This document shows positions 1 through 64,000 of a stretch of 64,000 nt of DNA, one piece after another. Within the stretch, counting starts at the first letter, position 1. The number at the start of each line of letters is the position of its first letter. Under the pieces are notes generated by a model. The model was given only the letters and a program-made list of their open reading frames with translations, did not search any database and was not told the DNA's origin. A program made the translations under genes and the position numbers. Origin of the DNA: Bacteroidota bacterium (GTDB taxonomy: Bacteria > Bacteroidota > Ignavibacteria > UBA10030); assembly GCA_025454835.1 (NCBI GenBank), contig JALONQ010000006.1, forward strand, positions 1 to 64,000, written 5' to 3'.

Positions 1-368
1 ATGACATGCGTCTCGCCGGAAAACCGCTGAGGTATATGCTCGAGTTCAGTCGGCCGCACTTCGGTGAAGCGCTTGCCGCCGACCTTGAAGACGTGAAGAA
101 ACTCGTGACCTTGCTCGGTCGCATTCATGATTGTGATGTCCATTTACCAAGAGCACGGCGACAGTTGGATATCCTCCGCCGTTTCAACCGCCGGCAGACG
201 CTGCGATCGACGCGGATCCCCACCGCCTCGCTCCGAGGCTATGTGCAGTCCGAGCACATCCTCCGAACGCATTTGTTCGCTGAGGCGTGCGAGGTGTTGA
301 AACGCTGGGCTGACGAGGACCTACCGTCGAGAGTGAAACGATCCCTGCGTCATCCGGCATTTGAATGA
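1..368 (+). CDS. CHAD domain protein, C-terminal part (cut by window edge)
   Basis: The reading frame is open from the window edge to a TGA at 366-368, so only about 121 C-terminal residues are visible. The first residues carry the CHAD hallmark GKPLRYMLEF, a basic helical motif. Further Arg/Lys-rich helices follow (LPRARRQLDILRRFNRR, LPSRVKRSLRH). CHAD domains are helical histidine-rich modules known to bind inorganic polyphosphate; that role is family knowledge. The gene is followed at 34 bp by sixA and then by two P-loop kinases and a Ppx/GppA phosphatase, the expected company for a polyphosphate-binding protein. Whether an N-terminal CYTH triphosphatase domain exists upstream cannot be seen. 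Confidence 0.8.
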   Translation, partial: DMRLAGKPLRYMLEFSRPHFGEALAADLEDVKKLVTLLGRIHDCDVHLPRARRQLDILRRFNRRQTLRSTRIPTASLRGYVQSEHILRTHLFAEACEVLKRWADEDLPSRVKRSLRHPAFE

Positions 369-402
369 GCTCCGACTGAATACCGACGGGTCTACTGTAT
401 CC

Positions 403-897
403 ATGGTCATTTATTTGTTGCGTCACGCTTCTGCCGTCGCCCGCGGGACCGGTTCATTCCCGAACGACGATCGTCCGCTGACCGATGAGGGGAGGAAGAA
501 AATGAAGAAGGCGGCGGCCGGGATCGTGCAGTGTGTCCCAGCACTCGACCTGATGCTGACCAGCTCACTCCAACGATCTCGTGATACCGCCAGGATCGTG
601 GCCGAGGCATATGGTGACACCTCCATCGTACATGAGACGCTGCATTTGTTGCCGGGCGCGCAGGCGGCGGCCTTCTGGGACGAGCTTCGCGGTCGACGAT
701 CAGTCCACCACCTGATGTTGGTCGGGCACGAACCGGGCCTCTCATCGCTGGCGAGGACGCTCCTGGCAAGTCCGACCCTTTCGCTTGAGTTCAAGAAGGG
801 GGGGCTGTGCGCGATCGAAGTTGCCTCCCTCCCTCCCCGTCGGGCGGGGGTTCTTCTTTGGCACCTCACACCGCGCCAACTGCGCGACATGGCGTAG
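403..897 (+). CDS. sixA: Phosphohistidine phosphatase SixA-like
   Basis: Small histidine phosphatase superfamily protein of 164 residues. The catalytic RHA motif is at residues 7-9 (LLRHASAVARG), the TSSLQRSRDTA segment follows the second strand, and the second catalytic His is in LMLVGHEPGLSSL. SixA removes phosphate from phosphohistidine, classically on Hpt domains. I chose ATG 403 over the TTG at 361 because the family begins directly with the beta strand leading into RHG/RHA, and the upstream frame is unlike the family. It sits between the CHAD gene and two thymidylate-kinase-like genes in the same direction. CHAD and SixA genes are neighbours in many genomes. A second, distinct SixA is encoded at 51872-52360. 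Confidence 0.88.
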   Translation: MVIYLLRHASAVARGTGSFPNDDRPLTDEGRKKMKKAAAGIVQCVPALDLMLTSSLQRSRDTARIVAEAYGDTSIVHETLHLLPGAQAAAFWDELRGRRSVHHLMLVGHEPGLSSLARTLLASPTLSLEFKKGGLCAIEVASLPPRRAGVLLWHLTPRQLRDMA

Positions 898-940
898 CCG
901 GCTGTCATACCATCACGACCTCTTTTCGCAACAGGTACCT

Positions 941-1654
941 ATGCCGCAACCGTTCGACCATCCACATCCGTATCCCGGCCGTCTCATCATCGTCGAAGGC
1001 ATCGACGGCTCGGGGAAATCAACCCAACTGCAGCTCTTGCAGAAGTGGCTCCTGAATCAGAAGTATCGGGTCTTCTTCACCGAATGGAATTCCTCGGCGC
1101 TCGTCAACGAGACCATCAAGCGCGGAAAGAAGAAGAACCTGCTGACGCCGACGACGTTCAGCCTTCTGCATGCCACCGACTTTGCCGACCGGCTCGCTCA
1201 CCTCATCATCCCCCCTCTGAAGGCGGGCATGATCGTCTGCGCCGATCGATACGTCTTCACGGCCTTTGCTCGTGATGTGGTGCGGGGCGTGCATCCGGCC
1301 TGGGTCCGCAATCTGTATAGCTTCGCGGTGCGGCCCAATCTGGGGCTTTATTTCAAAGTGCCGATCGAGGTCTCTTTGAAGCGGATCTTGAACGGGCGGA
1401 TCGCGCTCAAGTTCCACGAGGCGGGGATGGACCTCGGTCTCAGCGAGGACCCGAAGGAGTCGTACCGTCTCTTCCAGTCACAGATCCTTGAGGCCTACGA
1501 CGGGATCGCATCTGAGTACGGGCTCCAGGTCATCGAAGCGACGCAAACCATTCAGAAGCAGCAGACGCTGCTGCGTGACATGGTGAAGGAGATGCTCAAA
1601 GACTACAAGCCGACGCCGTTCCTCCAGAAAAAGGAGAATGTCTATGTCGCGTAA
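941..1654 (+). CDS. Thymidylate-kinase-like P-loop protein 1
   Basis: 237 residues with an intact Walker A (EGIDGSGKSTQ, Lys26) and a DRY motif in VCADRYVFTAFARD, placing it in the thymidylate kinase fold. It differs from housekeeping Tmk: it has FSLLHATDFADR where Tmk has LLFAADRAQH, and a C-terminal GMDLGL motif that it shares with the next gene. The two are clearly paralogues. Start ATG 941 follows a weak AGG and gives an N-terminus (PGRLIIVEG) matching the paralogue. Because the gene lies in a CHAD-SixA-Ppx cluster, and because polyphosphate kinases of the PPK2 family share this kinase fold, a role in nucleotide or polyphosphate phosphotransfer is plausible but is inference. It may not be the cell's dTMP kinase. 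Confidence 0.8.
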   Translation: MPQPFDHPHPYPGRLIIVEGIDGSGKSTQLQLLQKWLLNQKYRVFFTEWNSSALVNETIKRGKKKNLLTPTTFSLLHATDFADRLAHLIIPPLKAGMIVCADRYVFTAFARDVVRGVHPAWVRNLYSFAVRPNLGLYFKVPIEVSLKRILNGRIALKFHEAGMDLGLSEDPKESYRLFQSQILEAYDGIASEYGLQVIEATQTIQKQQTLLRDMVKEMLKDYKPTPFLQKKENVYVA

Positions 1655-2405
1655 GCACGCTCCTTTCTACGGCTCAGGACTCCCGTACGTCGACGTGAAC
1701 GAGTTCACGGGCAAACTCATCGTCATCGAGGGCACCGACGGCGTGGGGCGCTCGACCCAGATCGAAGAGCTGAAGCGATGGCTCGAGGTGAAGGGCTACG
1801 GGGTCGTCACAACGGGATGGACCCGATCGCCGCTCATGGGCAAGGCGATCGAAGAAGCGAAGTCGGGACATACCCTCAACACGAACACCTTCAGCCTGCT
1901 GTACGCGGCGGACTTCGCAGACCGGCTCGAGCACGAGATCATTCCCTCTCTCCGGGCCGGGTTCGTCGTCCTGGCGGACCGCTATATCTTTACCGCCTTT
2001 GCGCGGTCCGTGGTGCGAGGAGCCGACCGACAGTGGATCCGCAAGGTCTTCGGTTTTTCTCTCGAACCTGACGCCGTGTTCTACATGCGGATCGGGATCG
2101 AGGACCTCATCCCACGGGTCATCAACAGCACGACGCTCCAGCGACGCTATTGGGAAGAAGAACAAGGCGAGGGGCTGGACTACTGGGAGTCAGGAATGGA
2201 CCTGCGGTTGGGGGACGACTTCTACGACAGTTTCGTGGAGTACCAGAAATCGATGCTGCGGGAATTTGACAAGATGACGAATGAATTCCATTTTCAGATC
2301 ATCGACGCCTCCCACAGCTTCGACGAGGTCAACAAAGCACTGAAACAGGGTATCCTTGCCGTCCTCCAAGACCACGACGCAGACGAGAAGACTCGCCGCG
2401 ATTGA
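1644..2405 (+). CDS. Thymidylate-kinase-like P-loop protein 2, Arg in Walker A
   Basis: 253-residue paralogue of the preceding protein. It shares the TNTFSLLYAADFADR, VVLADRYIFTAFARSVVRG and GMDLRL blocks. The P-loop reads GTDGVGRSTQ, so the invariant Walker A lysine is Arg36. This could cripple ATP hydrolysis or make the protein a nucleotide-binding partner of the first paralogue; a heterodimer is an inference from the tight pairing. AAGGAG at 1631-1636 is 7 nt before ATG 1644, which favours that start over ATG 1638 and gives an 11-bp overlap with the upstream gene. The 3' end overlaps the ppx frame by 50 bp. Confidence 0.8.
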   Translation: MSRKHAPFYGSGLPYVDVNEFTGKLIVIEGTDGVGRSTQIEELKRWLEVKGYGVVTTGWTRSPLMGKAIEEAKSGHTLNTNTFSLLYAADFADRLEHEIIPSLRAGFVVLADRYIFTAFARSVVRGADRQWIRKVFGFSLEPDAVFYMRIGIEDLIPRVINSTTLQRRYWEEEQGEGLDYWESGMDLRLGDDFYDSFVEYQKSMLREFDKMTNEFHFQIIDASHSFDEVNKALKQGILAVLQDHDADEKTRRD

Positions 2406-3927
2406 TATCGGGACGAACTCGTTCCACCTCATCGTCGCCGACGTCTCCCCCCGCACGGGCCGATTCCGTATCCTCGACCGTGAGAAGGAGATCATCCGTC
2501 TCGGGTCGGGTTCGACCGACATGAAGTATCTGTCGGCTTCGGCCATGGACCGAGGTGTGCAGGCCCTCCTCCGCTTCCGGCGGATCGCCGACTCGATGAG
2601 CGCACCGATACGGGCCATCGCGACCTCGGCGGTGCGCGAGGCCCTGAATCAGGATGCCTTTCTGCGACGCGTACGGTCGGAGACCGGCATCCGCGTTGAG
2701 ATCGCCTCGGGCTCCGAGGAGGCCCGCCTGATCCACCTCGGCGTTCTGCAATCCCTCCCGCTCTTTACCCGAAGGCTCTTGTTGATCGACATCGGCGGGG
2801 GCAGCACGGAATTCCTGGTCGGACGCCGCCGCACGATCTCCTATACGAACAGCTTGAAGCTCGGGGCGGTCCGGCTTTCGCAACGGTTCTTCCGGTCCGG
2901 CCGGATCGACAAGCGATCGATCCGCGAATGCCGCGATTTTGTCCGTGGCTCGCTCGCGCCCGTCGCCCGTAGTGTCGACCGGTTCGCGTTGGACATCGCC
3001 GTCGGCAGCTCCGGCACGATCGCGAACCTGGCCTCCATGATCCAGCTGCGCCTCGGAGGCGACGACGATACGTCTTTGAACGGCGTGCGTTTCAGCCGTC
3101 GACAACTCTCGGAGATCACGGCGGAGATCCTCGGTGCGACAGAGACAACCGCCCGACTTCGGATTCCCGGGTTAGATCCATCGCGGGCCGACATCATTCC
3201 GGCCGGCGCCATCATCCTCGAGCAGATCTTCCAGTCGCTGGGCCTGAAGCACATGACGGTCTCAGAGTATGCCCTTCGTGAGGGCATCATCCTCGACACT
3301 GTCGAGAAATGGCATACGGCCGTCGGATCTCGTCACCTGTCCGATATCCGCCTGACGTCCGTTGAGCATATCGCCGACCTGTTCCGCATTGAATCCGGCC
3401 ATGCTCAGCAAGTGCGAAAACTGGCCCTCCGGATCTTCGATCAAACGACTCGCTGGCATCAACTCGGCAAACAAGAACGGGTCTACCTCGAAGCTGCCGC
3501 CGTGCTGCACGAAGCCGGCCTCTTCGTCTCGCACACCCAACATCACCGGCACTCGTATTATTTGATCCGCAACGCCGAGCTCTTGGGGTTCTCGGAGAAC
3601 GAGAAAGAGATCATCGCCAACGTGGCCAGGTATCATCGCAAGAGCCATCCGAAGGAAAAGCACGAAGGATTCCGGATCCTTGCCCACGATGAGCAGATCG
3701 TCGTGGCGCGCCTGTCGGCCATCCTCCGTATCGCCGACGGCCTTGATCGCAATCATGCGGCTTCGGTCCGCTCGATCGACATCCGGCGCTCGGGTGATCG
3801 CATGCTGTTTCGGGTCACTCCCAAAGCCGCCCGACCGCTCGACCTGGAGATCTGGGGGGCCGAGCGGAAGAAGCAGCTCTTCGAAGAGGTGTTCGGCGTT
3901 CGCGTGAGCATCGCCGCCGTATCGTAA
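2356..3927 (+). CDS. ppx: Ppx/GppA-type exopolyphosphatase with C-terminal HD-like domain
   Basis: 523 residues. The N-terminal ASKHA phosphatase module shows the first phosphate loop DIGTNSFHL (about residues 16-25), the second DIGGGSTEF (about 144) and the GSSGT loop (about 216). A C-terminal HD-like helical domain follows, with VLHEAGLFVSH, YHRKSHP and LRIADGLDRNH. These enzymes hydrolyse polyphosphate and/or pppGpp; the exact substrate cannot be read from sequence. The only in-frame start after the stop at 2341 is TTG 2356, which overlaps the upstream kinase-like gene by 50 bp and implies coupled translation. It is the last gene of the CHAD-SixA-kinase-kinase-Ppx run. Confidence 0.9.
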   Translation: MPSSKTTTQTRRLAAIDIGTNSFHLIVADVSPRTGRFRILDREKEIIRLGSGSTDMKYLSASAMDRGVQALLRFRRIADSMSAPIRAIATSAVREALNQDAFLRRVRSETGIRVEIASGSEEARLIHLGVLQSLPLFTRRLLLIDIGGGSTEFLVGRRRTISYTNSLKLGAVRLSQRFFRSGRIDKRSIRECRDFVRGSLAPVARSVDRFALDIAVGSSGTIANLASMIQLRLGGDDDTSLNGVRFSRRQLSEITAEILGATETTARLRIPGLDPSRADIIPAGAIILEQIFQSLGLKHMTVSEYALREGIILDTVEKWHTAVGSRHLSDIRLTSVEHIADLFRIESGHAQQVRKLALRIFDQTTRWHQLGKQERVYLEAAAVLHEAGLFVSHTQHHRHSYYLIRNAELLGFSENEKEIIANVARYHRKSHPKEKHEGFRILAHDEQIVVARLSAILRIADGLDRNHAASVRSIDIRRSGDRMLFRVTPKAARPLDLEIWGAERKKQLFEEVFGVRVSIAAVS

Positions 3928-3932
3928 GTCGA

Positions 3933-3961
3933 TTGAGCCTCGGGACCGTTCTTCGTATCTT
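3933..3961 (+). promoter_or_regulatory. Sigma70-type promoter, apparently leaderless
   Basis: TTGAGC at 3933-3938, a 17-bp spacer, and TATCTT at 3956-3961. The -10 box ends only 7 nt before ATG 3969, so transcription would start at or next to the A of the start codon. No Shine-Dalgarno is present. Confidence 0.5.
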
Positions 3962-3968
3962 GAGGCCC

Positions 3969-5120
3969 ATGCAAGGTCCCACCGATGTCTCCAAGCTCCG
4001 CGTCGCCCTGGTCCACGACTGGCTGACGGGCATGCGAGGCGGCGAGAAAGTGCTCGAGGTGCTCTGCGAGGTCTTTCCGCGAGCCCCCCTCTATACGCTT
4101 CTGCACATTCCCGGCTCAGTCTCTCGCATCATCGAAGACCGGCCGATCCACACCAGCTTTGTCCAACGATTGCCGGGGGCGGAGAAGAACTATCGCCGCT
4201 ATCTGCCGATCTTTCCGGCGGCGATCGAATCGCTCGACCTCTCGGCCTACGACCTTGTTGTCTCGACGAGCCATTGCGTCGCGAAAGGAGCCGTCGTCCG
4301 GCCCGGCGCTCTGCATGTCTGCTACTGTTTCACGCCGATGAGATATGTGTGGGACCAGTACGACGACTACTTTGGAAAGGATCGGGCGGGAGTCGGTACG
4401 CGAGCGGCGATGTCTGTCGTCGCTCCCTGGCTCCGGGCGTGGGATCGGCGGACGGCTGACCGGGTCCATCTCTTCATCTCCGACTGTCGGAATATCCAGG
4501 AACGGATCCGCCGGATCTTCGGGAGAGAATCCGACATCGTCTTTCCGCCCGTCGACGTCGGACGATTCACGACAGGGGCGGAAGAGCGCTCCTTCCACCT
4601 CGTCGTGTCGGCACTCGTGCCTTACAAACGCGTCGACCTCGCGGTCGAGGCTTTCAACAGGTCCGGACGACGCCTGGTGGTCGTCGGGAAGGGGCCCGAA
4701 CTCGAACGATTGCGCTCTGCCGCACGACCGAATATCGAGTTCCATGGATGGAGAAGTGATGACGAACTGGCCGTGCTCTATCGACAGGCCACAGCGCTTA
4801 TCTTTCCGGGTGAGGAAGATTTCGGCATCGTTCCGCTCGAAGCGATGGCCAGCGGGACGCCGGTGGTAGCCCTCGGCAAAGGTGGCGCGCTGGAGACCGT
4901 CGTCGACGGCGAAACGGGAGTGTTCTTCTTGGACCGCACGGTCGAGTCTCTGGAAGCGGCGATCGTTCGTGCCTCATCGCTGACGTGGAACCCCGCCCGC
5001 TTGCGAGAGCAGGCGTTGCGCTTCTCACGAGAGCACCATCGGCAACGCTTAGAGGACCGCATCCGCGAGGAAGCCGTGAAGTTCTTCGGGACCGCGCCTC
5101 GGCAGACTCACATGCGTTAG
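3969..5120 (+). CDS. GT4-family glycosyltransferase
   Basis: 383 residues, GT-B fold. The N-terminal half has VALVHDWLTGMRGGEKVLE, typical of GT4 donor/acceptor Rossmann domains, and CYCFTPMRYVWDQYDDYF. The C-terminal half has LVPYKRVDLAVEAFN, VVGKGPELERL and the nucleotide-sugar signature FPGEEDFGIVPLEAMASGTPVVALGKGG, with the EX7E glutamates. Similar enzymes build exopolysaccharide or LPS; the sugar cannot be read from sequence. ATG 3969 is preferred over TTG 3933 because the latter lies in the -35 box of the putative promoter. It stands alone, with no other polysaccharide genes adjacent. Confidence 0.88.
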   Translation: MQGPTDVSKLRVALVHDWLTGMRGGEKVLEVLCEVFPRAPLYTLLHIPGSVSRIIEDRPIHTSFVQRLPGAEKNYRRYLPIFPAAIESLDLSAYDLVVSTSHCVAKGAVVRPGALHVCYCFTPMRYVWDQYDDYFGKDRAGVGTRAAMSVVAPWLRAWDRRTADRVHLFISDCRNIQERIRRIFGRESDIVFPPVDVGRFTTGAEERSFHLVVSALVPYKRVDLAVEAFNRSGRRLVVVGKGPELERLRSAARPNIEFHGWRSDDELAVLYRQATALIFPGEEDFGIVPLEAMASGTPVVALGKGGALETVVDGETGVFFLDRTVESLEAAIVRASSLTWNPARLREQALRFSREHHRQRLEDRIREEAVKFFGTAPRQTHMR

Positions 5121-5177
5121 CATGCAGTCTTCTTCGCGTTCAATCCTGTCCCTTCGTGGTTCCATTTTGAAAGAGGA

Positions 5178-5201
5178 AAGGGCGGGATCGCTCCCGCCCT
5201 T
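5178..5201 (-). terminator. Rho-independent terminator between convergent genes
   Basis: Perfect 10-bp stem (AAGGGCGGGA at 5178-5187, TCCCGCCCTT at 5192-5201) with a TCGC loop. Read on the minus strand it is followed by a T-rich tract (TTTCCTCTTTC), so it best fits the DUF4097 operon. It may also stop the glycosyltransferase transcript. Confidence 0.7.
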
Positions 5202-5226
5202 CGATGCCTCCCACCTCATGCGTTGA

Positions 5227-6387
5227 TCAACGAGCCTTTCCCTTTCGGACCTCGATATCGGCGTTGACCGTCTCGAGGTCGATGCGCTCCCCGCCACCGT
5301 TGATGCTGTAGCCCGCCCGGATCTCTTCGTCGTCCTCATTCTTCTCGTAGCTGTCAGCTTTGAAGTCCGACCGGACCTGGTAGCGGTCTCCGCGACGACC
5401 CCACGAACCGTGGACACGAATGGTCGCCTCGACCGAGGCCTTCGCATTCTCGGGCAGATACAGGACGATCCGTCCGCCCGACGACACGAGCCGGCTCGAC
5501 CCCTTGCCCGACGGACTGATCTCCGCTTCCACTTCTCCACCCGCCGTCCGCGCCTCGACTGAACCCGTCACGGCATGGAGCCGGATGTCGCCCCCGGAGG
5601 TCTTCGCGCTAACGCGGCCCGTCGCTCCTTTGAGCTCCAGGTTGCCTCCCGCGGTGCTCAAGGAAGCCTCGCCGCTCACTTTGCCGACGCGGATATCGCC
5701 CCCCGACGTGCTCAACTTCGCTTCGCCGCCGACGTCGCCCACTTCGATATCGCCGCCTGCGGTGCGCGCGTCAAGGGTCTTGGCAACGCTTTCCACGGTG
5801 ATGTCGCCGCCCGACGTCGCGACATCGAGCTTTCCGCCGATCTTGCCGAGGCGGATATCGCCGCCCGCGGTGCGCAACTTGCCGGTACCGCTGAACTCGG
5901 AGGCCTTGATGTCGCCTCCCGATGTGGACATGTCCACATCGCCGTTGATGGCACCGAGCGTGATATCGCCTCCCGCCGTCGATCCTTCCACCGTTCCGGT
6001 CAGCGGACCGTCCACGTCTACGTCGCCACCGGAGGTCTTCAACTGAACGCTGTACGACGACGGAACGTTGACGTCAAACCGGGCGTCGCCGCCCGACCAG
6101 TTGCGGCTGCGGGGACGGAATGAGACCATGACGTCGTTCCCCGTTTGCGTCATTTTCAGACGGTCGAGGTCTTCTTCGTCGAGCCCGGTGACGCTGACAT
6201 ACACTTCGTCCTTCGACCATGGTTTGATCCGTATGTCGCCGTAGGAGGTCGAAAGGTCGAGCCGGCCGCCTTTGGCGACCTTGAACGACTTGGACCGGAC
6301 GCCGGCCTCGGCGGCGTCAGGCCTCTGTGCCGCCACGGGCACGAAGGCAAACACGACGAATGCAAACAACAACAGGTACGGTTTCAT
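5227..6387 (-). CDS. DUF4097-type exported beta-solenoid protein with 18-residue repeats
   Basis: 386 residues starting with a Sec signal peptide (MKPYLLLFAFVVFAFVPVAAQ). From about residue 118 to 299 there are about ten units of almost exactly 18 residues, each opening with a TxGGD-type motif, and the second residue alternates strictly: TSGGD, TAGGD, TSGGD, TAGGD and so on. This is the pattern of a right-handed parallel beta-solenoid of the DUF4097 (head-GIN-like) class. A charged C-terminal region (about 330-386) lacks the repeat. Its start overlaps the anti-sigma gene by 4 bp (6384-6387), so it is the third gene of an ECF sigma operon, and is probably an envelope protein made under that sigma factor. 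Its biochemical function is unknown. Confidence 0.88.
   Translation of the reverse strand: MKPYLLLFAFVVFAFVPVAAQRPDAAEAGVRSKSFKVAKGGRLDLSTSYGDIRIKPWSKDEVYVSVTGLDEEDLDRLKMTQTGNDVMVSFRPRSRNWSGGDARFDVNVPSSYSVQLKTSGGDVDVDGPLTGTVEGSTAGGDITLGAINGDVDMSTSGGDIKASEFSGTGKLRTAGGDIRLGKIGGKLDVATSGGDITVESVAKTLDARTAGGDIEVGDVGGEAKLSTSGGDIRVGKVSGEASLSTAGGNLELKGATGRVSAKTSGGDIRLHAVTGSVEARTAGGEVEAEISPSGKGSSRLVSSGGRIVLYLPENAKASVEATIRVHGSWGRRGDRYQVRSDFKADSYEKNEDDEEIRAGYSINGGGERIDLETVNADIEVRKGKAR
5491..6036 (-). repeat. Ten tandem 54-bp coding repeats (18-aa solenoid units)
   Basis: In-frame tandem repetition inside the DUF4097 gene, with the GGD-encoding core recurring every 54 bp. S and A alternate in the preceding codon, giving a 108-bp higher-order period. 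DNA identity between units is only moderate outside the GGD core, suggesting old duplication under protein-level selection. Confidence 0.8.
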
Positions 6388-7358
6388 GGTCGATCCTCCT
6401 GTAGGGCCGCAGTGGCCCGGATTCGGATATAGCTGTTGGCGTCCGACATGGACTGGTCGCGAAGGGCGTGCCTCACCTGCTCCCGCGCGGGTGTCCGATC
6501 GAACTTGGTGAGATCAAGACTGTTGATGGCGGCGATCCGCATGGCGACATTCTCTTCACGCTTCAGCACCTGGATGATCGCCGCCGTTGCCGCGGAATCG
6601 GGCAGGAACGGCTCGAGCGCCTTGAGCGCTTGCATACGCACGCCGCGATTCTGGTCGTACAGCAAGGCCGCGATGAGCGACTCCTTGACGAGGTCCCCCG
6701 ATCGTCCTGAGACACCGCCGCCGGTCGTCTGACCCGAGATCACGTTGGCGGCCCGGAGTCGAACGCCGGGGTTCTGAGACGAAACGAGGGCGCGAGCCAT
6801 GATCGCCTGAATACGCGGGTCGTTGATGTTTCCGGTGACATGTGACGGCTGAACCGCCTCGAACTCGAACTCGATCTCCCCGCTCGACTCGTCCTGGTTC
6901 AGGATACGGAAGTTGAGGATCTGGATCGCACCGGAGGCCCGGTCGGCGGACGACGGATCGTACGCCGCAAGGTGGAATCCGTTCCCCATGCCCGGAGCGG
7001 TCCGAAAGGCGTACGACCCCGCGGCGAACGATGCCGCCGCCAGAATGCCCGCGATCAATACGGGACGCCAGGCTCGGGATGGACCGAGCCCGAGGAACTC
7101 CAGCATGCGCTTCGTCCATGACGGCGAGTCGGACCGACGACGAAGCTCTCGGAACACCATATGACGCGCCACAATGAGGTCTTCGTCGGTGACCGCAGGT
7201 GCCGCACGCAGGACCTCATCATGGAGCCGTTGCAGGATCGCAGCTTCATTCCGGCACTCCGCACACAACGCCAGGTGGTCCTCCATCCGCTCTCGTGTGG
7301 TCTCGTCGAGCTCCTCCACCGGGAGCGCCAGCCATCGTTTCACATCGTCATGGGTCAT
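6384..7358 (-). CDS. Anti-sigma factor: zinc-finger, single TM, C-terminal HEAT repeats
   Basis: 324 residues. The N-terminus carries the anti-sigma zinc motif H-x3-C-x2-C (His28, Cys32, Cys35 in DHLALCAEC). One transmembrane helix lies at about 98-118 (VLIAGILAAASFAAGSYAF). After a linker, residues about 185-320 form HEAT-like helical repeats (NPGVRLRAANVISG, NRGVRMQALKALEPFL, NVAMRIAAINSLDL, NSYIRIRATAALQ). Predicted topology puts the zinc finger on the cytoplasmic sigma and the HEAT domain outside. It overlaps the sigma gene by 4 bp and the DUF4097 gene by 4 bp. An envelope-facing HEAT scaffold is unusual for an anti-sigma factor and may be the sensor; that is inference. Confidence 0.85.
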   Translation of the reverse strand: MTHDDVKRWLALPVEELDETTRERMEDHLALCAECRNEAAILQRLHDEVLRAAPAVTDEDLIVARHMVFRELRRRSDSPSWTKRMLEFLGLGPSRAWRPVLIAGILAAASFAAGSYAFRTAPGMGNGFHLAAYDPSSADRASGAIQILNFRILNQDESSGEIEFEFEAVQPSHVTGNINDPRIQAIMARALVSSQNPGVRLRAANVISGQTTGGGVSGRSGDLVKESLIAALLYDQNRGVRMQALKALEPFLPDSAATAAIIQVLKREENVAMRIAAINSLDLTKFDRTPAREQVRHALRDQSMSDANSYIRIRATAALQEDRP

Positions 7359-7954
7359 GATGCCTCCTCGTCCAACAGGTCTCCAAGTTGAGCCCGCATA
7401 CGGGCGGTCGCTTCGAACAGGTGCTTCTTGACAGATCCCTCGGCCACGTTCATCATCTCGGCGATCTCGCGGAGCTTGTAACCCTCGTAGTGTCGCATCG
7501 TGAACACCAGTCTCTGTTTGGGCGACAGGGCGGTCAGTGCTCCCTCCACCCGCCGCCCGATCTCGCGCCGCTCGACGTCAGGGTCGGTCGCCGGTTCGGC
7601 GACGACCGGGTGCGGGTTCTCGGCGTCCTCTCCGCCATCTTCGTCGAACGAAAGGTGCCGATGGCGCCGGGACCGCGTCCGATGCGTCAGGCAGACATTC
7701 GTCGCGATACGATACAGCCACGTCGTGAACTCGCTGCGCGATTCGAACTTCGGCAGCGCCCGATAGACGCGCAGGAAGACCTCTTGATAGATGTCCTTGG
7801 CGTCGTCGGACGACTGAACGTATGACGCAGCGATCGTCAGAACCCGACGGTCATAGCGACGCACCAGCTGCTCGAAGGCCTCCAAGTCGCCGGTCTTGGC
7901 CTTCACGATGAGGTCGCTGTCAGCGGGCGTCATTGAGCGCTCGATAGGATCCAT
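7355..7954 (-). CDS. ECF-type RNA polymerase sigma factor
   Basis: About 199 residues with sigma region 2 (FEQLVRRYDRRVLTIAAS, DAKDIYQEVFLRVYRAL, FTTWLYRIATNVC) and region 4 (LSPKQRLVFTMRHYEGY, LREIAEMMNVAEGSVKKHLF), joined by an acidic linker. No region 1 or 3, as expected for ECF. ATG 7954 has GGAG 9 nt upstream, better than TTG 7975 or ATG 7933. It is the promoter-proximal gene of a coupled three-gene unit with its membrane anti-sigma and a DUF4097 protein. Autoregulation is likely by analogy with other ECF operons; I did not identify an ECF-type promoter. Confidence 0.92.
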   Translation of the reverse strand: MDPIERSMTPADSDLIVKAKTGDLEAFEQLVRRYDRRVLTIAASYVQSSDDAKDIYQEVFLRVYRALPKFESRSEFTTWLYRIATNVCLTHRTRSRRHRHLSFDEDGGEDAENPHPVVAEPATDPDVERREIGRRVEGALTALSPKQRLVFTMRHYEGYKLREIAEMMNVAEGSVKKHLFEATARMRAQLGDLLDEEAS

Positions 7955-8024
7955 AGAGTGAGACTCCACGGACAACTGAATGGTTGGGGGTCGGTGTCGC
8001 CGTTTGCTTTACCCGCAACCGCTG

Positions 8025-8030
8025 AATATA
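8025..8030 (-). promoter_or_regulatory. Possible -10 box of the sigma operon
   Basis: TATATT on the minus strand, with TGACGA 17 bp upstream, in the divergent gap between the sigma operon and the hydrolase gene. The match is modest and the leader would be about 65 nt. Confidence 0.3.
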
Positions 8031-8076
8031 TTGAAAACAGGCGAAAATCGTCACTCCCGACCCCACCGACCCCCCA

Positions 8077-9003
8077 GTGTCCATTCTCCTGTTCTCTCTC
8101 CTGGCAGCCCTGTTGTTCGTGCTGCACGCTGGGGTCATCGTTCTGATCCTGGGACCTCTCATTATACTCCAGCCGACCAGGAAGCGCCCGGAGTGGTACG
8201 CCAAATTCACCAGTTTGCTCGAGCCGAAGGACGCAGGACTCCCGCAGGAGACGTTCACGCTGACCATGCCCGACGGGGTGCGGCTGCATTGCTGGTTCGT
8301 GAAACGCTCGACCATGGCCGCGGGGACGATTCTGTACCTGCATGGCGTCGGAGACTGCAAGATCGGCGGAGTGCCGATGGCCCGATTCCTGTACTCGCTT
8401 GGATACAACATCTTCCTGTACGATTCGCGCCAGCACGGTGAGAGCGGCGGCACCTACTGCACCTACGGGTACTACGAGAAGAACGACGTACAAGTTGTCA
8501 TCGACCATCTCCTCGGCCGGAAAGACGCGGAGATCGGGCCGATCGGCGTCTTCGGCACGTCGATGGGTGCCGCGATCGCGATCCAAGCCGCCGTGCTGGA
8601 CCCGCGCATTCGGGCTGTGGTGGCCGAGGCGAGCTTCACGAGCCTGCGCGACGTCATCGTCGAATACCAGCGACGGATCATCAAGCTGCCGTGGCATTTC
8701 CTGCGGAACGCCGCGATGGCGCGTTCACAGAAAGTGGCTCGATTCAAAGGGCGCGAGGTCTCGCCCATCGACGATGTCTCGCGCCTCCGAACGCCGATCC
8801 TCTTCCTTCACGGCACCGACGACACGTTCATCCGGCAGGACCATTCGCAAAGGCTGTACGCCGAGGCGAACGAACCGAAACAGCTCGTCATCATCGACGG
8901 CGCCGACCATAACGACATCTGGACGGTCGGAGGCAAGAAATACCAGGACGCGATCTCGACCTTCTTCTCCACCCACCTCACGGACACCTCCCCGAGGTCT
9001 TAG
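8077..9003 (+). CDS. Membrane-anchored alpha/beta hydrolase
   Basis: 308 residues. An N-terminal hydrophobic helix (about 2-31) anchors an alpha/beta hydrolase domain. It has the oxyanion HG in YLHGVGD, the nucleophile elbow GTSMG (Ser162), the acid in LHGTDDTF and the catalytic His in DGADHND. Similar to the BEM46/abhydrolase family of small esterases or peptidases; substrate unknown. The start is GTG 8077, the first codon giving the complete TM segment; no Shine-Dalgarno is visible. Its TAG stop is 1 nt before the next gene, so the two are cotranscribed. Confidence 0.85.
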   Translation: MSILLFSLLAALLFVLHAGVIVLILGPLIILQPTRKRPEWYAKFTSLLEPKDAGLPQETFTLTMPDGVRLHCWFVKRSTMAAGTILYLHGVGDCKIGGVPMARFLYSLGYNIFLYDSRQHGESGGTYCTYGYYEKNDVQVVIDHLLGRKDAEIGPIGVFGTSMGAAIAIQAAVLDPRIRAVVAEASFTSLRDVIVEYQRRIIKLPWHFLRNAAMARSQKVARFKGREVSPIDDVSRLRTPILFLHGTDDTFIRQDHSQRLYAEANEPKQLVIIDGADHNDIWTVGGKKYQDAISTFFSTHLTDTSPRS

Positions 9004-9004
9004 G

Positions 9005-11311
9005 ATGAAGTCGTTCTTCCTTCTCCTGGCCCTGATGAGCGCTGCGGTCTCCCAGCCGATCAGGCCGACACCCTTCGTTCCCGACAGCGCGCTCGCCCTG
9101 CTCCGAGTTCTTTCGGTCGACATCGGCCCGCGGCCAATGGGTTCTCCCGCGGAGCAACGAGCGCTCGCGTGGGCGGCTGAGCGTCTGCGGGTGGCCGGGG
9201 TGGACGACGTTCGGGTCATGGATGTCCGGACCACGCCGGCCGGTGCGATGAACCGCGTTCGGAACACGAGCTCGGGCGTGACCGTCGGCACGCTGCACGG
9301 GGCGGGCGACCGGATCATCGTCATCGGCGCGCACATCGATTCGGCGTCGCCGGAGATCCCCGGCGCGAACGACGACGGCTCGGGCACGGCCGTGGTCCTC
9401 GAACTTGCGCGCGTGCTCGCCCTGCGAGAATGGCAGCATACGATCGTGTTCTGCCTCTTCGGAGGCGAAGAGGCAGGGCTCGTCGGCTCGCGCGTCTTCG
9501 TCGAGCAGTATGAGCACCTCGACCGCGTCGACCTGATGCTCCAGGTCGACATGGCCAATGGCGTCGACGACCTTGTGCCATTCATCGACAAGGGAACGAC
9601 ACAGACGCCCTCGTGGCTGTTCCTCGGCGCCCAGGAAGAACTGCTGTCGATGGGCTACGACGGGCTCTCGTATCCGTTCCACTTCTTCACATGGAACATC
9701 GCTTCAGGCAGCGGCGCGTCGTCCGATCATGAGCCCTTCCTTCTGCGCGGCATTCCGGCCATCGACTTCACGACGGACCCGAACGACCCGATCCACACAC
9801 CGCAGGACTCGTGGGAATGGTTCCGCCCCGGCGGTCTGGATCGGAGCGGCGACCTTATCTATCGTCTCGTCGACCGCTTTGACCGTGGCATGCCCGAAGA
9901 ACGAACCGGCTCCTACGTCGCCGTTCCTGTGGCCTCGACGTTCCTGCTGCTCCCGACCTGGTCCGTGTGGGCCGGCATCGTCGTGTCCTTCGTCGCAGCG
10001 ATCCTCAGCCTGTTGCGCCGTTGGCCACACCGGACGGAGCGGCGAGGTTCGCCCCGCCCGCGCGTTCCCGGGCTGAAGGTGTTCGGAGGCCTCTTGATGA
10101 TCTGGCTGGCGATCTGGTCTTCCGAGAATGTCGTCGCTTGGCTCTCGGGATGGCGGTCTCCGTGGTACGCCCAGCCGTGGCTAATGGTCGCGCCGGCGGC
10201 GGCCGTGGCATTCCTTGCCCTGGTGCTCGTGTCCCGCTGGTCCCGTCGCTGGAACCTGAGCAGCGATCCGGTCCGATTTCTTCTCCGCTCGATCATTTGG
10301 TTCGCCGTTCTGGCCCTGAGCGCCGCGCTCGCTTCGCCGCGACTCGCGGCCTACCTCGCATGGGGACTGATCTTCAGCGCGGCCGCATGGGCCCTCCGCC
10401 CGGCGTGGCTTCGCATCGCCTGCATCGTGGTTGGAGCCTATCCGGTCGTGCGGCTTCTCACTCCCGATCTCTTCCCCTTCGTCGCCCGCGCATTCTCGCA
10501 GATCCCCGCGCACGGGTTCTTTGCCGAGGCGGCGTTGACGGCCGGGCTGGCCTTTGTCTGCTCGATCGTGGCGCTCCCGTATGCGTTCGGCGCCCTGGCC
10601 GTCGTACGCGATCCCGCGGTCCAGTGGCCGACGAGCTTCTCGTATCGACGGCCAGTGGTCGCCTGGGCATCGATCGGCACGGCCGTTCTCACGATCGGAG
10701 CTGTCAGTCTGAGCGAACCGTACTCAGCCGCGCGCCCCCGGTCTGTCACCGTAACGACCACCATCGAAGAGGGACGCGATTCGGCTTCGACGATCGTCGC
10801 TTCGAACGATTGGCTCCGTGATCTGCGGGTCACGCCAGCCGGTGCCGAAACGGTCTCTCCAGGCTCGGTCGCCCAGCATGAGCTCCCGAAGACGCCCGCG
10901 CGTGCCGAAACTTGGTTGAGCATCGACGAAGGTCCCTGGACGGCCGCCGATACCGGTGCCGGAGTGTCCGGACTCGTGCGGCTCACCTACGACCGACAGC
11001 CGATCCGCCTGTCCATCGTGGCAATGCCCGTACGATCGCGCGTTCTGGAGGCGAGCGGAGGAAGCGCTGTGGTCAACCGGACGGACCGAAGTGCCGAGAT
11101 CACTTTCGAGCCCCCGGCCCCCTCGACACAGCTGCTCCCGTTCTGGATGCATCTTTCGGCGCCGGACTCCGTGACGCTGACCGTAGAGGCCACGTTCGTC
11201 GGTTCGGCCGGTGCGATCGCCGTCGAAGGCGCTCCGGTCAATGTCGTGCATCGCACGGTCGTTCGTTCCACCCGCCGACTCACTGTTCCTCCGACACTCT
11301 CTCAACCCTGA
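9005..11311 (+). CDS. M28-family metallopeptidase with C-terminal multi-TM region
   Basis: 768 residues. After a signal peptide (MKSFFLLLALMSAAVS) comes an M28 zinc aminopeptidase domain. Its ligands are His110 (GAHIDSAS), bridging Asp123 (GANDDGSG), catalytic Glu155/Glu156 (GGEEAG), Asp182 (QVDMAN) and His264 (DPIHTPQD). From about residue 305 there are around eight hydrophobic segments, then a beta-rich soluble C-terminus (about 585-768). This layout resembles membrane M28 peptidases of the Fxna/ERMP1 type rather than soluble aminopeptidases. ATG 9005 lies 1 nt after the upstream hydrolase stop. The peptidase domain is predicted periplasmic. Substrate unknown. Confidence 0.88.
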   Translation: MKSFFLLLALMSAAVSQPIRPTPFVPDSALALLRVLSVDIGPRPMGSPAEQRALAWAAERLRVAGVDDVRVMDVRTTPAGAMNRVRNTSSGVTVGTLHGAGDRIIVIGAHIDSASPEIPGANDDGSGTAVVLELARVLALREWQHTIVFCLFGGEEAGLVGSRVFVEQYEHLDRVDLMLQVDMANGVDDLVPFIDKGTTQTPSWLFLGAQEELLSMGYDGLSYPFHFFTWNIASGSGASSDHEPFLLRGIPAIDFTTDPNDPIHTPQDSWEWFRPGGLDRSGDLIYRLVDRFDRGMPEERTGSYVAVPVASTFLLLPTWSVWAGIVVSFVAAILSLLRRWPHRTERRGSPRPRVPGLKVFGGLLMIWLAIWSSENVVAWLSGWRSPWYAQPWLMVAPAAAVAFLALVLVSRWSRRWNLSSDPVRFLLRSIIWFAVLALSAALASPRLAAYLAWGLIFSAAAWALRPAWLRIACIVVGAYPVVRLLTPDLFPFVARAFSQIPAHGFFAEAALTAGLAFVCSIVALPYAFGALAVVRDPAVQWPTSFSYRRPVVAWASIGTAVLTIGAVSLSEPYSAARPRSVTVTTTIEEGRDSASTIVASNDWLRDLRVTPAGAETVSPGSVAQHELPKTPARAETWLSIDEGPWTAADTGAGVSGLVRLTYDRQPIRLSIVAMPVRSRVLEASGGSAVVNRTDRSAEITFEPPAPSTQLLPFWMHLSAPDSVTLTVEATFVGSAGAIAVEGAPVNVVHRTVVRSTRRLTVPPTLSQP

Positions 11312-11312
11312 C

Positions 11313-12188
11313 ATGGACCATCCGGCGCTCTGCCTGCGGCGACTCGCGGCCGTCGTCATTCTCTCGGTTCCCCTCGCCGCGCAGGAGGTCTACCCTCCCG
11401 ACACGATCGATGTCGAACCGCAATACTGGAGGCACGCGCTCGGCACCTCACTGACGTTCTCGCAGGTCTCGTTCAGCGATTGGGCGCAGGGCGGAGAGAA
11501 CTCGTATGCGTATGGCGCGTCTGCCGTCGGGACCTCGACCTATGACTGGCACCCCATCACCTGGGTCCACAGCTACAAACTTGGCTTTGGGCAAACCCGG
11601 ATCGGCGGCCGCCAGACACGCAAGACCGAAGACAAGATCGACCTCGAGTCGGTCATCACGTACCGGCTCGGCATCACGATCAATCCGTACGCCGCGCTCA
11701 CCCTCAAGACGCAGTTCGCCACGGGTTACCGGTACGACAAAGCCGGCAACCGAACGCCGATCTCATGGTTCTTCGACCCCGCCTTCCTCACGCAATCGGT
11801 CGGACTGGGATACGAGATCACTCCGCAGCTGCGGTCACGCTTCGGATTCGCGCTCCGCGAGATCGTGACCAGCCAGTACCCTTCATTCGCCGACGACCCG
11901 AAGACGCCGGAGACGGAGAAGATCAAGATCGAGGACGGCCTGGAATCGGTGACGGAGGGGACGTGGAAGCTGGACAACTCGACGACGCTGAACGCGAAGC
12001 TGGAACTCTTCTCTTCGTTCCGAGAACCCGAGAAGATCATCGTACGCGGCGACAACACGCTGACCGTGCGACTGGCCAAGATCGTGACCTTGGTGGTGAA
12101 CGTGCAACTGATCAATGAGCGGCGTGTGACGCCGAGGACGCAGGTGAAGCAATCGTTGGGCGTCGGGATCAGTTATGTGGTTCTCTAG
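11313..12188 (+). CDS. DUF3078 family outer-membrane protein
   Basis: 291 residues with an N-terminal signal peptide ending near LAAQE. The family hallmark is in the first strands: FSQVSFSDWAQGGENSYAYG, followed by amphipathic strands to an aromatic-poor C-terminus (GISYVVL). DUF3078 proteins are Bacteroidota-type putative outer-membrane barrels of unknown function. ATG 11313 is 1 nt after the M28 peptidase stop, so the gene ends a hydrolase-peptidase-barrel unit. Confidence 0.82.
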   Translation: MDHPALCLRRLAAVVILSVPLAAQEVYPPDTIDVEPQYWRHALGTSLTFSQVSFSDWAQGGENSYAYGASAVGTSTYDWHPITWVHSYKLGFGQTRIGGRQTRKTEDKIDLESVITYRLGITINPYAALTLKTQFATGYRYDKAGNRTPISWFFDPAFLTQSVGLGYEITPQLRSRFGFALREIVTSQYPSFADDPKTPETEKIKIEDGLESVTEGTWKLDNSTTLNAKLELFSSFREPEKIIVRGDNTLTVRLAKIVTLVVNVQLINERRVTPRTQVKQSLGVGISYVVL

Positions 12189-12396
12189 GGAGTGCGAATT
12201 GCGGACCCGCCTGCCCCGCTGAATCGGGTTGGGCGCCTGCCTGCCGAAACGGCCTGCCCGACTACACCCGCCTGGCCGGGAATGGCATAACAGCGGCGGA
12301 CAGGTCGTTCAGGTGGGCAGTGCAGGCAGGGGCACGTTGCCAATTGCGAATTGAAAGAGGCGGGTTGCCAGAAGCTTGCAGAGCAACTTCAAAGAG

Positions 12397-12446
12397 GTCA
12401 CGCTGAGCCGCTCGGCCCGATCCTGTCGAGGGCGAGTCGAAGCATG
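12397..12446 (+). repeat. Intergenic GTCACGCTGAGC / GTCGAAGCATG-type repeat
   Basis: The two halves read on the minus strand as CATGCTTCGACTCG...GCTCAGCGTGAC. They resemble the CTTCGAC...GCTCAG...GTGAC dispersed intergenic repeat seen in many environmental bacterial genomes. Only one copy is present in this window. Confidence 0.5.
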
Positions 12447-12525
12447 CTCTGTGAGTCAAAATGCAGGTGTCGACTTCGGAACGTGTCAGCACTTGTCAGA
12501 AGACGTGCCGAGCTCAACCTGAAGA

Positions 12526-12549
12526 GAGAACACCGTTCTCCGAGTTTTT
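12526..12549 (+). terminator. Weak hairpin followed by T5
   Basis: GAGAAC at 12526-12531, loop ACC, GTTCTC at 12535-12540, then CGAG and five T. It is a short stem far (about 340 bp) from the DUF3078 stop, so its role is doubtful. Confidence 0.3.
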
Positions 12550-12748
12550 CCGCAGCGTGCCAGGTACGAGTTGCGGTTCAGGCGGTTCGCGTCTAGGCGG
12601 GTGTGAAGAGTGTTGAGATCGCTTCGCGATAAATGGAAAAAGGATCGCCGCCTGCCTGCCGCTCCATGGGTTCTAGGTCGTCAGGCAGGCATTCGCGGCG
12701 TTTGTAGTGGGCCTCTGGCTGGGCCTCCGGCGGTTCCAGGTACCAGAC

Positions 12749-12770
12749 CACTGACTACTGGCCACTGACC
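12749..12770. repeat. Word-like intergenic repeat (CACTGAC...)
   Basis: CACTGACTACTGGCCACTGACC, an alternation of CACTGAC and ACTGG words. Related strings occur at 29621-29642 and 29800-29814. Confidence 0.5.
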
Positions 12771-12815
12771 CCGCATTCCCGCTCGGGGCAAGCCTCGACC
12801 TCCTACCTCCCTCTT

Positions 12816-14234
12816 CTATACAGTTCTCTCGAACAGGGCCACGTTCTCGATGTGAAACGTATGCGGGAACATGTCGACGGAACGGACCTTGACCAGACGG
12901 TAGCCGCCTTCGACCAGCATCATCGCATCGCGGGCCTGCGTCGTGGGATTGCATGAGACGTAGACGATCCGCTCGGCAGCCAGCCGAACCAACGCCGCCA
13001 CGACGTCGGGATGCATGCCGCTTCTCGGCGGATCGGTCACGACCACCCGCGGCCGTCTCTCCTCCTCCATCCACTCGGTCTGCCGTGTCAACCGGTCCTT
13101 CAGGTCGCCCAGAACGAACCGACAGTTCGTCCGTCCGTTCCGTTCCGCATTGACGCCGGCGTCCTCGACGGCGCTGGCCACGGATTCCACGCCGATCACG
13201 CGCCTCGCCGCATCGGAGAGGAAGATCGCGATCGTGCCCGTACCCGAGTAGAGGTCGTAGACGACGTCGTCCTCCACCAGCTCCGCGAAGTCCGCCACCG
13301 TCTGATACAATCGCTCTGCTTGCAGGGTGTTGGTCTGGAAGAACGACTGCGGGGAGATCATGAAATCGAACCGGCCGAGCTTCTCGCGGATCGTGCCCGG
13401 TCCGTCGAGCACGTGCACGTCCTGGCCGAAGGCGATCTGCGACTTCGTGCGGTTGACCGTATTCACGATCGTCGTGACGCCCGCCACGCGCTCGCGGAGG
13501 TGGGCGACGTAGTCTCGCATGAGGTCGGGTCGGTGCTCGCGCGTCACGAGATTCACCATCCGGTCGCTGGTGTGGCGCGACTCGCGGATGACGAGGAAAC
13601 GCCACATTCCCTGTTCCCGCTCGGTATCGAAGACCGCCAGGCCTGACCGACGGGCGAATTCCCGCGTCACCCGAAGGACCTCGTTGGACGTCTCGGACTG
13701 CAGGTGACATCGCTGAACGTCGAGCACCTTATCGTATCGCTGCGGCACATGCAGGCCAAGGAAGATGCCGTCGGTCTCGCCCTCCGGGCCCGGTCCTTCG
13801 ACCCGCCATTCGCGCGCCGAGAACGAATACTCCATCTTGTTCCGGTACCAATAGGGATCGTCGCAGCCGAGGATGGGCAGCACCTCGAAACCCGCCAGGC
13901 CGCCGATGCGCTCCAAGGCGTCGATGACATGCTGCTGCTTGAACCGCAGCTGCGCGTCGTAGCCCACGTGCTGCCAGCGGCATCCGCCGCAGACCCCGAA
14001 ATGCTCACACGCCGGCGGTGTGCGGAGCGACGATGGTCGGTCGACGGAGATGAGCCGCGCCTCGGCGTGCTGTTTCTTCACTTTCGTCACGAGCGCTCGT
14101 ACCCGGTCTCCCGGAACTCCGCCCTCAACGAAGACGACCAATCCCTCAAGGCGTGCGATGCTCTTACCCTCGAACGCCGCGTCGGTGATGTCGAGGACGA
14201 TCTCCGTTCCGCGCCGGACCGGTGCGTCCGTCAT
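12816..14234 (-). CDS. rlmD: 23S rRNA (uracil-5-)-methyltransferase, RlmD/TrmA family
   Basis: 472 residues. An N-terminal TRAM domain (EIVLDITDAAFEGKSIAR...GGVPGDRV) is followed by the [4Fe-4S] cysteines Cys76, Cys82 and Cys85 (ACEHFGVCGGC), with a later Cys in VQRCHLQ. The C-terminal SAM-dependent domain has VYDLYSGTGTIAIFL, VVTDPPRSGMHP and the catalytic cysteine in VYVSCNPTTQARD. Family members make m5U in rRNA or tRNA; assignment to 23S rRNA rather than tRNA rests on the Fe-S motif and is probable only. ATG 14234 overlaps the upstream stop as ATGA, which decides it over TTG 14246. Confidence 0.85.
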   Translation of the reverse strand: MTDAPVRRGTEIVLDITDAAFEGKSIARLEGLVVFVEGGVPGDRVRALVTKVKKQHAEARLISVDRPSSLRTPPACEHFGVCGGCRWQHVGYDAQLRFKQQHVIDALERIGGLAGFEVLPILGCDDPYWYRNKMEYSFSAREWRVEGPGPEGETDGIFLGLHVPQRYDKVLDVQRCHLQSETSNEVLRVTREFARRSGLAVFDTEREQGMWRFLVIRESRHTSDRMVNLVTREHRPDLMRDYVAHLRERVAGVTTIVNTVNRTKSQIAFGQDVHVLDGPGTIREKLGRFDFMISPQSFFQTNTLQAERLYQTVADFAELVEDDVVYDLYSGTGTIAIFLSDAARRVIGVESVASAVEDAGVNAERNGRTNCRFVLGDLKDRLTRQTEWMEEERRPRVVVTDPPRSGMHPDVVAALVRLAAERIVYVSCNPTTQARDAMMLVEGGYRLVKVRSVDMFPHTFHIENVALFERTV

Positions 14235-16639
14235 GTCGAGAGCCAATAACTAAGCTTCATGAGCAGCACATTGTCCGGAGCGAGCCTGAAGGTGTCGTCG
14301 GCATCCCGCAAGAGGCCGTTGCCGAACGGTCCGCCGTCGCCGCTTCGGCTGTGCGACCAGACGAGAAACAGCGTGCTCCCCGGCCGGTATTCCCAGCGCA
14401 GGACGAGGTTCGAATGGAACGAGAGATCGTTGAACTCGCGGACCGGCTGGGAATACGGTCGATAGGCATCGACGCCGAGCCGGGCTTGTGCATCCTCGTA
14501 TCGACCTTTCGCCGCGAACCACTGCAGATACCATTGCAGCGTGAGGTCGCGGCTGAAAACGAACGAGCCGCGCGCCGTCGCGTCCCACGCACGGGTGGTC
14601 CTGTCGGCAAACACGGCGAATGAACCCGGCATGACCAAGGTATCGCTCCGATTGGTCATCCAGGCGAATTCCCGGTCGACGAGCTCATGTTGGACCTCCA
14701 TCTCGATCGTCAGCGCATCCGAGGGCTTGAGCAGCAGCTCGACGCCGATCTCCATCCCGCGCCCCCGCCGGCTGTCGGCGGCGTACTCCAGGTTCATCTC
14801 GCCCACAATGGCTGCCCGACTGTCGGAGTCGATACTCAGGCTGACCTGGCGCATGGACGGCTTCGCATAGAGGCCGTGGCCTCGGGTCTCGCGGTCGTCA
14901 AAGTCGCCGGCATCGTAGGTGACTCCAGCGCTGACGTCCCAGTAGTTCATGAACTGTTGGTATCCGGTGAGGCTCAGCGAGTTGTTGATCTCGGCGCGCT
15001 CGTAGTTCCAACGCTTGTGGTGGTTGAGGCTGACGTTCCACCGCCGCGTCCATTCGCGCGCTTCGTCGTCGCGGTATGTGATGGTGCCGACCACGCCGTG
15101 GTCATTCGGACGCCGGAAGAACCCGATGTCGTTGATGTTGTAGCGCCGTGATGTGAAGTCCGCGCTCACCGATCCCCGCCAATTCGGCCCGCCGTCCTTC
15201 GACAGTCCGACCCGCCCCGCCTGTCCCTCTTCGACGAAGCCACGGGCTGCGGTGCGGTTGTGAGCGACGAAGCCGTCGACGCGGTACATGTTGTCGAGGA
15301 AGCGGAGGTTCCAATCCACTCCGCCCGTCAGCGCCGGGATGCGATCCTCGCGATTCACGCTCGTCAGGATCATGCCGACGTTGGAATTGCCCGAGAAATC
15401 CTGCCGGAGTCGGACGAGGCTGTAGTTCGTCATTGGCGCAACGCGGACGTCCCTTCGGCGGCCATTCGAGTCGACGACCGTCGCCGACTCTTCGGCCGTG
15501 ACGGCTTCCAGAACGCCGATAGAAAGGCCCGAGGAGGTCTTACCCGAGACCTTGGCCGCGCCCAGGATGGTGGCGAACCGCGGCTCATCTTCCACGTACC
15601 CGTTGCTGGGAGGCGACGCCGACAAGGGTTGGCCGATGCGCCGGGAGTAGAAAAGGCCCGGACCAAACCCGTCGCCGAACGTCGTGAAGCGGAGGATCTG
15701 GACACCTTCGACGAAGAACGGTCGTTTCTCCGGGTAGAACGTCTCGAACGTCGACAGGTTGAGGACCGCCGGGTCGGCCTCGACCTGCCCGAAGTCGGGG
15801 TTGAACGTCGCGTCGATCGTCAGCCCGCCCGTCGGGCGGTATTTGATGTCGACGCCGGCATTGAAGGCGGTATGGTGCACCCCGGCGCGTCCGGGCCTCT
15901 CGGTCAGGGCCGTATTCTCGACAAGCCCGAACGGAAGGACCTCGAGCGATGCGCGACTCTTGACCCCTTCGATGCCGCGAAGGACGCCGAACTTCGAGAC
16001 CCAGCCGCTCTCGGAGCGACGGATCAACGCCCAGTAGTCCCGTTCTTTGTTGCGCGTGATGCCGCGGACGATCTGCAGCCCCCAGACCTGCTCGTCGGCG
16101 TCGTGAAACCGGAGCATCGTCAGCGGGATCCGCAACTCGGCCGTCCAGCCGTGATCGCCGATACGGGTCGCGACCTCCCAGACGGCGTCCCACGAGACGT
16201 CTTCGCGCGCGCCGTCGTCATACTGCAAGATGTCGACCTTGACGCCCGCCGCGTTGACCGTGAACTCGTACGCCGTCTGGAAATCGTGGTAGGAGTCGAT
16301 CCGGAACGAGATGAAGTCAGATTCGATCTCGTCGTCCCGCCGTGCCAGACGGGCCACGATGCCGGAGGGGTCGGCATCGAACATCGTGGCCGAAATGTAG
16401 AGGGCATCATCGTCGTACAGAAAGCGCACCTCCGTCCGCTGGGTCGGCACGGCCCCTTCGTCGGGCTCGTACTGGGAGAAATCAGTGATGGCCGGGGCAA
16501 GCTGCCAGACGGGCTCATTCACATGAGCGTCGATACGCGGAGGTGTCGCGGTGCGTGCGGCGCGGGCAGTCTTGGGATTACTTCCGGCGTGAAGCGAGGT
16601 GGCGGCCAGAATGAGCAGGAGCGCAGCGGAAAAGCGCAT
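14231..16639 (-). CDS. DUF5916 protein with N-terminal CBM9-like domain
   Basis: 802 residues with a signal peptide (MRFSAALLLILAATSLHAG). Residues about 30-220 form a carbohydrate-binding family 9-like beta-sandwich (PPRIDAHVNEPVWQLAPAI, DDDALYISATMFDADPSGI, WTAELRIPLTMLRF). The rest is the DUF5916 region with many aromatic alternating strands (IDATFNPDFGQVEADPAVLNL, YPEKRPFFVEGVQIL), suggestive of an outer-membrane barrel. Function is unknown; the family is common in Bacteroidota and Gemmatimonadota. The last residues (KLSYWLST) overlap the downstream methyltransferase start by 4 bp. ATG 16639 is chosen because the longer frame adds an unrelated tail before the signal peptide. Confidence 0.85.
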   Translation of the reverse strand: MRFSAALLLILAATSLHAGSNPKTARAARTATPPRIDAHVNEPVWQLAPAITDFSQYEPDEGAVPTQRTEVRFLYDDDALYISATMFDADPSGIVARLARRDDEIESDFISFRIDSYHDFQTAYEFTVNAAGVKVDILQYDDGAREDVSWDAVWEVATRIGDHGWTAELRIPLTMLRFHDADEQVWGLQIVRGITRNKERDYWALIRRSESGWVSKFGVLRGIEGVKSRASLEVLPFGLVENTALTERPGRAGVHHTAFNAGVDIKYRPTGGLTIDATFNPDFGQVEADPAVLNLSTFETFYPEKRPFFVEGVQILRFTTFGDGFGPGLFYSRRIGQPLSASPPSNGYVEDEPRFATILGAAKVSGKTSSGLSIGVLEAVTAEESATVVDSNGRRRDVRVAPMTNYSLVRLRQDFSGNSNVGMILTSVNREDRIPALTGGVDWNLRFLDNMYRVDGFVAHNRTAARGFVEEGQAGRVGLSKDGGPNWRGSVSADFTSRRYNINDIGFFRRPNDHGVVGTITYRDDEAREWTRRWNVSLNHHKRWNYERAEINNSLSLTGYQQFMNYWDVSAGVTYDAGDFDDRETRGHGLYAKPSMRQVSLSIDSDSRAAIVGEMNLEYAADSRRGRGMEIGVELLLKPSDALTIEMEVQHELVDREFAWMTNRSDTLVMPGSFAVFADRTTRAWDATARGSFVFSRDLTLQWYLQWFAAKGRYEDAQARLGVDAYRPYSQPVREFNDLSFHSNLVLRWEYRPGSTLFLVWSHSRSGDGGPFGNGLLRDADDTFRLAPDNVLLMKLSYWLST

Positions 16640-16801
16640 CGGATGATCGATCGGATGATGGCGTGAAAAGACCAGGAGCACCGATGACACAAAAAAGGAT
16701 GATCGTTGATGCGTGCGGATCTCCCTCTTCACTGTCATCTGCGATCGCTTTGAGGTCTGGAAGCAGAGCGCTGAGTTGAACGCCACGCCCTTCAACAACA
16801 A

Positions 16802-16826
16802 GGGTGCGGTCGACGGACCCGCACCC
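16802..16826 (-). terminator. Rho-independent terminator of the phosphohexomutase gene
   Basis: On the minus strand GGGTGCGG and CCGCACCC (plus 16819-16826 and 16802-16809) form an 8-bp stem with a 9-nt loop, followed by TTGTTGTTG. It lies about 30 bp past the mutase stop codon. Confidence 0.65.
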
Positions 16827-16855
16827 ACGCGGTTCGGACGGATCGCAAATGCCGC

Positions 16856-18244
16856 TTAGACCGCTCGAGCTGCCGACAAGAGGGCCTGCACACGCTCAGG
16901 CGTATCCGCCTCAGCGTAGAACCGGATGAGCGGCTCCGTTCCCGAAGCTCGCACCAGGACCCAGCCCGGTTGGACGAAGAGCTTGAAGCCGTCCTTCGTT
17001 TCGACCCGCTGGACCGGATGACCGGCCAGCGTTTTCACTCCCTTCTTGTAGACGCCGAGGATACGTTTCTTCTCTTTCTCCGTCAGGTGGGCGTCGTACC
17101 GATCGAAATGATGCCACCCGAACTCTGTCATCACTTCCGCGACGAGGTCGCTCAGCTTCTTCTTTCGGACCGCCATGATCTCGCACAACAGCAAGCCGAT
17201 GTGGATGCCGTCGCGCTCGGGGAGATGGCCCTTGACGCCCAGGCCGCCGCTCTCTTCGGCCGCCACGAGGATATCGCGCTCCGTCATCAGCCGGCACAGA
17301 TGCTTGAAGCCGATGGCGGTCTCGTGCAGGGTGATGCCGTACGCCTTGCACATCTTGTCGATGATCTGACTGACGGAGAACGACTTGGCAACCTCTCCGC
17401 GCCAGCCTTTCTGCTGCCAAAGGTACTTGACGAGGACGGCGAAGATGCGGTGCGAGTCGACAAAGGTCCCCTTCTCATCGAACGCGCCCACCCGGTCGGC
17501 ATCACCGTCGGTCGCGATCGCGATGTCGCACTTCTGCTCGACGACCGCTTTCGCCAGCTCCCTCAGATGCTGCGGGAGCGGCTCGGGATGGGCTCCGCCG
17601 AAGGAGGGATTGAACGTCCCGCGCAGGGAAACGGCCAACGGTACGAGCTGGTCCATGACGCCCTGACCGGCGCCGTGCATGGCGTCGTAGGCGATGCGAA
17701 TGCCGCCGGCCTTGATGCGCTCGGTGTCGATCTTCGTTCGGAGGTCTTCAACGTAGGCCTGCGTGAAATCGATGCGCTTGATCGTCCCTTTGGCGACAAG
17801 CTCGGCGAATGTCTTCTTCGTCGGAGGCGCTGTGCGGATTTTCGCCAGTTCCTTCTCCACCTTCTCGATCATTTCGGGATGGGCCGGACCGCCGAAATCC
17901 CCCTTGATCTTGAAGCCGTTGTATTTGGCCGGATTGTGGCTGGCCGTAATGACGACCCCTCCCGCCGCTTTGCGCCTGAGGGTCAGGAGCGAGACCATTG
18001 GCGTCGACGAGATCTTGTCCGAGAGAACGACGTTGATCCCTGCATTCCCGATGACCTCGGCCACCTTCTCGGCAAATTCTTTCGAGAGGAATCGGGCATC
18101 GTAACCGATCACGATCCCGTTCTTGATCTTCTTGTGTCTCTTGTAGTAGCGAGCGGTCGCCTGCGCCACCCGGGCGAGGTTGTCGAACGTGAAGTCCTGC
18201 GCGATCACGCCGCGCCAGCCGTCGGTGCCGAACTTGATATCCAT
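16856..18244 (-). CDS. Phosphoglucomutase/phosphomannomutase
   Basis: 462-residue alpha-D-phosphohexomutase, full length for the family. It starts with FGTDGWRG, carries the phosphoserine loop in ITASHNPAKYNGFK, the metal loop DGDADR, the sugar-specificity loop EESGGLG, and the phosphate-binding RASGTEPLIRFY near the C-terminus. It interconverts hexose-1- and hexose-6-phosphates in the cytoplasm. Whether it prefers glucose, mannose or glucosamine cannot be decided here. It is a single gene between enolase and the DUF5916 gene, with its own terminator. Confidence 0.92.
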   Translation of the reverse strand: MDIKFGTDGWRGVIAQDFTFDNLARVAQATARYYKRHKKIKNGIVIGYDARFLSKEFAEKVAEVIGNAGINVVLSDKISSTPMVSLLTLRRKAAGGVVITASHNPAKYNGFKIKGDFGGPAHPEMIEKVEKELAKIRTAPPTKKTFAELVAKGTIKRIDFTQAYVEDLRTKIDTERIKAGGIRIAYDAMHGAGQGVMDQLVPLAVSLRGTFNPSFGGAHPEPLPQHLRELAKAVVEQKCDIAIATDGDADRVGAFDEKGTFVDSHRIFAVLVKYLWQQKGWRGEVAKSFSVSQIIDKMCKAYGITLHETAIGFKHLCRLMTERDILVAAEESGGLGVKGHLPERDGIHIGLLLCEIMAVRKKKLSDLVAEVMTEFGWHHFDRYDAHLTEKEKKRILGVYKKGVKTLAGHPVQRVETKDGFKLFVQPGWVLVRASGTEPLIRFYAEADTPERVQALLSAARAV

Positions 18245-18372
18245 TGAAGAAGGAGAAAGGAGTTGGGAAAAAGGGGCCGTTGAGAGTACCAGTGATTCAC
18301 TCCATTGCGACCAGCACTGCCGTCTCTATGTGTGTGGTCCGGCCCGAGAGATCCATGGCTGCGTCGGAGCTT

Positions 18373-18400
18373 TCCATCGGGATGTGAATCTCCCGATGGA
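18373..18400 (-). terminator. Strong hairpin downstream of enolase
   Basis: Perfect inverted repeat TCCATCGGGA (18373-18382) and TCCCGATGGA (18391-18400) with an 8-nt loop, 73 bp past the enolase stop. No T-tract follows on either strand, so it may be an RNA 3' stabilising hairpin rather than an intrinsic terminator. Confidence 0.45.
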
Positions 18401-18472
18401 GCAGCCCTTTGGACGAGACGAAATCGCCCCGCAACTTCTGGTGCCTTCCCGCTTCGTGGAGCGAACGACCCG

Positions 18473-19860
<1,388 letters not shown>

Positions 19861-19867
19861 ATCGGCC

Positions 19868-21508
19868 ATGACAACGACACATCCCGCCACGATCCCTTGG
19901 CGAACCATGCTCCTGTGTGCCGCCGCGACGATCGCGGCGTTCGCCAAGTCCTTCTCATTTCCGTTCGTCAACTGGCAGGACCCGATCCGGATCCTCGAAC
20001 CGGTGACCTTGGGCCCGTTGACCATCGCTTCCGCGATGCGAACGATCGCGGACATTCGCGCCGTGCCGTATCAGCCGATCACCGATCTCGGCAACGGCCT
20101 CAACGCGCTCGTGACCGGCGCCTATCCGGCAGGCTTCCATGCCGTGAACATCGCACTCCACGCCCTGATCGCCTTACTCCTCTTGGAATACCTGCGGCGC
20201 TGGCAGTTCGGTCTCGTACCGGCCGCCATCAGCACACTGCTGTTCTCCCTGCATCCTCTGCGTGTCGAAGCCGTCGCGTGGGTTTCAGGACGAGATGAAC
20301 TCCTCGCCACGCTGTTCGTCCTTTCGTCGGCCATCGCTTTTCTTGAATACCGATCGAGCGGCCGGAGGTCGTGGTATGGCGCCTCCCTGATCGCTGCGAT
20401 CGCCGGAGTCGGCTCCAGTGCCACGGCGGCACCATGGCCGCTTGTTCTTCTGCTGCTCGACCGCCCGACGCAGGGATGCACAACGGCACAGCGCTTCGCC
20501 GACTTCCTCCCCTTCTTCGCCGCCGGCCTTGCTGCCGCCTCCATCCCCGCCGGACGCTGGATCTCGAATGTCGCAGCCAGCGGCCTCTCGCCTTCGTGGG
20601 TGACGGATGCGGCCGCCTCTCCTTCGTTCGCCTTTCTTTTCTTCGTGTGGCAGACCATCGCACCGAGCCACCTCGCGGCGGTCTACGCGGTGCCCATGCT
20701 GGGGCTCTGGTGGTGGTTCGTCCTCGTGGCGCTCGTGATCGCAGGGGTCTTTGCCTTCAGGGCGACCCGAGGCCGCATCGAGTACCGGGCCGGAATCCTA
20801 TGGGCCCTCATCTTTCTGGCACCGTCGGGGGCAGGTGTGACCGATGCTCCGGGTCCGATCTCAGATCGATCGACGATGCTTTCGGCCGTCGGAGTCAGCC
20901 TGCTCCTCGCCGCATCCGTGCAATCGATGCTCCGTCAGCACCAAGGTCGATTCGCCCGTCTTGTCAAGGTCAGCGCGGTCCTCCTTCTGGCGGTGCTCGG
21001 AACGCTCGCCAGCGTGCAGAGCGAGACATGGAGCAGCAGCGTTGCCCTCTGGACGCGGGCGACCGACCGGACGCCCACCTCTGCCCTTGCACACAACTAC
21101 CTCGGCGCAGCTCTGGCTCAGGAGTCGGGCGATCTCGTACGCGCGGACCGGAGCTTCAGCATCGCGATCTTCCACGATCCCCTCTTCTCCGCCGCCTATG
21201 CGAACCGGGGAACGACGCGAGCCGCACTCGGAAGGAGCGAGGAAGCACTGCGTGACCTGGACGAGGCGCTTCGCATCGACCCTTCTGACCCTTCGACGCG
21301 GATGTCACGCGCGATGGTGCTCAGGCGCTCAGGCCGGTTCGATGAGGCGCTCCGAGACATGCATCTCGCCATCGCTCGTCAACCGATGAACGTACCGTGG
21401 ATGGTCGAGCGCGCGGGCTTGCTGCTGGAAATGGGGAGGACGGGTGAAGCGGCGGCGGAGTTGGAGGTCTTGCGGCGGGCAGGGTACGAAGCCTTCCTCG
21501 AGCCCTGA
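19868..21508 (+). CDS. Multi-TM protein with C-terminal TPRs, TMTC-like
   Basis: 546 residues. About eight to ten hydrophobic segments fill residues 10-390. These include FHAVNIALHALIALLLLEYLRRW and LLFSLHPLRVEAVAWVSGRDELLATLFVL, which match the GT-C, TMTC-like TPR protein family. Residues about 410-546 hold roughly four TPRs (SALAHNYLGAALAQESGD, SAAYANRGTTRAALGRSEEAL, STRMSRAMVLRRSGRFDEAL). TMTC-like proteins are suspected protein O-glycosyltransferases. Here the first-loop acidic motif reads FVNWQDPIR, where family members usually have NWDD, so catalytic competence is doubtful. ATG 19868 is chosen over TTG 19796. Confidence 0.75.
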   Translation: MTTTHPATIPWRTMLLCAAATIAAFAKSFSFPFVNWQDPIRILEPVTLGPLTIASAMRTIADIRAVPYQPITDLGNGLNALVTGAYPAGFHAVNIALHALIALLLLEYLRRWQFGLVPAAISTLLFSLHPLRVEAVAWVSGRDELLATLFVLSSAIAFLEYRSSGRRSWYGASLIAAIAGVGSSATAAPWPLVLLLLDRPTQGCTTAQRFADFLPFFAAGLAAASIPAGRWISNVAASGLSPSWVTDAAASPSFAFLFFVWQTIAPSHLAAVYAVPMLGLWWWFVLVALVIAGVFAFRATRGRIEYRAGILWALIFLAPSGAGVTDAPGPISDRSTMLSAVGVSLLLAASVQSMLRQHQGRFARLVKVSAVLLLAVLGTLASVQSETWSSSVALWTRATDRTPTSALAHNYLGAALAQESGDLVRADRSFSIAIFHDPLFSAAYANRGTTRAALGRSEEALRDLDEALRIDPSDPSTRMSRAMVLRRSGRFDEALRDMHLAIARQPMNVPWMVERAGLLLEMGRTGEAAAELEVLRRAGYEAFLEP

Positions 21509-21518
21509 TCGTCATCGT

Positions 21519-23747
21519 TCAGGGACGAGGCGATCGTTCTCTCAACGCTTCGCAGTACGCGATCATTTCTTCCACGTCGAGCATCTCTGCCTCGTGGTCG
21601 GTGTAATTGAGCGATTCCCACAAGGCCGCCTTGGCCTGTTCCGTTGCGCCGGTGATGAGGTAGGCGGAAGCGAGTTTGCGGCGGGCAGCATAGTCCAACG
21701 TCGAACGGTCGAGCGACGGTAGTCCCTCGAGCAGGCGGATGATCGATACGGGCTCACGCTCCGACGACATGAGGCGTGCCGCAGCGTACCTCAGCAAAGG
21801 CTCGCGCGCCCGTCCGCGCTCGACCAAAGCGGCCGCCTCGAGGACGCGACGCTTGATCGAATCCGGGTCTTGTCCGACCACGGCCGCCACGAGGGGCCGA
21901 TCCCAGCCCCACTTCGTTAACGCCTCCCATCGGAAGGCTGCCGTTTCGGTCCATCGGGTCGACAGTCGCAATTCTCGCACGCGATCGTACGCCGCCGCCG
22001 CCCGAACGAGCGAGTCCATGCGCCACCAGGCGTCTCCTGCCATCACATCAAGCGTTCGTACGTACGGCCATCGGAGCGGATCGTGCCGCAACGTATCGAC
22101 AAACATCAGCAGCTCTGCATGCTGACGCGTGCGGGAAAGACCCTGCGCTTTGAGGCCGGCCGCTTCGGCCGACCCTGTCAACGACCAGGAGCGCTCTGCA
22201 AGCCGGAGTCCTTCGTCGTCGCGACCGGAGGCAAACGCCGCGCGCGCAGACGCATGCAAGTCTCCGATGACCCGCGCACACTCCCGGGCGTAGATCGGCG
22301 GCCGCCGATACAGCATGATCGCCTTCGCCGTGTCCGAGGCCGTCAGGGGGATCTCGTCGATGCGACGACGCCAACCGCTGGCCAGAACCGATAGGTCGTG
22401 GAAGAACGCACGATGGGGGTCACCCGTGCGGTAGAAGGTCCTGTAGCTCCGGATGCCGAACCGCTCGATCAAATACCGTGAGAACGAACCCGCCAACACG
22501 TACGACGCAGACGAATTGCCGCGGAAGAAACCCGTGACGGTAAAGAGGTCCTCCACCGATCCCCGGTAGCCCGTGGCGAAGACCTGCGCCGCGGCCCGGT
22601 GGACCGATTCGCCGTTCACGGTGCGTTCGAGCGCGACGGCCAACCCTTCGATGACGCCGGCATTCACGCCGATACCCAAGAGCGGAAGGCCGAAATCGGC
22701 GGCGAGAACATGGACGAGCTCATGCCGAAGCGTGGGCTCCACATCACTCCGCAAGAGGTGGACTTGCCCGAGCCACGGCTTCGCGAAGTTGGTACGGCCA
22801 CCTCCTGCCAGGCGGTTCTTCTGTGCCGCGTCGCGATAGATGATACTCACGACCTTTCCGTCGGGCCAGACGCGGAGTGTCCGACGAAGTCGTTCGTACG
22901 TGAACTCGTGATACGCCAGCAGGCGGTCCGCTTGCTCAGCGGAGAACTCCTCTTCCGGGTACAACACGACCAGGTGCTCGCCGTCGCGCCGGCCACCCAA
23001 CTCACGCTCGATACGTCCGAGCGACGAGCTCCAGCCGAAGCGGTCGGATTCCCACCAGAGGAGCGCGAGCGCGGCGACCGACGCCATCGCCGCAAGGAAT
23101 GCCGGAGAGCGCCACACCTTTCGGCGTTCACGCCGCGCGCGGTCCGCCGAGGCCCCGATCAACACCGCGGTCGCGGCAAACCAAAGCGTCACGACGCGGA
23201 ACCAGACCAGCGATCCGGGGATGCCGAGCGACTCGTCGTAAGAGAATCCCGGGAAGAAGCCCAGAATGAGGTTGAAGGCAAAGATCTGCGGGCCCACCAG
23301 CGTGACGACGACGAACGGCAGGAGGACGCCGACCCAGAGGAGCAGAAACAGCGCGCGGGGCCACGCGACGGTGCACCCACGAGCCAGAACGCCGAGGCTC
23401 AGCCCGACGATCCCCGCCGGCGGGACGATCAGCAGATAGTCGGCCAGACCGCCAAGGAGAGAACAATTGCGAATGAAGAAAGCGGCGAGGAGACCGACCA
23501 GCAACGGAGGAAGGCTCAGCGCCAGAGTTCGCACGATCCAGATCGCCCACGTGCGCCATCTGACCGGTAGATCCTGACGCACGACGCTCCACCCGGCTGA
23601 CAACGCGATGAACGGTGCCATCGCCGCGGAGAACTCGAGTCCAAGAACATTCAGGAAAGGGAACTGCGTTATGACGAGTGCGATCGTCGCGAGCATCGCG
23701 AGCGGACGCCAACCCGGGGCCGGAGAGCTTGTGGTTCTGGAGAACAA
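21519..23747 (-). CDS. Membrane-bound HExxH metallopeptidase-like protein
   Basis: 742 residues, not a family I can name. Residues about 15-235 contain six or so TM helices. The soluble middle domain has a gluzincin-type zinc site: HELVH (His342, Glu343, His346) and a likely third ligand Glu367 in GVIEGLAVALE. The C-terminal 250 residues are Ala/Arg-rich helical hairpins resembling TPRs (GRDDEGLRLAERSW, TGATEQAKAALWESL). The active site is predicted to face the periplasm. Start is TTG 23747 or ATG 23696; neither has a Shine-Dalgarno. The function may be envelope proteolysis; the substrate is unknown. Confidence 0.7.
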   Translation of the reverse strand: MFSRTTSSPAPGWRPLAMLATIALVITQFPFLNVLGLEFSAAMAPFIALSAGWSVVRQDLPVRWRTWAIWIVRTLALSLPPLLVGLLAAFFIRNCSLLGGLADYLLIVPPAGIVGLSLGVLARGCTVAWPRALFLLLWVGVLLPFVVVTLVGPQIFAFNLILGFFPGFSYDESLGIPGSLVWFRVVTLWFAATAVLIGASADRARRERRKVWRSPAFLAAMASVAALALLWWESDRFGWSSSLGRIERELGGRRDGEHLVVLYPEEEFSAEQADRLLAYHEFTYERLRRTLRVWPDGKVVSIIYRDAAQKNRLAGGGRTNFAKPWLGQVHLLRSDVEPTLRHELVHVLAADFGLPLLGIGVNAGVIEGLAVALERTVNGESVHRAAAQVFATGYRGSVEDLFTVTGFFRGNSSASYVLAGSFSRYLIERFGIRSYRTFYRTGDPHRAFFHDLSVLASGWRRRIDEIPLTASDTAKAIMLYRRPPIYARECARVIGDLHASARAAFASGRDDEGLRLAERSWSLTGSAEAAGLKAQGLSRTRQHAELLMFVDTLRHDPLRWPYVRTLDVMAGDAWWRMDSLVRAAAAYDRVRELRLSTRWTETAAFRWEALTKWGWDRPLVAAVVGQDPDSIKRRVLEAAALVERGRAREPLLRYAAARLMSSEREPVSIIRLLEGLPSLDRSTLDYAARRKLASAYLITGATEQAKAALWESLNYTDHEAEMLDVEEMIAYCEALRERSPRP

Positions 23748-23787
23748 ACGAGGGCCTGGCGGAGATCACTGAAGGAGAAGAGGGCCA

Positions 23788-23835
23788 ACAGGAACGGAGC
23801 GAAGACCACCGGCGGCCCAACAGGGCCGTTCCTGT
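23788..23835 (-). terminator. Inverted repeat downstream of murA
   Basis: ACAGGAACGG (23788-23797) pairs perfectly with CCGTTCCTGT (23826-23835), with a 28-nt loop. On the minus strand a pyrimidine-rich tract follows. It lies about 95 bp after the murA stop, in the 181-bp gap before the metallopeptidase-like gene. Confidence 0.4.
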
Positions 23836-23928
23836 CTCGAGTAGCTCCGACGGGCCTGCCGGACGTGGGTCATCGCCGCGCGAAGTCGGTTCTGTGCCCC
23901 AGGCCGTTCTTCGCGGGCAGCATCACGA

Positions 23929-25200
<1,272 letters not shown>

Positions 25201-25236
25201 CGATATCCCTGATTAGACGCTTGGACGATACATGAT

Positions 25237-25345
25237 CCACGAATGGTCACGAATCGACACGAATGAGAGATCCCATCTCTTCACTCGTCTCTCTTCGCGT
25301 AGGTTCGTGCAAGGGACATCCGATGTCCGTTCGTGCCATTCGTGG
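25237..25345. repeat. Long inverted repeat enclosing two inner hairpins
   Basis: Outer arms CCACGAATGGTCACGAA (25237-25253) and TTCGTGCCATTCGTGG (25330-25345) pair with one bulged base. Inside lie AGAGAT-CCC-ATCTCT (25266-25280, extendable to about 25258-25287) and the palindrome GGACATCCGATGTCC (25314-25328). The whole would fold as a multibranched cruciform or RNA between the divergent murA and purA genes. Confidence 0.65.
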
Positions 25346-25402
25346 TGTGTCTTGATCTTTTGATGGTACCCCGAAAACCCCCGAAACGCAAAACGGTCCG
25401 CC

Positions 25403-25431
25403 TTGTCTTTCCTCGTATTTTGTGATATTCT
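25403..25431 (+). promoter_or_regulatory. purA promoter
   Basis: TTGTCT at 25403-25408, 17-bp spacer, TATTCT at 25426-25431 with an extended TGA just before it. The predicted leader to ATG 25475 is about 36 nt and has no Shine-Dalgarno. Confidence 0.65.
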
Positions 25432-25474
25432 CAATTTGTTGTCACACGCCGCACATCCTTAGCGAGCACTCCGC

Positions 25475-26770
25475 ATGTCCGTCCAGATCATCGTCGGCGC
25501 CCAGTGGGGCGATGAAGGCAAAGGTAAGATCGTCGACCACTTGAGCGAGAAGGTCGACATCGTCGCCCGCTATCAAGGGGGGGCCAATGCCGGCCATACC
25601 GTCATCCTACCCCCTGTTCGGGGCCAGGCGCCGCGTCAATTCGTCCTTCACCTTATTCCTTCGGGCATCTTCCACCGACACGTCCTCTGCGTGATCGGCA
25701 ACGGCGTCGTGCTCGATCCTGTGGCGTTGATGGACGAGATCGGGCAGCTGCAGGAAGCGGGCATTCGCATCGACGGACGCCTCCTGATCAGCCACAATGC
25801 GCACCTCATCATGCCGTATCACAAACGGCTGGATGCGATCCGCGAAGAAGGGGCGCAGAAGATCGGGACGACCGGCCGGGGGATCGGGCCCTCCTACATC
25901 GACAAGTATTCCAGGACGGGCATCCGCGTGGTGGACCTGCTCGACCGGGACGTCCTCTGCGCCAAATTGAAGCAGAACCTCGAAACGACAAACGAACTTC
26001 TGAAGAAGGTGTACGACCGAGACGAACTGGATGTCGACCGTATCATCGCCGAGTATGAGGATTTTGACAAGAAGATCGACCCCTACATCACCGACACGGC
26101 AGACTATCTGAACCGGGCGTTGTCGAAGGGCAAGGCAGTTCTTGCGGAAGGCGCCCAGGGCGCGCTGCTCGACGTCGACCATGGCACCTATCCGTTCGTC
26201 ACGTCGTCGAACCCGACGAGCGGCGGCGCGTGCACGGGCCTCGGCATCCCTCCGACCGCCATCGATTCGGTCGTCGGAGTCGTCAAGGCCTACTCGACGC
26301 GCGTCGGGAACGGGCCGTTCCCGACGGAACAGCTGAACGAGACCGGCGAGCGCTTGCGGAAGATCGGAGGCGAGTTTGGCGCGACGACAGGCCGCCCGCG
26401 TCGATGCGGATGGCTCGACCTGGTCAGTCTGTCGTATTCCTGCCGGATCAACGGCATCGACCGCATCACCGTGACGAAACTCGACGTGCTGGACTCGTTC
26501 GACGAGATCAAGGTTTGCACCGGCTACAAGGTCGGCAACCGCGTGCTCGCTCGCTTTCCGACCGACGTGCAGACGCTCGAGAAGGTCCAGCCAGTCTACA
26601 GGACCTTCTCCGGCTGGAACGAGCCGACCTCGGATATCCGCCGCTTCAGCGACCTGCCGTCGAAGGCGCAGTCGTATCTTCGCGCCGTCGAGCGACTCCT
26701 GAAGGTCCGGCTGTGGCTCGTCTCCGTCGGCGCCCGTCGCGACCAGACCCTTTCCGTACCACGTCGCTGA
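25475..26770 (+). CDS. purA: Adenylosuccinate synthetase
   Basis: 431 residues. It makes adenylosuccinate from IMP, aspartate and GTP in AMP synthesis. Seen: the N-terminal P-loop VGAQWGDEGKGKIVD with catalytic Asp, ARYQGGANAGHT with the catalytic His, GTTGRGIGPSY, AEGAQGALLDVDHGTYPFVTSSN, and the Asp-binding GATTGRPRRCGW. The start is the first ATG after the promoter. The window also encodes adenosine deaminase (46420-47526), a later step in the same purine pool. Confidence 0.97.
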   Translation: MSVQIIVGAQWGDEGKGKIVDHLSEKVDIVARYQGGANAGHTVILPPVRGQAPRQFVLHLIPSGIFHRHVLCVIGNGVVLDPVALMDEIGQLQEAGIRIDGRLLISHNAHLIMPYHKRLDAIREEGAQKIGTTGRGIGPSYIDKYSRTGIRVVDLLDRDVLCAKLKQNLETTNELLKKVYDRDELDVDRIIAEYEDFDKKIDPYITDTADYLNRALSKGKAVLAEGAQGALLDVDHGTYPFVTSSNPTSGGACTGLGIPPTAIDSVVGVVKAYSTRVGNGPFPTEQLNETGERLRKIGGEFGATTGRPRRCGWLDLVSLSYSCRINGIDRITVTKLDVLDSFDEIKVCTGYKVGNRVLARFPTDVQTLEKVQPVYRTFSGWNEPTSDIRRFSDLPSKAQSYLRAVERLLKVRLWLVSVGARRDQTLSVPRR

Positions 26771-26776
26771 CGGACC

Positions 26777-27982
26777 ATGGACCGCTCTTCGATCTCAGGA
26801 TCGATCTCTTCGTCGGGTCGCATCAAGATCCTCCTTCTCGGCCTGGCCTTCCTCATCGTGGCCGGGATCCTCTTCTACACGTACGACATCGTTCAGCGCC
26901 TCCACGAACGCGAACAGCGGGTCGCCGGGATGTACGCGCGGTCGCTCGAGTACATCGCCAACGCCAAGGCCGGCGAGGGAGACTACAGCTTCGTGTTCAA
27001 CGAGGTCGTGAACGCGATCGACTTCCCGATGATCGAGACCGACCCCGCCAGCTCGCTGATCAAGAACGTCCGGAACGTACCGCTCGACAGTACGTGGGAT
27101 GCCGAGCGGCGCGAACGCCACCTCCGTGATCTCATCCGGGAGATGGACCAGATCCACACCCCGATCGTCGTCGCCTACCAGGACACGATCATTCTCAGCC
27201 GCATCCATTACGGCGAATCGCCGCTCATCACGCAGCTGCGCCTCCTTCCGTTCGTCGAACTGGCGGCCGTGGCCGTGTTCATCCTCATCGGTTACATCAG
27301 CTTCTCCTACATCAAGCGGAGCGAACAGAGCAGCATCTGGGTGGGCATGGCCCGCGAGACGGCACACCAATTGGGGACGCCGATCAGCAGTCTGCTGGGT
27401 TGGACGGAACTGCTCCGGTCGCATGCCGCCGGCAACGTCGCGGCAAGCGAAACGCTCGCCGAGATGAGCAACGACCTGCAGCGGCTGCAGAAGATCGCGG
27501 ACCGTTTCTCGAAGATCGGCTCGAGGCCCGACCTGCGCGAAGAACCTGTGACGGACATCATCAACCACGTCGTCCAGTACTTCCAGCGCCGCATCCCGCA
27601 CACGGGCAAGAAGGTCACCCTGGCCATCGAAGCGAACTCCGACGAGTTGGTCAGCGTGAATCGTGAACTCTTTGAATGGGTGATCGAGAACCTGACCAAG
27701 AACGCCCTCGACGCCATCGAGAGCGGCGAAGGTCGGATCACGTACACGATCACAGGACACCATCGGCACGTCTTCATTGACGTGACCGACACCGGCAAGG
27801 GGATCGACCCGAAACACCGGGCCCAGGTCTTCCGTCCGGGCTTCTCTACGAAAAAACGCGGATGGGGACTCGGACTCAGCCTCGCCAAGCGTATCGTCGA
27901 GTCCTACCACAGCGGACGCTTGACGCTGAAGGAAAGCCGGCCTGGCGTGGGGACAACATTCCGCATCAAATTGAAGCGGTGA
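26777..27982 (+). CDS. Orphan membrane sensor histidine kinase
   Basis: 401 residues. Two TM helices (about 16-37 and 158-178) flank a periplasmic sensor domain of about 120 residues. The cytoplasmic part has an H-box ARETAHQLGTPISSLLGW with phospho-acceptor His197, an N-box ENLTKNALDAIE, G1 DTGKGI and G2 GWGLGLSLAKRIVE, so autokinase activity is expected. There is no HAMP or PAS domain. It starts 6 nt after purA, so it may share its transcript. No response regulator is adjacent; the M28 peptidase gene follows at 16 nt. Partner unknown. Confidence 0.9.
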   Translation: MDRSSISGSISSSGRIKILLLGLAFLIVAGILFYTYDIVQRLHEREQRVAGMYARSLEYIANAKAGEGDYSFVFNEVVNAIDFPMIETDPASSLIKNVRNVPLDSTWDAERRERHLRDLIREMDQIHTPIVVAYQDTIILSRIHYGESPLITQLRLLPFVELAAVAVFILIGYISFSYIKRSEQSSIWVGMARETAHQLGTPISSLLGWTELLRSHAAGNVAASETLAEMSNDLQRLQKIADRFSKIGSRPDLREEPVTDIINHVVQYFQRRIPHTGKKVTLAIEANSDELVSVNRELFEWVIENLTKNALDAIESGEGRITYTITGHHRHVFIDVTDTGKGIDPKHRAQVFRPGFSTKKRGWGLGLSLAKRIVESYHSGRLTLKESRPGVGTTFRIKLKR

Positions 27983-27998
27983 CCGAGAACGACCCGAC

Positions 27999-28901
27999 AT
28001 GGATCGACGACAGACCCATCTTCGAACGACAGCCGTCGCGCTGTTGGCGCTCGCCGCATCGGCATTGGCAGCCGGACAGACCCCGTGGTCGACGCCGGAC
28101 GGAATGCACCGTGTCGTGCGTGAGCTGTCGGCACAACCGACCGAGGGACGGGTCGCTTATGTCCGCGACGCGCTCCGGAAGCTCGGCGTCGCGTTCCGGG
28201 AGCAATCGTTCGACACCGTACTCGTCGGGGATCGGGATACCCTCCTCCTTCGGGGGACCAATCTCATCGTCCGGCTTGGGAGCGGTTCAGCGATCACGGT
28301 CGTTGGCGGGCACCTTGACGCTGTGCCCACATCGCCAGGGGCCAACGACAATGCCGCGGGCGTCGCCGTGATGCTGGCGCTCATCAGCGAATGGCGGACG
28401 CCGCCCGTGCCCGGTATCGTCGAGTTCGCTTTCTTCGACCGTGAGGAGAACGGGCTGATCGGGTCGGAGGTCTATGTGCAGTCGGTGACCCGAGCGGCGC
28501 ACCGCGCGATGCTGAATCTGGACGTCGTTGGCATGGGAAACGAGATGTTCATCGGTCCCGTCGGCGGGGGCGACGACGACCGGATGCTTCCCGCGCTCCG
28601 GAAGGCCGCCGACAGCCTGAGGATACCGGCGACGTTTGGCGAGACCTATCCCGACAGCGACCACGAGTCTTTTGCGCGAAGAGGACTCGAAAACCTGTCG
28701 ATCTCCCTCATGCCCGCCGGGGATGCGGCGAAACTGATCCGGTTGCTCAAAGAAGGATGGTCGGGCAAGCTGGAGGATATGCCGCGCGCGTTGACGACGA
28801 TGCACTCGCCGTCAGATACAGCCGACCTCGTTGATCCCGCCTCGCTGGCCCTTGCCCTCAAGTTCGTCCGAACTTCGGTGGTCCTCCTGAACGCACCGTA
28901 G
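27999..28901 (+). CDS. M28-family zinc aminopeptidase, exported
   Basis: 300 residues with a signal peptide (about 1-26, ending ASALAAG). It is a compact M28 domain with zinc ligands His105 (GGHLDAVP), bridging Asp117 (GANDNAAG), catalytic Glu149/Glu150 (FFDREENG), Asp175 (NLDVVG) and His269 (TTMHSPSD). It is expected to release N-terminal amino acids in the periplasm. Unlike the M28 protein at 9005-11311, it has no membrane segments after the domain. It is followed by a strong hairpin terminator, so it probably ends the purA-kinase-peptidase run. Confidence 0.88.
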   Translation: MDRRQTHLRTTAVALLALAASALAAGQTPWSTPDGMHRVVRELSAQPTEGRVAYVRDALRKLGVAFREQSFDTVLVGDRDTLLLRGTNLIVRLGSGSAITVVGGHLDAVPTSPGANDNAAGVAVMLALISEWRTPPVPGIVEFAFFDREENGLIGSEVYVQSVTRAAHRAMLNLDVVGMGNEMFIGPVGGGDDDRMLPALRKAADSLRIPATFGETYPDSDHESFARRGLENLSISLMPAGDAAKLIRLLKEGWSGKLEDMPRALTTMHSPSDTADLVDPASLALALKFVRTSVVLLNAP

Positions 28902-28925
28902 GCTGCCGGCGACCCATGAAACACG

Positions 28926-28960
28926 ACGAGGCACGCAGCCGGTCGCGCTGCATGCCTCGT
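28926..28960. terminator. Bidirectional hairpin between convergent genes
   Basis: ACGAGGCA-c-GCAGC (28926-28939) pairs with GCTGC-a-TGCCTCGT (28947-28960), a 13-pair stem with one mismatch and a 7-nt loop. It lies between the M28 peptidase and the converging acetyltransferase. Confidence 0.6.
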
Positions 28961-28983
28961 TGCGTCTTCGTCACCCCGTGCGG

Positions 28984-29595
28984 TCACGGGCGGGACATCA
29001 GTCCTTCCAATCGCCGCTTGACATGCGGCCATTCTTCGTCGATCACGCTGTAGTAGACCGAATCACGATTGCGACCGCCGTGCAGCAGCATGTGCTGGCG
29101 CAGCGTCCCCTCCTCCGTGGCCCCGATCCTCAGCAACGCCCGACGCGATGCTTCGTTGAAGGACGCGGTCTTGAACTCGATCCGGCGCAGCCGCCATTCT
29201 TCGAACGCGTGACGGAGCATCAGGAACTTCGCTTCGGTGTTCACGAAGCTGCGCTGCCAGGGCCTCGCCACCCACGTCCATCCGATCTCCGCCCGCCGAT
29301 GCAGGCGTTCGATCGCGGCGAACCGCGTGCTTCCAACCACACGACAGTCGCCCTTCACGATCGTCACGAACGGGACCGCCGTCCCCCGAGCCCGCTCGTG
29401 CAGGGCCTGTCGCACGTAGGCCTCCAGGTCCTCCCGGCGCTCGATGCGGCTGGTCGAGTTGGTCCAGAGTGCCTGGTCGTACGCGATCGCCTCCAGCGCA
29501 TCGGTGTCAGAGGTCGCCAACGCGCGGAGCATCACGCGCGGTCCTTCAAGCTGTTCCGGGCACTCAATCATCGATCGCAGCGCTCGTGATGTCAT
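28984..29595 (-). CDS. GNAT-family N-acetyltransferase (RimJ/RimL-like)
   Basis: 203 residues. The start of the fold is LEGPRVMLRALATSDTDALEAI, typical of RimJ/RimL-type GNATs. The core follows as FVTIVKGDCRVVGSTRF, AEIGWTWVARPWQRSFVNTEAK and the C-terminal RRIEFKTASFNEASRRALLRIGATEEG. The acetyl-CoA loop (RPWQRSFVNTEA) is in the expected place. Substrate cannot be assigned. ATG 29595 is chosen for the AAGG 6 nt upstream; ATG 29571 is an alternative. Confidence 0.82.
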   Translation of the reverse strand: MTSRALRSMIECPEQLEGPRVMLRALATSDTDALEAIAYDQALWTNSTSRIERREDLEAYVRQALHERARGTAVPFVTIVKGDCRVVGSTRFAAIERLHRRAEIGWTWVARPWQRSFVNTEAKFLMLRHAFEEWRLRRIEFKTASFNEASRRALLRIGATEEGTLRQHMLLHGGRNRDSVYYSVIDEEWPHVKRRLEGLMSRP

Positions 29596-29620
29596 CGTAC
29601 CTTGTCGACAGAGCCCCGAA

Positions 29621-29642
29621 CACTGATCACTGACCTCTGGCC
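29621..29642. repeat. Word-like intergenic repeat (CACTGATCACTGACC...)
   Basis: CACTGATCACTGACCTCTGGCC, with a relative (CTCTGATCTCTGGCC) at 29800-29814 in the same 235-bp gap between the acetyltransferase and DUF4440 genes. No gene seen in this gap. Confidence 0.5.
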
Positions 29643-29830
29643 TCTCTCCGCCTTCTGTCCATCTCACCCGGCTTGTGGCGGAATTCGAAATCCATCAAGA
29701 TGCTCACCCGGCTACTCTCCGCCATAGGATGAATACTCGGGGCAGGGAGCGAAGAGAACAACTTGGGTTCGCGAACTCGTCGTACTCCTCTGAACGGACC
29801 TCTGATCTCTGGCCCCTTCTTTTCATCCCC

Positions 29831-30253
29831 CTACTTCCCGCTGGAGGTGTGATCGTGAACGATCCTCCACCCTTCCTTCTTCTTTTCGACGATCAGCGTG
29901 AACCGTCCCCACGGCTCATCGGACATCCGTCGGAGGCGCCAGACACCGTGGGCCACCGCCGTCGTCGGGGCGATGATCCGCACTTCGAGATCTTCGAAGG
30001 CCAGGGTGCCCATGTCTTCGCGAGTCCGATAGCGTGCCGCGTAGCGCCCGGCAACCTCGTCGAAACCCTTGGTCAGCGCTCCGTCGCTGACGAAGACGGT
30101 GGATGCCGACCGCCAATACCCGGCCATGTAACCTGCGATATCGCCACGGTTCCAAGCGGCCACCTGCGACTCGAGCACGGCCAACACCTCGGCCTCCCTC
30201 GAGGGCGTCTGTGGCATCCAAAGGGCGATCAAGAGCAAGATCGTTTGAGTCAT
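29831..30253 (-). CDS. Exported SnoaL/DUF4440-like protein
   Basis: 140 residues. A short N-terminal hydrophobic stretch (MTQTILLLIALWMPQ) looks like a weak signal peptide. The NTF2-like fold follows: helix EVLAVLESQVAAWNRGDIAGYMAGY, then TVFVSDG, KGFDEVAGRYAARY, TAVAHGVWRLRR and the closing GRFTLIVEKKKEGWRIVHDHTS. DUF4440 proteins are small ketosteroid-isomerase-like proteins without assigned function. The 235-bp gap on its 3' side holds only word-like repeats. Confidence 0.75.
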   Translation of the reverse strand: MTQTILLLIALWMPQTPSREAEVLAVLESQVAAWNRGDIAGYMAGYWRSASTVFVSDGALTKGFDEVAGRYAARYRTREDMGTLAFEDLEVRIIAPTTAVAHGVWRLRRMSDEPWGRFTLIVEKKKEGWRIVHDHTSSGK

Positions 30254-30353
30254 GTCGTCACCTGTTCTGCGTCGAAGACCTCGCCGATCCCTGCTCAGCA
30301 ACGCCGGGGCTCAGCAAGTTCACCTTCCAGAGCCTTCGAGCATCCGTCCATCG

Positions 30354-30890
30354 TCATCTGTGAGCCGTCGCCGGAGGCACCTTTGGCTTGAAGAGGCCAA
30401 ATCCCACCAATCCGCCGAGCATGCCGAAAATGGGAAAGATAATGATGTTGAAGAAGAAGCCGACGAGGATCGCGCCGGGACTGACGGCGTCCTGCATCGA
30501 GTCCTCCATCTGTTGCATGATGTCGTCGGCCGTGGAGGAGGGAAGCGAACCGTTCTCGACAAGCTGATCGATCACCTTTCGCATGAAGTTCATGACGAAC
30601 TCGCTTTCGATGGGTCCGATCGCGAACGCGACGAGCGTTGAAAGAAGCGTCGCGCCGAACGCGCCGACAAGGCCGGCGAGCAATCCGACGATCAGCGCAT
30701 CGGATGATTCCATCGGAGGATGGTCGGGCAGATAATCCTGTCGGTGGAGATACGAACCAAATGCTCCGCCGAAGATGATCCCCGCGCAACAGCAGCAGTT
30801 GATGATGCTGATGCCGGGAAGCCCGGACAGCCCCGCGATGACAAGACCGGCCAGCAGTACCGGCCGTTGTTTGGATGGTTTATCGTACAT
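30354..30890 (-). CDS. Small membrane protein with a four-cysteine run
   Basis: 178 residues that I cannot assign to a named family. Three to four hydrophobic segments are visible: about 10-45, interrupted by the motif NCCCCAG, then 65-92 and 142-168. A hydrophilic helical stretch (FVMNFMRKVIDQLVENG...ADDIMQQMED) lies between them. ATG 30890 has GGGAG 8 nt upstream. It overlaps the DUF2085 gene by 11 bp, so the two membrane proteins are coupled. The Cys cluster at a membrane edge could bind metal or be acylated; neither is shown. Confidence 0.7.
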   Translation of the reverse strand: MYDKPSKQRPVLLAGLVIAGLSGLPGISIINCCCCAGIIFGGAFGSYLHRQDYLPDHPPMESSDALIVGLLAGLVGAFGATLLSTLVAFAIGPIESEFVMNFMRKVIDQLVENGSLPSSTADDIMQQMEDSMQDAVSPGAILVGFFFNIIIFPIFGMLGGLVGFGLFKPKVPPATAHR

Positions 30891-31368
30891 CGTGGTCTCC
30901 CGTATGAAGGGTCATTCGGTTCCGACGTCCGCGCGTCAGGGCGTCGATGAACAAGGGTGGGACCGTGAGCCCGAGACCGACACCAGCCAGGGTGCCGGTC
31001 AGCAGCCGCGTCGCCGTACCGGCCGGATGCAGACCACTCAAGCTGAGCGCCGCGTCCAGAACCGCCGGGACCATCCAGGCAGCGAAGACGCGCGGGGGCA
31101 TCGGCGTCCATCGCTCGAGTCCGCGTATGAGCGGGACCAGGATCATCGTTGCCGTGAAAGCCAGGTAGATCGATGAGCACCGGATGCACACAGCCCACGG
31201 AAGGCTGCCCCAGCCAAATGAGCGCTCGTCCAGTTGATGGCAGACGCGTCCGTAGACATGTCCGGCGAGCGCATCTCCCGCCGCACCGGCCAGAGGAAGC
31301 AACAGAAAGCCGGCGCACCACAAGAGCGCCGGGACCAAGAGAAGGGCATACGCGGATCGAGGGGTCAT
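30880..31368 (-). CDS. DUF2085 family membrane protein
   Basis: 162 residues with about four hydrophobic segments. It carries the DUF2085 signature CHQLDERSFGWGSLPWAVCIRCSSIYLAF, i.e. a CHQ motif followed by a C-x-R-C motif and IY at a membrane entry. Family function is unknown; the cysteines suggest metal or redox chemistry. ATG 31368 begins the first TM helix directly. A longer in-frame stretch upstream is antisense to the ureohydrolase gene and was not used. Confidence 0.8.
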   Translation of the reverse strand: MTPRSAYALLLVPALLWCAGFLLLPLAGAAGDALAGHVYGRVCHQLDERSFGWGSLPWAVCIRCSSIYLAFTATMILVPLIRGLERWTPMPPRVFAAWMVPAVLDAALSLSGLHPAGTATRLLTGTLAGVGLGLTVPPLFIDALTRGRRNRMTLHTGDHDVR

Positions 31369-31418
31369 ATCCTGCGGGACAGTATCGAGACAAATGAACC
31401 GTGAATCAAGGCGCTGCC

Positions 31419-31447
31419 TTTTCCGGTCTGGATTATTGGCGTATATT
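31419..31447 (+). promoter_or_regulatory. Putative promoter of the ureohydrolase-like gene
   Basis: TATATT at 31442-31447, with TTTTCC 17 bp upstream as a weak -35. The leader to ATG 31477 would be about 23 nt. Confidence 0.4.
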
Positions 31448-31476
31448 CCGCTACACAATCTCAGTCGACCGACGCC

Positions 31477-32352
31477 ATGCACTCCACGCTCGGACCCCAG
31501 CATAACTTCCTTGGCCTTGAGAGGGACCTCTCGACCTTCGACCGTTCGAGAGCGGTCGTGCTTCCCGTCCCTTTTCAGCGCGTCTCCGGCAGCGGGACCA
31601 AACTGGCTCCCGCGGCCATCCTGGCGGCATCGCGGACCATCTCGCGCTACGACGAAGAGACGGGCGCCGACTTGGCAGCACGTCATGGGATCGCGACGCT
31701 GCATCCATTCCCGACATCGCCCGTGAAGGAACCGGCCTTCCTGACCAAGCTTAGCGACCTCGTGGCGGACCTGCTCGCGAGAGAGAAGTTCGTCCTGACC
31801 ATCGGAGGCGACCGCCTGCTCACATCGGCCTGCGCAGCGGCCTCGGCAAGGCGCTACGCCTCGTTGAGCGTGCTGCATCTCGACGCCCACGCCGACCTCA
31901 ACGCCAATGCCGGCGCCGTGACCGCCCGACTCTGCGAATTCATCGAACCAAAACGGATCGTCCAAGCGGGCGTGCGTTCGACCTCGGAGGATGAGGTCAT
32001 GTTTGTGCAAGAGCATGGCATGCGGACGTACTACGCCCACCTCATTCGCGCGGGCGCCTATACGCGCCTGTTGAAATACTGGGACGATGCGCTTGTCGAC
32101 GACCTGACCGATGAGGTCTACGTGACCGTCGACGTCGATGTGTTCGATCCGTCGATCATGCCCTCGACGAAGACCCCGGAACCGGGTGGCCTTGGTTGGG
32201 GCGAAGTGACCAGCTGTCTCCGGAAGATCGGACAGAAGCGACGGATCGTCGGCGCCGACATCACAGGATTCGCGCCAGAAAAGGGCGCGCGGCATGCGGA
32301 CGTGACCGCGGCCAAACTGGCCTTCAAACTGCTGGCGTATTCACTCGGCTAG
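31477..32352 (+). CDS. Divergent ureohydrolase (arginase/agmatinase superfamily)
   Basis: 291 residues with the ureohydrolase fold. The metal motifs read GGDR (110-113), DAHAD (136-140) and VDVDVFDP (Asp219, Asp221). In arginases and agmatinases the first is GGDHS, whose His binds Mn; here it is Arg113. The usual SHGT substrate loop after DAHxD is also absent (GAVTARLCEF). A conserved PEPGGLGW keeps the C-terminal Glu. The enzyme probably has an altered metal site and a different substrate, or none. It is not needed as HutG, because the window encodes the FtcD route. The gene is followed at 3 nt by the Tat-exported subunit gene. Confidence 0.78.
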   Translation: MHSTLGPQHNFLGLERDLSTFDRSRAVVLPVPFQRVSGSGTKLAPAAILAASRTISRYDEETGADLAARHGIATLHPFPTSPVKEPAFLTKLSDLVADLLAREKFVLTIGGDRLLTSACAAASARRYASLSVLHLDAHADLNANAGAVTARLCEFIEPKRIVQAGVRSTSEDEVMFVQEHGMRTYYAHLIRAGAYTRLLKYWDDALVDDLTDEVYVTVDVDVFDPSIMPSTKTPEPGGLGWGEVTSCLRKIGQKRRIVGADITGFAPEKGARHADVTAAKLAFKLLAYSLG

Positions 32353-32355
32353 AGC

Positions 32356-32925
32356 ATGTCTTCCTCTCTCGAACGTCCGGTCGCCGCGACCGCTCCTGAT
32401 CGGCGCCGCTTCCTGAAGCGAAGCGCGTTCGGCGTCGCCGCTCTTTCGGTCGGCGGTTGCCTGCCCGGAGGCCCGGCCGGCGCGGACGACCTCCGGGCGG
32501 GGATCGCCCAACAACTGCGCTTCTCTTCGCCCACGGAATTTCTCGTCCTTCAAGCGGCCGCGGAGCAGATCCTCGACCTGCCGCCGACCGGAGGACCGAT
32601 GGCCTCCGCCGACGCAGCGATGCGGATGGACCACTACCTGGCCGGTGCCGATCAGGAGGTCCAGGACCAGTTCCACCAGTTGCTCAGCGTGTTCAACAGC
32701 GGTCTCGCGGCGTTCTTCTTCGATCTGCGGTTCTCCTCTTTCTTGGGAATGTCGACGAAGGATCGGGCGGACTATCTGCAGGACTGGATGGAGAGCCCCA
32801 TTGCCTTTCGTCGCACGGCCTTCGTGGCCCTGAAGCGGATCGCCGCAAGCACGTACTACGCGCATCCGGTGAGTTGGAAAGCCATCGGGTACGATGCCGA
32901 CCACACGCCGCAGGTAAGGCCATGA
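32356..32925 (+). CDS. Tat-exported gluconate 2-dehydrogenase subunit 3-like protein
   Basis: 189 residues. A twin-arginine signal is visible (RRRFLKRSAFGVAALSVGGC, residues 16-35). The mature part has the helical pattern of gluconate 2-dehydrogenase subunit 3 (EFLVLQAAAEQILD, AMRMDHYLAG, VQDQFHQLLSVFN). These small subunits escort the flavin subunit through the Tat system. The next gene, a GMC oxidoreductase without its own signal, overlaps it by 4 bp, exactly that arrangement. A cysteine at the end of the signal (GGC) could also be lipidated. Confidence 0.85.
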   Translation: MSSSLERPVAATAPDRRRFLKRSAFGVAALSVGGCLPGGPAGADDLRAGIAQQLRFSSPTEFLVLQAAAEQILDLPPTGGPMASADAAMRMDHYLAGADQEVQDQFHQLLSVFNSGLAAFFFDLRFSSFLGMSTKDRADYLQDWMESPIAFRRTAFVALKRIAASTYYAHPVSWKAIGYDADHTPQVRP

Positions 32926-34463
32926 TCGTACACGGCCACGAGATCACCTCGCCGCTCCGCATCTCCGCGGATGTCTGTATCATCGGTTCCGGATGTGGCG
33001 GAGGCGCAGCCGCCAAGGTCCTCGCCGAGGCAGGCAAGCGGGTGGTGGTCCTGGAGGAAGGCGGCGCCTATGCGCCGAGCGAATTCCCGTCCTCGGGCGA
33101 ACAGGCGTATACCGAGCTCTACCAGGAGCGTGGGGGACTGGCAACGGAGGACCTGGCAGTCACCGTGCTGGTCGGACGCACCGTCGGCGGGAGCTCGACG
33201 ATCAACTGGACCACGTCGTTGCGCACGCCGGAATTCGTGCTGGACGATTGGACCCGCTCCAAGAACGTCGTGGGGTTTTCGTCGGCCGAACTCGAACCGT
33301 ATTTCGCCCGTGTCGAACGCTATCTGAACATCCACCCCGAACCGGACCACCGGCACAACCGTCAGAACAGCATCATTCTGAAGGGGGCTGCAGCGCTGGG
33401 GTATCGGGCAAAGTCGACCGGGCGGAACGTCAGGGATTGTGTCGAACTTGGCGTCTGCGGATACGGATGCACGGCTGGGGCGAAGATGTCGGTCGACGTC
33501 ACGTACATTGCCGACGCCGTGAAGGCCGGTGCGACCGTTCATGCCGACTGTCGTGCCGATCACATCGAATCGGCCGGAGCCTCGAGGCTCGTGCATGGCT
33601 CGGTGCTCGATCGCGCATCCCGCGCTCCGCGTCTTCCGTTCACGATCGAAGCGCCCCTGGTCATCGTCGCGGGAAGCGCCGTTGCCTCTCCCCTCATCCT
33701 CCGACGTTCAGGGCTCGGCAACAACGACCATCTCGGCCGGCATCTGACGTTCCATCTGACATGCGCCGTCGCAGGTGTCTACGACGAAGTGCAGGACCCC
33801 TGGAAAGGCATTCCGCAGTCGGCCATGTGTGACGAGTTCCTCAACAAGAACGGCGACGGTTCAGGCTTCTGGGTCGAGGCCGTTCCGCTCGACCCGATCC
33901 TGGCCGCGATGGGCTTGCCGGGGTTTGGCGCTCCGCATCGGGAGCTGATGGAAAAGATGCGCCATCTGGCCGTCTCGATCATGCTCGTCAAGGAGAGCGA
34001 TTCCGAAGGGGCCGTGCGTGCGAGCGACGCCGGCCGGCCCCTCCTGACCTACGACCGAGGACCTCGAGATCGGGCAACGTTGCGCCAGGCGCTGGCAGAG
34101 GCCGCCAGGATCCACTTCGCCGCGGGCGCGAGGGAGGTGCTGACCCTGCACACGCGTCGAACGCTCATTCCGTCCGTCGGGGAGGTCGAACGGGTCCTCG
34201 ACAACGCCGCTTGGGACGACAACGAGATCTCGCTGTACAGCGCGCATCCTCTCGGCACGTGTCGCATGGGAGAAGATCCCCGCGCCTCCGTCGTCAACTC
34301 GAGGGGCAACGTGCACGGCGCACCGGGCGTGTTTGTCGTCGACGGCAGTGTGCTTCCGACGCCGCTTGGGGTCAATCCGCAGGTCACGATCCTGGCCGTT
34401 GCGGAAAAGAACGCCCAGTGGATCGCGGAGAACTGGTCATCAGCCGTGGGCAGCCGTCGCTGA
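32922..34463 (+). CDS. GMC-family FAD-dependent dehydrogenase, large subunit
   Basis: 513 residues. An N-terminal FAD Rossmann motif VCIIGSGCGGGAAAKVLAEAG is followed by VGRTVGGSSTINWTT. A Cys-rich segment (CVELGVCGYGCTAGAK) is typical of the alcohol/sugar dehydrogenase branch. The C-terminal GMC domain has SAHPLGTCRMGED with the catalytic His, and VVDGSVLPTPLGVNPQVTILAVAE. It oxidises an alcohol or sugar, probably passing electrons to a quinone or cytochrome; the substrate is unknown. ATG 32922 overlaps the stop of the Tat-signal subunit, so the two are made and probably exported together. No cytochrome subunit gene follows. Confidence 0.88.
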   Translation: MIVHGHEITSPLRISADVCIIGSGCGGGAAAKVLAEAGKRVVVLEEGGAYAPSEFPSSGEQAYTELYQERGGLATEDLAVTVLVGRTVGGSSTINWTTSLRTPEFVLDDWTRSKNVVGFSSAELEPYFARVERYLNIHPEPDHRHNRQNSIILKGAAALGYRAKSTGRNVRDCVELGVCGYGCTAGAKMSVDVTYIADAVKAGATVHADCRADHIESAGASRLVHGSVLDRASRAPRLPFTIEAPLVIVAGSAVASPLILRRSGLGNNDHLGRHLTFHLTCAVAGVYDEVQDPWKGIPQSAMCDEFLNKNGDGSGFWVEAVPLDPILAAMGLPGFGAPHRELMEKMRHLAVSIMLVKESDSEGAVRASDAGRPLLTYDRGPRDRATLRQALAEAARIHFAAGAREVLTLHTRRTLIPSVGEVERVLDNAAWDDNEISLYSAHPLGTCRMGEDPRASVVNSRGNVHGAPGVFVVDGSVLPTPLGVNPQVTILAVAEKNAQWIAENWSSAVGSRR

Positions 34464-34473
34464 GGCCAACGCC

Positions 34474-34510
34474 GATCCGTGATCAGCGCTCATCCGTGAT
34501 CCGTATTCAG
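34474..34510. repeat. Word-like intergenic repeat (GATCCGTGATC...)
   Basis: GATCCGTGATC, then GCTCATCCGTGATCCG, repeating the word ATCCGTGATC within 37 bp of the 86-bp gap between the GMC gene and thyX. Confidence 0.5.
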
Positions 34511-34549
34511 ACCTCTGCACCGCACGTATTGAACACAGGAAAGAACGTC

Positions 34550-35527
34550 ATGGCGAAAACGGAGTCTTTGAACGAAGCCCCCACACCCCGCCATCGGAGC
34601 GAAGCGCTGGATGCCATTCTCGGCACGCCGTTCAAAGTGCTCGACGACGGATTTGTGCGGGTCGTCGACTACCTTGGAGCCGATGAGTCGATCGTCCAGG
34701 CCGCCCGTGTCTCGTACGGCGCCGGGACGAAGAAGTCGCGAGAGGACCGTGGACTGATCCGCTACCTGGTCCGCCACGCTCACACGACGCCGTTGGAGAT
34801 GTGCGAGCTCAAGCTTCACGTTCGCGTGCCGATGGATTGCTGGCGTCAATGGATCCGGCATCGCACGGCCAACGTGAACGAGTACTCCACGCGGTACTCG
34901 ATCGCCATTGACGGATCGCAGACCACGCCGCCCGAACGGTGGCGGAAGCAATCGGCCGACAACAAGCAAGGAAGCGAAGGCTGGCTCGACCCCGAAATTG
35001 GGCGACGGCTCACGGAAGGCGAGCGCGAGCTGCAAGACATGTCCCGCCGGGTCTACGCGGAACGGCTTGACCTCGGCGTGGCTCGGGAGCAGGCCCGCAA
35101 GGACCTGCCGCTGTCGACGTACACGGAGGCCTACTGGAAGGTCGACCTCCACAATCTGCTGCATTTCCTCTGGCTGCGCATGGACCCGCACGCCCAGGCC
35201 GAGATCCGCGAGTACGCGAATGTCATCGGCCACGAGATCGTCGCCCGCTGGGTCCCGATGGCGTGGGAGGCCTTCAAAGACTACCGCCTCGGGGCCCTCG
35301 CTGTGTCACGGCTGGAGGTCGAGCTCATTCGGCTGCTCGCATCGCGCGACGACAAGGGGCTTCTGGATTTCGTGACGGCCGAAGAACTCGTGCGGGCGCG
35401 CAACGGCATTCCCGTGCTCGCCGGCGAGTTGAAGGAGTTCCTCGGCAAGCTCGGCCGCTTTGGCCTGGAGGACCGGTTGTCGCCACTCCTCAGCCGACCA
35501 GAGATCATCTCCCGCTTGCCGGCGTGA
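34550..35527 (+). CDS. thyX: Flavin-dependent thymidylate synthase
   Basis: 325 residues. It makes dTMP from dUMP with FAD, NADPH and methylene-THF. The ThyX signature is at 103-116 (RHRTANVNEYSTRY; the usual RHRxxS position has Asn108). The C-terminal catalytic region is visible as GVAREQARKDLPLSTYTE. GGAAAG 8 nt before ATG 34550 supports the start. It is longer than the 220-270 residues common for ThyX because of an extended C-terminus (about 270-325). The folA gene follows at 4 nt, giving a compact thymidylate/folate unit. Confidence 0.94.
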   Translation: MAKTESLNEAPTPRHRSEALDAILGTPFKVLDDGFVRVVDYLGADESIVQAARVSYGAGTKKSREDRGLIRYLVRHAHTTPLEMCELKLHVRVPMDCWRQWIRHRTANVNEYSTRYSIAIDGSQTTPPERWRKQSADNKQGSEGWLDPEIGRRLTEGERELQDMSRRVYAERLDLGVAREQARKDLPLSTYTEAYWKVDLHNLLHFLWLRMDPHAQAEIREYANVIGHEIVARWVPMAWEAFKDYRLGALAVSRLEVELIRLLASRDDKGLLDFVTAEELVRARNGIPVLAGELKEFLGKLGRFGLEDRLSPLLSRPEIISRLPA

Positions 35528-35531
35528 ACGC

Positions 35532-36038
35532 ATGCGCATCATCCTGATCGCGGCGGTGGCGAAGAATCTCGTCATCGGCAACGATGGGGAGATCCCATGG
35601 GACCTGCCCGAAGACCGGCGGCGCTTTCGCCGGCTGACGCAAGGCCACGTTGTCCTCATGGGACGCTACACGTTCCGCGCGTTGGGCCGACCGCTGCCGC
35701 TGCGTCGCAACGTCGTCCTCACGCACCACGCGCTTCAAGGCATCGAATCCTACCCCACGCTCGACATGGCCCTCGACCGTCTCTTCGACGAGCCGACCGT
35801 GTACGTCATCGGGGGCGGTGAGGTCTACCAACAAACGATCGGCGTAGCCGACGCGATGCGGTTGACCTTGCTCGACGAGGCACACAACGGCGACGTGCAT
35901 TTCCCGGCCTTCGAACACGAGGTCGGGACGGTGTGGAAAGAGGTTTCGAGAGAGGAAGGCGTCGGGTATGCGTTCGTCGACTACGAACGGATCGCCCCCA
36001 AGGGGACCGGAGGAGGAACGCCGAAGAAGCCGAGCTGA
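35532..36038 (+). CDS. folA: Dihydrofolate reductase
   Basis: 168 residues, the usual size. It starts MRIILIAAVAKNLVIG and has the active-site loop GEIPWDLPEDRRRF with the catalytic acid in LPED, the NADPH-binding VVLMGRYTFRALGRPLP and the YVIGGGEVYQQ motif. The C-terminus adds a short Lys/Gly/Pro tail. It is coupled to thyX. Pairing folA with a ThyX rather than a ThyA is uncommon, since ThyX does not oxidise tetrahydrofolate. The gene may serve general folate reduction, including that needed by the FtcD/cyclodeaminase route. Confidence 0.93.
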   Translation: MRIILIAAVAKNLVIGNDGEIPWDLPEDRRRFRRLTQGHVVLMGRYTFRALGRPLPLRRNVVLTHHALQGIESYPTLDMALDRLFDEPTVYVIGGGEVYQQTIGVADAMRLTLLDEAHNGDVHFPAFEHEVGTVWKEVSREEGVGYAFVDYERIAPKGTGGGTPKKPS

Positions 36039-36055
36039 AGCTGAACGCTCGGGCC

Positions 36056-36643
36056 TCACCGCATCATGTTGGTCAGCCCCACCCGGATCATCATCACGGC
36101 GATCGCGACCATGAACAGGGACGCGACCTTTGCGATCGCTTTCGACCCACCACGCCCCACCACCCGCACGACCACTTCCGAGTAACGGAAGACCAGCCAT
36201 ACGATGGCCAAGTTGGCCAGCAGGGACAGGACCGTCACCATCACGCCGTATGTGTCGACGAGGATGAGGATCGTCGTCAATGCCGCCGGCCCGATGATGA
36301 GCGGGACGCCGATCGGAACGATGCCGGTGGAGGTCTCAGGACTGCGCTGCTGATCGTGCGAGAACAGCAGGTCGACGATGGCGAGGACGAGCAGGACGAT
36401 GCCACCACCGACGCGGAAGTCGTCTTCGGTGATCCCCATGACGTTGAACAGGAATCGGCCGAAGAAGAGAAAGGCGAGCGACACCCCAAGCGCGGCCAGC
36501 GTAGCATCGGTCACGAGACGCCGCTTCTGTGAACGATCGAGGCGATCCGTCAGCGACAGAAAGATCGGCACGACGCCCAGGACGTCGATGGCGACGAACA
36601 GTGGGATGAAGCTGAGGAGGAGGGCGTTCGGGTCGAACGACAT
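36056..36643 (-). CDS. MarC family integral membrane protein
   Basis: 195 residues, six predicted TM helices, matching the UPF0056/MarC family: LLLSFIPLFVAIDVLGVVPIFLSLT at the start and IGVPLIIGPAALTTILILVD in the middle. Function is unknown despite the historical link to multiple antibiotic resistance. Start ATG 36643 overlaps the stop of the upstream 88-aa gene by one base. Confidence 0.88.
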   Translation of the reverse strand: MSFDPNALLLSFIPLFVAIDVLGVVPIFLSLTDRLDRSQKRRLVTDATLAALGVSLAFLFFGRFLFNVMGITEDDFRVGGGIVLLVLAIVDLLFSHDQQRSPETSTGIVPIGVPLIIGPAALTTILILVDTYGVMVTVLSLLANLAIVWLVFRYSEVVVRVVGRGGSKAIAKVASLFMVAIAVMMIRVGLTNMMR

Positions 36644-36909
36644 CAGACGACGTTCACGCCGTTGGATCCGAGGTGACCGCTGACGAGCGCAATGACCTCT
36701 CGTTCATGCAGGTCGGTGCGCACGCCTGAGGATCGGATGGCCTCCGCCAGCGTCCCGCGACGCTCCGTCAGCCAGCCCCAGATGCAGTATCCGAGGCGGG
36801 CTTGGTCGTTCGGTTCGCGGGTCGCGATCAATGCGGCGGCTCCGTACGCAAGTGATTCTCGCGTGGCGGCGTCAAAAGGCTGGACTTTGGAAGGCGGTTT
36901 CGTGGTCAT
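36643..36909 (-). CDS. Small uncharacterised protein (88 aa)
   Basis: Begins MTTKPPSKVQPFDAATRE. It is a mostly helical, soluble small protein (SLAYGAAALIATRE, ARLGYCIWGWLTERRGTLAEAIRSS, LHEREVIALVSGHLG). I recognise no family. It is supported by good coding character and by a TGATG overlap with marC. The ATG at 36909 is preferred to the upstream non-ATG start. The divergent gap to the large phosphatase gene is 50 bp. Confidence 0.6.
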   Translation of the reverse strand: MTTKPPSKVQPFDAATRESLAYGAAALIATREPNDQARLGYCIWGWLTERRGTLAEAIRSSGVRTDLHEREVIALVSGHLGSNGVNVV

Positions 36910-36958
36910 GACATTCTCGCGTGGCTGCTGAGGCAATATAGCTGAAAAATCCCAAAGG

Positions 36959-39493
36959 TCAGCGCCCCTTCCGACGCACCGCTTTGCCGCTCCGGACGAC
37001 GACCATCGTCACGTCATCGTGCGGTTCGGCGCTGCCCTGGAATTCTTCGACGGCCGACAGGACGTGGTGCTGGATCTCTCCAGCGCTCAGATGCCGCTTA
37101 GCCGCAAGCAGGCGCTTGACCGGTTCCTCGCCGAACTCCTTCCCCTCCTCATTCATCGCCTCCGTCACGCCGTCCGTATAGAAGAGGTAGACGCTATCCG
37201 GTCGGAGGGGCCTCACGACCTCTCGGAGCTCCCGGTCGAAGATCGGCCCCCGCTCCAGACCCAGGCCGATGCCCGGCGACTCGACGAACTCCATCGAGCC
37301 GTTCGCCCCGATCAGGGCCCTGTTATGCCCGGCGCGACAGATGCGCACCTGCCGCTTCTCGAGGTCGAACAGGGCAAGGATCATGGTGATGAACGACCGA
37401 CGTTCGATGCCGTCGAAGATGCGGCGGTTGATGTGCGACAGCATCTCTCTGGGTGACCGGTACATGTGCGCCGCCAGCTGCACCATCCCCTGCACCTTCG
37501 ACATGTACAACGCCGCCGACATTCCCTTGCCGGCCACGTCGGCCACGACCACGAGCAGCTTGTTCCTGCCGATCTCGATGAAGTCGTAGTAGTCGCCCCC
37601 GACCTGGAGGGCGGGACGGGAGTAGCCCGAGATATCGAGACCCGGCATCGACGGGGCCCCTTTCGGCAGCAGTCCCTGCTGTATCTTGAGCGCCAGCGAG
37701 AGTTCCTCGCGGATCTTCTGACGCTCGAATTCCATCGCATGCAGCCGCGCATTCTCGATGGCCACGGCGGCCTGGGCGCCTACGGCCGTGAGCAACTCAA
37801 TGTCGTCGCGGGTGTACAGCTTGCCCGAGTGCTTAGGCCCGACGTTGATGATGCCGATGAGTCGGTCCGTGAGGAACATCGGCACCGCAAGCACGATGCC
37901 GCCGTCGAGAAGCGTTCGCTTGTCGGCGGAGGACAGCTTCACCGACTCGGGTTCTTCTGCCAGCAGGGCGAACGACTGGGCCGCCTGCGTCGAGCGCAGC
38001 AGACGGATCAGCCCGCCTTCGGTGTCCCCAAACCGGCAGCACGCTCGCGGAACGTTCTGCTCGGCACTTTCGCAGGATCCCTCCGGATCGCACAGGATCA
38101 CCGCCACCTTCTCGATGTGCATCGTCGTCGCAATGCGGTGGACCATCGATTCGAGGATCTCGCGAAGGTCGATCCGCCGCGGAAGCTCCTGCGCAAACTC
38201 CAGCAGCGCCCGCTGATAGTTGTATCGTTCCTGATAGAACACCCGGTCGATCCATTCCTGGGCGTTCCGTTTCAACGGGTCGAAGGCGAACGCCACGACA
38301 ACGAGCGCCAGAAACGTCGCCAGCCGGTCGGGCTCCTCCCCAAGCAGGTCCGCCGCAAGACTGCCCGCCACGTACACCGTGCCGACGTAGATGGCCGCGA
38401 CCGTGGCCGTCACGAGACCGTAGATGAGACTGCGTTTGACGATCAGGTCCATGTCCATCAACCGGTAGCGGATGATGGCGTACCCGAACAGGATCGCCGC
38501 CAGCGGCAGCAGCAACGCCGGAAGGAGGATGATCGGATTGAGAAACGCCGCAAACTGGTCGATCGCCGCCACGGCAAGCATGTACACGAACGCCACCATC
38601 CCCAGCCCGACCCCCACCAGGATCGGACGAAGCGCGCGACGCCGCTCCGGACGCACGAGCCGGAAGTAGGCGTAGACGAAGAACGAAAAGCCGAACAGGA
38701 TGAACGTGAATCGGGTGAAGTAGGCGGCGCCCGCCAAGCCCTGCGGGATGCCGACCCGCGGACCGAAAGCAATGACGGCGGTGAAGATGGCCGCCAGGAC
38801 ATACAGCACGACCTTCAGCGGCTTGCTGTCGGCGAGCCGCATCCTCACCGGGAAGTTGAGGAAGAATTGAACGAACGCCGGCGGACCGACGAGCCCGGCG
38901 AAGACGAACGTTCCGCCGAACAGCGCGACGCGCCACATCGGATCGAGCGTCTGGTCGTAGTTGCCCTGTGCATGAGAGAAGAAGAGGAAGGAGAGGATGC
39001 CGTAGCGAGCGAACATCCGCTGGATGCGGCCTTGCGGCCGAGCCATGACCACGATCACCCCGATGATGAGCAGGCTCCCCCCCTGCAGCACCATGGCCAG
39101 AAAGGACATGTTGATCGCCTTGAGGATCAGCACGTCCGTTTCGAACGTCCGGCCGTCACGCTCCACCGTGTACCGGGCCATCGACCCGATCAGGCGGTTG
39201 ATCTTCAGCTGAGCCTCGAAGTCCGAGGAAAATGTCTCGCCGTTGATCCGGAGCAGCAGATCGCCGTCGCGGATGCCGGCCCGATCGACGACTCCGCCGC
39301 TGACGATATCCGTGATCATGAGGCGTGAGGCCCCTTTCTCGACCACGACCCACCGGCACTGATCGTTGCCGGTGGCCCGGACCATCATGACCTGGTGAAT
39401 GTTGGCGCCGCCCAACACGACGGCGGCGACGGCAACGGTCGCATAGATGGCTCGTATGACCCGCGGGGGAAGCCGATCGAAGAGGTTACGCAT
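36959..39493 (-). CDS. Membrane PP2C phosphatase (RsbU/SpoIIE-type) with PDZ, 7TM and GAF
   Basis: 844 residues. One TM helix near 13-33 leads to a PDZ-like domain (about 50-110: LMITDIVSGGVVDRAGIRDGDLLLRINGE). Seven or so TM helices follow (about 125-400). Next come a GAF domain (about 440-590, ending AAVAIENARLHAMEFE), a short coiled linker, and the SpoIIE phosphatase domain (about 610-840) with GGDYYDF, DVAGKGMSAAL, FYTDGVTEA and DDVTMVVV. Such enzymes dephosphorylate anti-sigma antagonists in partner-switching systems, but no RsbV/RsbW partners are in the window. A PDZ domain at the membrane face could sense envelope peptides; that is inference. Confidence 0.88.
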   Translation of the reverse strand: MRNLFDRLPPRVIRAIYATVAVAAVVLGGANIHQVMMVRATGNDQCRWVVVEKGASRLMITDIVSGGVVDRAGIRDGDLLLRINGETFSSDFEAQLKINRLIGSMARYTVERDGRTFETDVLILKAINMSFLAMVLQGGSLLIIGVIVVMARPQGRIQRMFARYGILSFLFFSHAQGNYDQTLDPMWRVALFGGTFVFAGLVGPPAFVQFFLNFPVRMRLADSKPLKVVLYVLAAIFTAVIAFGPRVGIPQGLAGAAYFTRFTFILFGFSFFVYAYFRLVRPERRRALRPILVGVGLGMVAFVYMLAVAAIDQFAAFLNPIILLPALLLPLAAILFGYAIIRYRLMDMDLIVKRSLIYGLVTATVAAIYVGTVYVAGSLAADLLGEEPDRLATFLALVVVAFAFDPLKRNAQEWIDRVFYQERYNYQRALLEFAQELPRRIDLREILESMVHRIATTMHIEKVAVILCDPEGSCESAEQNVPRACCRFGDTEGGLIRLLRSTQAAQSFALLAEEPESVKLSSADKRTLLDGGIVLAVPMFLTDRLIGIINVGPKHSGKLYTRDDIELLTAVGAQAAVAIENARLHAMEFERQKIREELSLALKIQQGLLPKGAPSMPGLDISGYSRPALQVGGDYYDFIEIGRNKLLVVVADVAGKGMSAALYMSKVQGMVQLAAHMYRSPREMLSHINRRIFDGIERRSFITMILALFDLEKRQVRICRAGHNRALIGANGSMEFVESPGIGLGLERGPIFDRELREVVRPLRPDSVYLFYTDGVTEAMNEEGKEFGEEPVKRLLAAKRHLSAGEIQHHVLSAVEEFQGSAEPHDDVTMVVVRSGKAVRRKGR

Positions 39494-39526
39494 GACCTGT
39501 ATCTACGGCTGATGGGGATGAACGTT

Positions 39527-42280
39527 TCAGTCGAGTGGGTAGCCGATACTGAAAGATACGACCGTCGGCCCGAGGGCCAAGGGCCTCTCCAGAAGATCAC
39601 TCCGGAGGTAGAAGCTCCGACCGACTGCGAACTCGGCCGGCCCGGCGGGCGTATCAAACCCGATCCCAAGGCCGACGGCGTGCTGCAGGTCGACCAAGCG
39701 GATCTCTTCAGGACGCAGCCAGATGGAACCCATGTCGTACCGGACCTTCAGATACGTATCGACGAAGACCTTGAATGGAAGACGGTACAGGTACTCGAGA
39801 CTGGCCGACAGCAGTTGTCGTCCCCGGGCGTTGTCTTCACGGTAGCCGTAGAACGACTCAGGGCCTCCGAGTGAGAACTGCTCCGAGGTCGGCACGGCGT
39901 CGTCTCCCAGGCCCAACCGTATGCGCGGAATAAGGGTGTGGCGCTGCGCCAGCGTGTGGGCCACCTCGTACTGCATGAAGAGTTTCGTGAAACCAACCGA
40001 CCCCCCCGTCCGCAGGAGGGCCGACTCGTAAGAGAAGTCCAAACTCACCCCTTCGGTGGGGTAGGGATACTTGTCCTGCGTATCGACGCGCGTTGCGAAC
40101 CGGACGGCGGAGATGTCGTACGCTTCGTTCGTGATCGGTGTGTTGAAGAGGTTGTAAACGTGATGCCGCTCCCACCGGCCCGTGACCGTCACGTTTCCGA
40201 GCCGCTCGAGCTGCGTGCCGAATGACAACGATCCGCCCCGCCGATCCTCACGGTATTCACCGATCCGTATTCGGTCGAAACGGTCATCCCGAACCCTCGG
40301 GCCGTCGGCGAAAACGTTGACGTCGCGGCTTGCGACGTAGGCGCGGATGTCGCTCGTCAGATAGGAGTCGAAGATCCGAACGGCTTTGAAGTCGGCCATG
40401 ATCGTTTTGTTCCGCGTTCCGCCGAACATTCGCACACCCAGCTCGGCTCCGACCCCCAGAAAGTTCTCGTCGCGCAAGTCGACCGACGGCTGAATGTTCC
40501 GTTCGTTGTCGACCCTCAGGCCCAGCCGGATCAGTTCCGTGCTGCGCTCCCGTGCTGTGATGCGCACGACATGCTGCCCGTCCTCCCCGCCTTCTGTCAC
40601 CACCGACATCGCGGCCTGTTCGAACAAGTTGGTGCTGTAGATGTTCGCCAGACCTTCCGCCACCTTCGAGGATCTCAGGAGATCCCCCCGGCGGAACGGA
40701 AGCTCTCGCCAGATGACATAGTCCTTCGTCTTCTGCGTGCCGATGATGTCCATGCGATCGATGACACCCTCGTCGATCTCGATCGACCCCCGGCCGGTCA
40801 CAGGATCGAAGTTCGTCCGGTGGACGTGCGCCAATGAGAGTCCAGAAGCCCGGTAGAGGGTCAGCATCTCTTCGATCGCCCGACGCACGTGCAGCGGGTT
40901 CAACGGCCGACCGACGAGCGACGAGAAGGTCTCCTGCAGGCTGTCGGCTCGGGACCCGGTCGCACCCGTCACCGTGATGCTTTGCAATATCGGGTGCCTT
41001 CGCCCGCGGACGAACACCCGTGCCGACGCATCGACCGGCGTGACCTCGGCCTCGATCTGCTCGTACTCTCCTGTGCCATACAGGTCGGTCACGAGCCGGC
41101 GCAGATCGCCGTCGGTGACCGTATCCATGGCCGACATAGCCTCGATGGTCGATCTTCTGTCGCGGGCGATGATGGTCGCGTCGTAGCCGATGACAGGCCG
41201 GACGTAGGCGCGGTCACCGGCCTGGTGCAGCATCCGTCCGCGAAGTTCCTCGATGCGCCTTCCGACAACCCGCAACACCGAATCGGCCGCCGCTTCACCC
41301 GCCGCCATCAGCCGGTCAAGGTCCGTGAAATCCGAGGTGAGGTGGTTGCCGAGCGACGGCGTAATGACCGCGTCGGCCTCTTCGCGCGCGCGCCGGTTCG
41401 CTTCCTGCATCATGATGCCGAAGATCTGCTCACCGATCTCCCAGGGAGCGTTGACCGCGCCCGACGGCCGCAGCGCGCTAGTCACGTCGACGGCCACGAC
41501 GATATCCATGCCCTCCTCCCGCGCCACTTCGACCGGCATGTTCGAAAGGAGCCCGCCGTCGACGAGTTCCATCGAATCCTTCTTCACGGCGGCGAACAAC
41601 AGGGGCACGGTCACGCTGGCACGCATCGCCTCGGAAAGATCGCCATGCTTGAAGACGTAGCGCCGGCCTGAGATCAGGTCGGTCGAGACCGCGCGAAACG
41701 GCACCCGAAGATCGTCGAAGCTCGGACTTGGATGATACAGACCTTGCAGAGCGAGCAGATTCAGGTGGTACGTCAGCCGTTGGCCCGTTGAATACGCCGC
41801 GGGAATGATCGGTTCGAATCCGTCAAATCGAAGGACGACAAGCGACCGGTCGTTCGCCAGCTTCTGATCGAGGAACAGGTCCTTCCGACGCGCATCATCG
41901 TTGTAGCTGAGCACCTCGCCCCAGTTGGTGGTCAGGGCCATCCGATCCAATTCCTCTGTCGTGTATCCCGCGGCATACAAGCCGCCGATGATGCTCCCGA
42001 TGCTCGTGCCCACGATCATGTCGATCGGAATGCCGCGGCGTTCGAACGCCTTGAGCACGCCGATCGACGCGATGCCACGGGCACCGCCGCCGCTGAGAAC
42101 GAGGCCCACTTTTGGACGGAGCACCGACCCGTGCGGAACAAGGTTCGGCAGCCACGACGGGCGATCGTTCAACGCTGGCCTGATCGTGACCGTCGACGTC
42201 ATCGAGCCGACCGAGTCCGGCACCTGTGCAGATGCCAGCGCAGCCAGAAGCGTCATCGCGAGACATGTCGTTCGAAGCAT
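39527..42280 (-). CDS. Patatin-like phospholipase fused to POTRA and outer-membrane barrel (type Vd-like)
   Basis: 917 residues with a signal peptide (about 1-18). The patatin lipase domain has the oxyanion loop GGGARG (64-69), nucleophile Ser93 in GTSIG and Asp241 in DGG. It is followed by POTRA-like segments (about 430-600) and a BamA/D15-type barrel (about 610-917) ending in a terminal aromatic-hydrophobic strand (VVSFSIGYPLD). This matches PlpD-type (type Vd) autotransporters, which display or release a phospholipase. In Bacteroidota such proteins can also stay tethered. The start is preceded by a good -35/-10 pair and no Shine-Dalgarno. Confidence 0.9.
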   Translation of the reverse strand: MLRTTCLAMTLLAALASAQVPDSVGSMTSTVTIRPALNDRPSWLPNLVPHGSVLRPKVGLVLSGGGARGIASIGVLKAFERRGIPIDMIVGTSIGSIIGGLYAAGYTTEELDRMALTTNWGEVLSYNDDARRKDLFLDQKLANDRSLVVLRFDGFEPIIPAAYSTGQRLTYHLNLLALQGLYHPSPSFDDLRVPFRAVSTDLISGRRYVFKHGDLSEAMRASVTVPLLFAAVKKDSMELVDGGLLSNMPVEVAREEGMDIVVAVDVTSALRPSGAVNAPWEIGEQIFGIMMQEANRRAREEADAVITPSLGNHLTSDFTDLDRLMAAGEAAADSVLRVVGRRIEELRGRMLHQAGDRAYVRPVIGYDATIIARDRRSTIEAMSAMDTVTDGDLRRLVTDLYGTGEYEQIEAEVTPVDASARVFVRGRRHPILQSITVTGATGSRADSLQETFSSLVGRPLNPLHVRRAIEEMLTLYRASGLSLAHVHRTNFDPVTGRGSIEIDEGVIDRMDIIGTQKTKDYVIWRELPFRRGDLLRSSKVAEGLANIYSTNLFEQAAMSVVTEGGEDGQHVVRITARERSTELIRLGLRVDNERNIQPSVDLRDENFLGVGAELGVRMFGGTRNKTIMADFKAVRIFDSYLTSDIRAYVASRDVNVFADGPRVRDDRFDRIRIGEYREDRRGGSLSFGTQLERLGNVTVTGRWERHHVYNLFNTPITNEAYDISAVRFATRVDTQDKYPYPTEGVSLDFSYESALLRTGGSVGFTKLFMQYEVAHTLAQRHTLIPRIRLGLGDDAVPTSEQFSLGGPESFYGYREDNARGRQLLSASLEYLYRLPFKVFVDTYLKVRYDMGSIWLRPEEIRLVDLQHAVGLGIGFDTPAGPAEFAVGRSFYLRSDLLERPLALGPTVVSFSIGYPLD

Positions 42281-42288
42281 AGCATAGA

Positions 42289-42317
42289 ATAGTACCGAAA
42301 GAAGGAGGGACTTACAA
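42289..42317 (-). promoter_or_regulatory. Sigma70-type promoter of the patatin gene, leaderless-type
   Basis: On the minus strand TTGTAA (plus 42312-42317), a 17-bp spacer, and TACTAT (plus 42289-42294). The -10 ends 8 nt before ATG 42280, so the transcript would start at the start codon. Confidence 0.5.
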
Positions 42318-42409
42318 CGAGCCGTTCAGCCTTGCGTATCGCAGCACTTCCCAGTACGTTCTCATGCGATGTCCCCTTGCCGCCATACCTCAACCGCCGG
42401 TCTCAGGTC

Positions 42410-44521
42410 ATGACGTTTCTTCAGCCATTCATGCTTTTTGGCCTGGCCGCGGCGGCGATACCGCTCGTCCTGCATCTGCTGACACTCCGCCGATTGCGGA
42501 CGATCGAATTCAGCACGTTGGAGTTTCTCAAGGAGCTTCAGCGCTCCCGGATCCGGCGCCTCAGGATCCGGCAATGGCTCCTCCTCCTCCTCCGCACGCT
42601 CTTGGTCATGCTCCTGGTCCTCGCGTTCGGCAGACCGACCCTGCAAGGAACCTTGCCGGAAGCGTGGGGCGCCGCGGCCCGGACGACCGCCCTGATCCTC
42701 CTCGACGATTCATACAGCATGACCGTCGTTGACGACCGCGGGGAACGCGCCCGGCAAGCCCGAGAAGCGGCCGAGGGCATCATCCGCTCGCTCCGCGAAG
42801 GAGACGAGGTCAACGTCCTTCCCTTCTCGTCCTCCCAGCCGATGCCGCTCACCGCCATGCACGCGGTCGCTCTGGATGAAGCCAAGCATGTGAGATCATC
42901 GGCCGTTCGACGGCCGCTGGATGCCGCGCTCCAAACGGCGGGCGAGATCCTTTCGACAGCGCGAAGCGCCAACCGAGAGCTCTTCGTCGTCTCCGACCTG
43001 CAACGCACGTTGTTGGAACGGTCGACGGCAGGACCGATCGCCACGCTTCAGGATCCCGCCATCCATTGCTTCGTGGTGCCGATCGGCAACGAGGCCGTCA
43101 CGAACACATCGCTCACGTCGATGCGTTTCGGCAGCACCCTCGTGGACCTGGGGAGCCCGTTCTCGGTGAAAGCGGTGCTCGCTGAACGCAGCGAGATCGC
43201 GGCGTCCGGGACCACGGTCAGCCTTTTCTTCGGGACCGATCGCGTCGACCAGCGGGCACTTCAGCTGAATCCGGGCGCCGTCGCCGACGTCTCCCTGGCC
43301 GGAGTTCCCAACGCGTCGGGGTGGCTGACCGGCCGGCTCGTCGTCGAAGGAGATGACGTCGAATTCGACAACAGCCGCTCATTCGTGATCCGCATCCGTC
43401 AGGAATGGAGCGTGCTCCTCGTGGGGAACGAAGCGGACGTCCGGTATCTGCGGCTCGCGTTGCAGGTCAGGTCCGATAGCGCCGGCGCCCGCTTGCGACT
43501 CGATGCCGTCTCCCCCGAACGACTGTCCGAATCACGGTGGGTCGGCTACGACGCGTACATCGTCGCGGTGGGTCATGCGTCGATGGACCGCTGGGCCGCC
43601 CGGCTCCGATCGCTCGCCGAGCGCGGGGCCGGCGTCGTGCTGCTTCCGGGGGCGGGCGCCAACGCATGGGGTTCGATCGGCGAAACGTTCGGGCTGGGCA
43701 ACGCGCCGGCCGAGACAGCGGGCAGCGGGTCATTCATCGCCTTCCGATCTGCCGACCTCGACCACCCGATCTTCGACGGCATGTTCGAGCCCTCCGATCT
43801 CCGTGCCCGCGACAGCCGGCGCATTCCGACACCCGAGATCCAACGAAGCCTTCCAATGCGGGTTCCGCCGAAGGGGGTCGCGGTCGTGACCCTCTCGACG
43901 GGCCAGCCGTTCCTCGTGGAGATGCCGGTCGGTCAGGGACGCGTCGTGGCCTTCGCGACGGCGGCGGACGCGGCATGGAGCGATCTTCCCACCCAGGGAC
44001 TTTTCGTGCCGCTGCTGCATCGCAGTCTTGCCGTCGCCGCCGGCGCTCAGGAGATCCGTCCCGTGGTTGTGACAGGATCGAGCGTCGACCTGCCGGTCCC
44101 GCCGGGCGCTCGAGGATCGGCCCAGGTGCTCACCCCCGATCGGCGCACGATCCCCCTGACCCCCGCGTCGACGCCGATCGGCAATGTGCTCCGCGTTGGA
44201 TCGGTGGACATGCCGGGCGTCTATTCAGTGATGATGGAAGGCCGTGAAGTGGACCGATTCGCCGCCGTCATCGACGATCGCGAGACCGACACCCGGCCGG
44301 CGACTGAAGAACAGCGTGGCTCCTTCTTCGAGTCGATCGGGCTGGTGGCAGACCAGTGGACCATCCTTGAGCCGACGAGCGACATGGAACGGACCGTCCA
44401 GGAAGCCCGGCTTGGGACGGAGTTGTGGAGGTTCTTCCTGCTGGCGGCGCTCATCGTCGCCATCGCAGAGAGTCTGGTGGCCGCACGCCGCACACCCATC
44501 GAGGAACGAGGGACATCGTGA
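42410..44521 (+). CDS. BatA-like protein with VWA domain
   Basis: 703 residues. The N-terminus is the BatA/aerotolerance-regulator motif (MTFLQPFMLFGLAAAAIPLVLHLL...TIEFSTLEFLKEL) with two TM helices. A von Willebrand A-like domain follows, with a MIDAS LLDDSYSM. The middle carries a glutamine-amidotransferase-like region (VGYDAYIVAVGHASMDRW, GAGVVLLPGAGANAWG, GQGRVVAFATAADAAWSD). A last TM lies near the C-terminus. Proteins of this design occur with MoxR ATPase clusters, but no MoxR gene is in this window. Role unknown. Start ATG 42410 is at the canonical motif. HflX overlaps its stop by 4 bp. Confidence 0.82.
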   Translation: MTFLQPFMLFGLAAAAIPLVLHLLTLRRLRTIEFSTLEFLKELQRSRIRRLRIRQWLLLLLRTLLVMLLVLAFGRPTLQGTLPEAWGAAARTTALILLDDSYSMTVVDDRGERARQAREAAEGIIRSLREGDEVNVLPFSSSQPMPLTAMHAVALDEAKHVRSSAVRRPLDAALQTAGEILSTARSANRELFVVSDLQRTLLERSTAGPIATLQDPAIHCFVVPIGNEAVTNTSLTSMRFGSTLVDLGSPFSVKAVLAERSEIAASGTTVSLFFGTDRVDQRALQLNPGAVADVSLAGVPNASGWLTGRLVVEGDDVEFDNSRSFVIRIRQEWSVLLVGNEADVRYLRLALQVRSDSAGARLRLDAVSPERLSESRWVGYDAYIVAVGHASMDRWAARLRSLAERGAGVVLLPGAGANAWGSIGETFGLGNAPAETAGSGSFIAFRSADLDHPIFDGMFEPSDLRARDSRRIPTPEIQRSLPMRVPPKGVAVVTLSTGQPFLVEMPVGQGRVVAFATAADAAWSDLPTQGLFVPLLHRSLAVAAGAQEIRPVVVTGSSVDLPVPPGARGSAQVLTPDRRTIPLTPASTPIGNVLRVGSVDMPGVYSVMMEGREVDRFAAVIDDRETDTRPATEEQRGSFFESIGLVADQWTILEPTSDMERTVQEARLGTELWRFFLLAALIVAIAESLVAARRTPIEERGTS

Positions 44522-45816
44522 TCGAACTTGCCTCCACCGGACGCGAGCGCTGCGTCCTCGTCGGCGTCTCCACCCGCACGGCATCGCGCGAAGCGCTGGC
44601 CGATTCGCTCGACGAACTCGAGCTTCTGGCCGATACGGCCGGCGCTGACGTCGTGGCCCGCATGACGCAGGACCGCGACCGTTTCGAACCAGCCACGTTC
44701 ATCGGCAAGGGAAAGGTCGACGAGCTGCGCGCGCTCGTGCAGGAACAGAGGATCCCGCTCGTCATTTTCGACGACGACCTGACGCCCGTCCAGGTGCGCA
44801 ACCTCGAAACGGCCCTCGAGGTCAAGGTTCTCGACCGTAGCGGGCTCATTCTTGACATCTTCGTCGCGCGCGCGCGTTCCAGCGAGGCGAAGACGCAGGT
44901 CGAACTTGCCCAGCTGCAATACCTCCTGCCACGACTGACGCGGGCCTGGACGCATCTTTCGAAGCAGTTCGGCGGCATTGGCACGAAGGGGCCCGGCGAG
45001 ACGCAGATCGAGACCGACCGGCGCATGATCCGCACCCGGATCAGCCACCTCAAGGAGAAACTCGACCGGATCGGACAGCAGAGGGAGACGCAACGAAAAG
45101 GCCGTCGCAAACATCTGCGCGCGGCCCTGGTGGGATACACGAACGTCGGCAAGTCGACGCTGCTCAACATCCTGTCGGGCTCGGACGTCTTTGTGGAGAA
45201 CCGGCTGTTTGCCACGCTCGACCCGACGACGCGCTACGTCGACCTGGGCTCGGGCAATGCGATCCTCATGACCGATACGGTCGGCTTCATCCGCAAACTC
45301 CCCCATCACCTGGTCGCGTCTTTCAAGAGCACGCTCGAAGAAGTGACCGAAGCCGACATGCTCTTGCACGTCGTGGACGTCTCGCATCCCTCCTACGAAG
45401 AGCAGATCGCCATCGTCCAAGAGACACTGGCGGAATTGAACGCCGCCGACCGAACGACGCTGATGGTCTTCAACAAGGTCGACCGGCTCGCCGATCGCGG
45501 ATTCCTGGGCGAAGTCGCCCGGCATCATCCCTCGCACGTGTTCATTTCCGCCACGCGGGGGATCAACCTGATGGGACTTAAGGAAGCGCTGGTCGCGCTG
45601 CTGCGTCAGGAGTTTCGGGAGGTGACGGTGCAGTTGTCCCACACCGAACAGCGCGCGATCTCGCAGCTCTTCAACATCACCGAGGTCACCGAACAGCGCT
45701 ACGAAGGCGACACCGCACTGCTCACCATTCGCATGGCGGCTGGCGATGAACGTCAGGTGCGGCAGCTCGTGCGCGAAGCGGGCGGGTCGATCACCTCCGC
45801 GCCGGATCCAGGATGA
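44518..45816 (+). CDS. hflX: GTPase HflX
   Basis: 432 residues. HflX is a ribosome-associated GTPase that splits stalled 70S ribosomes. Seen: the N-terminal HflX domain with TFIGKGKVDEL, the Gly-rich segment FGGIGTKGPGETQIETDRR, Walker A GYTNVGKST (206-214), switch region LDPTTR, DTVGF and NKVD. The start is GTG 44518, overlapping the upstream TGA (GTGA), with GAGGGA before it. A C-terminal extension (LSHTEQRAISQLFN...) is normal for the family. It converges with and overlaps the metallo-hydrolase gene by 26 bp. Confidence 0.95.
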   Translation: MIELASTGRERCVLVGVSTRTASREALADSLDELELLADTAGADVVARMTQDRDRFEPATFIGKGKVDELRALVQEQRIPLVIFDDDLTPVQVRNLETALEVKVLDRSGLILDIFVARARSSEAKTQVELAQLQYLLPRLTRAWTHLSKQFGGIGTKGPGETQIETDRRMIRTRISHLKEKLDRIGQQRETQRKGRRKHLRAALVGYTNVGKSTLLNILSGSDVFVENRLFATLDPTTRYVDLGSGNAILMTDTVGFIRKLPHHLVASFKSTLEEVTEADMLLHVVDVSHPSYEEQIAIVQETLAELNAADRTTLMVFNKVDRLADRGFLGEVARHHPSHVFISATRGINLMGLKEALVALLRQEFREVTVQLSHTEQRAISQLFNITEVTEQRYEGDTALLTIRMAAGDERQVRQLVREAGGSITSAPDPG

Positions 45817-46417
45817 TCGTCCGGGAGTAGTGCTTCAGGACCTTCTCGGCATCCGCCCGAGTGCCGACGATATCTCCCCAATGCATCGGGACCGCCGTTC
45901 CGGGCGCCATGCGTTGTGCCAGACACCCCGCCTCTTCCCCATCCATCGTATAGGTCCCGCCGCAGGGGAGAAGCGCGATGTCGACCTTCAACAGGTCGTG
46001 GTGCGGCAAGGCATCGGTGTCGCCGGTGTGCAGAAGGCGGCGGCCGTCACCCAGGGTCAGGACGTAGCCGACCCATCCCTTCGCGAGAGGGTGGAACGCC
46101 TTGCGCTGATTGCCCGCCGAGATCGTGGCGACCGACCACGGCCCGACCGTGACCGACATGTCCGGCTTCACGACGGTCGTCGGTCCTTCGAGCATGTTCG
46201 CCACGTCGGCGGTGCAGCAGACCAGCGTCCGGGAGGTGCGGATCCGGCGCAGATCGTCAGGCGAGAAGTGATCGTCGTGGGCGTGCGTGACCAGGATCAG
46301 GTCGGCGGGGGGCGACTCGGGCGGAAGTTTCCATGGGTCGACATACACCCGTCCGAGCGTGTCGTCGATCCTGAACGAAGCGTGGCCCAGCCACGTCACA
46401 GGACCGAATTGCGTCAT
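45791..46417 (-). CDS. MBL-fold metal-dependent hydrolase
   Basis: 208 residues, metallo-beta-lactamase fold of the UPF0173 type. It has WLGHASFRID at the N-terminus, the metal motif HAHDDH and later ligands in LLHTGDTDAL and the final MHWGDI. Family substrates vary and none is suggested by the sequence. It starts 2 nt after the stop of adenosine deaminase, so it is the last gene of the hutH-add-MBL unit, and overlaps hflX convergently. Confidence 0.85.
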   Translation of the reverse strand: MTQFGPVTWLGHASFRIDDTLGRVYVDPWKLPPESPPADLILVTHAHDDHFSPDDLRRIRTSRTLVCCTADVANMLEGPTTVVKPDMSVTVGPWSVATISAGNQRKAFHPLAKGWVGYVLTLGDGRRLLHTGDTDALPHHDLLKVDIALLPCGGTYTMDGEEAGCLAQRMAPGTAVPMHWGDIVGTRADAEKVLKHYSRTIILDPARR

Positions 46418-46419
46418 GG

Positions 46420-47526
46420 CTATCTCCGGTCGTAGGGTTCCGCGGGAGCCTGGCCCAATGATGCGAGGGCCCGGGCATAGCCTGGTTTGATGCGGTCGTA
46501 GATGATCTCGAGCCGTTCGCGGTAAGGCAGGAACGCGCTCTTCATGGCGTTGATCGTCAACTTCTCGAGGTCATCGAGGGTCAGATGGAACGTCTCGGCC
46601 GCCGTCCGGTATTCGTCCGTGAGCGTAATGCCGCTCATCAGGCGATCGTCGGTGTTGAGCGTCACGCGGAACCGGTACTTGTGCAGGATGCCGAAGGGGT
46701 GTTCCTCGAGCGTCTTCACGGCGCCCGTATGCAGGTTGCTCGTCAGGCAAATCTCCAGAGGGACACGCTTGTCGAGCGCGTACTGCGCCAGCATGCCCAT
46801 GCTCAGGACCTTTCCGTCCTTGATGCGCATGTCCTCGACCAGGCGGGTCGCATGGCCGATCCGGTGCGCCCCGCACCATTGGATCGCCTGCCAGATCGAC
46901 TCCTTGCCGAACGCCTCGCCGGCATGGATGGTGATGTTGAAATTCTCTCGCTGGATATAGTGGAAGGCGTTGATGTGCTTCTTCGGCGGATAGCCTCCTT
47001 CCTCCCCTGCCAGGTCAAACCCGACCACGCCGCGTTCGCGAAAATCGACGGCCAATTCTGCCACTTCCTGCGAGATGGCCGGATCCATGTGCCGCATCGC
47101 ACAAAGCAGGATACCCCACCGAACGCCGAATTCCTTTTCTCCACGCTCCAATCCGCGTATCACCGCCCCGACGACACGCTCCCAATGCAGGCCGCCCGAC
47201 GTGTGGAAGCTGGGGGCGAATCGGGTCTCAAAATAGACGACGCCGTCCGCATGCATGTCTTCGACCGTTTCGTAGGCCACACGTTCGAGCGCCTCCTCGG
47301 TCTGCATGACCCCGCAGGTATGCTTGAAGCCCTCCAAGAAGAGTGGCAGGCTGCCGCGTTGCGCACCGCGTTGGAACCAGACCGACAACTCCCCGGGATC
47401 GGTCGTCGGTAGCTCGAGGTAGTTCTGATCTCGGGCAAGTTCGATGACGGTCTGCGGCCTGACGCCGCCGTCGAGATGATCGTGGAGGAGGACCTTCGGA
47501 AGCGAACGAAGCAGCGCGTATTCCAT
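46420..47526 (-). CDS. add: Adenosine deaminase
   Basis: 368 residues. It converts adenosine to inosine plus ammonia. Zinc ligands are visible in LLHDHLDGGVRP (residues 13-24), and the catalytic Glu and His lie in ITIHAGEAFG, with IGHATRLVED and LEICLTSNLHTGA. The last metal Asp lies in TLNTDDRLMSG, where most family members have DDP. ATG 47526 matches the family N-terminus. It is 35 bp behind hutH on the same strand, an unusual but ammonia-releasing companion. An adenine deaminase role is possible. Confidence 0.88.
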   Translation of the reverse strand: MEYALLRSLPKVLLHDHLDGGVRPQTVIELARDQNYLELPTTDPGELSVWFQRGAQRGSLPLFLEGFKHTCGVMQTEEALERVAYETVEDMHADGVVYFETRFAPSFHTSGGLHWERVVGAVIRGLERGEKEFGVRWGILLCAMRHMDPAISQEVAELAVDFRERGVVGFDLAGEEGGYPPKKHINAFHYIQRENFNITIHAGEAFGKESIWQAIQWCGAHRIGHATRLVEDMRIKDGKVLSMGMLAQYALDKRVPLEICLTSNLHTGAVKTLEEHPFGILHKYRFRVTLNTDDRLMSGITLTDEYRTAAETFHLTLDDLEKLTINAMKSAFLPYRERLEIIYDRIKPGYARALASLGQAPAEPYDRR

Positions 47527-47561
47527 ACGAGAGGTGGGATGAGCAGAATGTGAACGGAACG

Positions 47562-49115
47562 TCAGTCCAGCCGGCCGACGGCCTCTTCGACGGCTCGCGC
47601 GACGGCACCTGATCGAACGAGCGCCAGCATGGCCTGGACATCGTGATACAGCACCCGGTCGCGTCCGACGAACGAGACCGTACGACGGACAGCTTGATAG
47701 GCCGCTTCGGTCCCTTTGCCAGCCTTCAAAGGGTTGGGCGACCGCCACGTGCGGGCGAAGTCGAGGGCCTGGCACGCGCAGAGCAATTCGATGGCGAGGA
47801 CCGTTTCCGCATTCTCCAGGACCCGACGCACCTTGTTCGCGCTCACCGAGCCCATGCTATTATGGTCCTCTTGGTTCGCCGAGGTCGGGATGGAATCGAC
47901 GCTGGCGGGATGCGCCAACACCTTGTTCTCCGAAACCAACGAAGCGGCCGTATACTGCGCGATCATCAAGCCTGAGTTCAAACCGCCATCGGTGGCGAGG
48001 AAGCGCGGAAGACCGCTCAGCGAGCCGTTCACCAACCGTTCCGTGCGGCGCTCGGAAATGTTCGCCAATTCAGCGAGAGCGATGGCGAGGAAGTCGAGGA
48101 CCAAGGCCATCGGCTGACCGTGGAAGTTGCCTCCTTCAAGATGCTCGCCTTGCTCGGGGAAGATGAGCGGATTATCGTTGACGGAATTCAATTCAATGTC
48201 CACCTGCCGAGCGACAAATGCGATCGCATCACGCGAGGCGCCGTGCACCTGCGGAATGCACCTCATCGAATACGCATCCTGGACGCGCGGGTCTTCGTGG
48301 CGGTGCGATTCGCGCAACCGGCTCCCGCGCATCATGCGCCGCAGGTTGGCCGCCGACTCCTGCTGGCCCGGATACGGCCGCAACCGATGGATCCGGACGT
48401 CGAAGGGCGTGTCGCTGCCACGAAGGGCCTCCACGCTGATCGCCCCGGCGATATCCGCGATGCGCTGGAGCGCGACCGCCCGGTGAACCGTCAGGGCGGC
48501 CGACGCCGTCATCATCTGCGTGCCGTTGATGAGCGCAAGGCCTTCCTTGGCGGACAGACGGACTGGCGTGATGCCCGCACGACGCAGGGCCGTCGAAGCC
48601 GGCACAGGGCGCGAACTGCCGACGGCATGCACGTGGCCCCGGCCCATCAGCGCGAGAACGAGATGCGCCAACTGGACCAAGTCACCGCTCGCTCCGACCG
48701 AACCCTGTGAGGGGATCACGGGTACGATGCCCGCGTTCAGGACGCCTGCCAGTTTCCGCAGTGTTTCGACGCGAACGCCGGAGTGTCCTTGCAGCAGGGC
48801 GTTCATGCGGAGGACCATCATGCCACGGACCACATCAGGCGGCAGGGGTTCGCCGGCTCCGACCGCATGGCTCAGGATCAGGTTCTCCTGCAATGCTTCG
48901 ATCTGGGCGGGCTCAATTCGGACGTTCGCGAACTCGCCGAAACCCGTAGTGACGCCATAGACCGTCTCATTCGATCCCAACCATGCCTCCACCTGACGGC
49001 GGGCAGCCGCGACCTTGCGCAAGGCCTGGGCGTCGAGTGCGACGCGCTCATGGCCTACGGCGATACGATTGAGGAGGTCGATCGTGAGGCTGGAACCGTC
49101 GAGGGAAATGGCCAT
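47562..49115 (-). CDS. hutH: Histidine ammonia-lyase
   Basis: 517 residues, the standard length. It converts L-histidine to urocanate and ammonia, the first step of histidine degradation. The self-forming MIO cofactor triad is Ala142-Ser143-Gly144 in GSVGASGDL. Also seen: YGVTTGFGEFAN with the catalytic Tyr, INGTQMMTA, QDAYSMRCIPQVHGA and NSVNDNPLIF. It heads a minus-strand unit with adenosine deaminase and an MBL hydrolase. It is divergent from the plus-strand unit that carries the regulators and hutU, hutI, ftcD. Confidence 0.96.
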   Translation of the reverse strand: MAISLDGSSLTIDLLNRIAVGHERVALDAQALRKVAAARRQVEAWLGSNETVYGVTTGFGEFANVRIEPAQIEALQENLILSHAVGAGEPLPPDVVRGMMVLRMNALLQGHSGVRVETLRKLAGVLNAGIVPVIPSQGSVGASGDLVQLAHLVLALMGRGHVHAVGSSRPVPASTALRRAGITPVRLSAKEGLALINGTQMMTASAALTVHRAVALQRIADIAGAISVEALRGSDTPFDVRIHRLRPYPGQQESAANLRRMMRGSRLRESHRHEDPRVQDAYSMRCIPQVHGASRDAIAFVARQVDIELNSVNDNPLIFPEQGEHLEGGNFHGQPMALVLDFLAIALAELANISERRTERLVNGSLSGLPRFLATDGGLNSGLMIAQYTAASLVSENKVLAHPASVDSIPTSANQEDHNSMGSVSANKVRRVLENAETVLAIELLCACQALDFARTWRSPNPLKAGKGTEAAYQAVRRTVSFVGRDRVLYHDVQAMLALVRSGAVARAVEEAVGRLD

Positions 49116-49158
49116 ACCGGTGAGCCAAAGAGAGAGGGACGTGCGAATCGTGGGCTCT

Positions 49159-49187
49159 AATGTAAGCCGAAAGCGAAGAACTTACAA
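49159..49187 (-). promoter_or_regulatory. hutH promoter
   Basis: On the minus strand TTGTAA (plus 49182-49187), 17-bp spacer, TACATT (plus 49159-49164). Expected leader of about 37 nt to the hutH start at 49115. Confidence 0.65.
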
Positions 49188-49211
49188 CGCCCGCGGTGCT
49201 GCCCGGGTTCG

Positions 49212-49240
49212 TTGACTTTCCATTCGATTCGCCATATCAT
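49212..49240 (+). promoter_or_regulatory. Promoter of the signalling/hut plus-strand unit
   Basis: TTGACT at 49212-49217, 17-bp spacer, TATCAT at 49235-49240: the best sigma70-like match seen in the window. It lies 24 bp from the hutH -35, so the two promoters are back to back. Confidence 0.7.
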
Positions 49241-49265
49241 GTGTCGGTCTCATTCGGCATGCCCG

Positions 49266-49280
49266 TTGTAGATTCTACAA
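49266..49280. promoter_or_regulatory. Palindromic putative operator
   Basis: TTGTAGATTCTACAA, perfect 7-bp arms around one base, about 20 nt downstream of the predicted transcription start and 32 bp before ATG 49313. A bound repressor here would block the plus-strand unit. Its TTGTA/TACAA ends recall GntR-type (HutC-like) sites but the spacing differs. Confidence 0.5.
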
Positions 49281-49312
49281 GACCAATCTCCGCATCCCCG
49301 CCCCATTCCCCC

Positions 49313-50416
49313 ATGGAAGACGAGAAGATCAAGGTCCTCATCGCCGACGACGAAGATCCCCTTCGCATCACGCTGGCCGCATGGCTATCGGATGAAGGAT
49401 TCGAAGTGACGCAAGCGGCCGACGGCCTGGAAGCGATCAAGAAGGTGCAGTCCGAGGATTTCGATATCGCCCTGCTCGACATCAAAATGCCGGGAGCAAA
49501 CGGACTTGAGGTGCTACGATACATCAAGAAGAATTCCGCCTCGACCGAGGTGGTGATGGCGACGGGGATGAGTGATGTGGGGATGGCCGTCGAAGCCATG
49601 AAACTCGGCGCCCGGGAGTATTTGACGAAGCCCGTGGACATGGACCAGCTCGTCCCGCAGCTCCGCAACCTGATCAAGAAGCGCGACGCCGAGGACCGTG
49701 TACGTCGACTGCAGGCGGAGCATACCTCCCGGCTTCTCTACGACCTGCATAACCCCATCGCCGGACTCAAGCAGAGCATCGGCTATCTGACGAAGGGCAT
49801 GGCCGGCACGGTCGGCGACCATCAGCGTGAACTCCTTGGCTACATGATGGCCTCGATCGAAAAGGTCATTGCGCTCCTCAACGACATGATGGACCTGACG
49901 AAGCTCGAAGGGGGTCGAGTACGGCTCAATCGCGGCTTCGGCAGTCTCGGCTCCACGGTCGAGAAGGTGACGACGGAACTTCGCGTACCCATCCAGTCGG
50001 GCAAGATCACGCTCGACGTCTATGTCGAAGAGGATCTCTCGGCGATCGAATACGACTCCGAGAAGATCGAACAGGTCGTCCAGAATTTCCTCAGCAACGC
50101 CCTGAAGTACACGCCTGAGCAGGGAGCGATCGTCGTACAGGTGCGGAAGGTGGCCCTCGTTCTCGAGGAAGGCCAGCAGCCGACCGACCATGCCATGGTC
50201 TCCGTCTTCAACAGCGGCTCCGGCATCCCGAAGGCGATCGTGCCCCATATCTTCGACCGCTACCGCGATATCAAGGCGGGTGACGAGAAGAGCAAGACCA
50301 GCGGCCTCGGCCTCATCATCTGTCAGAAGATCATCGAGGCCCACAACGGACGCATCTGGGTTGAGTCTGAAGAAGGCAAGGGCGCCACGTTCTTCTTCGC
50401 GCTTCCGATCCGCTAA
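49313..50416 (+). CDS. Response-regulator/histidine-kinase fusion (REC-HisKA-HATPase)
   Basis: 367 residues, soluble. An N-terminal receiver has the acidic pair ADDED, phospho-acceptor Asp56 (LLDIKMPG) and Lys107 (TKPVD). A divergent H-box follows, LLYDLHNPIAGLKQ with His146, then the ATPase with N-box QVVQNFLSNALKYT and G2 SGLGLIICQKIIEAHNG. Such REC-kinases take input from another kinase and pass it on. ATG 49313 starts at the receiver; the upstream frame lies in the promoter region. The gene heads the plus-strand unit and is followed by the NtrC-type regulator. Confidence 0.88.
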   Translation: MEDEKIKVLIADDEDPLRITLAAWLSDEGFEVTQAADGLEAIKKVQSEDFDIALLDIKMPGANGLEVLRYIKKNSASTEVVMATGMSDVGMAVEAMKLGAREYLTKPVDMDQLVPQLRNLIKKRDAEDRVRRLQAEHTSRLLYDLHNPIAGLKQSIGYLTKGMAGTVGDHQRELLGYMMASIEKVIALLNDMMDLTKLEGGRVRLNRGFGSLGSTVEKVTTELRVPIQSGKITLDVYVEEDLSAIEYDSEKIEQVVQNFLSNALKYTPEQGAIVVQVRKVALVLEEGQQPTDHAMVSVFNSGSGIPKAIVPHIFDRYRDIKAGDEKSKTSGLGLIICQKIIEAHNGRIWVESEEGKGATFFFALPIR

Positions 50417-50511
50417 CGCGCCGGCCGGCTGCCCGCATTCGGACTTCCGATCGTTCCGCCTGACGCAGAACACTGCCGCTCTCTACGGTCTCACGCGTGT
50501 CCGCCCCCGCG

Positions 50512-51855
50512 ATGCATATCCTAGTGGTCGATGACGACGAAGACTTTGTCGTCAGCATCGAATCCCTCCTCCTCTCCTCGAATTTCCACGTCACGACCGC
50601 CGCCGACGGCGTCGAGGCGCTCAAGCGTTTGCAGGAACAATCGTTCGACCTCGTGCTCCTCGACGTTCGGATGCCCCGGATCACCGGCATCGAGGTCCTT
50701 CGCCGTATCACAGAACACTGGCCCGAGATGCAGGCGATCATGCTGACCGGCGTCGGGGACATCCGCCAAGCCGTCGAGTGTATGCAACTCGGCGCATACT
50801 CCTATCTCACGAAACCCCCGTCGGGCGACGAGTTGCTGTCCGTCATCAACCGCGCCCTCGAACGAAAACGGCTCCTCGTCGAGAACCGCTACCTCCGCTC
50901 AGCCCTGAACCGGCATGCCGCCGCCGGCGAGATCGTCGGTCACAGCCGCCCGATCCTCGACCTGCTTGACGTCGCTACGCGGGTCGCTCCGACGGAGTCG
51001 ACCGTCTTGATCCAAGGCCCCAGCGGCTCGGGAAAAGAGCTCTTCGCCACGCTCATCCACCGCACGAGCCCTCGCAAAGACCGTCCGTTCATCCCCGTGA
51101 ATTGCGCGGCAGTGCCCGAGTCGCTCATCGAGAGCGAGTTGTTCGGCCATGAGAAGGGGGCTTTCACTGACGCCATCGCTCAGCGTCGGGGCTTGGTCGA
51201 GGTCGCAGACGGTGGCACCCTCTTTCTTGACGAGATCGGCGAGGTCTCCCTCGCGGTCCAGCCGAAGCTTCTGCGCTTCTTCCAGACCGGCGAATACCGA
51301 CGCGTGGGCGGCAATCAGGTGCTCTCGGCCGATGTGCGCGTGATCTCAGCCAGCAACCGCGACCTGCGTCAGGCTGTCTCCGAAGGACGATTCCGGGAGG
51401 ACCTTCTCTACCGACTGAACGTCATCACGCTGGAAGTGCCGGCTCTGCGTAGCCGCAAAGAGGACATCCCTTCGTTGGTGGAGCATCTGCTTCGCCGAAG
51501 GTCGCGTTCGTCGGGTCCGAGGCAGATAGAACCTCGAGCGCTGGAAATGCTGACACAGTACGATTGGCCGGGCAATGTGCGCGAGCTCGAGAATGTGCTC
51601 GAACGCGCTTCGATCCTCTGCCGGGACGGCATCATCCGCCCCGAAGACATCGCCCTGCCTTTGCCTGCGCCGGGACCGACCTCCGGGGCCGGCATCCTGG
51701 GAAGCTCAGTCTCGATGCGGGAGATCGAACGCGCACATATCCAGGCGGTGCTCAACCTTGTTCATTGGAACAAGGTCGCGGCAGCCGAGATCCTCGGCAT
51801 CAGCCTGAAGACGCTCTACACCAAGATCACGACGTACGAACTCATAAAAGAATGA
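50512..51855 (+). CDS. NtrC-family sigma54-dependent response regulator
   Basis: 447 residues from ATG 50512; GTG 50497 is an equally possible start. Receiver with Asp51 (LLDVRMP) and Lys101, then an AAA+ domain with Walker A GPSGSGKE (169-176). The sigma54-contact loop reads GAFTDA (216-221), a common variant of GAFTGA. Walker B is GGTLFLDEIGE, with an arginine finger region near REDLLYRLN. A Fis-type helix-turn-helix lies at the C-terminus (NKVAAAEILGISLKTLYTKI). It would activate sigma54 promoters; I did not find a convincing -24/-12 site nearby. It is 95 bp after the REC-kinase gene and 16 bp before sixA2. Confidence 0.92.
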   Translation: MHILVVDDDEDFVVSIESLLLSSNFHVTTAADGVEALKRLQEQSFDLVLLDVRMPRITGIEVLRRITEHWPEMQAIMLTGVGDIRQAVECMQLGAYSYLTKPPSGDELLSVINRALERKRLLVENRYLRSALNRHAAAGEIVGHSRPILDLLDVATRVAPTESTVLIQGPSGSGKELFATLIHRTSPRKDRPFIPVNCAAVPESLIESELFGHEKGAFTDAIAQRRGLVEVADGGTLFLDEIGEVSLAVQPKLLRFFQTGEYRRVGGNQVLSADVRVISASNRDLRQAVSEGRFREDLLYRLNVITLEVPALRSRKEDIPSLVEHLLRRRSRSSGPRQIEPRALEMLTQYDWPGNVRELENVLERASILCRDGIIRPEDIALPLPAPGPTSGAGILGSSVSMREIERAHIQAVLNLVHWNKVAAAEILGISLKTLYTKITTYELIKE

Positions 51856-51871
51856 CGAGCGCGGGGCGGTC

Positions 51872-52360
51872 ATGCGCGTGTGGGTGATCCGGCACGCGGA
51901 AGCCGTCCACCCGGCCGGCCGCCACGACGCCGAACGACCGCTCTCCCCGGGGGGACAGGCGCAGGCCATCCGGCTGGGCGAGTATCTCTCCCGGCGATCC
52001 GGAGCAACCCTGCTCCTCTGCAGTCCGCTCCTACGCGCACAGCAGACCGCCGAAGCCATCCGGCGATCGATGCCGACCGTGACCATGCAACGAGCCGACG
52101 CTTTCTCCACCAGCGGCTCGGCCCGAGAAGCAATGGAAGAACTTCGAAAGCTGCATGTGCCCGAGTGCCTCATCATCAGCCACGAGCCTTTGACCAGCCA
52201 GCTGGTGGCCCGTCTGGCCACCGGAGACGATTCAGTCCATGTGAAGTTCACGCCTGCAACGGCGGTCCTGCTGGATCTGGGCAGTCACCTCCGGACGGGC
52301 CACGCCATGATCGTCGAATGCATCTCCCCTGAAACGCTGGTGCATGCCGAACGACGCTGA
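51872..52360 (+). CDS. sixA: Phosphohistidine phosphatase SixA-like (second copy)
   Basis: 162 residues with the catalytic RHAE motif (Arg7, His8), LLLCSPLLRAQQTAEAI, and the second catalytic His in LIISHEPLTSQL. In E. coli SixA dephosphorylates an Hpt domain. Here the gene lies between an NtrC-type regulator and, two genes on, a hybrid kinase that carries a C-terminal Hpt domain (His1206), a natural target. It differs clearly in sequence from the SixA at 403-897. The start is ATG 51872, in line with the family. Confidence 0.88.
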   Translation: MRVWVIRHAEAVHPAGRHDAERPLSPGGQAQAIRLGEYLSRRSGATLLLCSPLLRAQQTAEAIRRSMPTVTMQRADAFSTSGSAREAMEELRKLHVPECLIISHEPLTSQLVARLATGDDSVHVKFTPATAVLLDLGSHLRTGHAMIVECISPETLVHAERR

Positions 52361-52369
52361 GGAGCCACC

Positions 52370-52867
52370 ATGACACGCCTGCATTGGATCCCCCTTACTG
52401 CCCTTCTGCTCGGCTGCGGACCCTCGGAGGAAGACCTCCGCCGTATGATCGGCGAAGAGCTCCGATCGCTCCAACAGCACGAAGCGATCACCGGCGCGCA
52501 GACCATCGGTCCATATTCTCCCGCCGTCCGAGCGGGCGGGCTGCTGTTCGTCTCAGGCCAGCTCGGGCTCTCGCCTGAAACGGGTACATTTCCCGGACCC
52601 GACGTGGAAACGCAGACCCGCCAGGCGCTCATCAATCTTGGAGCGATCCTCCGTCAGGCCGGCGCCGATTCCAGCCACGTCGTTCAGTGTAACGTGTTTC
52701 TGACCGACATCCGGGATTTCCCGAAGATGAACCTGATCTATGGCGGTTTTTTCCCGGATGGTCGGTATCCGGCACGGTCCACGATGGAAGTGCGGGCCCT
52801 GCCACGTCAAGCGGTGGTCGAGATCGCCGCGATCGCACTTCTCCCCCAATCCGCCGATCGTCACTGA
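52370..52867 (+). CDS. RidA-family protein with lipoprotein signal
   Basis: 165 residues. The first 16 residues are a lipoprotein signal (MTRLHWIPLTALLLGC) with lipobox Cys16, followed by a short charged linker. The rest is a complete RidA/YjgF domain: IGPYSPAVRAGGLLFVSGQLGL, the VVQCNVFLTDIRDFPKMN segment, and RYPARSTMEVRALPR with the Arg that anchors imine/enamine carboxylates. RidA normally acts in the cytoplasm on reactive enamines from amino-acid metabolism. Here it is predicted to be membrane-tethered outside the cytoplasm. It lies directly upstream of hutU (18 bp). Confidence 0.88.
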   Translation: MTRLHWIPLTALLLGCGPSEEDLRRMIGEELRSLQQHEAITGAQTIGPYSPAVRAGGLLFVSGQLGLSPETGTFPGPDVETQTRQALINLGAILRQAGADSSHVVQCNVFLTDIRDFPKMNLIYGGFFPDGRYPARSTMEVRALPRQAVVEIAAIALLPQSADRH

Positions 52868-52885
52868 ATCCGAAAGCGCCCACGT

Positions 52886-54541
52886 ATGCCACGCCGCACG
52901 ATCCGTGCCCCCAGGGGCACCATCCTGAGTTGCCGTGGATGGACTCAGGAAGCCGCCCTCCGAATGTTGATGAACAATCTCGACCCCGACGTCGCTGAAC
53001 GGCCGCAGGATCTGATCGTCTACGGCGGCACCGGAAAGGCCGCACGCAATTGGCGGGCCTTTGACCGCATCGTCGAGACGCTTCGCTCTCTGGCCGACGA
53101 CGAGACACTGCTGATCCAGTCCGGTAAACCGGTGGCGGTCTTCCCGACGCACACCAACGCCCCCCGCGTGCTCATCAGCAATTCCATGCTCGTGCCGGCG
53201 TGGGCCACCTGGGACGAGTTCCGCCGACTTGAGGGACTGGGCTTGACGATGTATGGACAGATGACAGCTGGAAGCTGGATCTATATCGGCACGCAAGGTA
53301 TTCTGCAAGGGACGTACGAGACGTTTGCCGCTGCAGCTGCCAAGCACTTCCGCGGGTCGCTTGCGGGCAGATTCTTGCTGACCGCAGGGCTGGGCGGCAT
53401 GGGTGGGGCCCAACCCCTCGCCGCCACGATGAACGGGGCGGCCTGCCTGGCCGTCGAGGTCGATCCTCACAGGATCCAGCGCCGGCTGGAGACGCGATAC
53501 CTGGACCGGAAGGCCACGACGCTTGACGAAGCACTATCGATCGTCGCTGATGCGATGAGGCGGAAGGCGCCGATCTCCGTTGGATTGCTGGGGAACGCCG
53601 CCGAGATCATTCCGGCGATCGCTCGCGGCAAACTCCTGCCAGATCTTGTGACCGACCAGACATCGGCCCACGACACGCTCAACGGATACGTCCCTGCCGG
53701 CATGAGCTACCAGGCCGCCTTGGCCCTTCGCACGAGAGATCCGAAGCGTTACGCCAAACTGGCAGGCGCATCGATCGCCGCCCACGTGCGGGGGTTGCTC
53801 GCGCTCCGCCGAAAGGGATCCATCGTATTCGACTACGGCAACAACATTCGCGGAGAGGCGCTCGCCCAAGGTGTCAAGGAGGCGTTCCAGATCCCGGGAT
53901 TCGTGCCGGAGTACATCCGGCCGTTGTTCTGCGATGGCAAAGGCCCGTTCCGCTGGGTCGCACTCTCGGGCGACCCCGCGGACATCGAACGGACCGACCG
54001 TGCGATCCTCGAGACGTTCCCCGAGAACCTCCAACTGCGCCGTTGGATCGAAAAGGCCGGTGCGCAGGTCGCATTTCAGGGACTGCCCGCCCGTATCTGC
54101 TGGCTTGGGTACGGAGAGCGCGCGAAGATGGGCGAGATCTTCAATCAACTCGTGGCCCGGGGAGAAGTGAGCGCCCCCATCGTCATTGGCCGCGACCACC
54201 TCGATTGCGGCAGCGTCGCATCTCCCAACCGGGAGACCGAGGGGATGAAGGATGGCAGCGACGCGATCGCCGACTGGCCGATCCTGAACGCCCTCCTGAA
54301 CACGGCTGGGGGTGCCGGCTGGGTCAGCGTTCACCACGGCGGCGGCGTCGGCATCGGACGGTCGATCCATGCCGGCATGGTGGTCGTATGCGATGGCACG
54401 CCCGAAGCCTCCGAACGTCTCCGGCGCGTCTTGACCTATGACCCCGGCATGGGCGTTGTGCGACATGCGGACGCCGGTTACCGTCAGGCGGTGGCAAATG
54501 CACGCCGATGGAAGATCACCATGCCCTCGCTACGATCATGA
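52886..54541 (+). CDS. hutU: Urocanate hydratase
   Basis: 551 residues, full length. It converts urocanate to 4-imidazolone-5-propionate with tightly bound NAD. Seen: [50 protein letters not shown], the [20 protein letters not shown] segment, and [39 protein letters not shown]. It is the second step after hutH, which lies on the opposite strand 3.8 kb away. Its stop overlaps the start of the hybrid kinase by 4 bp (ATGA), coupling enzyme and sensor. Confidence 0.96.
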
Positions 54542-57500
54542 ACGGGGACAATGGACGACGACGCTGGGCGATCGACCGCAAGACGACGATCGGCGTGGTC
54601 CTGGCGCTCGGGCTGCTGCTGTCGCTGGGACGGTTGTCGTTCGAAGCCACGGAGGCGTTCCGCGAAGACGCAGAGTGGGTCTCCCGCACGCACGTCAACC
54701 TTGAGCTCATCGGCGTCATCAGGACACTGACATCGACGTCCGAAGCCGAGGTCCGGGGGTTTGCCATCACCGGCGATCCGTCCTTCTTGGTCATCCATCC
54801 CCACCTGCGGGACTCCGTGGTCCGGACGCTCTCCGCACTCGATTCACTCACCCGAAGTTCAGCCGTCCAGCAGGACTTGCTGGAACAATTGCGTCCACTC
54901 TTGAGTGAACGGATCGACCGGTTTGACCAGCTCGTTCAGACGCGTGCCCAGCAGGGACTTCAAGCGTCATTCGAGTTGATCAGAACCGGCCGCGGCCAGT
55001 TCCTCACGCAACAGATCCGATCAACGCTTGACCGCCTTGAGGAGATCGAACGAAGATACCTGGCCCAACGCCATGAGGCCACCAACAGCAGAGCGCGTGA
55101 CACGGTTTTGTCCATTGTCCTGGGAACGGCCTTCAGCGTAGGCTTGTTTCTCGTCATTTTCGGAGTGCTCAACCGCGAGATCATCGCACGGCGGGCCGCG
55201 GAACAGACCGCTCGGGCCGGTGAAGAGCGCCTGCAGGCCTTCCTGAATCTCGTTCCCGCAGGCATCTTCGTGCTGACCGGAGACGGGCGCCCGTTCTTCG
55301 CCAACCGCGCCGCCACCCACATCCTCGGCCGTGGCATCGACACCACGACAACCACGTCGGGTCTGACGGCATCCTACGATGCCTTCGTTGCCGGAACCGA
55401 CGACCTGTATCCTTCCGACAGGCTCCCGATCGTCCGCGCACTCGCCGGCGAGCGATCAACGGTCGACGACGTCGAGATCCGGCGAGACGGCCAACGCATT
55501 CCGTTGCTCGTCTCCGGCGCTCCGATCTACGACGCATCAGGTCGGCTGGAGTACGCGCTGGCCGCCTTCTTGGATATCAGCGATCAGCGTCGCGCACAGC
55601 GCGTCATCGAGGAGAACGAACGGCTCTTCCGAGAGATCGTGGAAGCTGCTTCGGACATCATCTATCGCACCGACGCTCAGGGCCGCTTCTCGTACGTCAA
55701 CGGGGTCGGCCTGCGGGTCTTTGGGTTCAACGAATCGGAGGTCATCGGCCGACACTATACGGATCTGATCCGCCCGGATGCACGCGACAGTACCCGACGC
55801 TTCTACCTCCACCAAGCCGCCACGAAACAGGAGACGACTTACCTCGAGATCCCCGTCGTCACCAAAGTCGGCCAGGAACTGACGCTGGGCCAGAACGTCA
55901 CGCTGCTCACCGAGGGAGATCATGTGGCGGGTTTCCAGGCCGTCGCGCGCGACATCACCACGGAACGTCGCGCCCAGCTGGCCCTTGCCCGCCGCGAACG
56001 ACAGCTCGACACGGTCGTCGACACGGTGGAAGAAGGCATCACCTTCAGCGACGAGCGCGGCTATTTCGAGGTCTTCAACCGGTCGATGGAGAAGATGACC
56101 GGCTACTCCCGGCAGGAGGCAAACGCCACGGCCGACTTCAGCAAACTGCTGGCTCCCGACGAAGCATCGCATCAGCTCGGCCTCGACCGATTGCGTGAGG
56201 TGCTCGAAACGGGGTCGGTCCGGGACGTCGAGACCGTGATCCGTACGAAATCGGGCGAACGCCGGACGCTGCTCATCTCCACGACGCTCGTCGAACAGCA
56301 CCATCGCCGAATGTTCCTGAGCGCCTATCGCGACATCACCGAACGCAAGCACCAGGAGGTGCTTCTGCGTCAGGCCATGGAAGCAGCCCGGCACGCCGCC
56401 CGCGCCAGAGGTGAATTCTTGGCCGTCATGAGCCATGAGATCCGGACCCCCATGAATGGGGTCATCGGCATGACGGATGTGCTCCGGCACACCGGCCTCA
56501 CCTCCGAGCAGGCCGAGTACGTCGAGACGATCCGCACCAGCGGCGAGACACTCCTGACGATCATCAACGACATTCTGGACTTCTCCAAGATCGAGAGCGG
56601 CAAGCTCGAGCTCGAGCGTCGGCCGTTCGACCTGGTCGCTTCGATCGAGGACATCTATGACCTCATCTCGTTCAAGGCCCGGGAGAAAAGTCTTGAGCTC
56701 CTCTATCTCGTCGACCCGGCGATGCCGAGGACCGTCGAAGGTGACGTGACACGGTTCCGGCAGATCCTGCTGAATCTCATCGGCAACGCCGTCAAGTTCA
56801 CGCCGTCCGGACATGTGCTCGTTCGCGTCGTTCGGGCATCGGGAACGGACGACGATTTCCTGATGCGTATCAGCGTTGCCGATACCGGCATCGGCATCCC
56901 GGCAGAAGCGATCGGCCATCTCTTTCAGCCGTTCACGCAGGTGGATTCATCCACGACGCGCCGGTTCGGCGGAACGGGGCTTGGGCTCGTGATCTCCCGG
57001 CGATTGGTGGAATTGATGGGAGGCTCCATCGCCGTCGAAAGCGAACCGGGAAAGGGCTCCGTGTTCTCCTTCACGGTCCGCACGCGCGTTCCACGCGAAG
57101 CGGCCGCCGCTCCCACGCTCTACCTCCGATCGCGCCTCGAGGTCCTGCGCGGCAAGAAGGTCCTGCTCGTCGACGATCATCGGACAAACCTGGACATCCT
57201 CTTCAATCGCGTCACGCAATGGGGCATGCTCCCGGTAACGGCTCATGGAGCTGCCGAGGCGCTGGATCTGCTTCGGGCCGGCGGCGGCTTCCATCTCGCG
57301 TTGTTGGATATGTACATGCCCGAGATGGACGGACTCCAACTGGCCCGCGAGATCCGCCGACTGCATCCGCGGAAAGAGTTGCCGCTCATCCTCCTCTCGT
57401 CGCGAGGCTCGACGGGGGCCCTGACCGACGATCCCGAAGGCCTGTTCGACGCCATCGTCGCCAAGCCGGTCCGTGAGCTCGACCTGCTCGACCATGTCGC

Positions 57501-58368
57501 TGACACGATCGCCGGGCGCCCCGTCTCCGAAAGACGCGAACGGAGGAAAGCGCTTGAAGAGCCGCTGCTCGCCGATCAGCTGCCCCTGCAGATCCTCGTC
57601 GCAGAGGACAACGAGATCAACCAGAAGCTGATCGCCCACTTGCTCAAAAAGCTCGGCTACACCCCCGCGATCGTGAGCGACGGGAGCGAAGCGGTCGATG
57701 CGACCGTCCGGGGCGCCTTCGACCTGGTGCTCATGGACGTCAACATGCCGGTGATGGACGGGCTCGATGCAACCCGTGAGATCCAGCGCCGGATACCGGC
57801 CGGTCAAGCCCCGACCATCTTGGCGCTCACGGCGGGCGTCCTCAAAGAGGACCAAGACCGGTGCGCCGAGGCTGGAATGTCGGATTTCCTGACCAAGCCC
57901 ATCCATCTTGACGAGCTGAGGGCTGCGATCGAACGCTGGGGCGAGATGCGCAGGGCCCGTCCTGCTCAGGCCGACGCTTCGCCTCCCGACGAACCAGAAA
58001 TGGCGGATCGGATCCGGATGCTGGTCGATGACACCGACCTTGCGTTCATTCGCAACCTCCTGGCCGATTTCGTGGGCCATGCCCAGAGTCGTGCCCTCGA
58101 GCTCGAGCGACTCGCCGAGAAGGGCGACCGTAAACCGTTGCGAGATGCCGCACACGCCCTGAAAGGCGGGGCCCTGAACATCGGCGCCAATGTCCTCGGA
58201 CATCTCTGCGGCGGCATTCAGCACGCGATCGACGATGATCGACCGGACCTCCTTCCAGTGCTGATGGAACAGTTCCGCGACCAGTGGCCGCGCTCCATCC
58301 AGGCCATGGAGGCTCTGCTGCGTTCGCTCCCCAACGTACCCACGACCGATGCCCCTCCCGGAGCCTGA
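54538..58368 (+). CDS. Hybrid histidine kinase: CHASE3, three PAS, kinase, two REC, Hpt
   Basis: 1276 residues. TM1 (about 16-34) and TM2 (about 190-212) bracket a CHASE3-like periplasmic helical domain. Then PAS1 (about 225-345), PAS2 (about 360-480) and PAS3 (about 490-615), HisKA with His633 in [11 protein letters not shown], and the ATPase with N-box LIGNAVKFT and G2 [18 protein letters not shown]1 has Asp924, REC2 has Asp1067 in LVLMDVNMP, and the Hpt has His1206 in AAHALKGG. It can run a complete His-Asp-His phosphorelay. ATG 54538 overlaps the hutU stop and is preferred to ATG 54508. SixA2 and the NtrC regulator upstream are plausible partners. Confidence 0.93.
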
Positions 58369-58543
58369 CCAGCGGACCGGCTTGTGCGCCTCCTGCCGGC
58401 ATTCCCGACGTGTCATCTCGGCGAAAGGTCATTCGTTCATCCGATGCGGCCGATCCGATACCGATCCGTCCTACGATCGATATCCTCGACTGCCGGTGAC
58501 CGAATGCCGCGGGCACGAGCCGGAGCGGCCAGCCGTTCCTTGA
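58349..58543 (+). CDS. Small conserved four-cysteine (zinc-ribbon-like) protein
   Basis: 64 residues overlapping the hybrid kinase end by 20 bp. Pattern: CASCRHSRRV, then FIRCGRSDTDPSYDRYPRLPVTECRGHE, i.e. C-x2-C, a single Cys, and a final Cys after YPRLPV. I recognise this layout as a small, widely scattered, uncharacterised protein family in which the YPxLPVxxC segment is conserved. Four cysteines suggest a zinc knuckle. The ATG at 58349 is the only good start; a TTG near 58382 is possible. It lies 48 bp before hutI. Confidence 0.7.
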   Translation: MPLPEPDQRTGLCASCRHSRRVISAKGHSFIRCGRSDTDPSYDRYPRLPVTECRGHEPERPAVP

Positions 58544-58591
58544 TTCTTCACCCATCTCTCCGGAACTTGACGCCCGTTCGGTCTTTCTTCC

Positions 58592-59839
58592 ATGCGTCCC
58601 GTCATCCTCCACCATATCGCGAGCCTCGCGAGCCTCGCCGGGCCGGCTGGCTATCGCCGATCCGCCGACATGCGCGACGTGAGCCCCCTCCACGACGCCT
58701 CGATCGTCATCGTGGACGGACACATTCACTGGGTGGGACGATCGACGGAGCTCGATCGCGCGACCGCCCCCGACGCCGAAGAGCTCGATTGCACGGGTAT
58801 GACGGTCCTGCCGGGCTTTGTCGATTGCCACACCCATGCGATGTTCGCCGGCAGCCGGCACGACGAGTTTGCCATGCGCGCCTCCGGTCGCTCGTACCAG
58901 GACATCGCCGAAGCCGGCGGAGGGATCCTCAGCACCGTCCGGGCCACGAGGACCGCGTCGAAGCGCGAGCTCAAACGGACCACCGCCCGTCGACTCGACG
59001 CCATGATGGAACACGGCACCACGACGGTCGAGGTGAAATCGGGCTATGGGCTCTCGGAAACCGATGAGTTGAAGATGCTCGAAGCGCTCCACGAATTGCG
59101 GCAGGAGCACTTGGCCACGGTCGTGCCGACGTTCCTCGGAGCCCATGCCGTTCCGCCGGAATTTGCGGGCAATCCCGGCGGCTATCTCGACCTTCTCATC
59201 ACGCGACTGCTTCCTTACGCGGCACGCAAAGGCCTGTCCGACACGTGCGATGTCTTCTGCGAATCTGGTTACTTCTCGGTCGAGCAGACGCGCCGCTTGC
59301 TCACAACCGCACGGTCGCTCGGACTCAAGGTCCGCCTTCATGCCGACCAGTTGAATCAGATCGGCGCGTCCGCGCTCGGAGTTGAACTGGGGGCCATATC
59401 CGTCGATCATCTCGAATGCATCGACGCGGCCGGCATCGCCCGTCTCCGGGGGTCCTCAACGGCCGGCGTGCTTCTGCCGGGTGCTTCGTTCTTTCTCGGC
59501 GGACCGTACGCCCCGGCGCGTGATCTCATCGATCAGGGCATCCCCGTGGCGATCGCGACGAACTTCAACCCGGGCTCATGCATGAGCTTCTCGATGCCGC
59601 TCATGATGACGATCGCATGCACGCAGATGAGGATGAGCCCCGAAGAGGCGCTGACGGCTTCGACGATCAACGCCGCAGCCGTGCTCGGCTTGGCCGACCG
59701 TGTGGGAAGCATCGAGGTTGGAAAAGCGGCCGACATCATCGTGCTCGACGCCCCATCGTATCGATCGGTCGCCTACGAATTCGGCGTCAACCTCGTCCGA
59801 CGGGTCATCAAGAACGGCGTCCTCCTGGAGTTCCCATGA
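58592..59839 (+). CDS. hutI: Imidazolonepropionase
   Basis: 415 residues. It hydrolyses imidazolonepropionate to N-formimino-L-glutamate, the third Hut step. The amidohydrolase metal motif is FVDCHTHAMF (His80, His82), with the third ligand His250 (RLHADQLNQ). The position where HutI enzymes keep a metal-binding/catalytic Asp reads ATNFNPGS, with Asn324. GSRHDEFAMRASGRSYQDIA and EVKSGYGLSETDELKML match the substrate-binding segments. DUF429 overlaps its stop by 4 bp. Confidence 0.93.
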   Translation: MRPVILHHIASLASLAGPAGYRRSADMRDVSPLHDASIVIVDGHIHWVGRSTELDRATAPDAEELDCTGMTVLPGFVDCHTHAMFAGSRHDEFAMRASGRSYQDIAEAGGGILSTVRATRTASKRELKRTTARRLDAMMEHGTTTVEVKSGYGLSETDELKMLEALHELRQEHLATVVPTFLGAHAVPPEFAGNPGGYLDLLITRLLPYAARKGLSDTCDVFCESGYFSVEQTRRLLTTARSLGLKVRLHADQLNQIGASALGVELGAISVDHLECIDAAGIARLRGSSTAGVLLPGASFFLGGPYAPARDLIDQGIPVAIATNFNPGSCMSFSMPLMMTIACTQMRMSPEEALTASTINAAAVLGLADRVGSIEVGKAADIIVLDAPSYRSVAYEFGVNLVRRVIKNGVLLEFP

Positions 59840-60450
59840 AACCGGCGATCCCCCGCGTCGTCGGGATCGATCTGGCGGGGAGCCCGCTCCGATGGACCGG
59901 CGTTTGCACTATGGAAGGGCGGCAGGTGCGGGAGTGTGCCGCCGTCCAGACCGATGAAGATATCATCGCGCTGGTCGAAGCGTCGGCGCCCGATCTGATC
60001 GTCATCGACGCCCCGCTGCGTTTGCCGCCGGGTCGTCGATCGCTCGACGACCGCAACGGCGAGCACTTTCGTCCTTGCGATCGAGAGCTGCTCAGTCGCG
60101 GCATCAAGTTCTTCCCTATCACGCTCGGACCGATGCGGATGCTGACGACACGAGGCATCCGTTTGCGCAAGAGGTTCGAACGTCGGGGCATCCCGGCGCT
60201 GGAAATGTATCCCGGCGGCGCCCAGGATATCTGGAAGATCCGGCGGAAGCAGTACGGACTTGAACTCCTTCGGAACGGCCTTCGACGATTGGGCATCGCC
60301 GGTATCACGCCCGACATGACGCACGACGAGTTGGACGCCGTCACGGGGGCCTACGTCGGCGTCCTTTACTTGAAGGGGCGGGCCGAACTCATCGGAGACG
60401 ATCGGACAGGAGGCATCCTGCTGCCGCTTCCCAGAAAAGGAACCACATGA
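59836..60450 (+). CDS. DUF429 predicted nuclease-like protein
   Basis: 204 residues. The N-terminal RNase H-like strand is VVGIDLAGSPLRWTGVC, followed by LIVIDAPLRLPPG, FRPCDRELLSRGIKFFPI and IPALEMYPGGAQDIW. It ends with the Asp-rich HDELDAVTGAYVGVLYL. This fits DUF429, predicted to be an RNase H-fold nuclease; activity is unproven. It is locked into the hut unit: ATG 59836 overlaps the hutI stop and its own stop overlaps ftcD, both by 4 bp. Nothing in the sequence explains a link to histidine breakdown. Confidence 0.82.
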   Translation: MKPAIPRVVGIDLAGSPLRWTGVCTMEGRQVRECAAVQTDEDIIALVEASAPDLIVIDAPLRLPPGRRSLDDRNGEHFRPCDRELLSRGIKFFPITLGPMRMLTTRGIRLRKRFERRGIPALEMYPGGAQDIWKIRRKQYGLELLRNGLRRLGIAGITPDMTHDELDAVTGAYVGVLYLKGRAELIGDDRTGGILLPLPRKGTT

Positions 60451-61469
60451 ATCGATTGATCGAATGCGTCCCCAATTTCAGCGAAGGTCGTAGCGCAGCC
60501 GTCATCGACGCCCTGGCCGACGCCGTCCGCAGCACGGCCGGCGTTTCACTCCTGAGCGTCGAGCCGGACCGTGACTATCACCGTACGGTGATCACGTTGG
60601 TCGGCTCCGACTCCGACGTGGTCGATGCGGCCTTCAAAGCCACCGCCATCGCCGCGGACAGCATCGATATGCGGACGCACAAAGGTGAACATCCGCGCCT
60701 TGGAGCTGTCGATGTCGTGCCATTCATCCCGATCGCCAATGCGACCATGGACGACTGCATCGCGCTTGCCCGCGCGTACGGCAAGCGCGTGGCCACGGAG
60801 CTGGGCATCCCGATCTATTACTACGAATACGCAGCGACCAAGAAAGAGCGGAGGAATCTCTCGGACATCCGGAAGGGAGAATACGAAGGACTTGCGGCAA
60901 AACTGGCCGACCCGGCCTGGGCGCCCGACGAAGGGCCGGCCGTGTTCAATGAACGCTCCGGGGCCACCGTCACCGGCGCGCGCAAGATCCTGATCGCGTA
61001 CAATGTCAACCTGTCGACGCCCGACGTCAGCATCGCGCAAGAGATCGCGCTCCGGATCCGTGAAAGCGGACGCGTCAAAAAGGACGAGCAGGGCAACACC
61101 CTGAAGGACGCGGCTGGGAACTCCGTGAAGATCCCCGGTACCCTGAAGGCGGTCAAGGCCATGGGCGTCTACCTCGAGCGCCACAAGATCGCCCAAGTCT
61201 CCATCAATCTCGTCGACCATGAGGTCACCGACATGCACCAGGCGTTCGACGAAGTGGCGCGACAAGCGGCCACGCTCGGCGTGCGGGCCACAGGAAGTGA
61301 ACTGGTCGGGCTGGCTCCACTGGCGGCCTTTCGGAAAGCGGCTGCCCATGCCGGCGGCGGCGCGTCCGCATCAGATCTCGAGGCCGTCCATGTGGCCACG
61401 AAATATCTTGGCCTCGACCAGCTCGACCCGTTCGACCCGACACGAAAGGTCATCGACCTGATGATCTGA
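60447..61469 (+). CDS. ftcD: Glutamate formimidoyltransferase
   Basis: 340 residues. It transfers the formimino group of formiminoglutamate to tetrahydrofolate, giving glutamate and formimino-THF. The N-terminus LIECVPNFSEGR is diagnostic, with DRDYHRTVITLVG, HPRLGAVDVVPFIP, and NLVDHEVTDMHQAFDEV. Only the transferase half is present; the cyclodeaminase, fused in animals, is a separate gene at 61617-62252. Overlaps DUF429 by 4 bp. It makes the pathway folate-linked and explains the absence of HutF/HutG. Confidence 0.95.
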   Translation: MNRLIECVPNFSEGRSAAVIDALADAVRSTAGVSLLSVEPDRDYHRTVITLVGSDSDVVDAAFKATAIAADSIDMRTHKGEHPRLGAVDVVPFIPIANATMDDCIALARAYGKRVATELGIPIYYYEYAATKKERRNLSDIRKGEYEGLAAKLADPAWAPDEGPAVFNERSGATVTGARKILIAYNVNLSTPDVSIAQEIALRIRESGRVKKDEQGNTLKDAAGNSVKIPGTLKAVKAMGVYLERHKIAQVSINLVDHEVTDMHQAFDEVARQAATLGVRATGSELVGLAPLAAFRKAAAHAGGGASASDLEAVHVATKYLGLDQLDPFDPTRKVIDLMI

Positions 61470-61482
61470 CGAAGGATGTGAG

Positions 61483-61512
61483 GGAACCACAAGGAACACG
61501 GAGAACACAAAG
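61483..61512. repeat. Word-like intergenic repeat (AACCACAAGGAACACGG...)
   Basis: Three imperfect copies of a roughly 10-bp ACxACAAGGA word (AACCACAAGG, AACACGGAG, AACACAAAGG) in the ftcD-fchA gap. The rest of the 147-bp gap shows no gene. Confidence 0.45.
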
Positions 61513-61616
61513 GACAGTTGGCCTCGATGTGTTGCGATCTGTGGACTCCTCGTGAATGCAGTGCTGCTTCATGTGAGCCGACAACGACCTTCTCAATGCC
61601 ACCGAACGGTGCCGCC

Positions 61617-62252
61617 ATGCTGATCCATCAGACCGTCTCCGAGTTTCTCGACACGACCGCATCTTCCTCGCCCGCCCCCGGCGGCGGCAGCGTTTCCGCC
61701 CTTGCCGGGGCTCTCGGCGCGGCCCTCACCTCGATGGTATGCCGCCTCACGATCGGCAAGAAGAAATACGCCGCCGTCGAGGCCGACATGCAGGCGTCTC
61801 TGGCACAGTCGGAAGCATTGCGCAATCAGTTCCTGTCGCTCATCGACCAGGACACGGCGGCGTTCAACGGAGTCATGGCGGCCTTCGGTTTGCCGAAAGA
61901 GACCGACGAGCAGAGGTCGGCCCGCGAATCGGCCATCCATGACGCCACGCGACAAGCAACGCTCGTCCCCCTCGAATTGATGCGGACACTTCAAAGGGCC
62001 CTGCCGTTCACGGCTATCGTCGCCGAGAAGGGCAACAAGAACTCCGCGTCGGACGCCGGGGTCGCCGCACTGCTCATCGGCTCCGCTGCACGCGGCGCGG
62101 CGTTGAATGTCTACGTAAATCTTTCGGGACTGCCCGAGAATGCGTTCAGGAGGGACACGGAGCAGGAGACCAGAGGACTCGAACAGAAGATCGTGACCGA
62201 AAGCGATCGGATCGCAGCAACGGTGCGGTCATCACTCACCGGCGCCAGTTGA
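61617..62252 (+). CDS. fchA: Formiminotetrahydrofolate cyclodeaminase
   Basis: 211 residues, all helical. It converts formimino-THF to methenyl-THF and ammonia. The family signature is SSSPAPGGGSVSALAGALGAAL, with RLTIGKKKYAAVE and the catalytic region DQDTAAFNGVMAAFGLPK, and NKNSASDAGVAALLIGSAARGAALNV. Start ATG 61617 gives the family N-terminus; ATG 61596 is possible. It is separated from ftcD by 147 bp that contains a word-like repeat, so it may have its own promoter. It completes the pathway begun by hutH. Confidence 0.93.
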   Translation: MLIHQTVSEFLDTTASSSPAPGGGSVSALAGALGAALTSMVCRLTIGKKKYAAVEADMQASLAQSEALRNQFLSLIDQDTAAFNGVMAAFGLPKETDEQRSARESAIHDATRQATLVPLELMRTLQRALPFTAIVAEKGNKNSASDAGVAALLIGSAARGAALNVYVNLSGLPENAFRRDTEQETRGLEQKIVTESDRIAATVRSSLTGAS

Positions 62253-62332
62253 AGGGCACGTCAAGGCAGAGGACATTCGAACAGATCGCATCGCGCCCCG
62301 AAGCATCCCCCCTTCACCATTTCTCCGGTTCG

Positions 62333-63049
62333 TCAGGTCGCCCCGACCACCCACGCGACCGAGACCATCGCCGCCGTCTCCGATCGCAGCCGCCGCGGCC
62401 CCAACGACACCGGCACCACGGCATGCGAGGCCGCGAGTTGCAGTTCGCGATCGCTGAATCCTCCTTCCGGACCCACGAGGACCAGGCCCGTCTTCGCCGA
62501 CTCGTGATGTTTGATAAGCGAGCCGATGAACTGCGACTGCTCGGTGCGCTCATGCGGCATCAACCGCAACGCGTGGTCTTCCGCATGTGCTACGACGGCT
62601 TCGAACGACGTGACCGGGAAGATCTTCGGAAGGTAGCACCGGCCCGATTGCTTCATCGCCGCCAGCGCGATCTTGGCGTATCGGTCATGCCGGTCCTGCC
62701 GGCCGATCGTCCGTTCGCATTGGAGCGGAATGATGGCCCGCACTCCCAGTTCCGTCGCCTTCTCGACGAGGAAGTCGAACCGAGCAGGATTTCGAAGCAG
62801 CGAAACGGCCAACGTCAGGCTGACCCGCGCTTCGTTCTTCCGGAGATGGGTCTGGACGACATCGCACTGCGCCTCGTCCCGGCCAAGCGACGTGATGACC
62901 GCCTCGAAGAGATTGTCCTCACCATCCGTCGCAAGGATGGGATCTCCTATTCGCTTGCGGAGTGAACGCGCCAGGTGCCGGTGCTCTTCTCCCCGGAGCA
63001 CCAGCGTGGAACCGTGGACGTCCTGCGGCAACACGAAGAAGGTATCCAT
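62333..63049 (-). CDS. rsmE: 16S rRNA (uracil-1498-N3)-methyltransferase
   Basis: 238 residues. N-terminal PUA-like domain (RGEEHRHLARSLRKRIGDPI), then a SPOUT methyltransferase with LLRNPARFDFLVEKATELGV, CERTIGR, and the knot VLVGPEGGFSDREL followed by VSLGPRRLRSETAAM. It makes m3U1498 in 16S rRNA. ATG 63049 starts just after the upstream stop (63052), so it is coupled to the barrel gene. The 3' end is convergent with fchA. Confidence 0.93.
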   Translation of the reverse strand: MDTFFVLPQDVHGSTLVLRGEEHRHLARSLRKRIGDPILATDGEDNLFEAVITSLGRDEAQCDVVQTHLRKNEARVSLTLAVSLLRNPARFDFLVEKATELGVRAIIPLQCERTIGRQDRHDRYAKIALAAMKQSGRCYLPKIFPVTSFEAVVAHAEDHALRLMPHERTEQSQFIGSLIKHHESAKTGLVLVGPEGGFSDRELQLAASHAVVPVSLGPRRLRSETAAMVSVAWVVGAT

Positions 63050-63051
63050 GG

Positions 63052-64000
63052 TCAAAACGATGCTCCGACATCGAAGATGAGTTCACCGATCCCCCGCTCG
63101 TTCATCGCCCATTCCGTCCGCACGACCAGCCCGTACGGCAGGATGAAGTGGAGACCGGTCCCCGCCCCGCCCCACCAGGGGACCGACGAGAACGGCACCG
63201 AACGATACCAGACCGTCCCGGCATCGACGAACACGCCGAGATAAACGCCGTAGCGGAGGACGTTGAACTGCGGGATGGGGATGAACGGCGCCTCGTAGTA
63301 GCGGGGAGAGATGACCGGAACGCGAAGCTCCACCGAACCGCCCAGGCGTCGCTCTCCTTCGCGCACCTGCGAGAAAGAACCTCGCAGCCGTTCCTCATAC
63401 CCAAAGAAGGCGCGCCGATACGAAGGGACCGTCCCGCCCGTGACCCAGCGACCGAACGCTCGCGACGCCAACGTCGCTTCATCGCTCAACAGGTCATACC
63501 GACGAAGGTCGAAACCCAGCCTGAAGATATTGACGGCCGATTCGCCGAAACCGTCTTTCACTGCCAAGAACGACATGTACATCCCTTCGGTCGGATACTC
63601 GCGAAGGTTCCGACGGTCGAAGACGTACTGCAGCGATGCCGAGAGGAACAGGTCCCGTCCGTCGACGGAAGCCGTTCGATACGCCACAGCCTGCGGCACC
63701 CGCCACATCTCCACGCCAAGCCCCGCCGTCATGGTCTCGTAGAATCCGAACCGTCGACCGACCGACGCGACGGCCAGCGCCGTGATCTGCTCATACTCCT
63801 CGGAGCTGTCGCGGCTCAGCGGGTGCTGGTCGAAGTAGCCGCTCTGGACCTGGAAGGCGAGGTCGTCGTCCCCCAGGAAGCGCGGGTTGCGGTAGATGCC
63901 CTGAAGATACTGGTCGTAACCGATCACACCTTCGACGAAGAGACGTTGGTTGAGGCCGAGGAGGTTCTGATGGGTGAGGCCAAGACCGTAGACCAACTTC
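63052..64000 (-). CDS. BamA/D15-type outer-membrane barrel protein, C-terminal part (cut by window edge)
   Basis: About 316 C-terminal residues visible; the start lies beyond the window. Alternating aromatic beta strands are typical of a surface-antigen (D15) barrel: YPTEGMYMSFLAVKDGFG, YDLLSDEATLASRAFGRW, the GYEERLRGSF region equivalent to the conserved loop, and a terminal strand ELIFDVGASF with a final Phe. It may be a BamA/TamA paralogue or another two-domain outer-membrane transporter; without POTRA domains in view the role stays open. It is coupled to rsmE. Confidence 0.8.
   Translation of the reverse strand, partial: KLVYGLGLTHQNLLGLNQRLFVEGVIGYDQYLQGIYRNPRFLGDDDLAFQVQSGYFDQHPLSRDSSEEYEQITALAVASVGRRFGFYETMTAGLGVEMWRVPQAVAYRTASVDGRDLFLSASLQYVFDRRNLREYPTEGMYMSFLAVKDGFGESAVNIFRLGFDLRRYDLLSDEATLASRAFGRWVTGGTVPSYRRAFFGYEERLRGSFSQVREGERRLGGSVELRVPVISPRYYEAPFIPIPQFNVLRYGVYLGVFVDAGTVWYRSVPFSSVPWWGGAGTGLHFILPYGLVVRTEWAMNERGIGELIFDVGASF

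Follow-up and report, generated by a model that had tools for sequence, protein, structure and literature searches.

Four described systems come closest to the 109-bp element that lies between murA and purA in the window, i.e., the whole 64,000-nt stretch of DNA analyzed here. Each comparison is based on the part of the published account that was available to us. The hupL MITE of Thiomargarita is linked to PD-(D/E)XK_2 genes; it has 19-bp inverted ends and 10-bp direct repeats, with hits on 260 of 439 contigs (PMC4853749). The likeness lies in a short, gene-less inverted repeat with relatives in ORFs that have a PD-(D/E)XK nuclease domain and not a DDE transposase. The element in the window differs in that its arms are arrays of a short word, a single copy is present, no clear target duplication is seen and the linked family is GxxExxY (PDDEXK_3). 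The Coxiella 23S rRNA IVS encodes a four-helix S23 protein and carries tandem heptamers (GACAGAT) before the ORF (PMC4990558). Here the resemblance concerns a small ORF in a stem loop, and heptamers that are similar to the 7-nt arrays we find around four-helix genes. As far as the available part of the account goes, these heptamers are an independent case of the seven-base array kind, whereas the window element has no ORF, is intergenic instead of being located in 23S rRNA, and is built of 10-bp words.

Heptamer repeats of TAACTGA have been described in Beggiatoaceae, Cyanobacteria and Bacteroidetes, with one inverted set among 169, and the available part of that report gives no neighbor-gene pattern (PMC4679880). 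They share with the element the organization as intergenic arrays of a short word and a scattered, possibly horizontal distribution, but in the text at hand they are direct heptamer repeats. Finally, REPs are palindromes of 20-40 bp with a GTAG or CGTC tag and a high copy number, those with GTAG being tied to RAYTs (PMC3733652). Like the element, they are intergenic palindromes that occur in several phyla, according to the same portion of that paper.

Taken against this background, we consider it likely that the element belongs to a widespread class of inverted word arrays, as a MITE-like member without a gene, and that a copy entered the murA leader, where a GxxExxY protein may act on it in trans. 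The parts of this reading differ in strength: class membership and arm pairing rest on data, the insertion is likely, and mobilization by a GxxExxY nuclease is put forward as a hypothesis.

Anatomy of the element in the murA-purA gap

The gap is divergent, as the original prediction had it, with murA on the minus and purA on the plus strand. Its features are the following:

23929..25200, minus strand: murA, identified as an ORF and by tblastn to relatives; its leader probably holds the element
25475..26770, plus strand: purA, identified as an ORF, divergent from murA and matched in 31 of 32 family genomes
25237..25345, no strand assigned: whole inverted word-array element, 109 bp, delimited from folds with shuffles and coordinates
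25237..25264, plus strand: left arm, three CACGAAT words with a 10-bp period; the same triple array is found in at least 117 stretches elsewhere
25329..25345, plus strand: right arm, the complement of the outer left arm, from pairing
25265..25282, plus strand: inner hairpin GAGAGATCCCATCTCTTC, from folds
25314..25328, plus strand: inner hairpin GGACATCCGATGTCC, from folds
25362..25392, minus strand: candidate murA promoter TTTG-N20-TACCATC, outside the element, a relaxed match only

The outermost segment of the left arm, CCACGAATGG (25237-25246), is the exact complement of 25336-25345. Past one bulged base, the CACGAAT word at 25248-25254 pairs with 25329-25335 by six Watson-Crick pairs and one G-T pair, and the outer arms thus comprise 17 pairs in total, with one G-T and one bulge. 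The three CACGAAT words start at 25238, 25248 and 25258, exactly 10 bp apart, and are opposed by TTCGTG at 25304, 25330 and 25339; the outer spacers are unequal by the one-base bulge. Facing arrays of a repeated short word are therefore present in the element itself, and so are terminal inverted repeats without coding capacity, as in a MITE. The spacer between the arms is short and lacks a gene; unlike at other loci described below, no GxxExxY gene lies between them.

As RNA the element scores -52.0 on the plus strand (z -4.2) and -51.2 on the minus strand (z -4.8), and as single-stranded DNA it scores -28.3 (z -4.6); in each of the three cases 0 of 200 shuffles were as good. The anatomy initially proposed, i.e., arms of CACGAAT words and inner hairpins within 109 bp, is thus correct. 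Instead of the two inner hairpins that had been counted, the plus-strand RNA fold has three, the middle one being weak. The element may act as a DNA cruciform or as an RNA hairpin. It had also been argued that this is not a terminator, and we agree: as an intrinsic terminator, we could identify a single weak terminator-like match of 7 pairs, 3 of them G-C, which is near chance (shuffle mean 0.4).

When a flank is locally aligned with the reverse complement of the facing flank, the arms of the element score 15.5, and no facing arms with a score of at least 16 are present in the whole window. A repeat finder (seed 9, length 12) gave no inverted pair at the element, since its exact arm is only 10 bp. 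At the borders, TGATC overlaps the left end (25233-25237) and is found again 7 nt past the right arm (25353-25357), with no alignable empty site. No clear target-site duplication was found at the element, and the gaps of the relatives have diverged too far to reveal an exact empty site.

Occurrence in relatives and probable position in the murA leader

In the own genome, a 301-base query against the 47-contig assembly matched only itself, and no second copy was found. Only one further site of this genome (C1:141115) has two CACGAAT words within 12 bases, and it lacks facing arms; no partner gene flanked by a CACGAAT word was found in the genome. A search with the element against 100 relatives gave no match beyond the own genome itself, two short segments of the sister genome and one coding-like stretch in a further genome (G023). 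In the sister (G001, same genus), clusters of CACGAAT/TTCGTG words with no gene seen between them lie at two other sites (L006 and L008).

The family genomes in which purA was matched yielded 30 loci, the own one included, of which 25 (own plus 24 relatives) have murA upstream of purA; in the other five, murA was not found within 1,500 bases. The CACGAAT word occurs in the murA-purA gap of none of the 24 relatives, the one from the same genus included, and four of them have a single CACGAA or TTCGTG there. Because of this absence, the element is not a conserved murA RNA, and a structured RNA conserved at murA or purA is not supported; Rfam likewise gave no family at the gathering threshold and nothing useful at a lax one (best 15.5 bits vs. 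a threshold of 54.8). In one related genus (g9; L137, L145, L152 and L154), the gap measures 766-851 bases and, judged by eye, seemingly contains an extra nitroreductase-like gene.

Upstream of murA, 23 of 24 relatives share a motif TTTG-N18-21-TA(T/A)(T/A)T, located 15 to 65 nt from the start (median 51). This conserved TTTG-N-TATAT motif (gaps L132-L160) is a likely promoter. The strict motif is missing in one relative (L134) and in the own gap, where the candidate TTTG-N20-TACCATC at 25392-25362 lies 163 nt from murA, or 54 nt when the 109-bp element is removed. The agreement of the latter distance with the median of the relatives, compared to the 163 nt now present, indicates that the element probably entered the murA leader. 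An insertion just downstream of the promoter is probably the simplest reading, the own promoter being a putative one assigned from a relaxed match. Farther upstream of murA a sigma-70-like match is present at 25445-25417 on the minus strand, and a transcript starting there would also cross the element. In the case of purA, the promoter pattern that we tried matched 7 of 25 gaps, but the own gap is not among them and we therefore claim no purA promoter.

According to the model we favor, the copy would have entered the untranslated murA leader in this lineage, between promoter and start codon, and it would now give the murA mRNA a strong stem-loop close to its 5' end. The leader still has 36 nt between the element and the start codon, which may be why such a structure is tolerated. 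An alternative is that the element is a structured RNA in the leader that controls murA in cis and has been kept for this role. Its probable position in the leader and its very stable RNA fold would fit, and a 5' stem-loop could protect an mRNA. Yet the element is missing from all 24 relatives with a readable gap, the same words adjoin unrelated genes in many phyla, and Rfam gave no match at threshold. We regard this alternative as unlikely.

The copy search also bears on REP/BIME-type palindromes moved by a RAYT (Y1) transposase, to which an intergenic, palindromic and dispersed element might belong and for which two Y1_Tnp matches exist in the own genome. Both loci were fetched, but each holds one CACGAA/TTCGTG six-mer and no array, and further copies of the element are lacking in this genome. 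Moreover, no GTAG or CGTC tag was seen at the ends of its arms, and its anatomy is unlike that of the 20-40 bp tagged REPs as far as these are covered by the part of the source available (PMC3733652). This origin is very improbable.

The triple CACGAAT array across phyla

Outside the own genome the situation is different. The three-word pattern, which amounts to 21 fixed bases, is present in at least 117 stretches of a genome collection with a search space of 257 billion bases, whereas we estimate that about 0.1 would be expected. Among the matches listed, array-bearing records come from Verrucomicrobia, Planctomycetota, Chloroflexi, Acidobacteria, Desulfobacterales, Spirochaetes, Nitrosomonas and others. 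Viral contigs contain 37 stretches with the triple array vs. 5 with the reversed pattern, and in the own phylum 4 of 395 genomes (own included) have the array vs. 0 for the reversed pattern; a plasmid collection gave no match. The CACGAAT words had been described as dispersed repeats, which is true across bacterial phyla but not within the own genome. In the same way, the genome-wide search for the arms that had been recommended reveals no second element at home and copies in other phyla. The MITE-like character is accordingly retained for the inverted ends and the lack of a gene, but it is not backed by multiple copies in the own genome or by a partner with the same word there.

The arms mostly face each other. 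Among the matches listed, 83 neighboring arm pairs lie within 1500 bp, 57 of which are directed inward, 5 outward and 21 in tandem. In 12 of 31 exact-word facing pairs among these matches, the outer three-base spacer is fully complementary, vs. 3.4 expected; the inner spacer showed no such covariation (7 listed pairs, 9 matches vs. 7.9 expected). Allowing one mismatch per word gave a set of 60 pairs, reduced to 42 by keeping one per genome, with genomes assigned by record title. In these 42 genomes the outer spacer is complementary at 83 of 126 positions (54.9 when shuffled) and the positions just outside the arms at 101 of 126 (78.5 when shuffled), values reached by 0 of 10,000 shuffles each. 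Pairing is thus kept among the copies elsewhere, while the relatives have no orthologous copy. The original prediction had named the combination of no other copies and no conserved pairing as the outcome that would speak against it, and this is not what we find, since pairing is kept in those copies.

The genes around the arrays show no strong preference in orientation: 73 of the 117 listed arrays have both neighbors seen and no overlap with a naive ORF, and these comprise 37 tandem, 21 convergent and 15 divergent cases. A naive ORF of at least 70 aa is overlapped by 32 of the 117. The same neighborhoods were relevant to the idea that the element derives by decay from an ordinary IS, as a non-autonomous remnant whose ends contain CACGAAT words by chance. 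A short spacer enclosed by inverted terminal arms is indeed MITE-like, but the assembly holds no second match, and no transposase is present among the 25 most frequent families of 125 small neighbor ORFs (up to 330 aa, larger ORFs being left out). In addition, arms that are word arrays with covarying spacers are unlike fixed IS ends, and we consider such a remnant quite unlikely.

Nuclease and four-helix genes between word arrays

Based on the loci compared here, an element of the class can be outlined as a pair of arrays that face each other, each repeating a short word (in the present case CACGAAT every 10 bp), with a short, hairpin-bearing spacer between them. At other loci, such arms flank a small PD-(D/E)XK nuclease gene of the GxxExxY type, with other words in the own genome and CACGAAT in the sister. 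Among the matches listed, GxxExxY (TIGR04256, PDDEXK_3) accounts for 2 of the 125 small ORFs (70-330 aa) next to CACGAAT arrays. At one locus (L035) facing CACGAAT arms cleanly enclose the GxxExxY gene; at another (L098) the arms on either side of the gene point the same way, and a facing arm follows only farther out. A looser case is found in the sister (L208), with three CACGAAT-type words before and one after the GxxExxY match. That match (G001:C58:6785-7066) is part of an 878-codon open frame, which may reflect a fusion or a frameshift. The 117 listed array loci contain eight GxxExxY hits, three of which are within 150 bp of an arm, a zone that holds 6% of the DNA.

We found 9 GxxExxY matches in the own genome and 11 in the sister, and many of their flanks carry facing arrays; those in the own genome are of other words (CACAGAG, CGCAGAG and CGCCAAG). 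For a general comparison, inverted arms were scored with a cut-off of 15: the flank upstream of the gene was aligned locally to the reverse-complemented downstream flank. Hits numbered 82 in 78 of 80 loci, and 68 flank sets (66 loci) were left after short or identical flanks had been dropped. Inverted arms of at least 15 are present in 48 of the 68, vs. 51 of 999 swapped pairs, and 20 sets score below 15. Controls gave 0 of 21 for PIN-toxin genes from the same genomes, and a best score of 14 for purA (n=29). The arms are seen in family genomes (27/40) as well as in array-bearing genomes of many phyla (21/28), and in the own genome in 5 of 7 sets. CACGAA/TTCGTG words on both sides occur in 9 of the 68, by a loose criterion without a control. 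GxxExxY is carried by 47 of 49 array-bearing genomes, taken from 50 of the 117 listed array loci, vs. 50 of 99 genomes of the own phylum, a contrast confounded by phylum and habitat.

With respect to the protein, E19, D59 and K71 are invariant in 45 GxxExxY members, and E69, Q83 and Y87 are nearly so, a pattern that we take to match active RecB/Cas4-type PD-(D/E)XK nucleases. The structure model is confident (pLDDT 93.6). A profile search against PDB sequences gave nothing at E 0.01, and the fold search had no match at E 0.001 (best E 0.016); the plausible top fold matches are nonetheless PD-(D/E)XK nucleases, namely Bax1, a Holliday-junction resolvase, the homing endonuclease I-Bth0305I and SSO0001, the last presumably being Cas4. 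A GxxExxY-type nuclease of this kind may act in trans on the arms of gene-less copies such as the one next to murA.

A second protein family has a similar setting. Four-helix genes (S23/IVS-type, S23/Avd-like) are often surrounded by inverted 7-nt arrays, with scores of at least 15 in 15 of 28 family loci vs. 1 of 398 swapped pairs. The own genome (G000) has 15 matches to TIGR02436 (e.g., L297, L298 and L300), and two of these copies are located on the contig of the window (C22), outside the window. The arrays of both families differ in period. In GxxExxY flanks, 5-mers recur mainly at lags of 8-10, with 85 per 10 kb at lag 9 compared to 10-20 at lags 4-7, and less strongly at lags 15-21. In the flanks of four-helix genes (TIGR02436), peaks of 114-159 are seen at lags 7, 14 and 21, where the background is close to 50. 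No peak of this kind is present in PIN flanks. Flanks of purA (L131-L159) have a rise at lags 14-15 (47 and 39). The word spacing of exactly 10 bp in the element could point to protein-binding arrays phased to the DNA helix, palindromy being a by-product. This is a quite unlikely explanation, since the words differ between elements of one genome, the flanks peak at 9 for one family and at 7 for the other, and complementarity across the spacer is kept. Flanks of DUF559 genes (PF04480; L356-L385) are inverted in 11 of 28 cases vs. 21 of 398 swapped pairs, without a tandem period. Several of them are of the CCCCTCTCC kind and possibly represent a third type of element.

On this basis we tentatively propose, as a possibility that we would not yet call probable, an undescribed class of selfish elements in many phyla. 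A minimal PD-(D/E)XK nuclease (GxxExxY) or a four-helix S23/Avd-like protein would be encoded between inverted word arrays, each element would have its own word and its arms would change word together, and gene-less copies would be mobilized or maintained in trans, perhaps through cleavage of a cruciform formed by the arrays. Judged by titles and the beginnings of abstracts, we recognized no description of the link between arrays and GxxExxY in the open-access literature searched, and searches for the words themselves yielded no paper. Many environmental genomes contain short-word arrays scattered in their gaps, and no origin has been accepted for these. With a link to two protein families that have several copies in each genome, what was a nuisance repeat becomes a genetic system that can be tested. 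This raises the questions of whether the nuclease recognizes its own word or a cruciform, why the arms seem to change together, and whether such elements rewire the leaders of essential genes like murA.

The joint change of the arms is illustrated by one GxxExxY element with the same flanking genes in both species (L192 in the own genome, L202 in the sister). Its arm word resembles CGCAGAG in one species and CGCAATG in the other. Compared within a species, the two arms match with scores of 14.5 and 21.0, whereas between species the downstream arms reach 10.5 and upstream vs. downstream 8.0; the upstream flanks match between species through their coding part. Both arms of this element thus seem to have changed word together, in a single case, the two four-helix pairs not being clear. 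Three genes altogether, one GxxExxY and two four-helix, keep the same position in the two sister species, and they are therefore not hopping fast.
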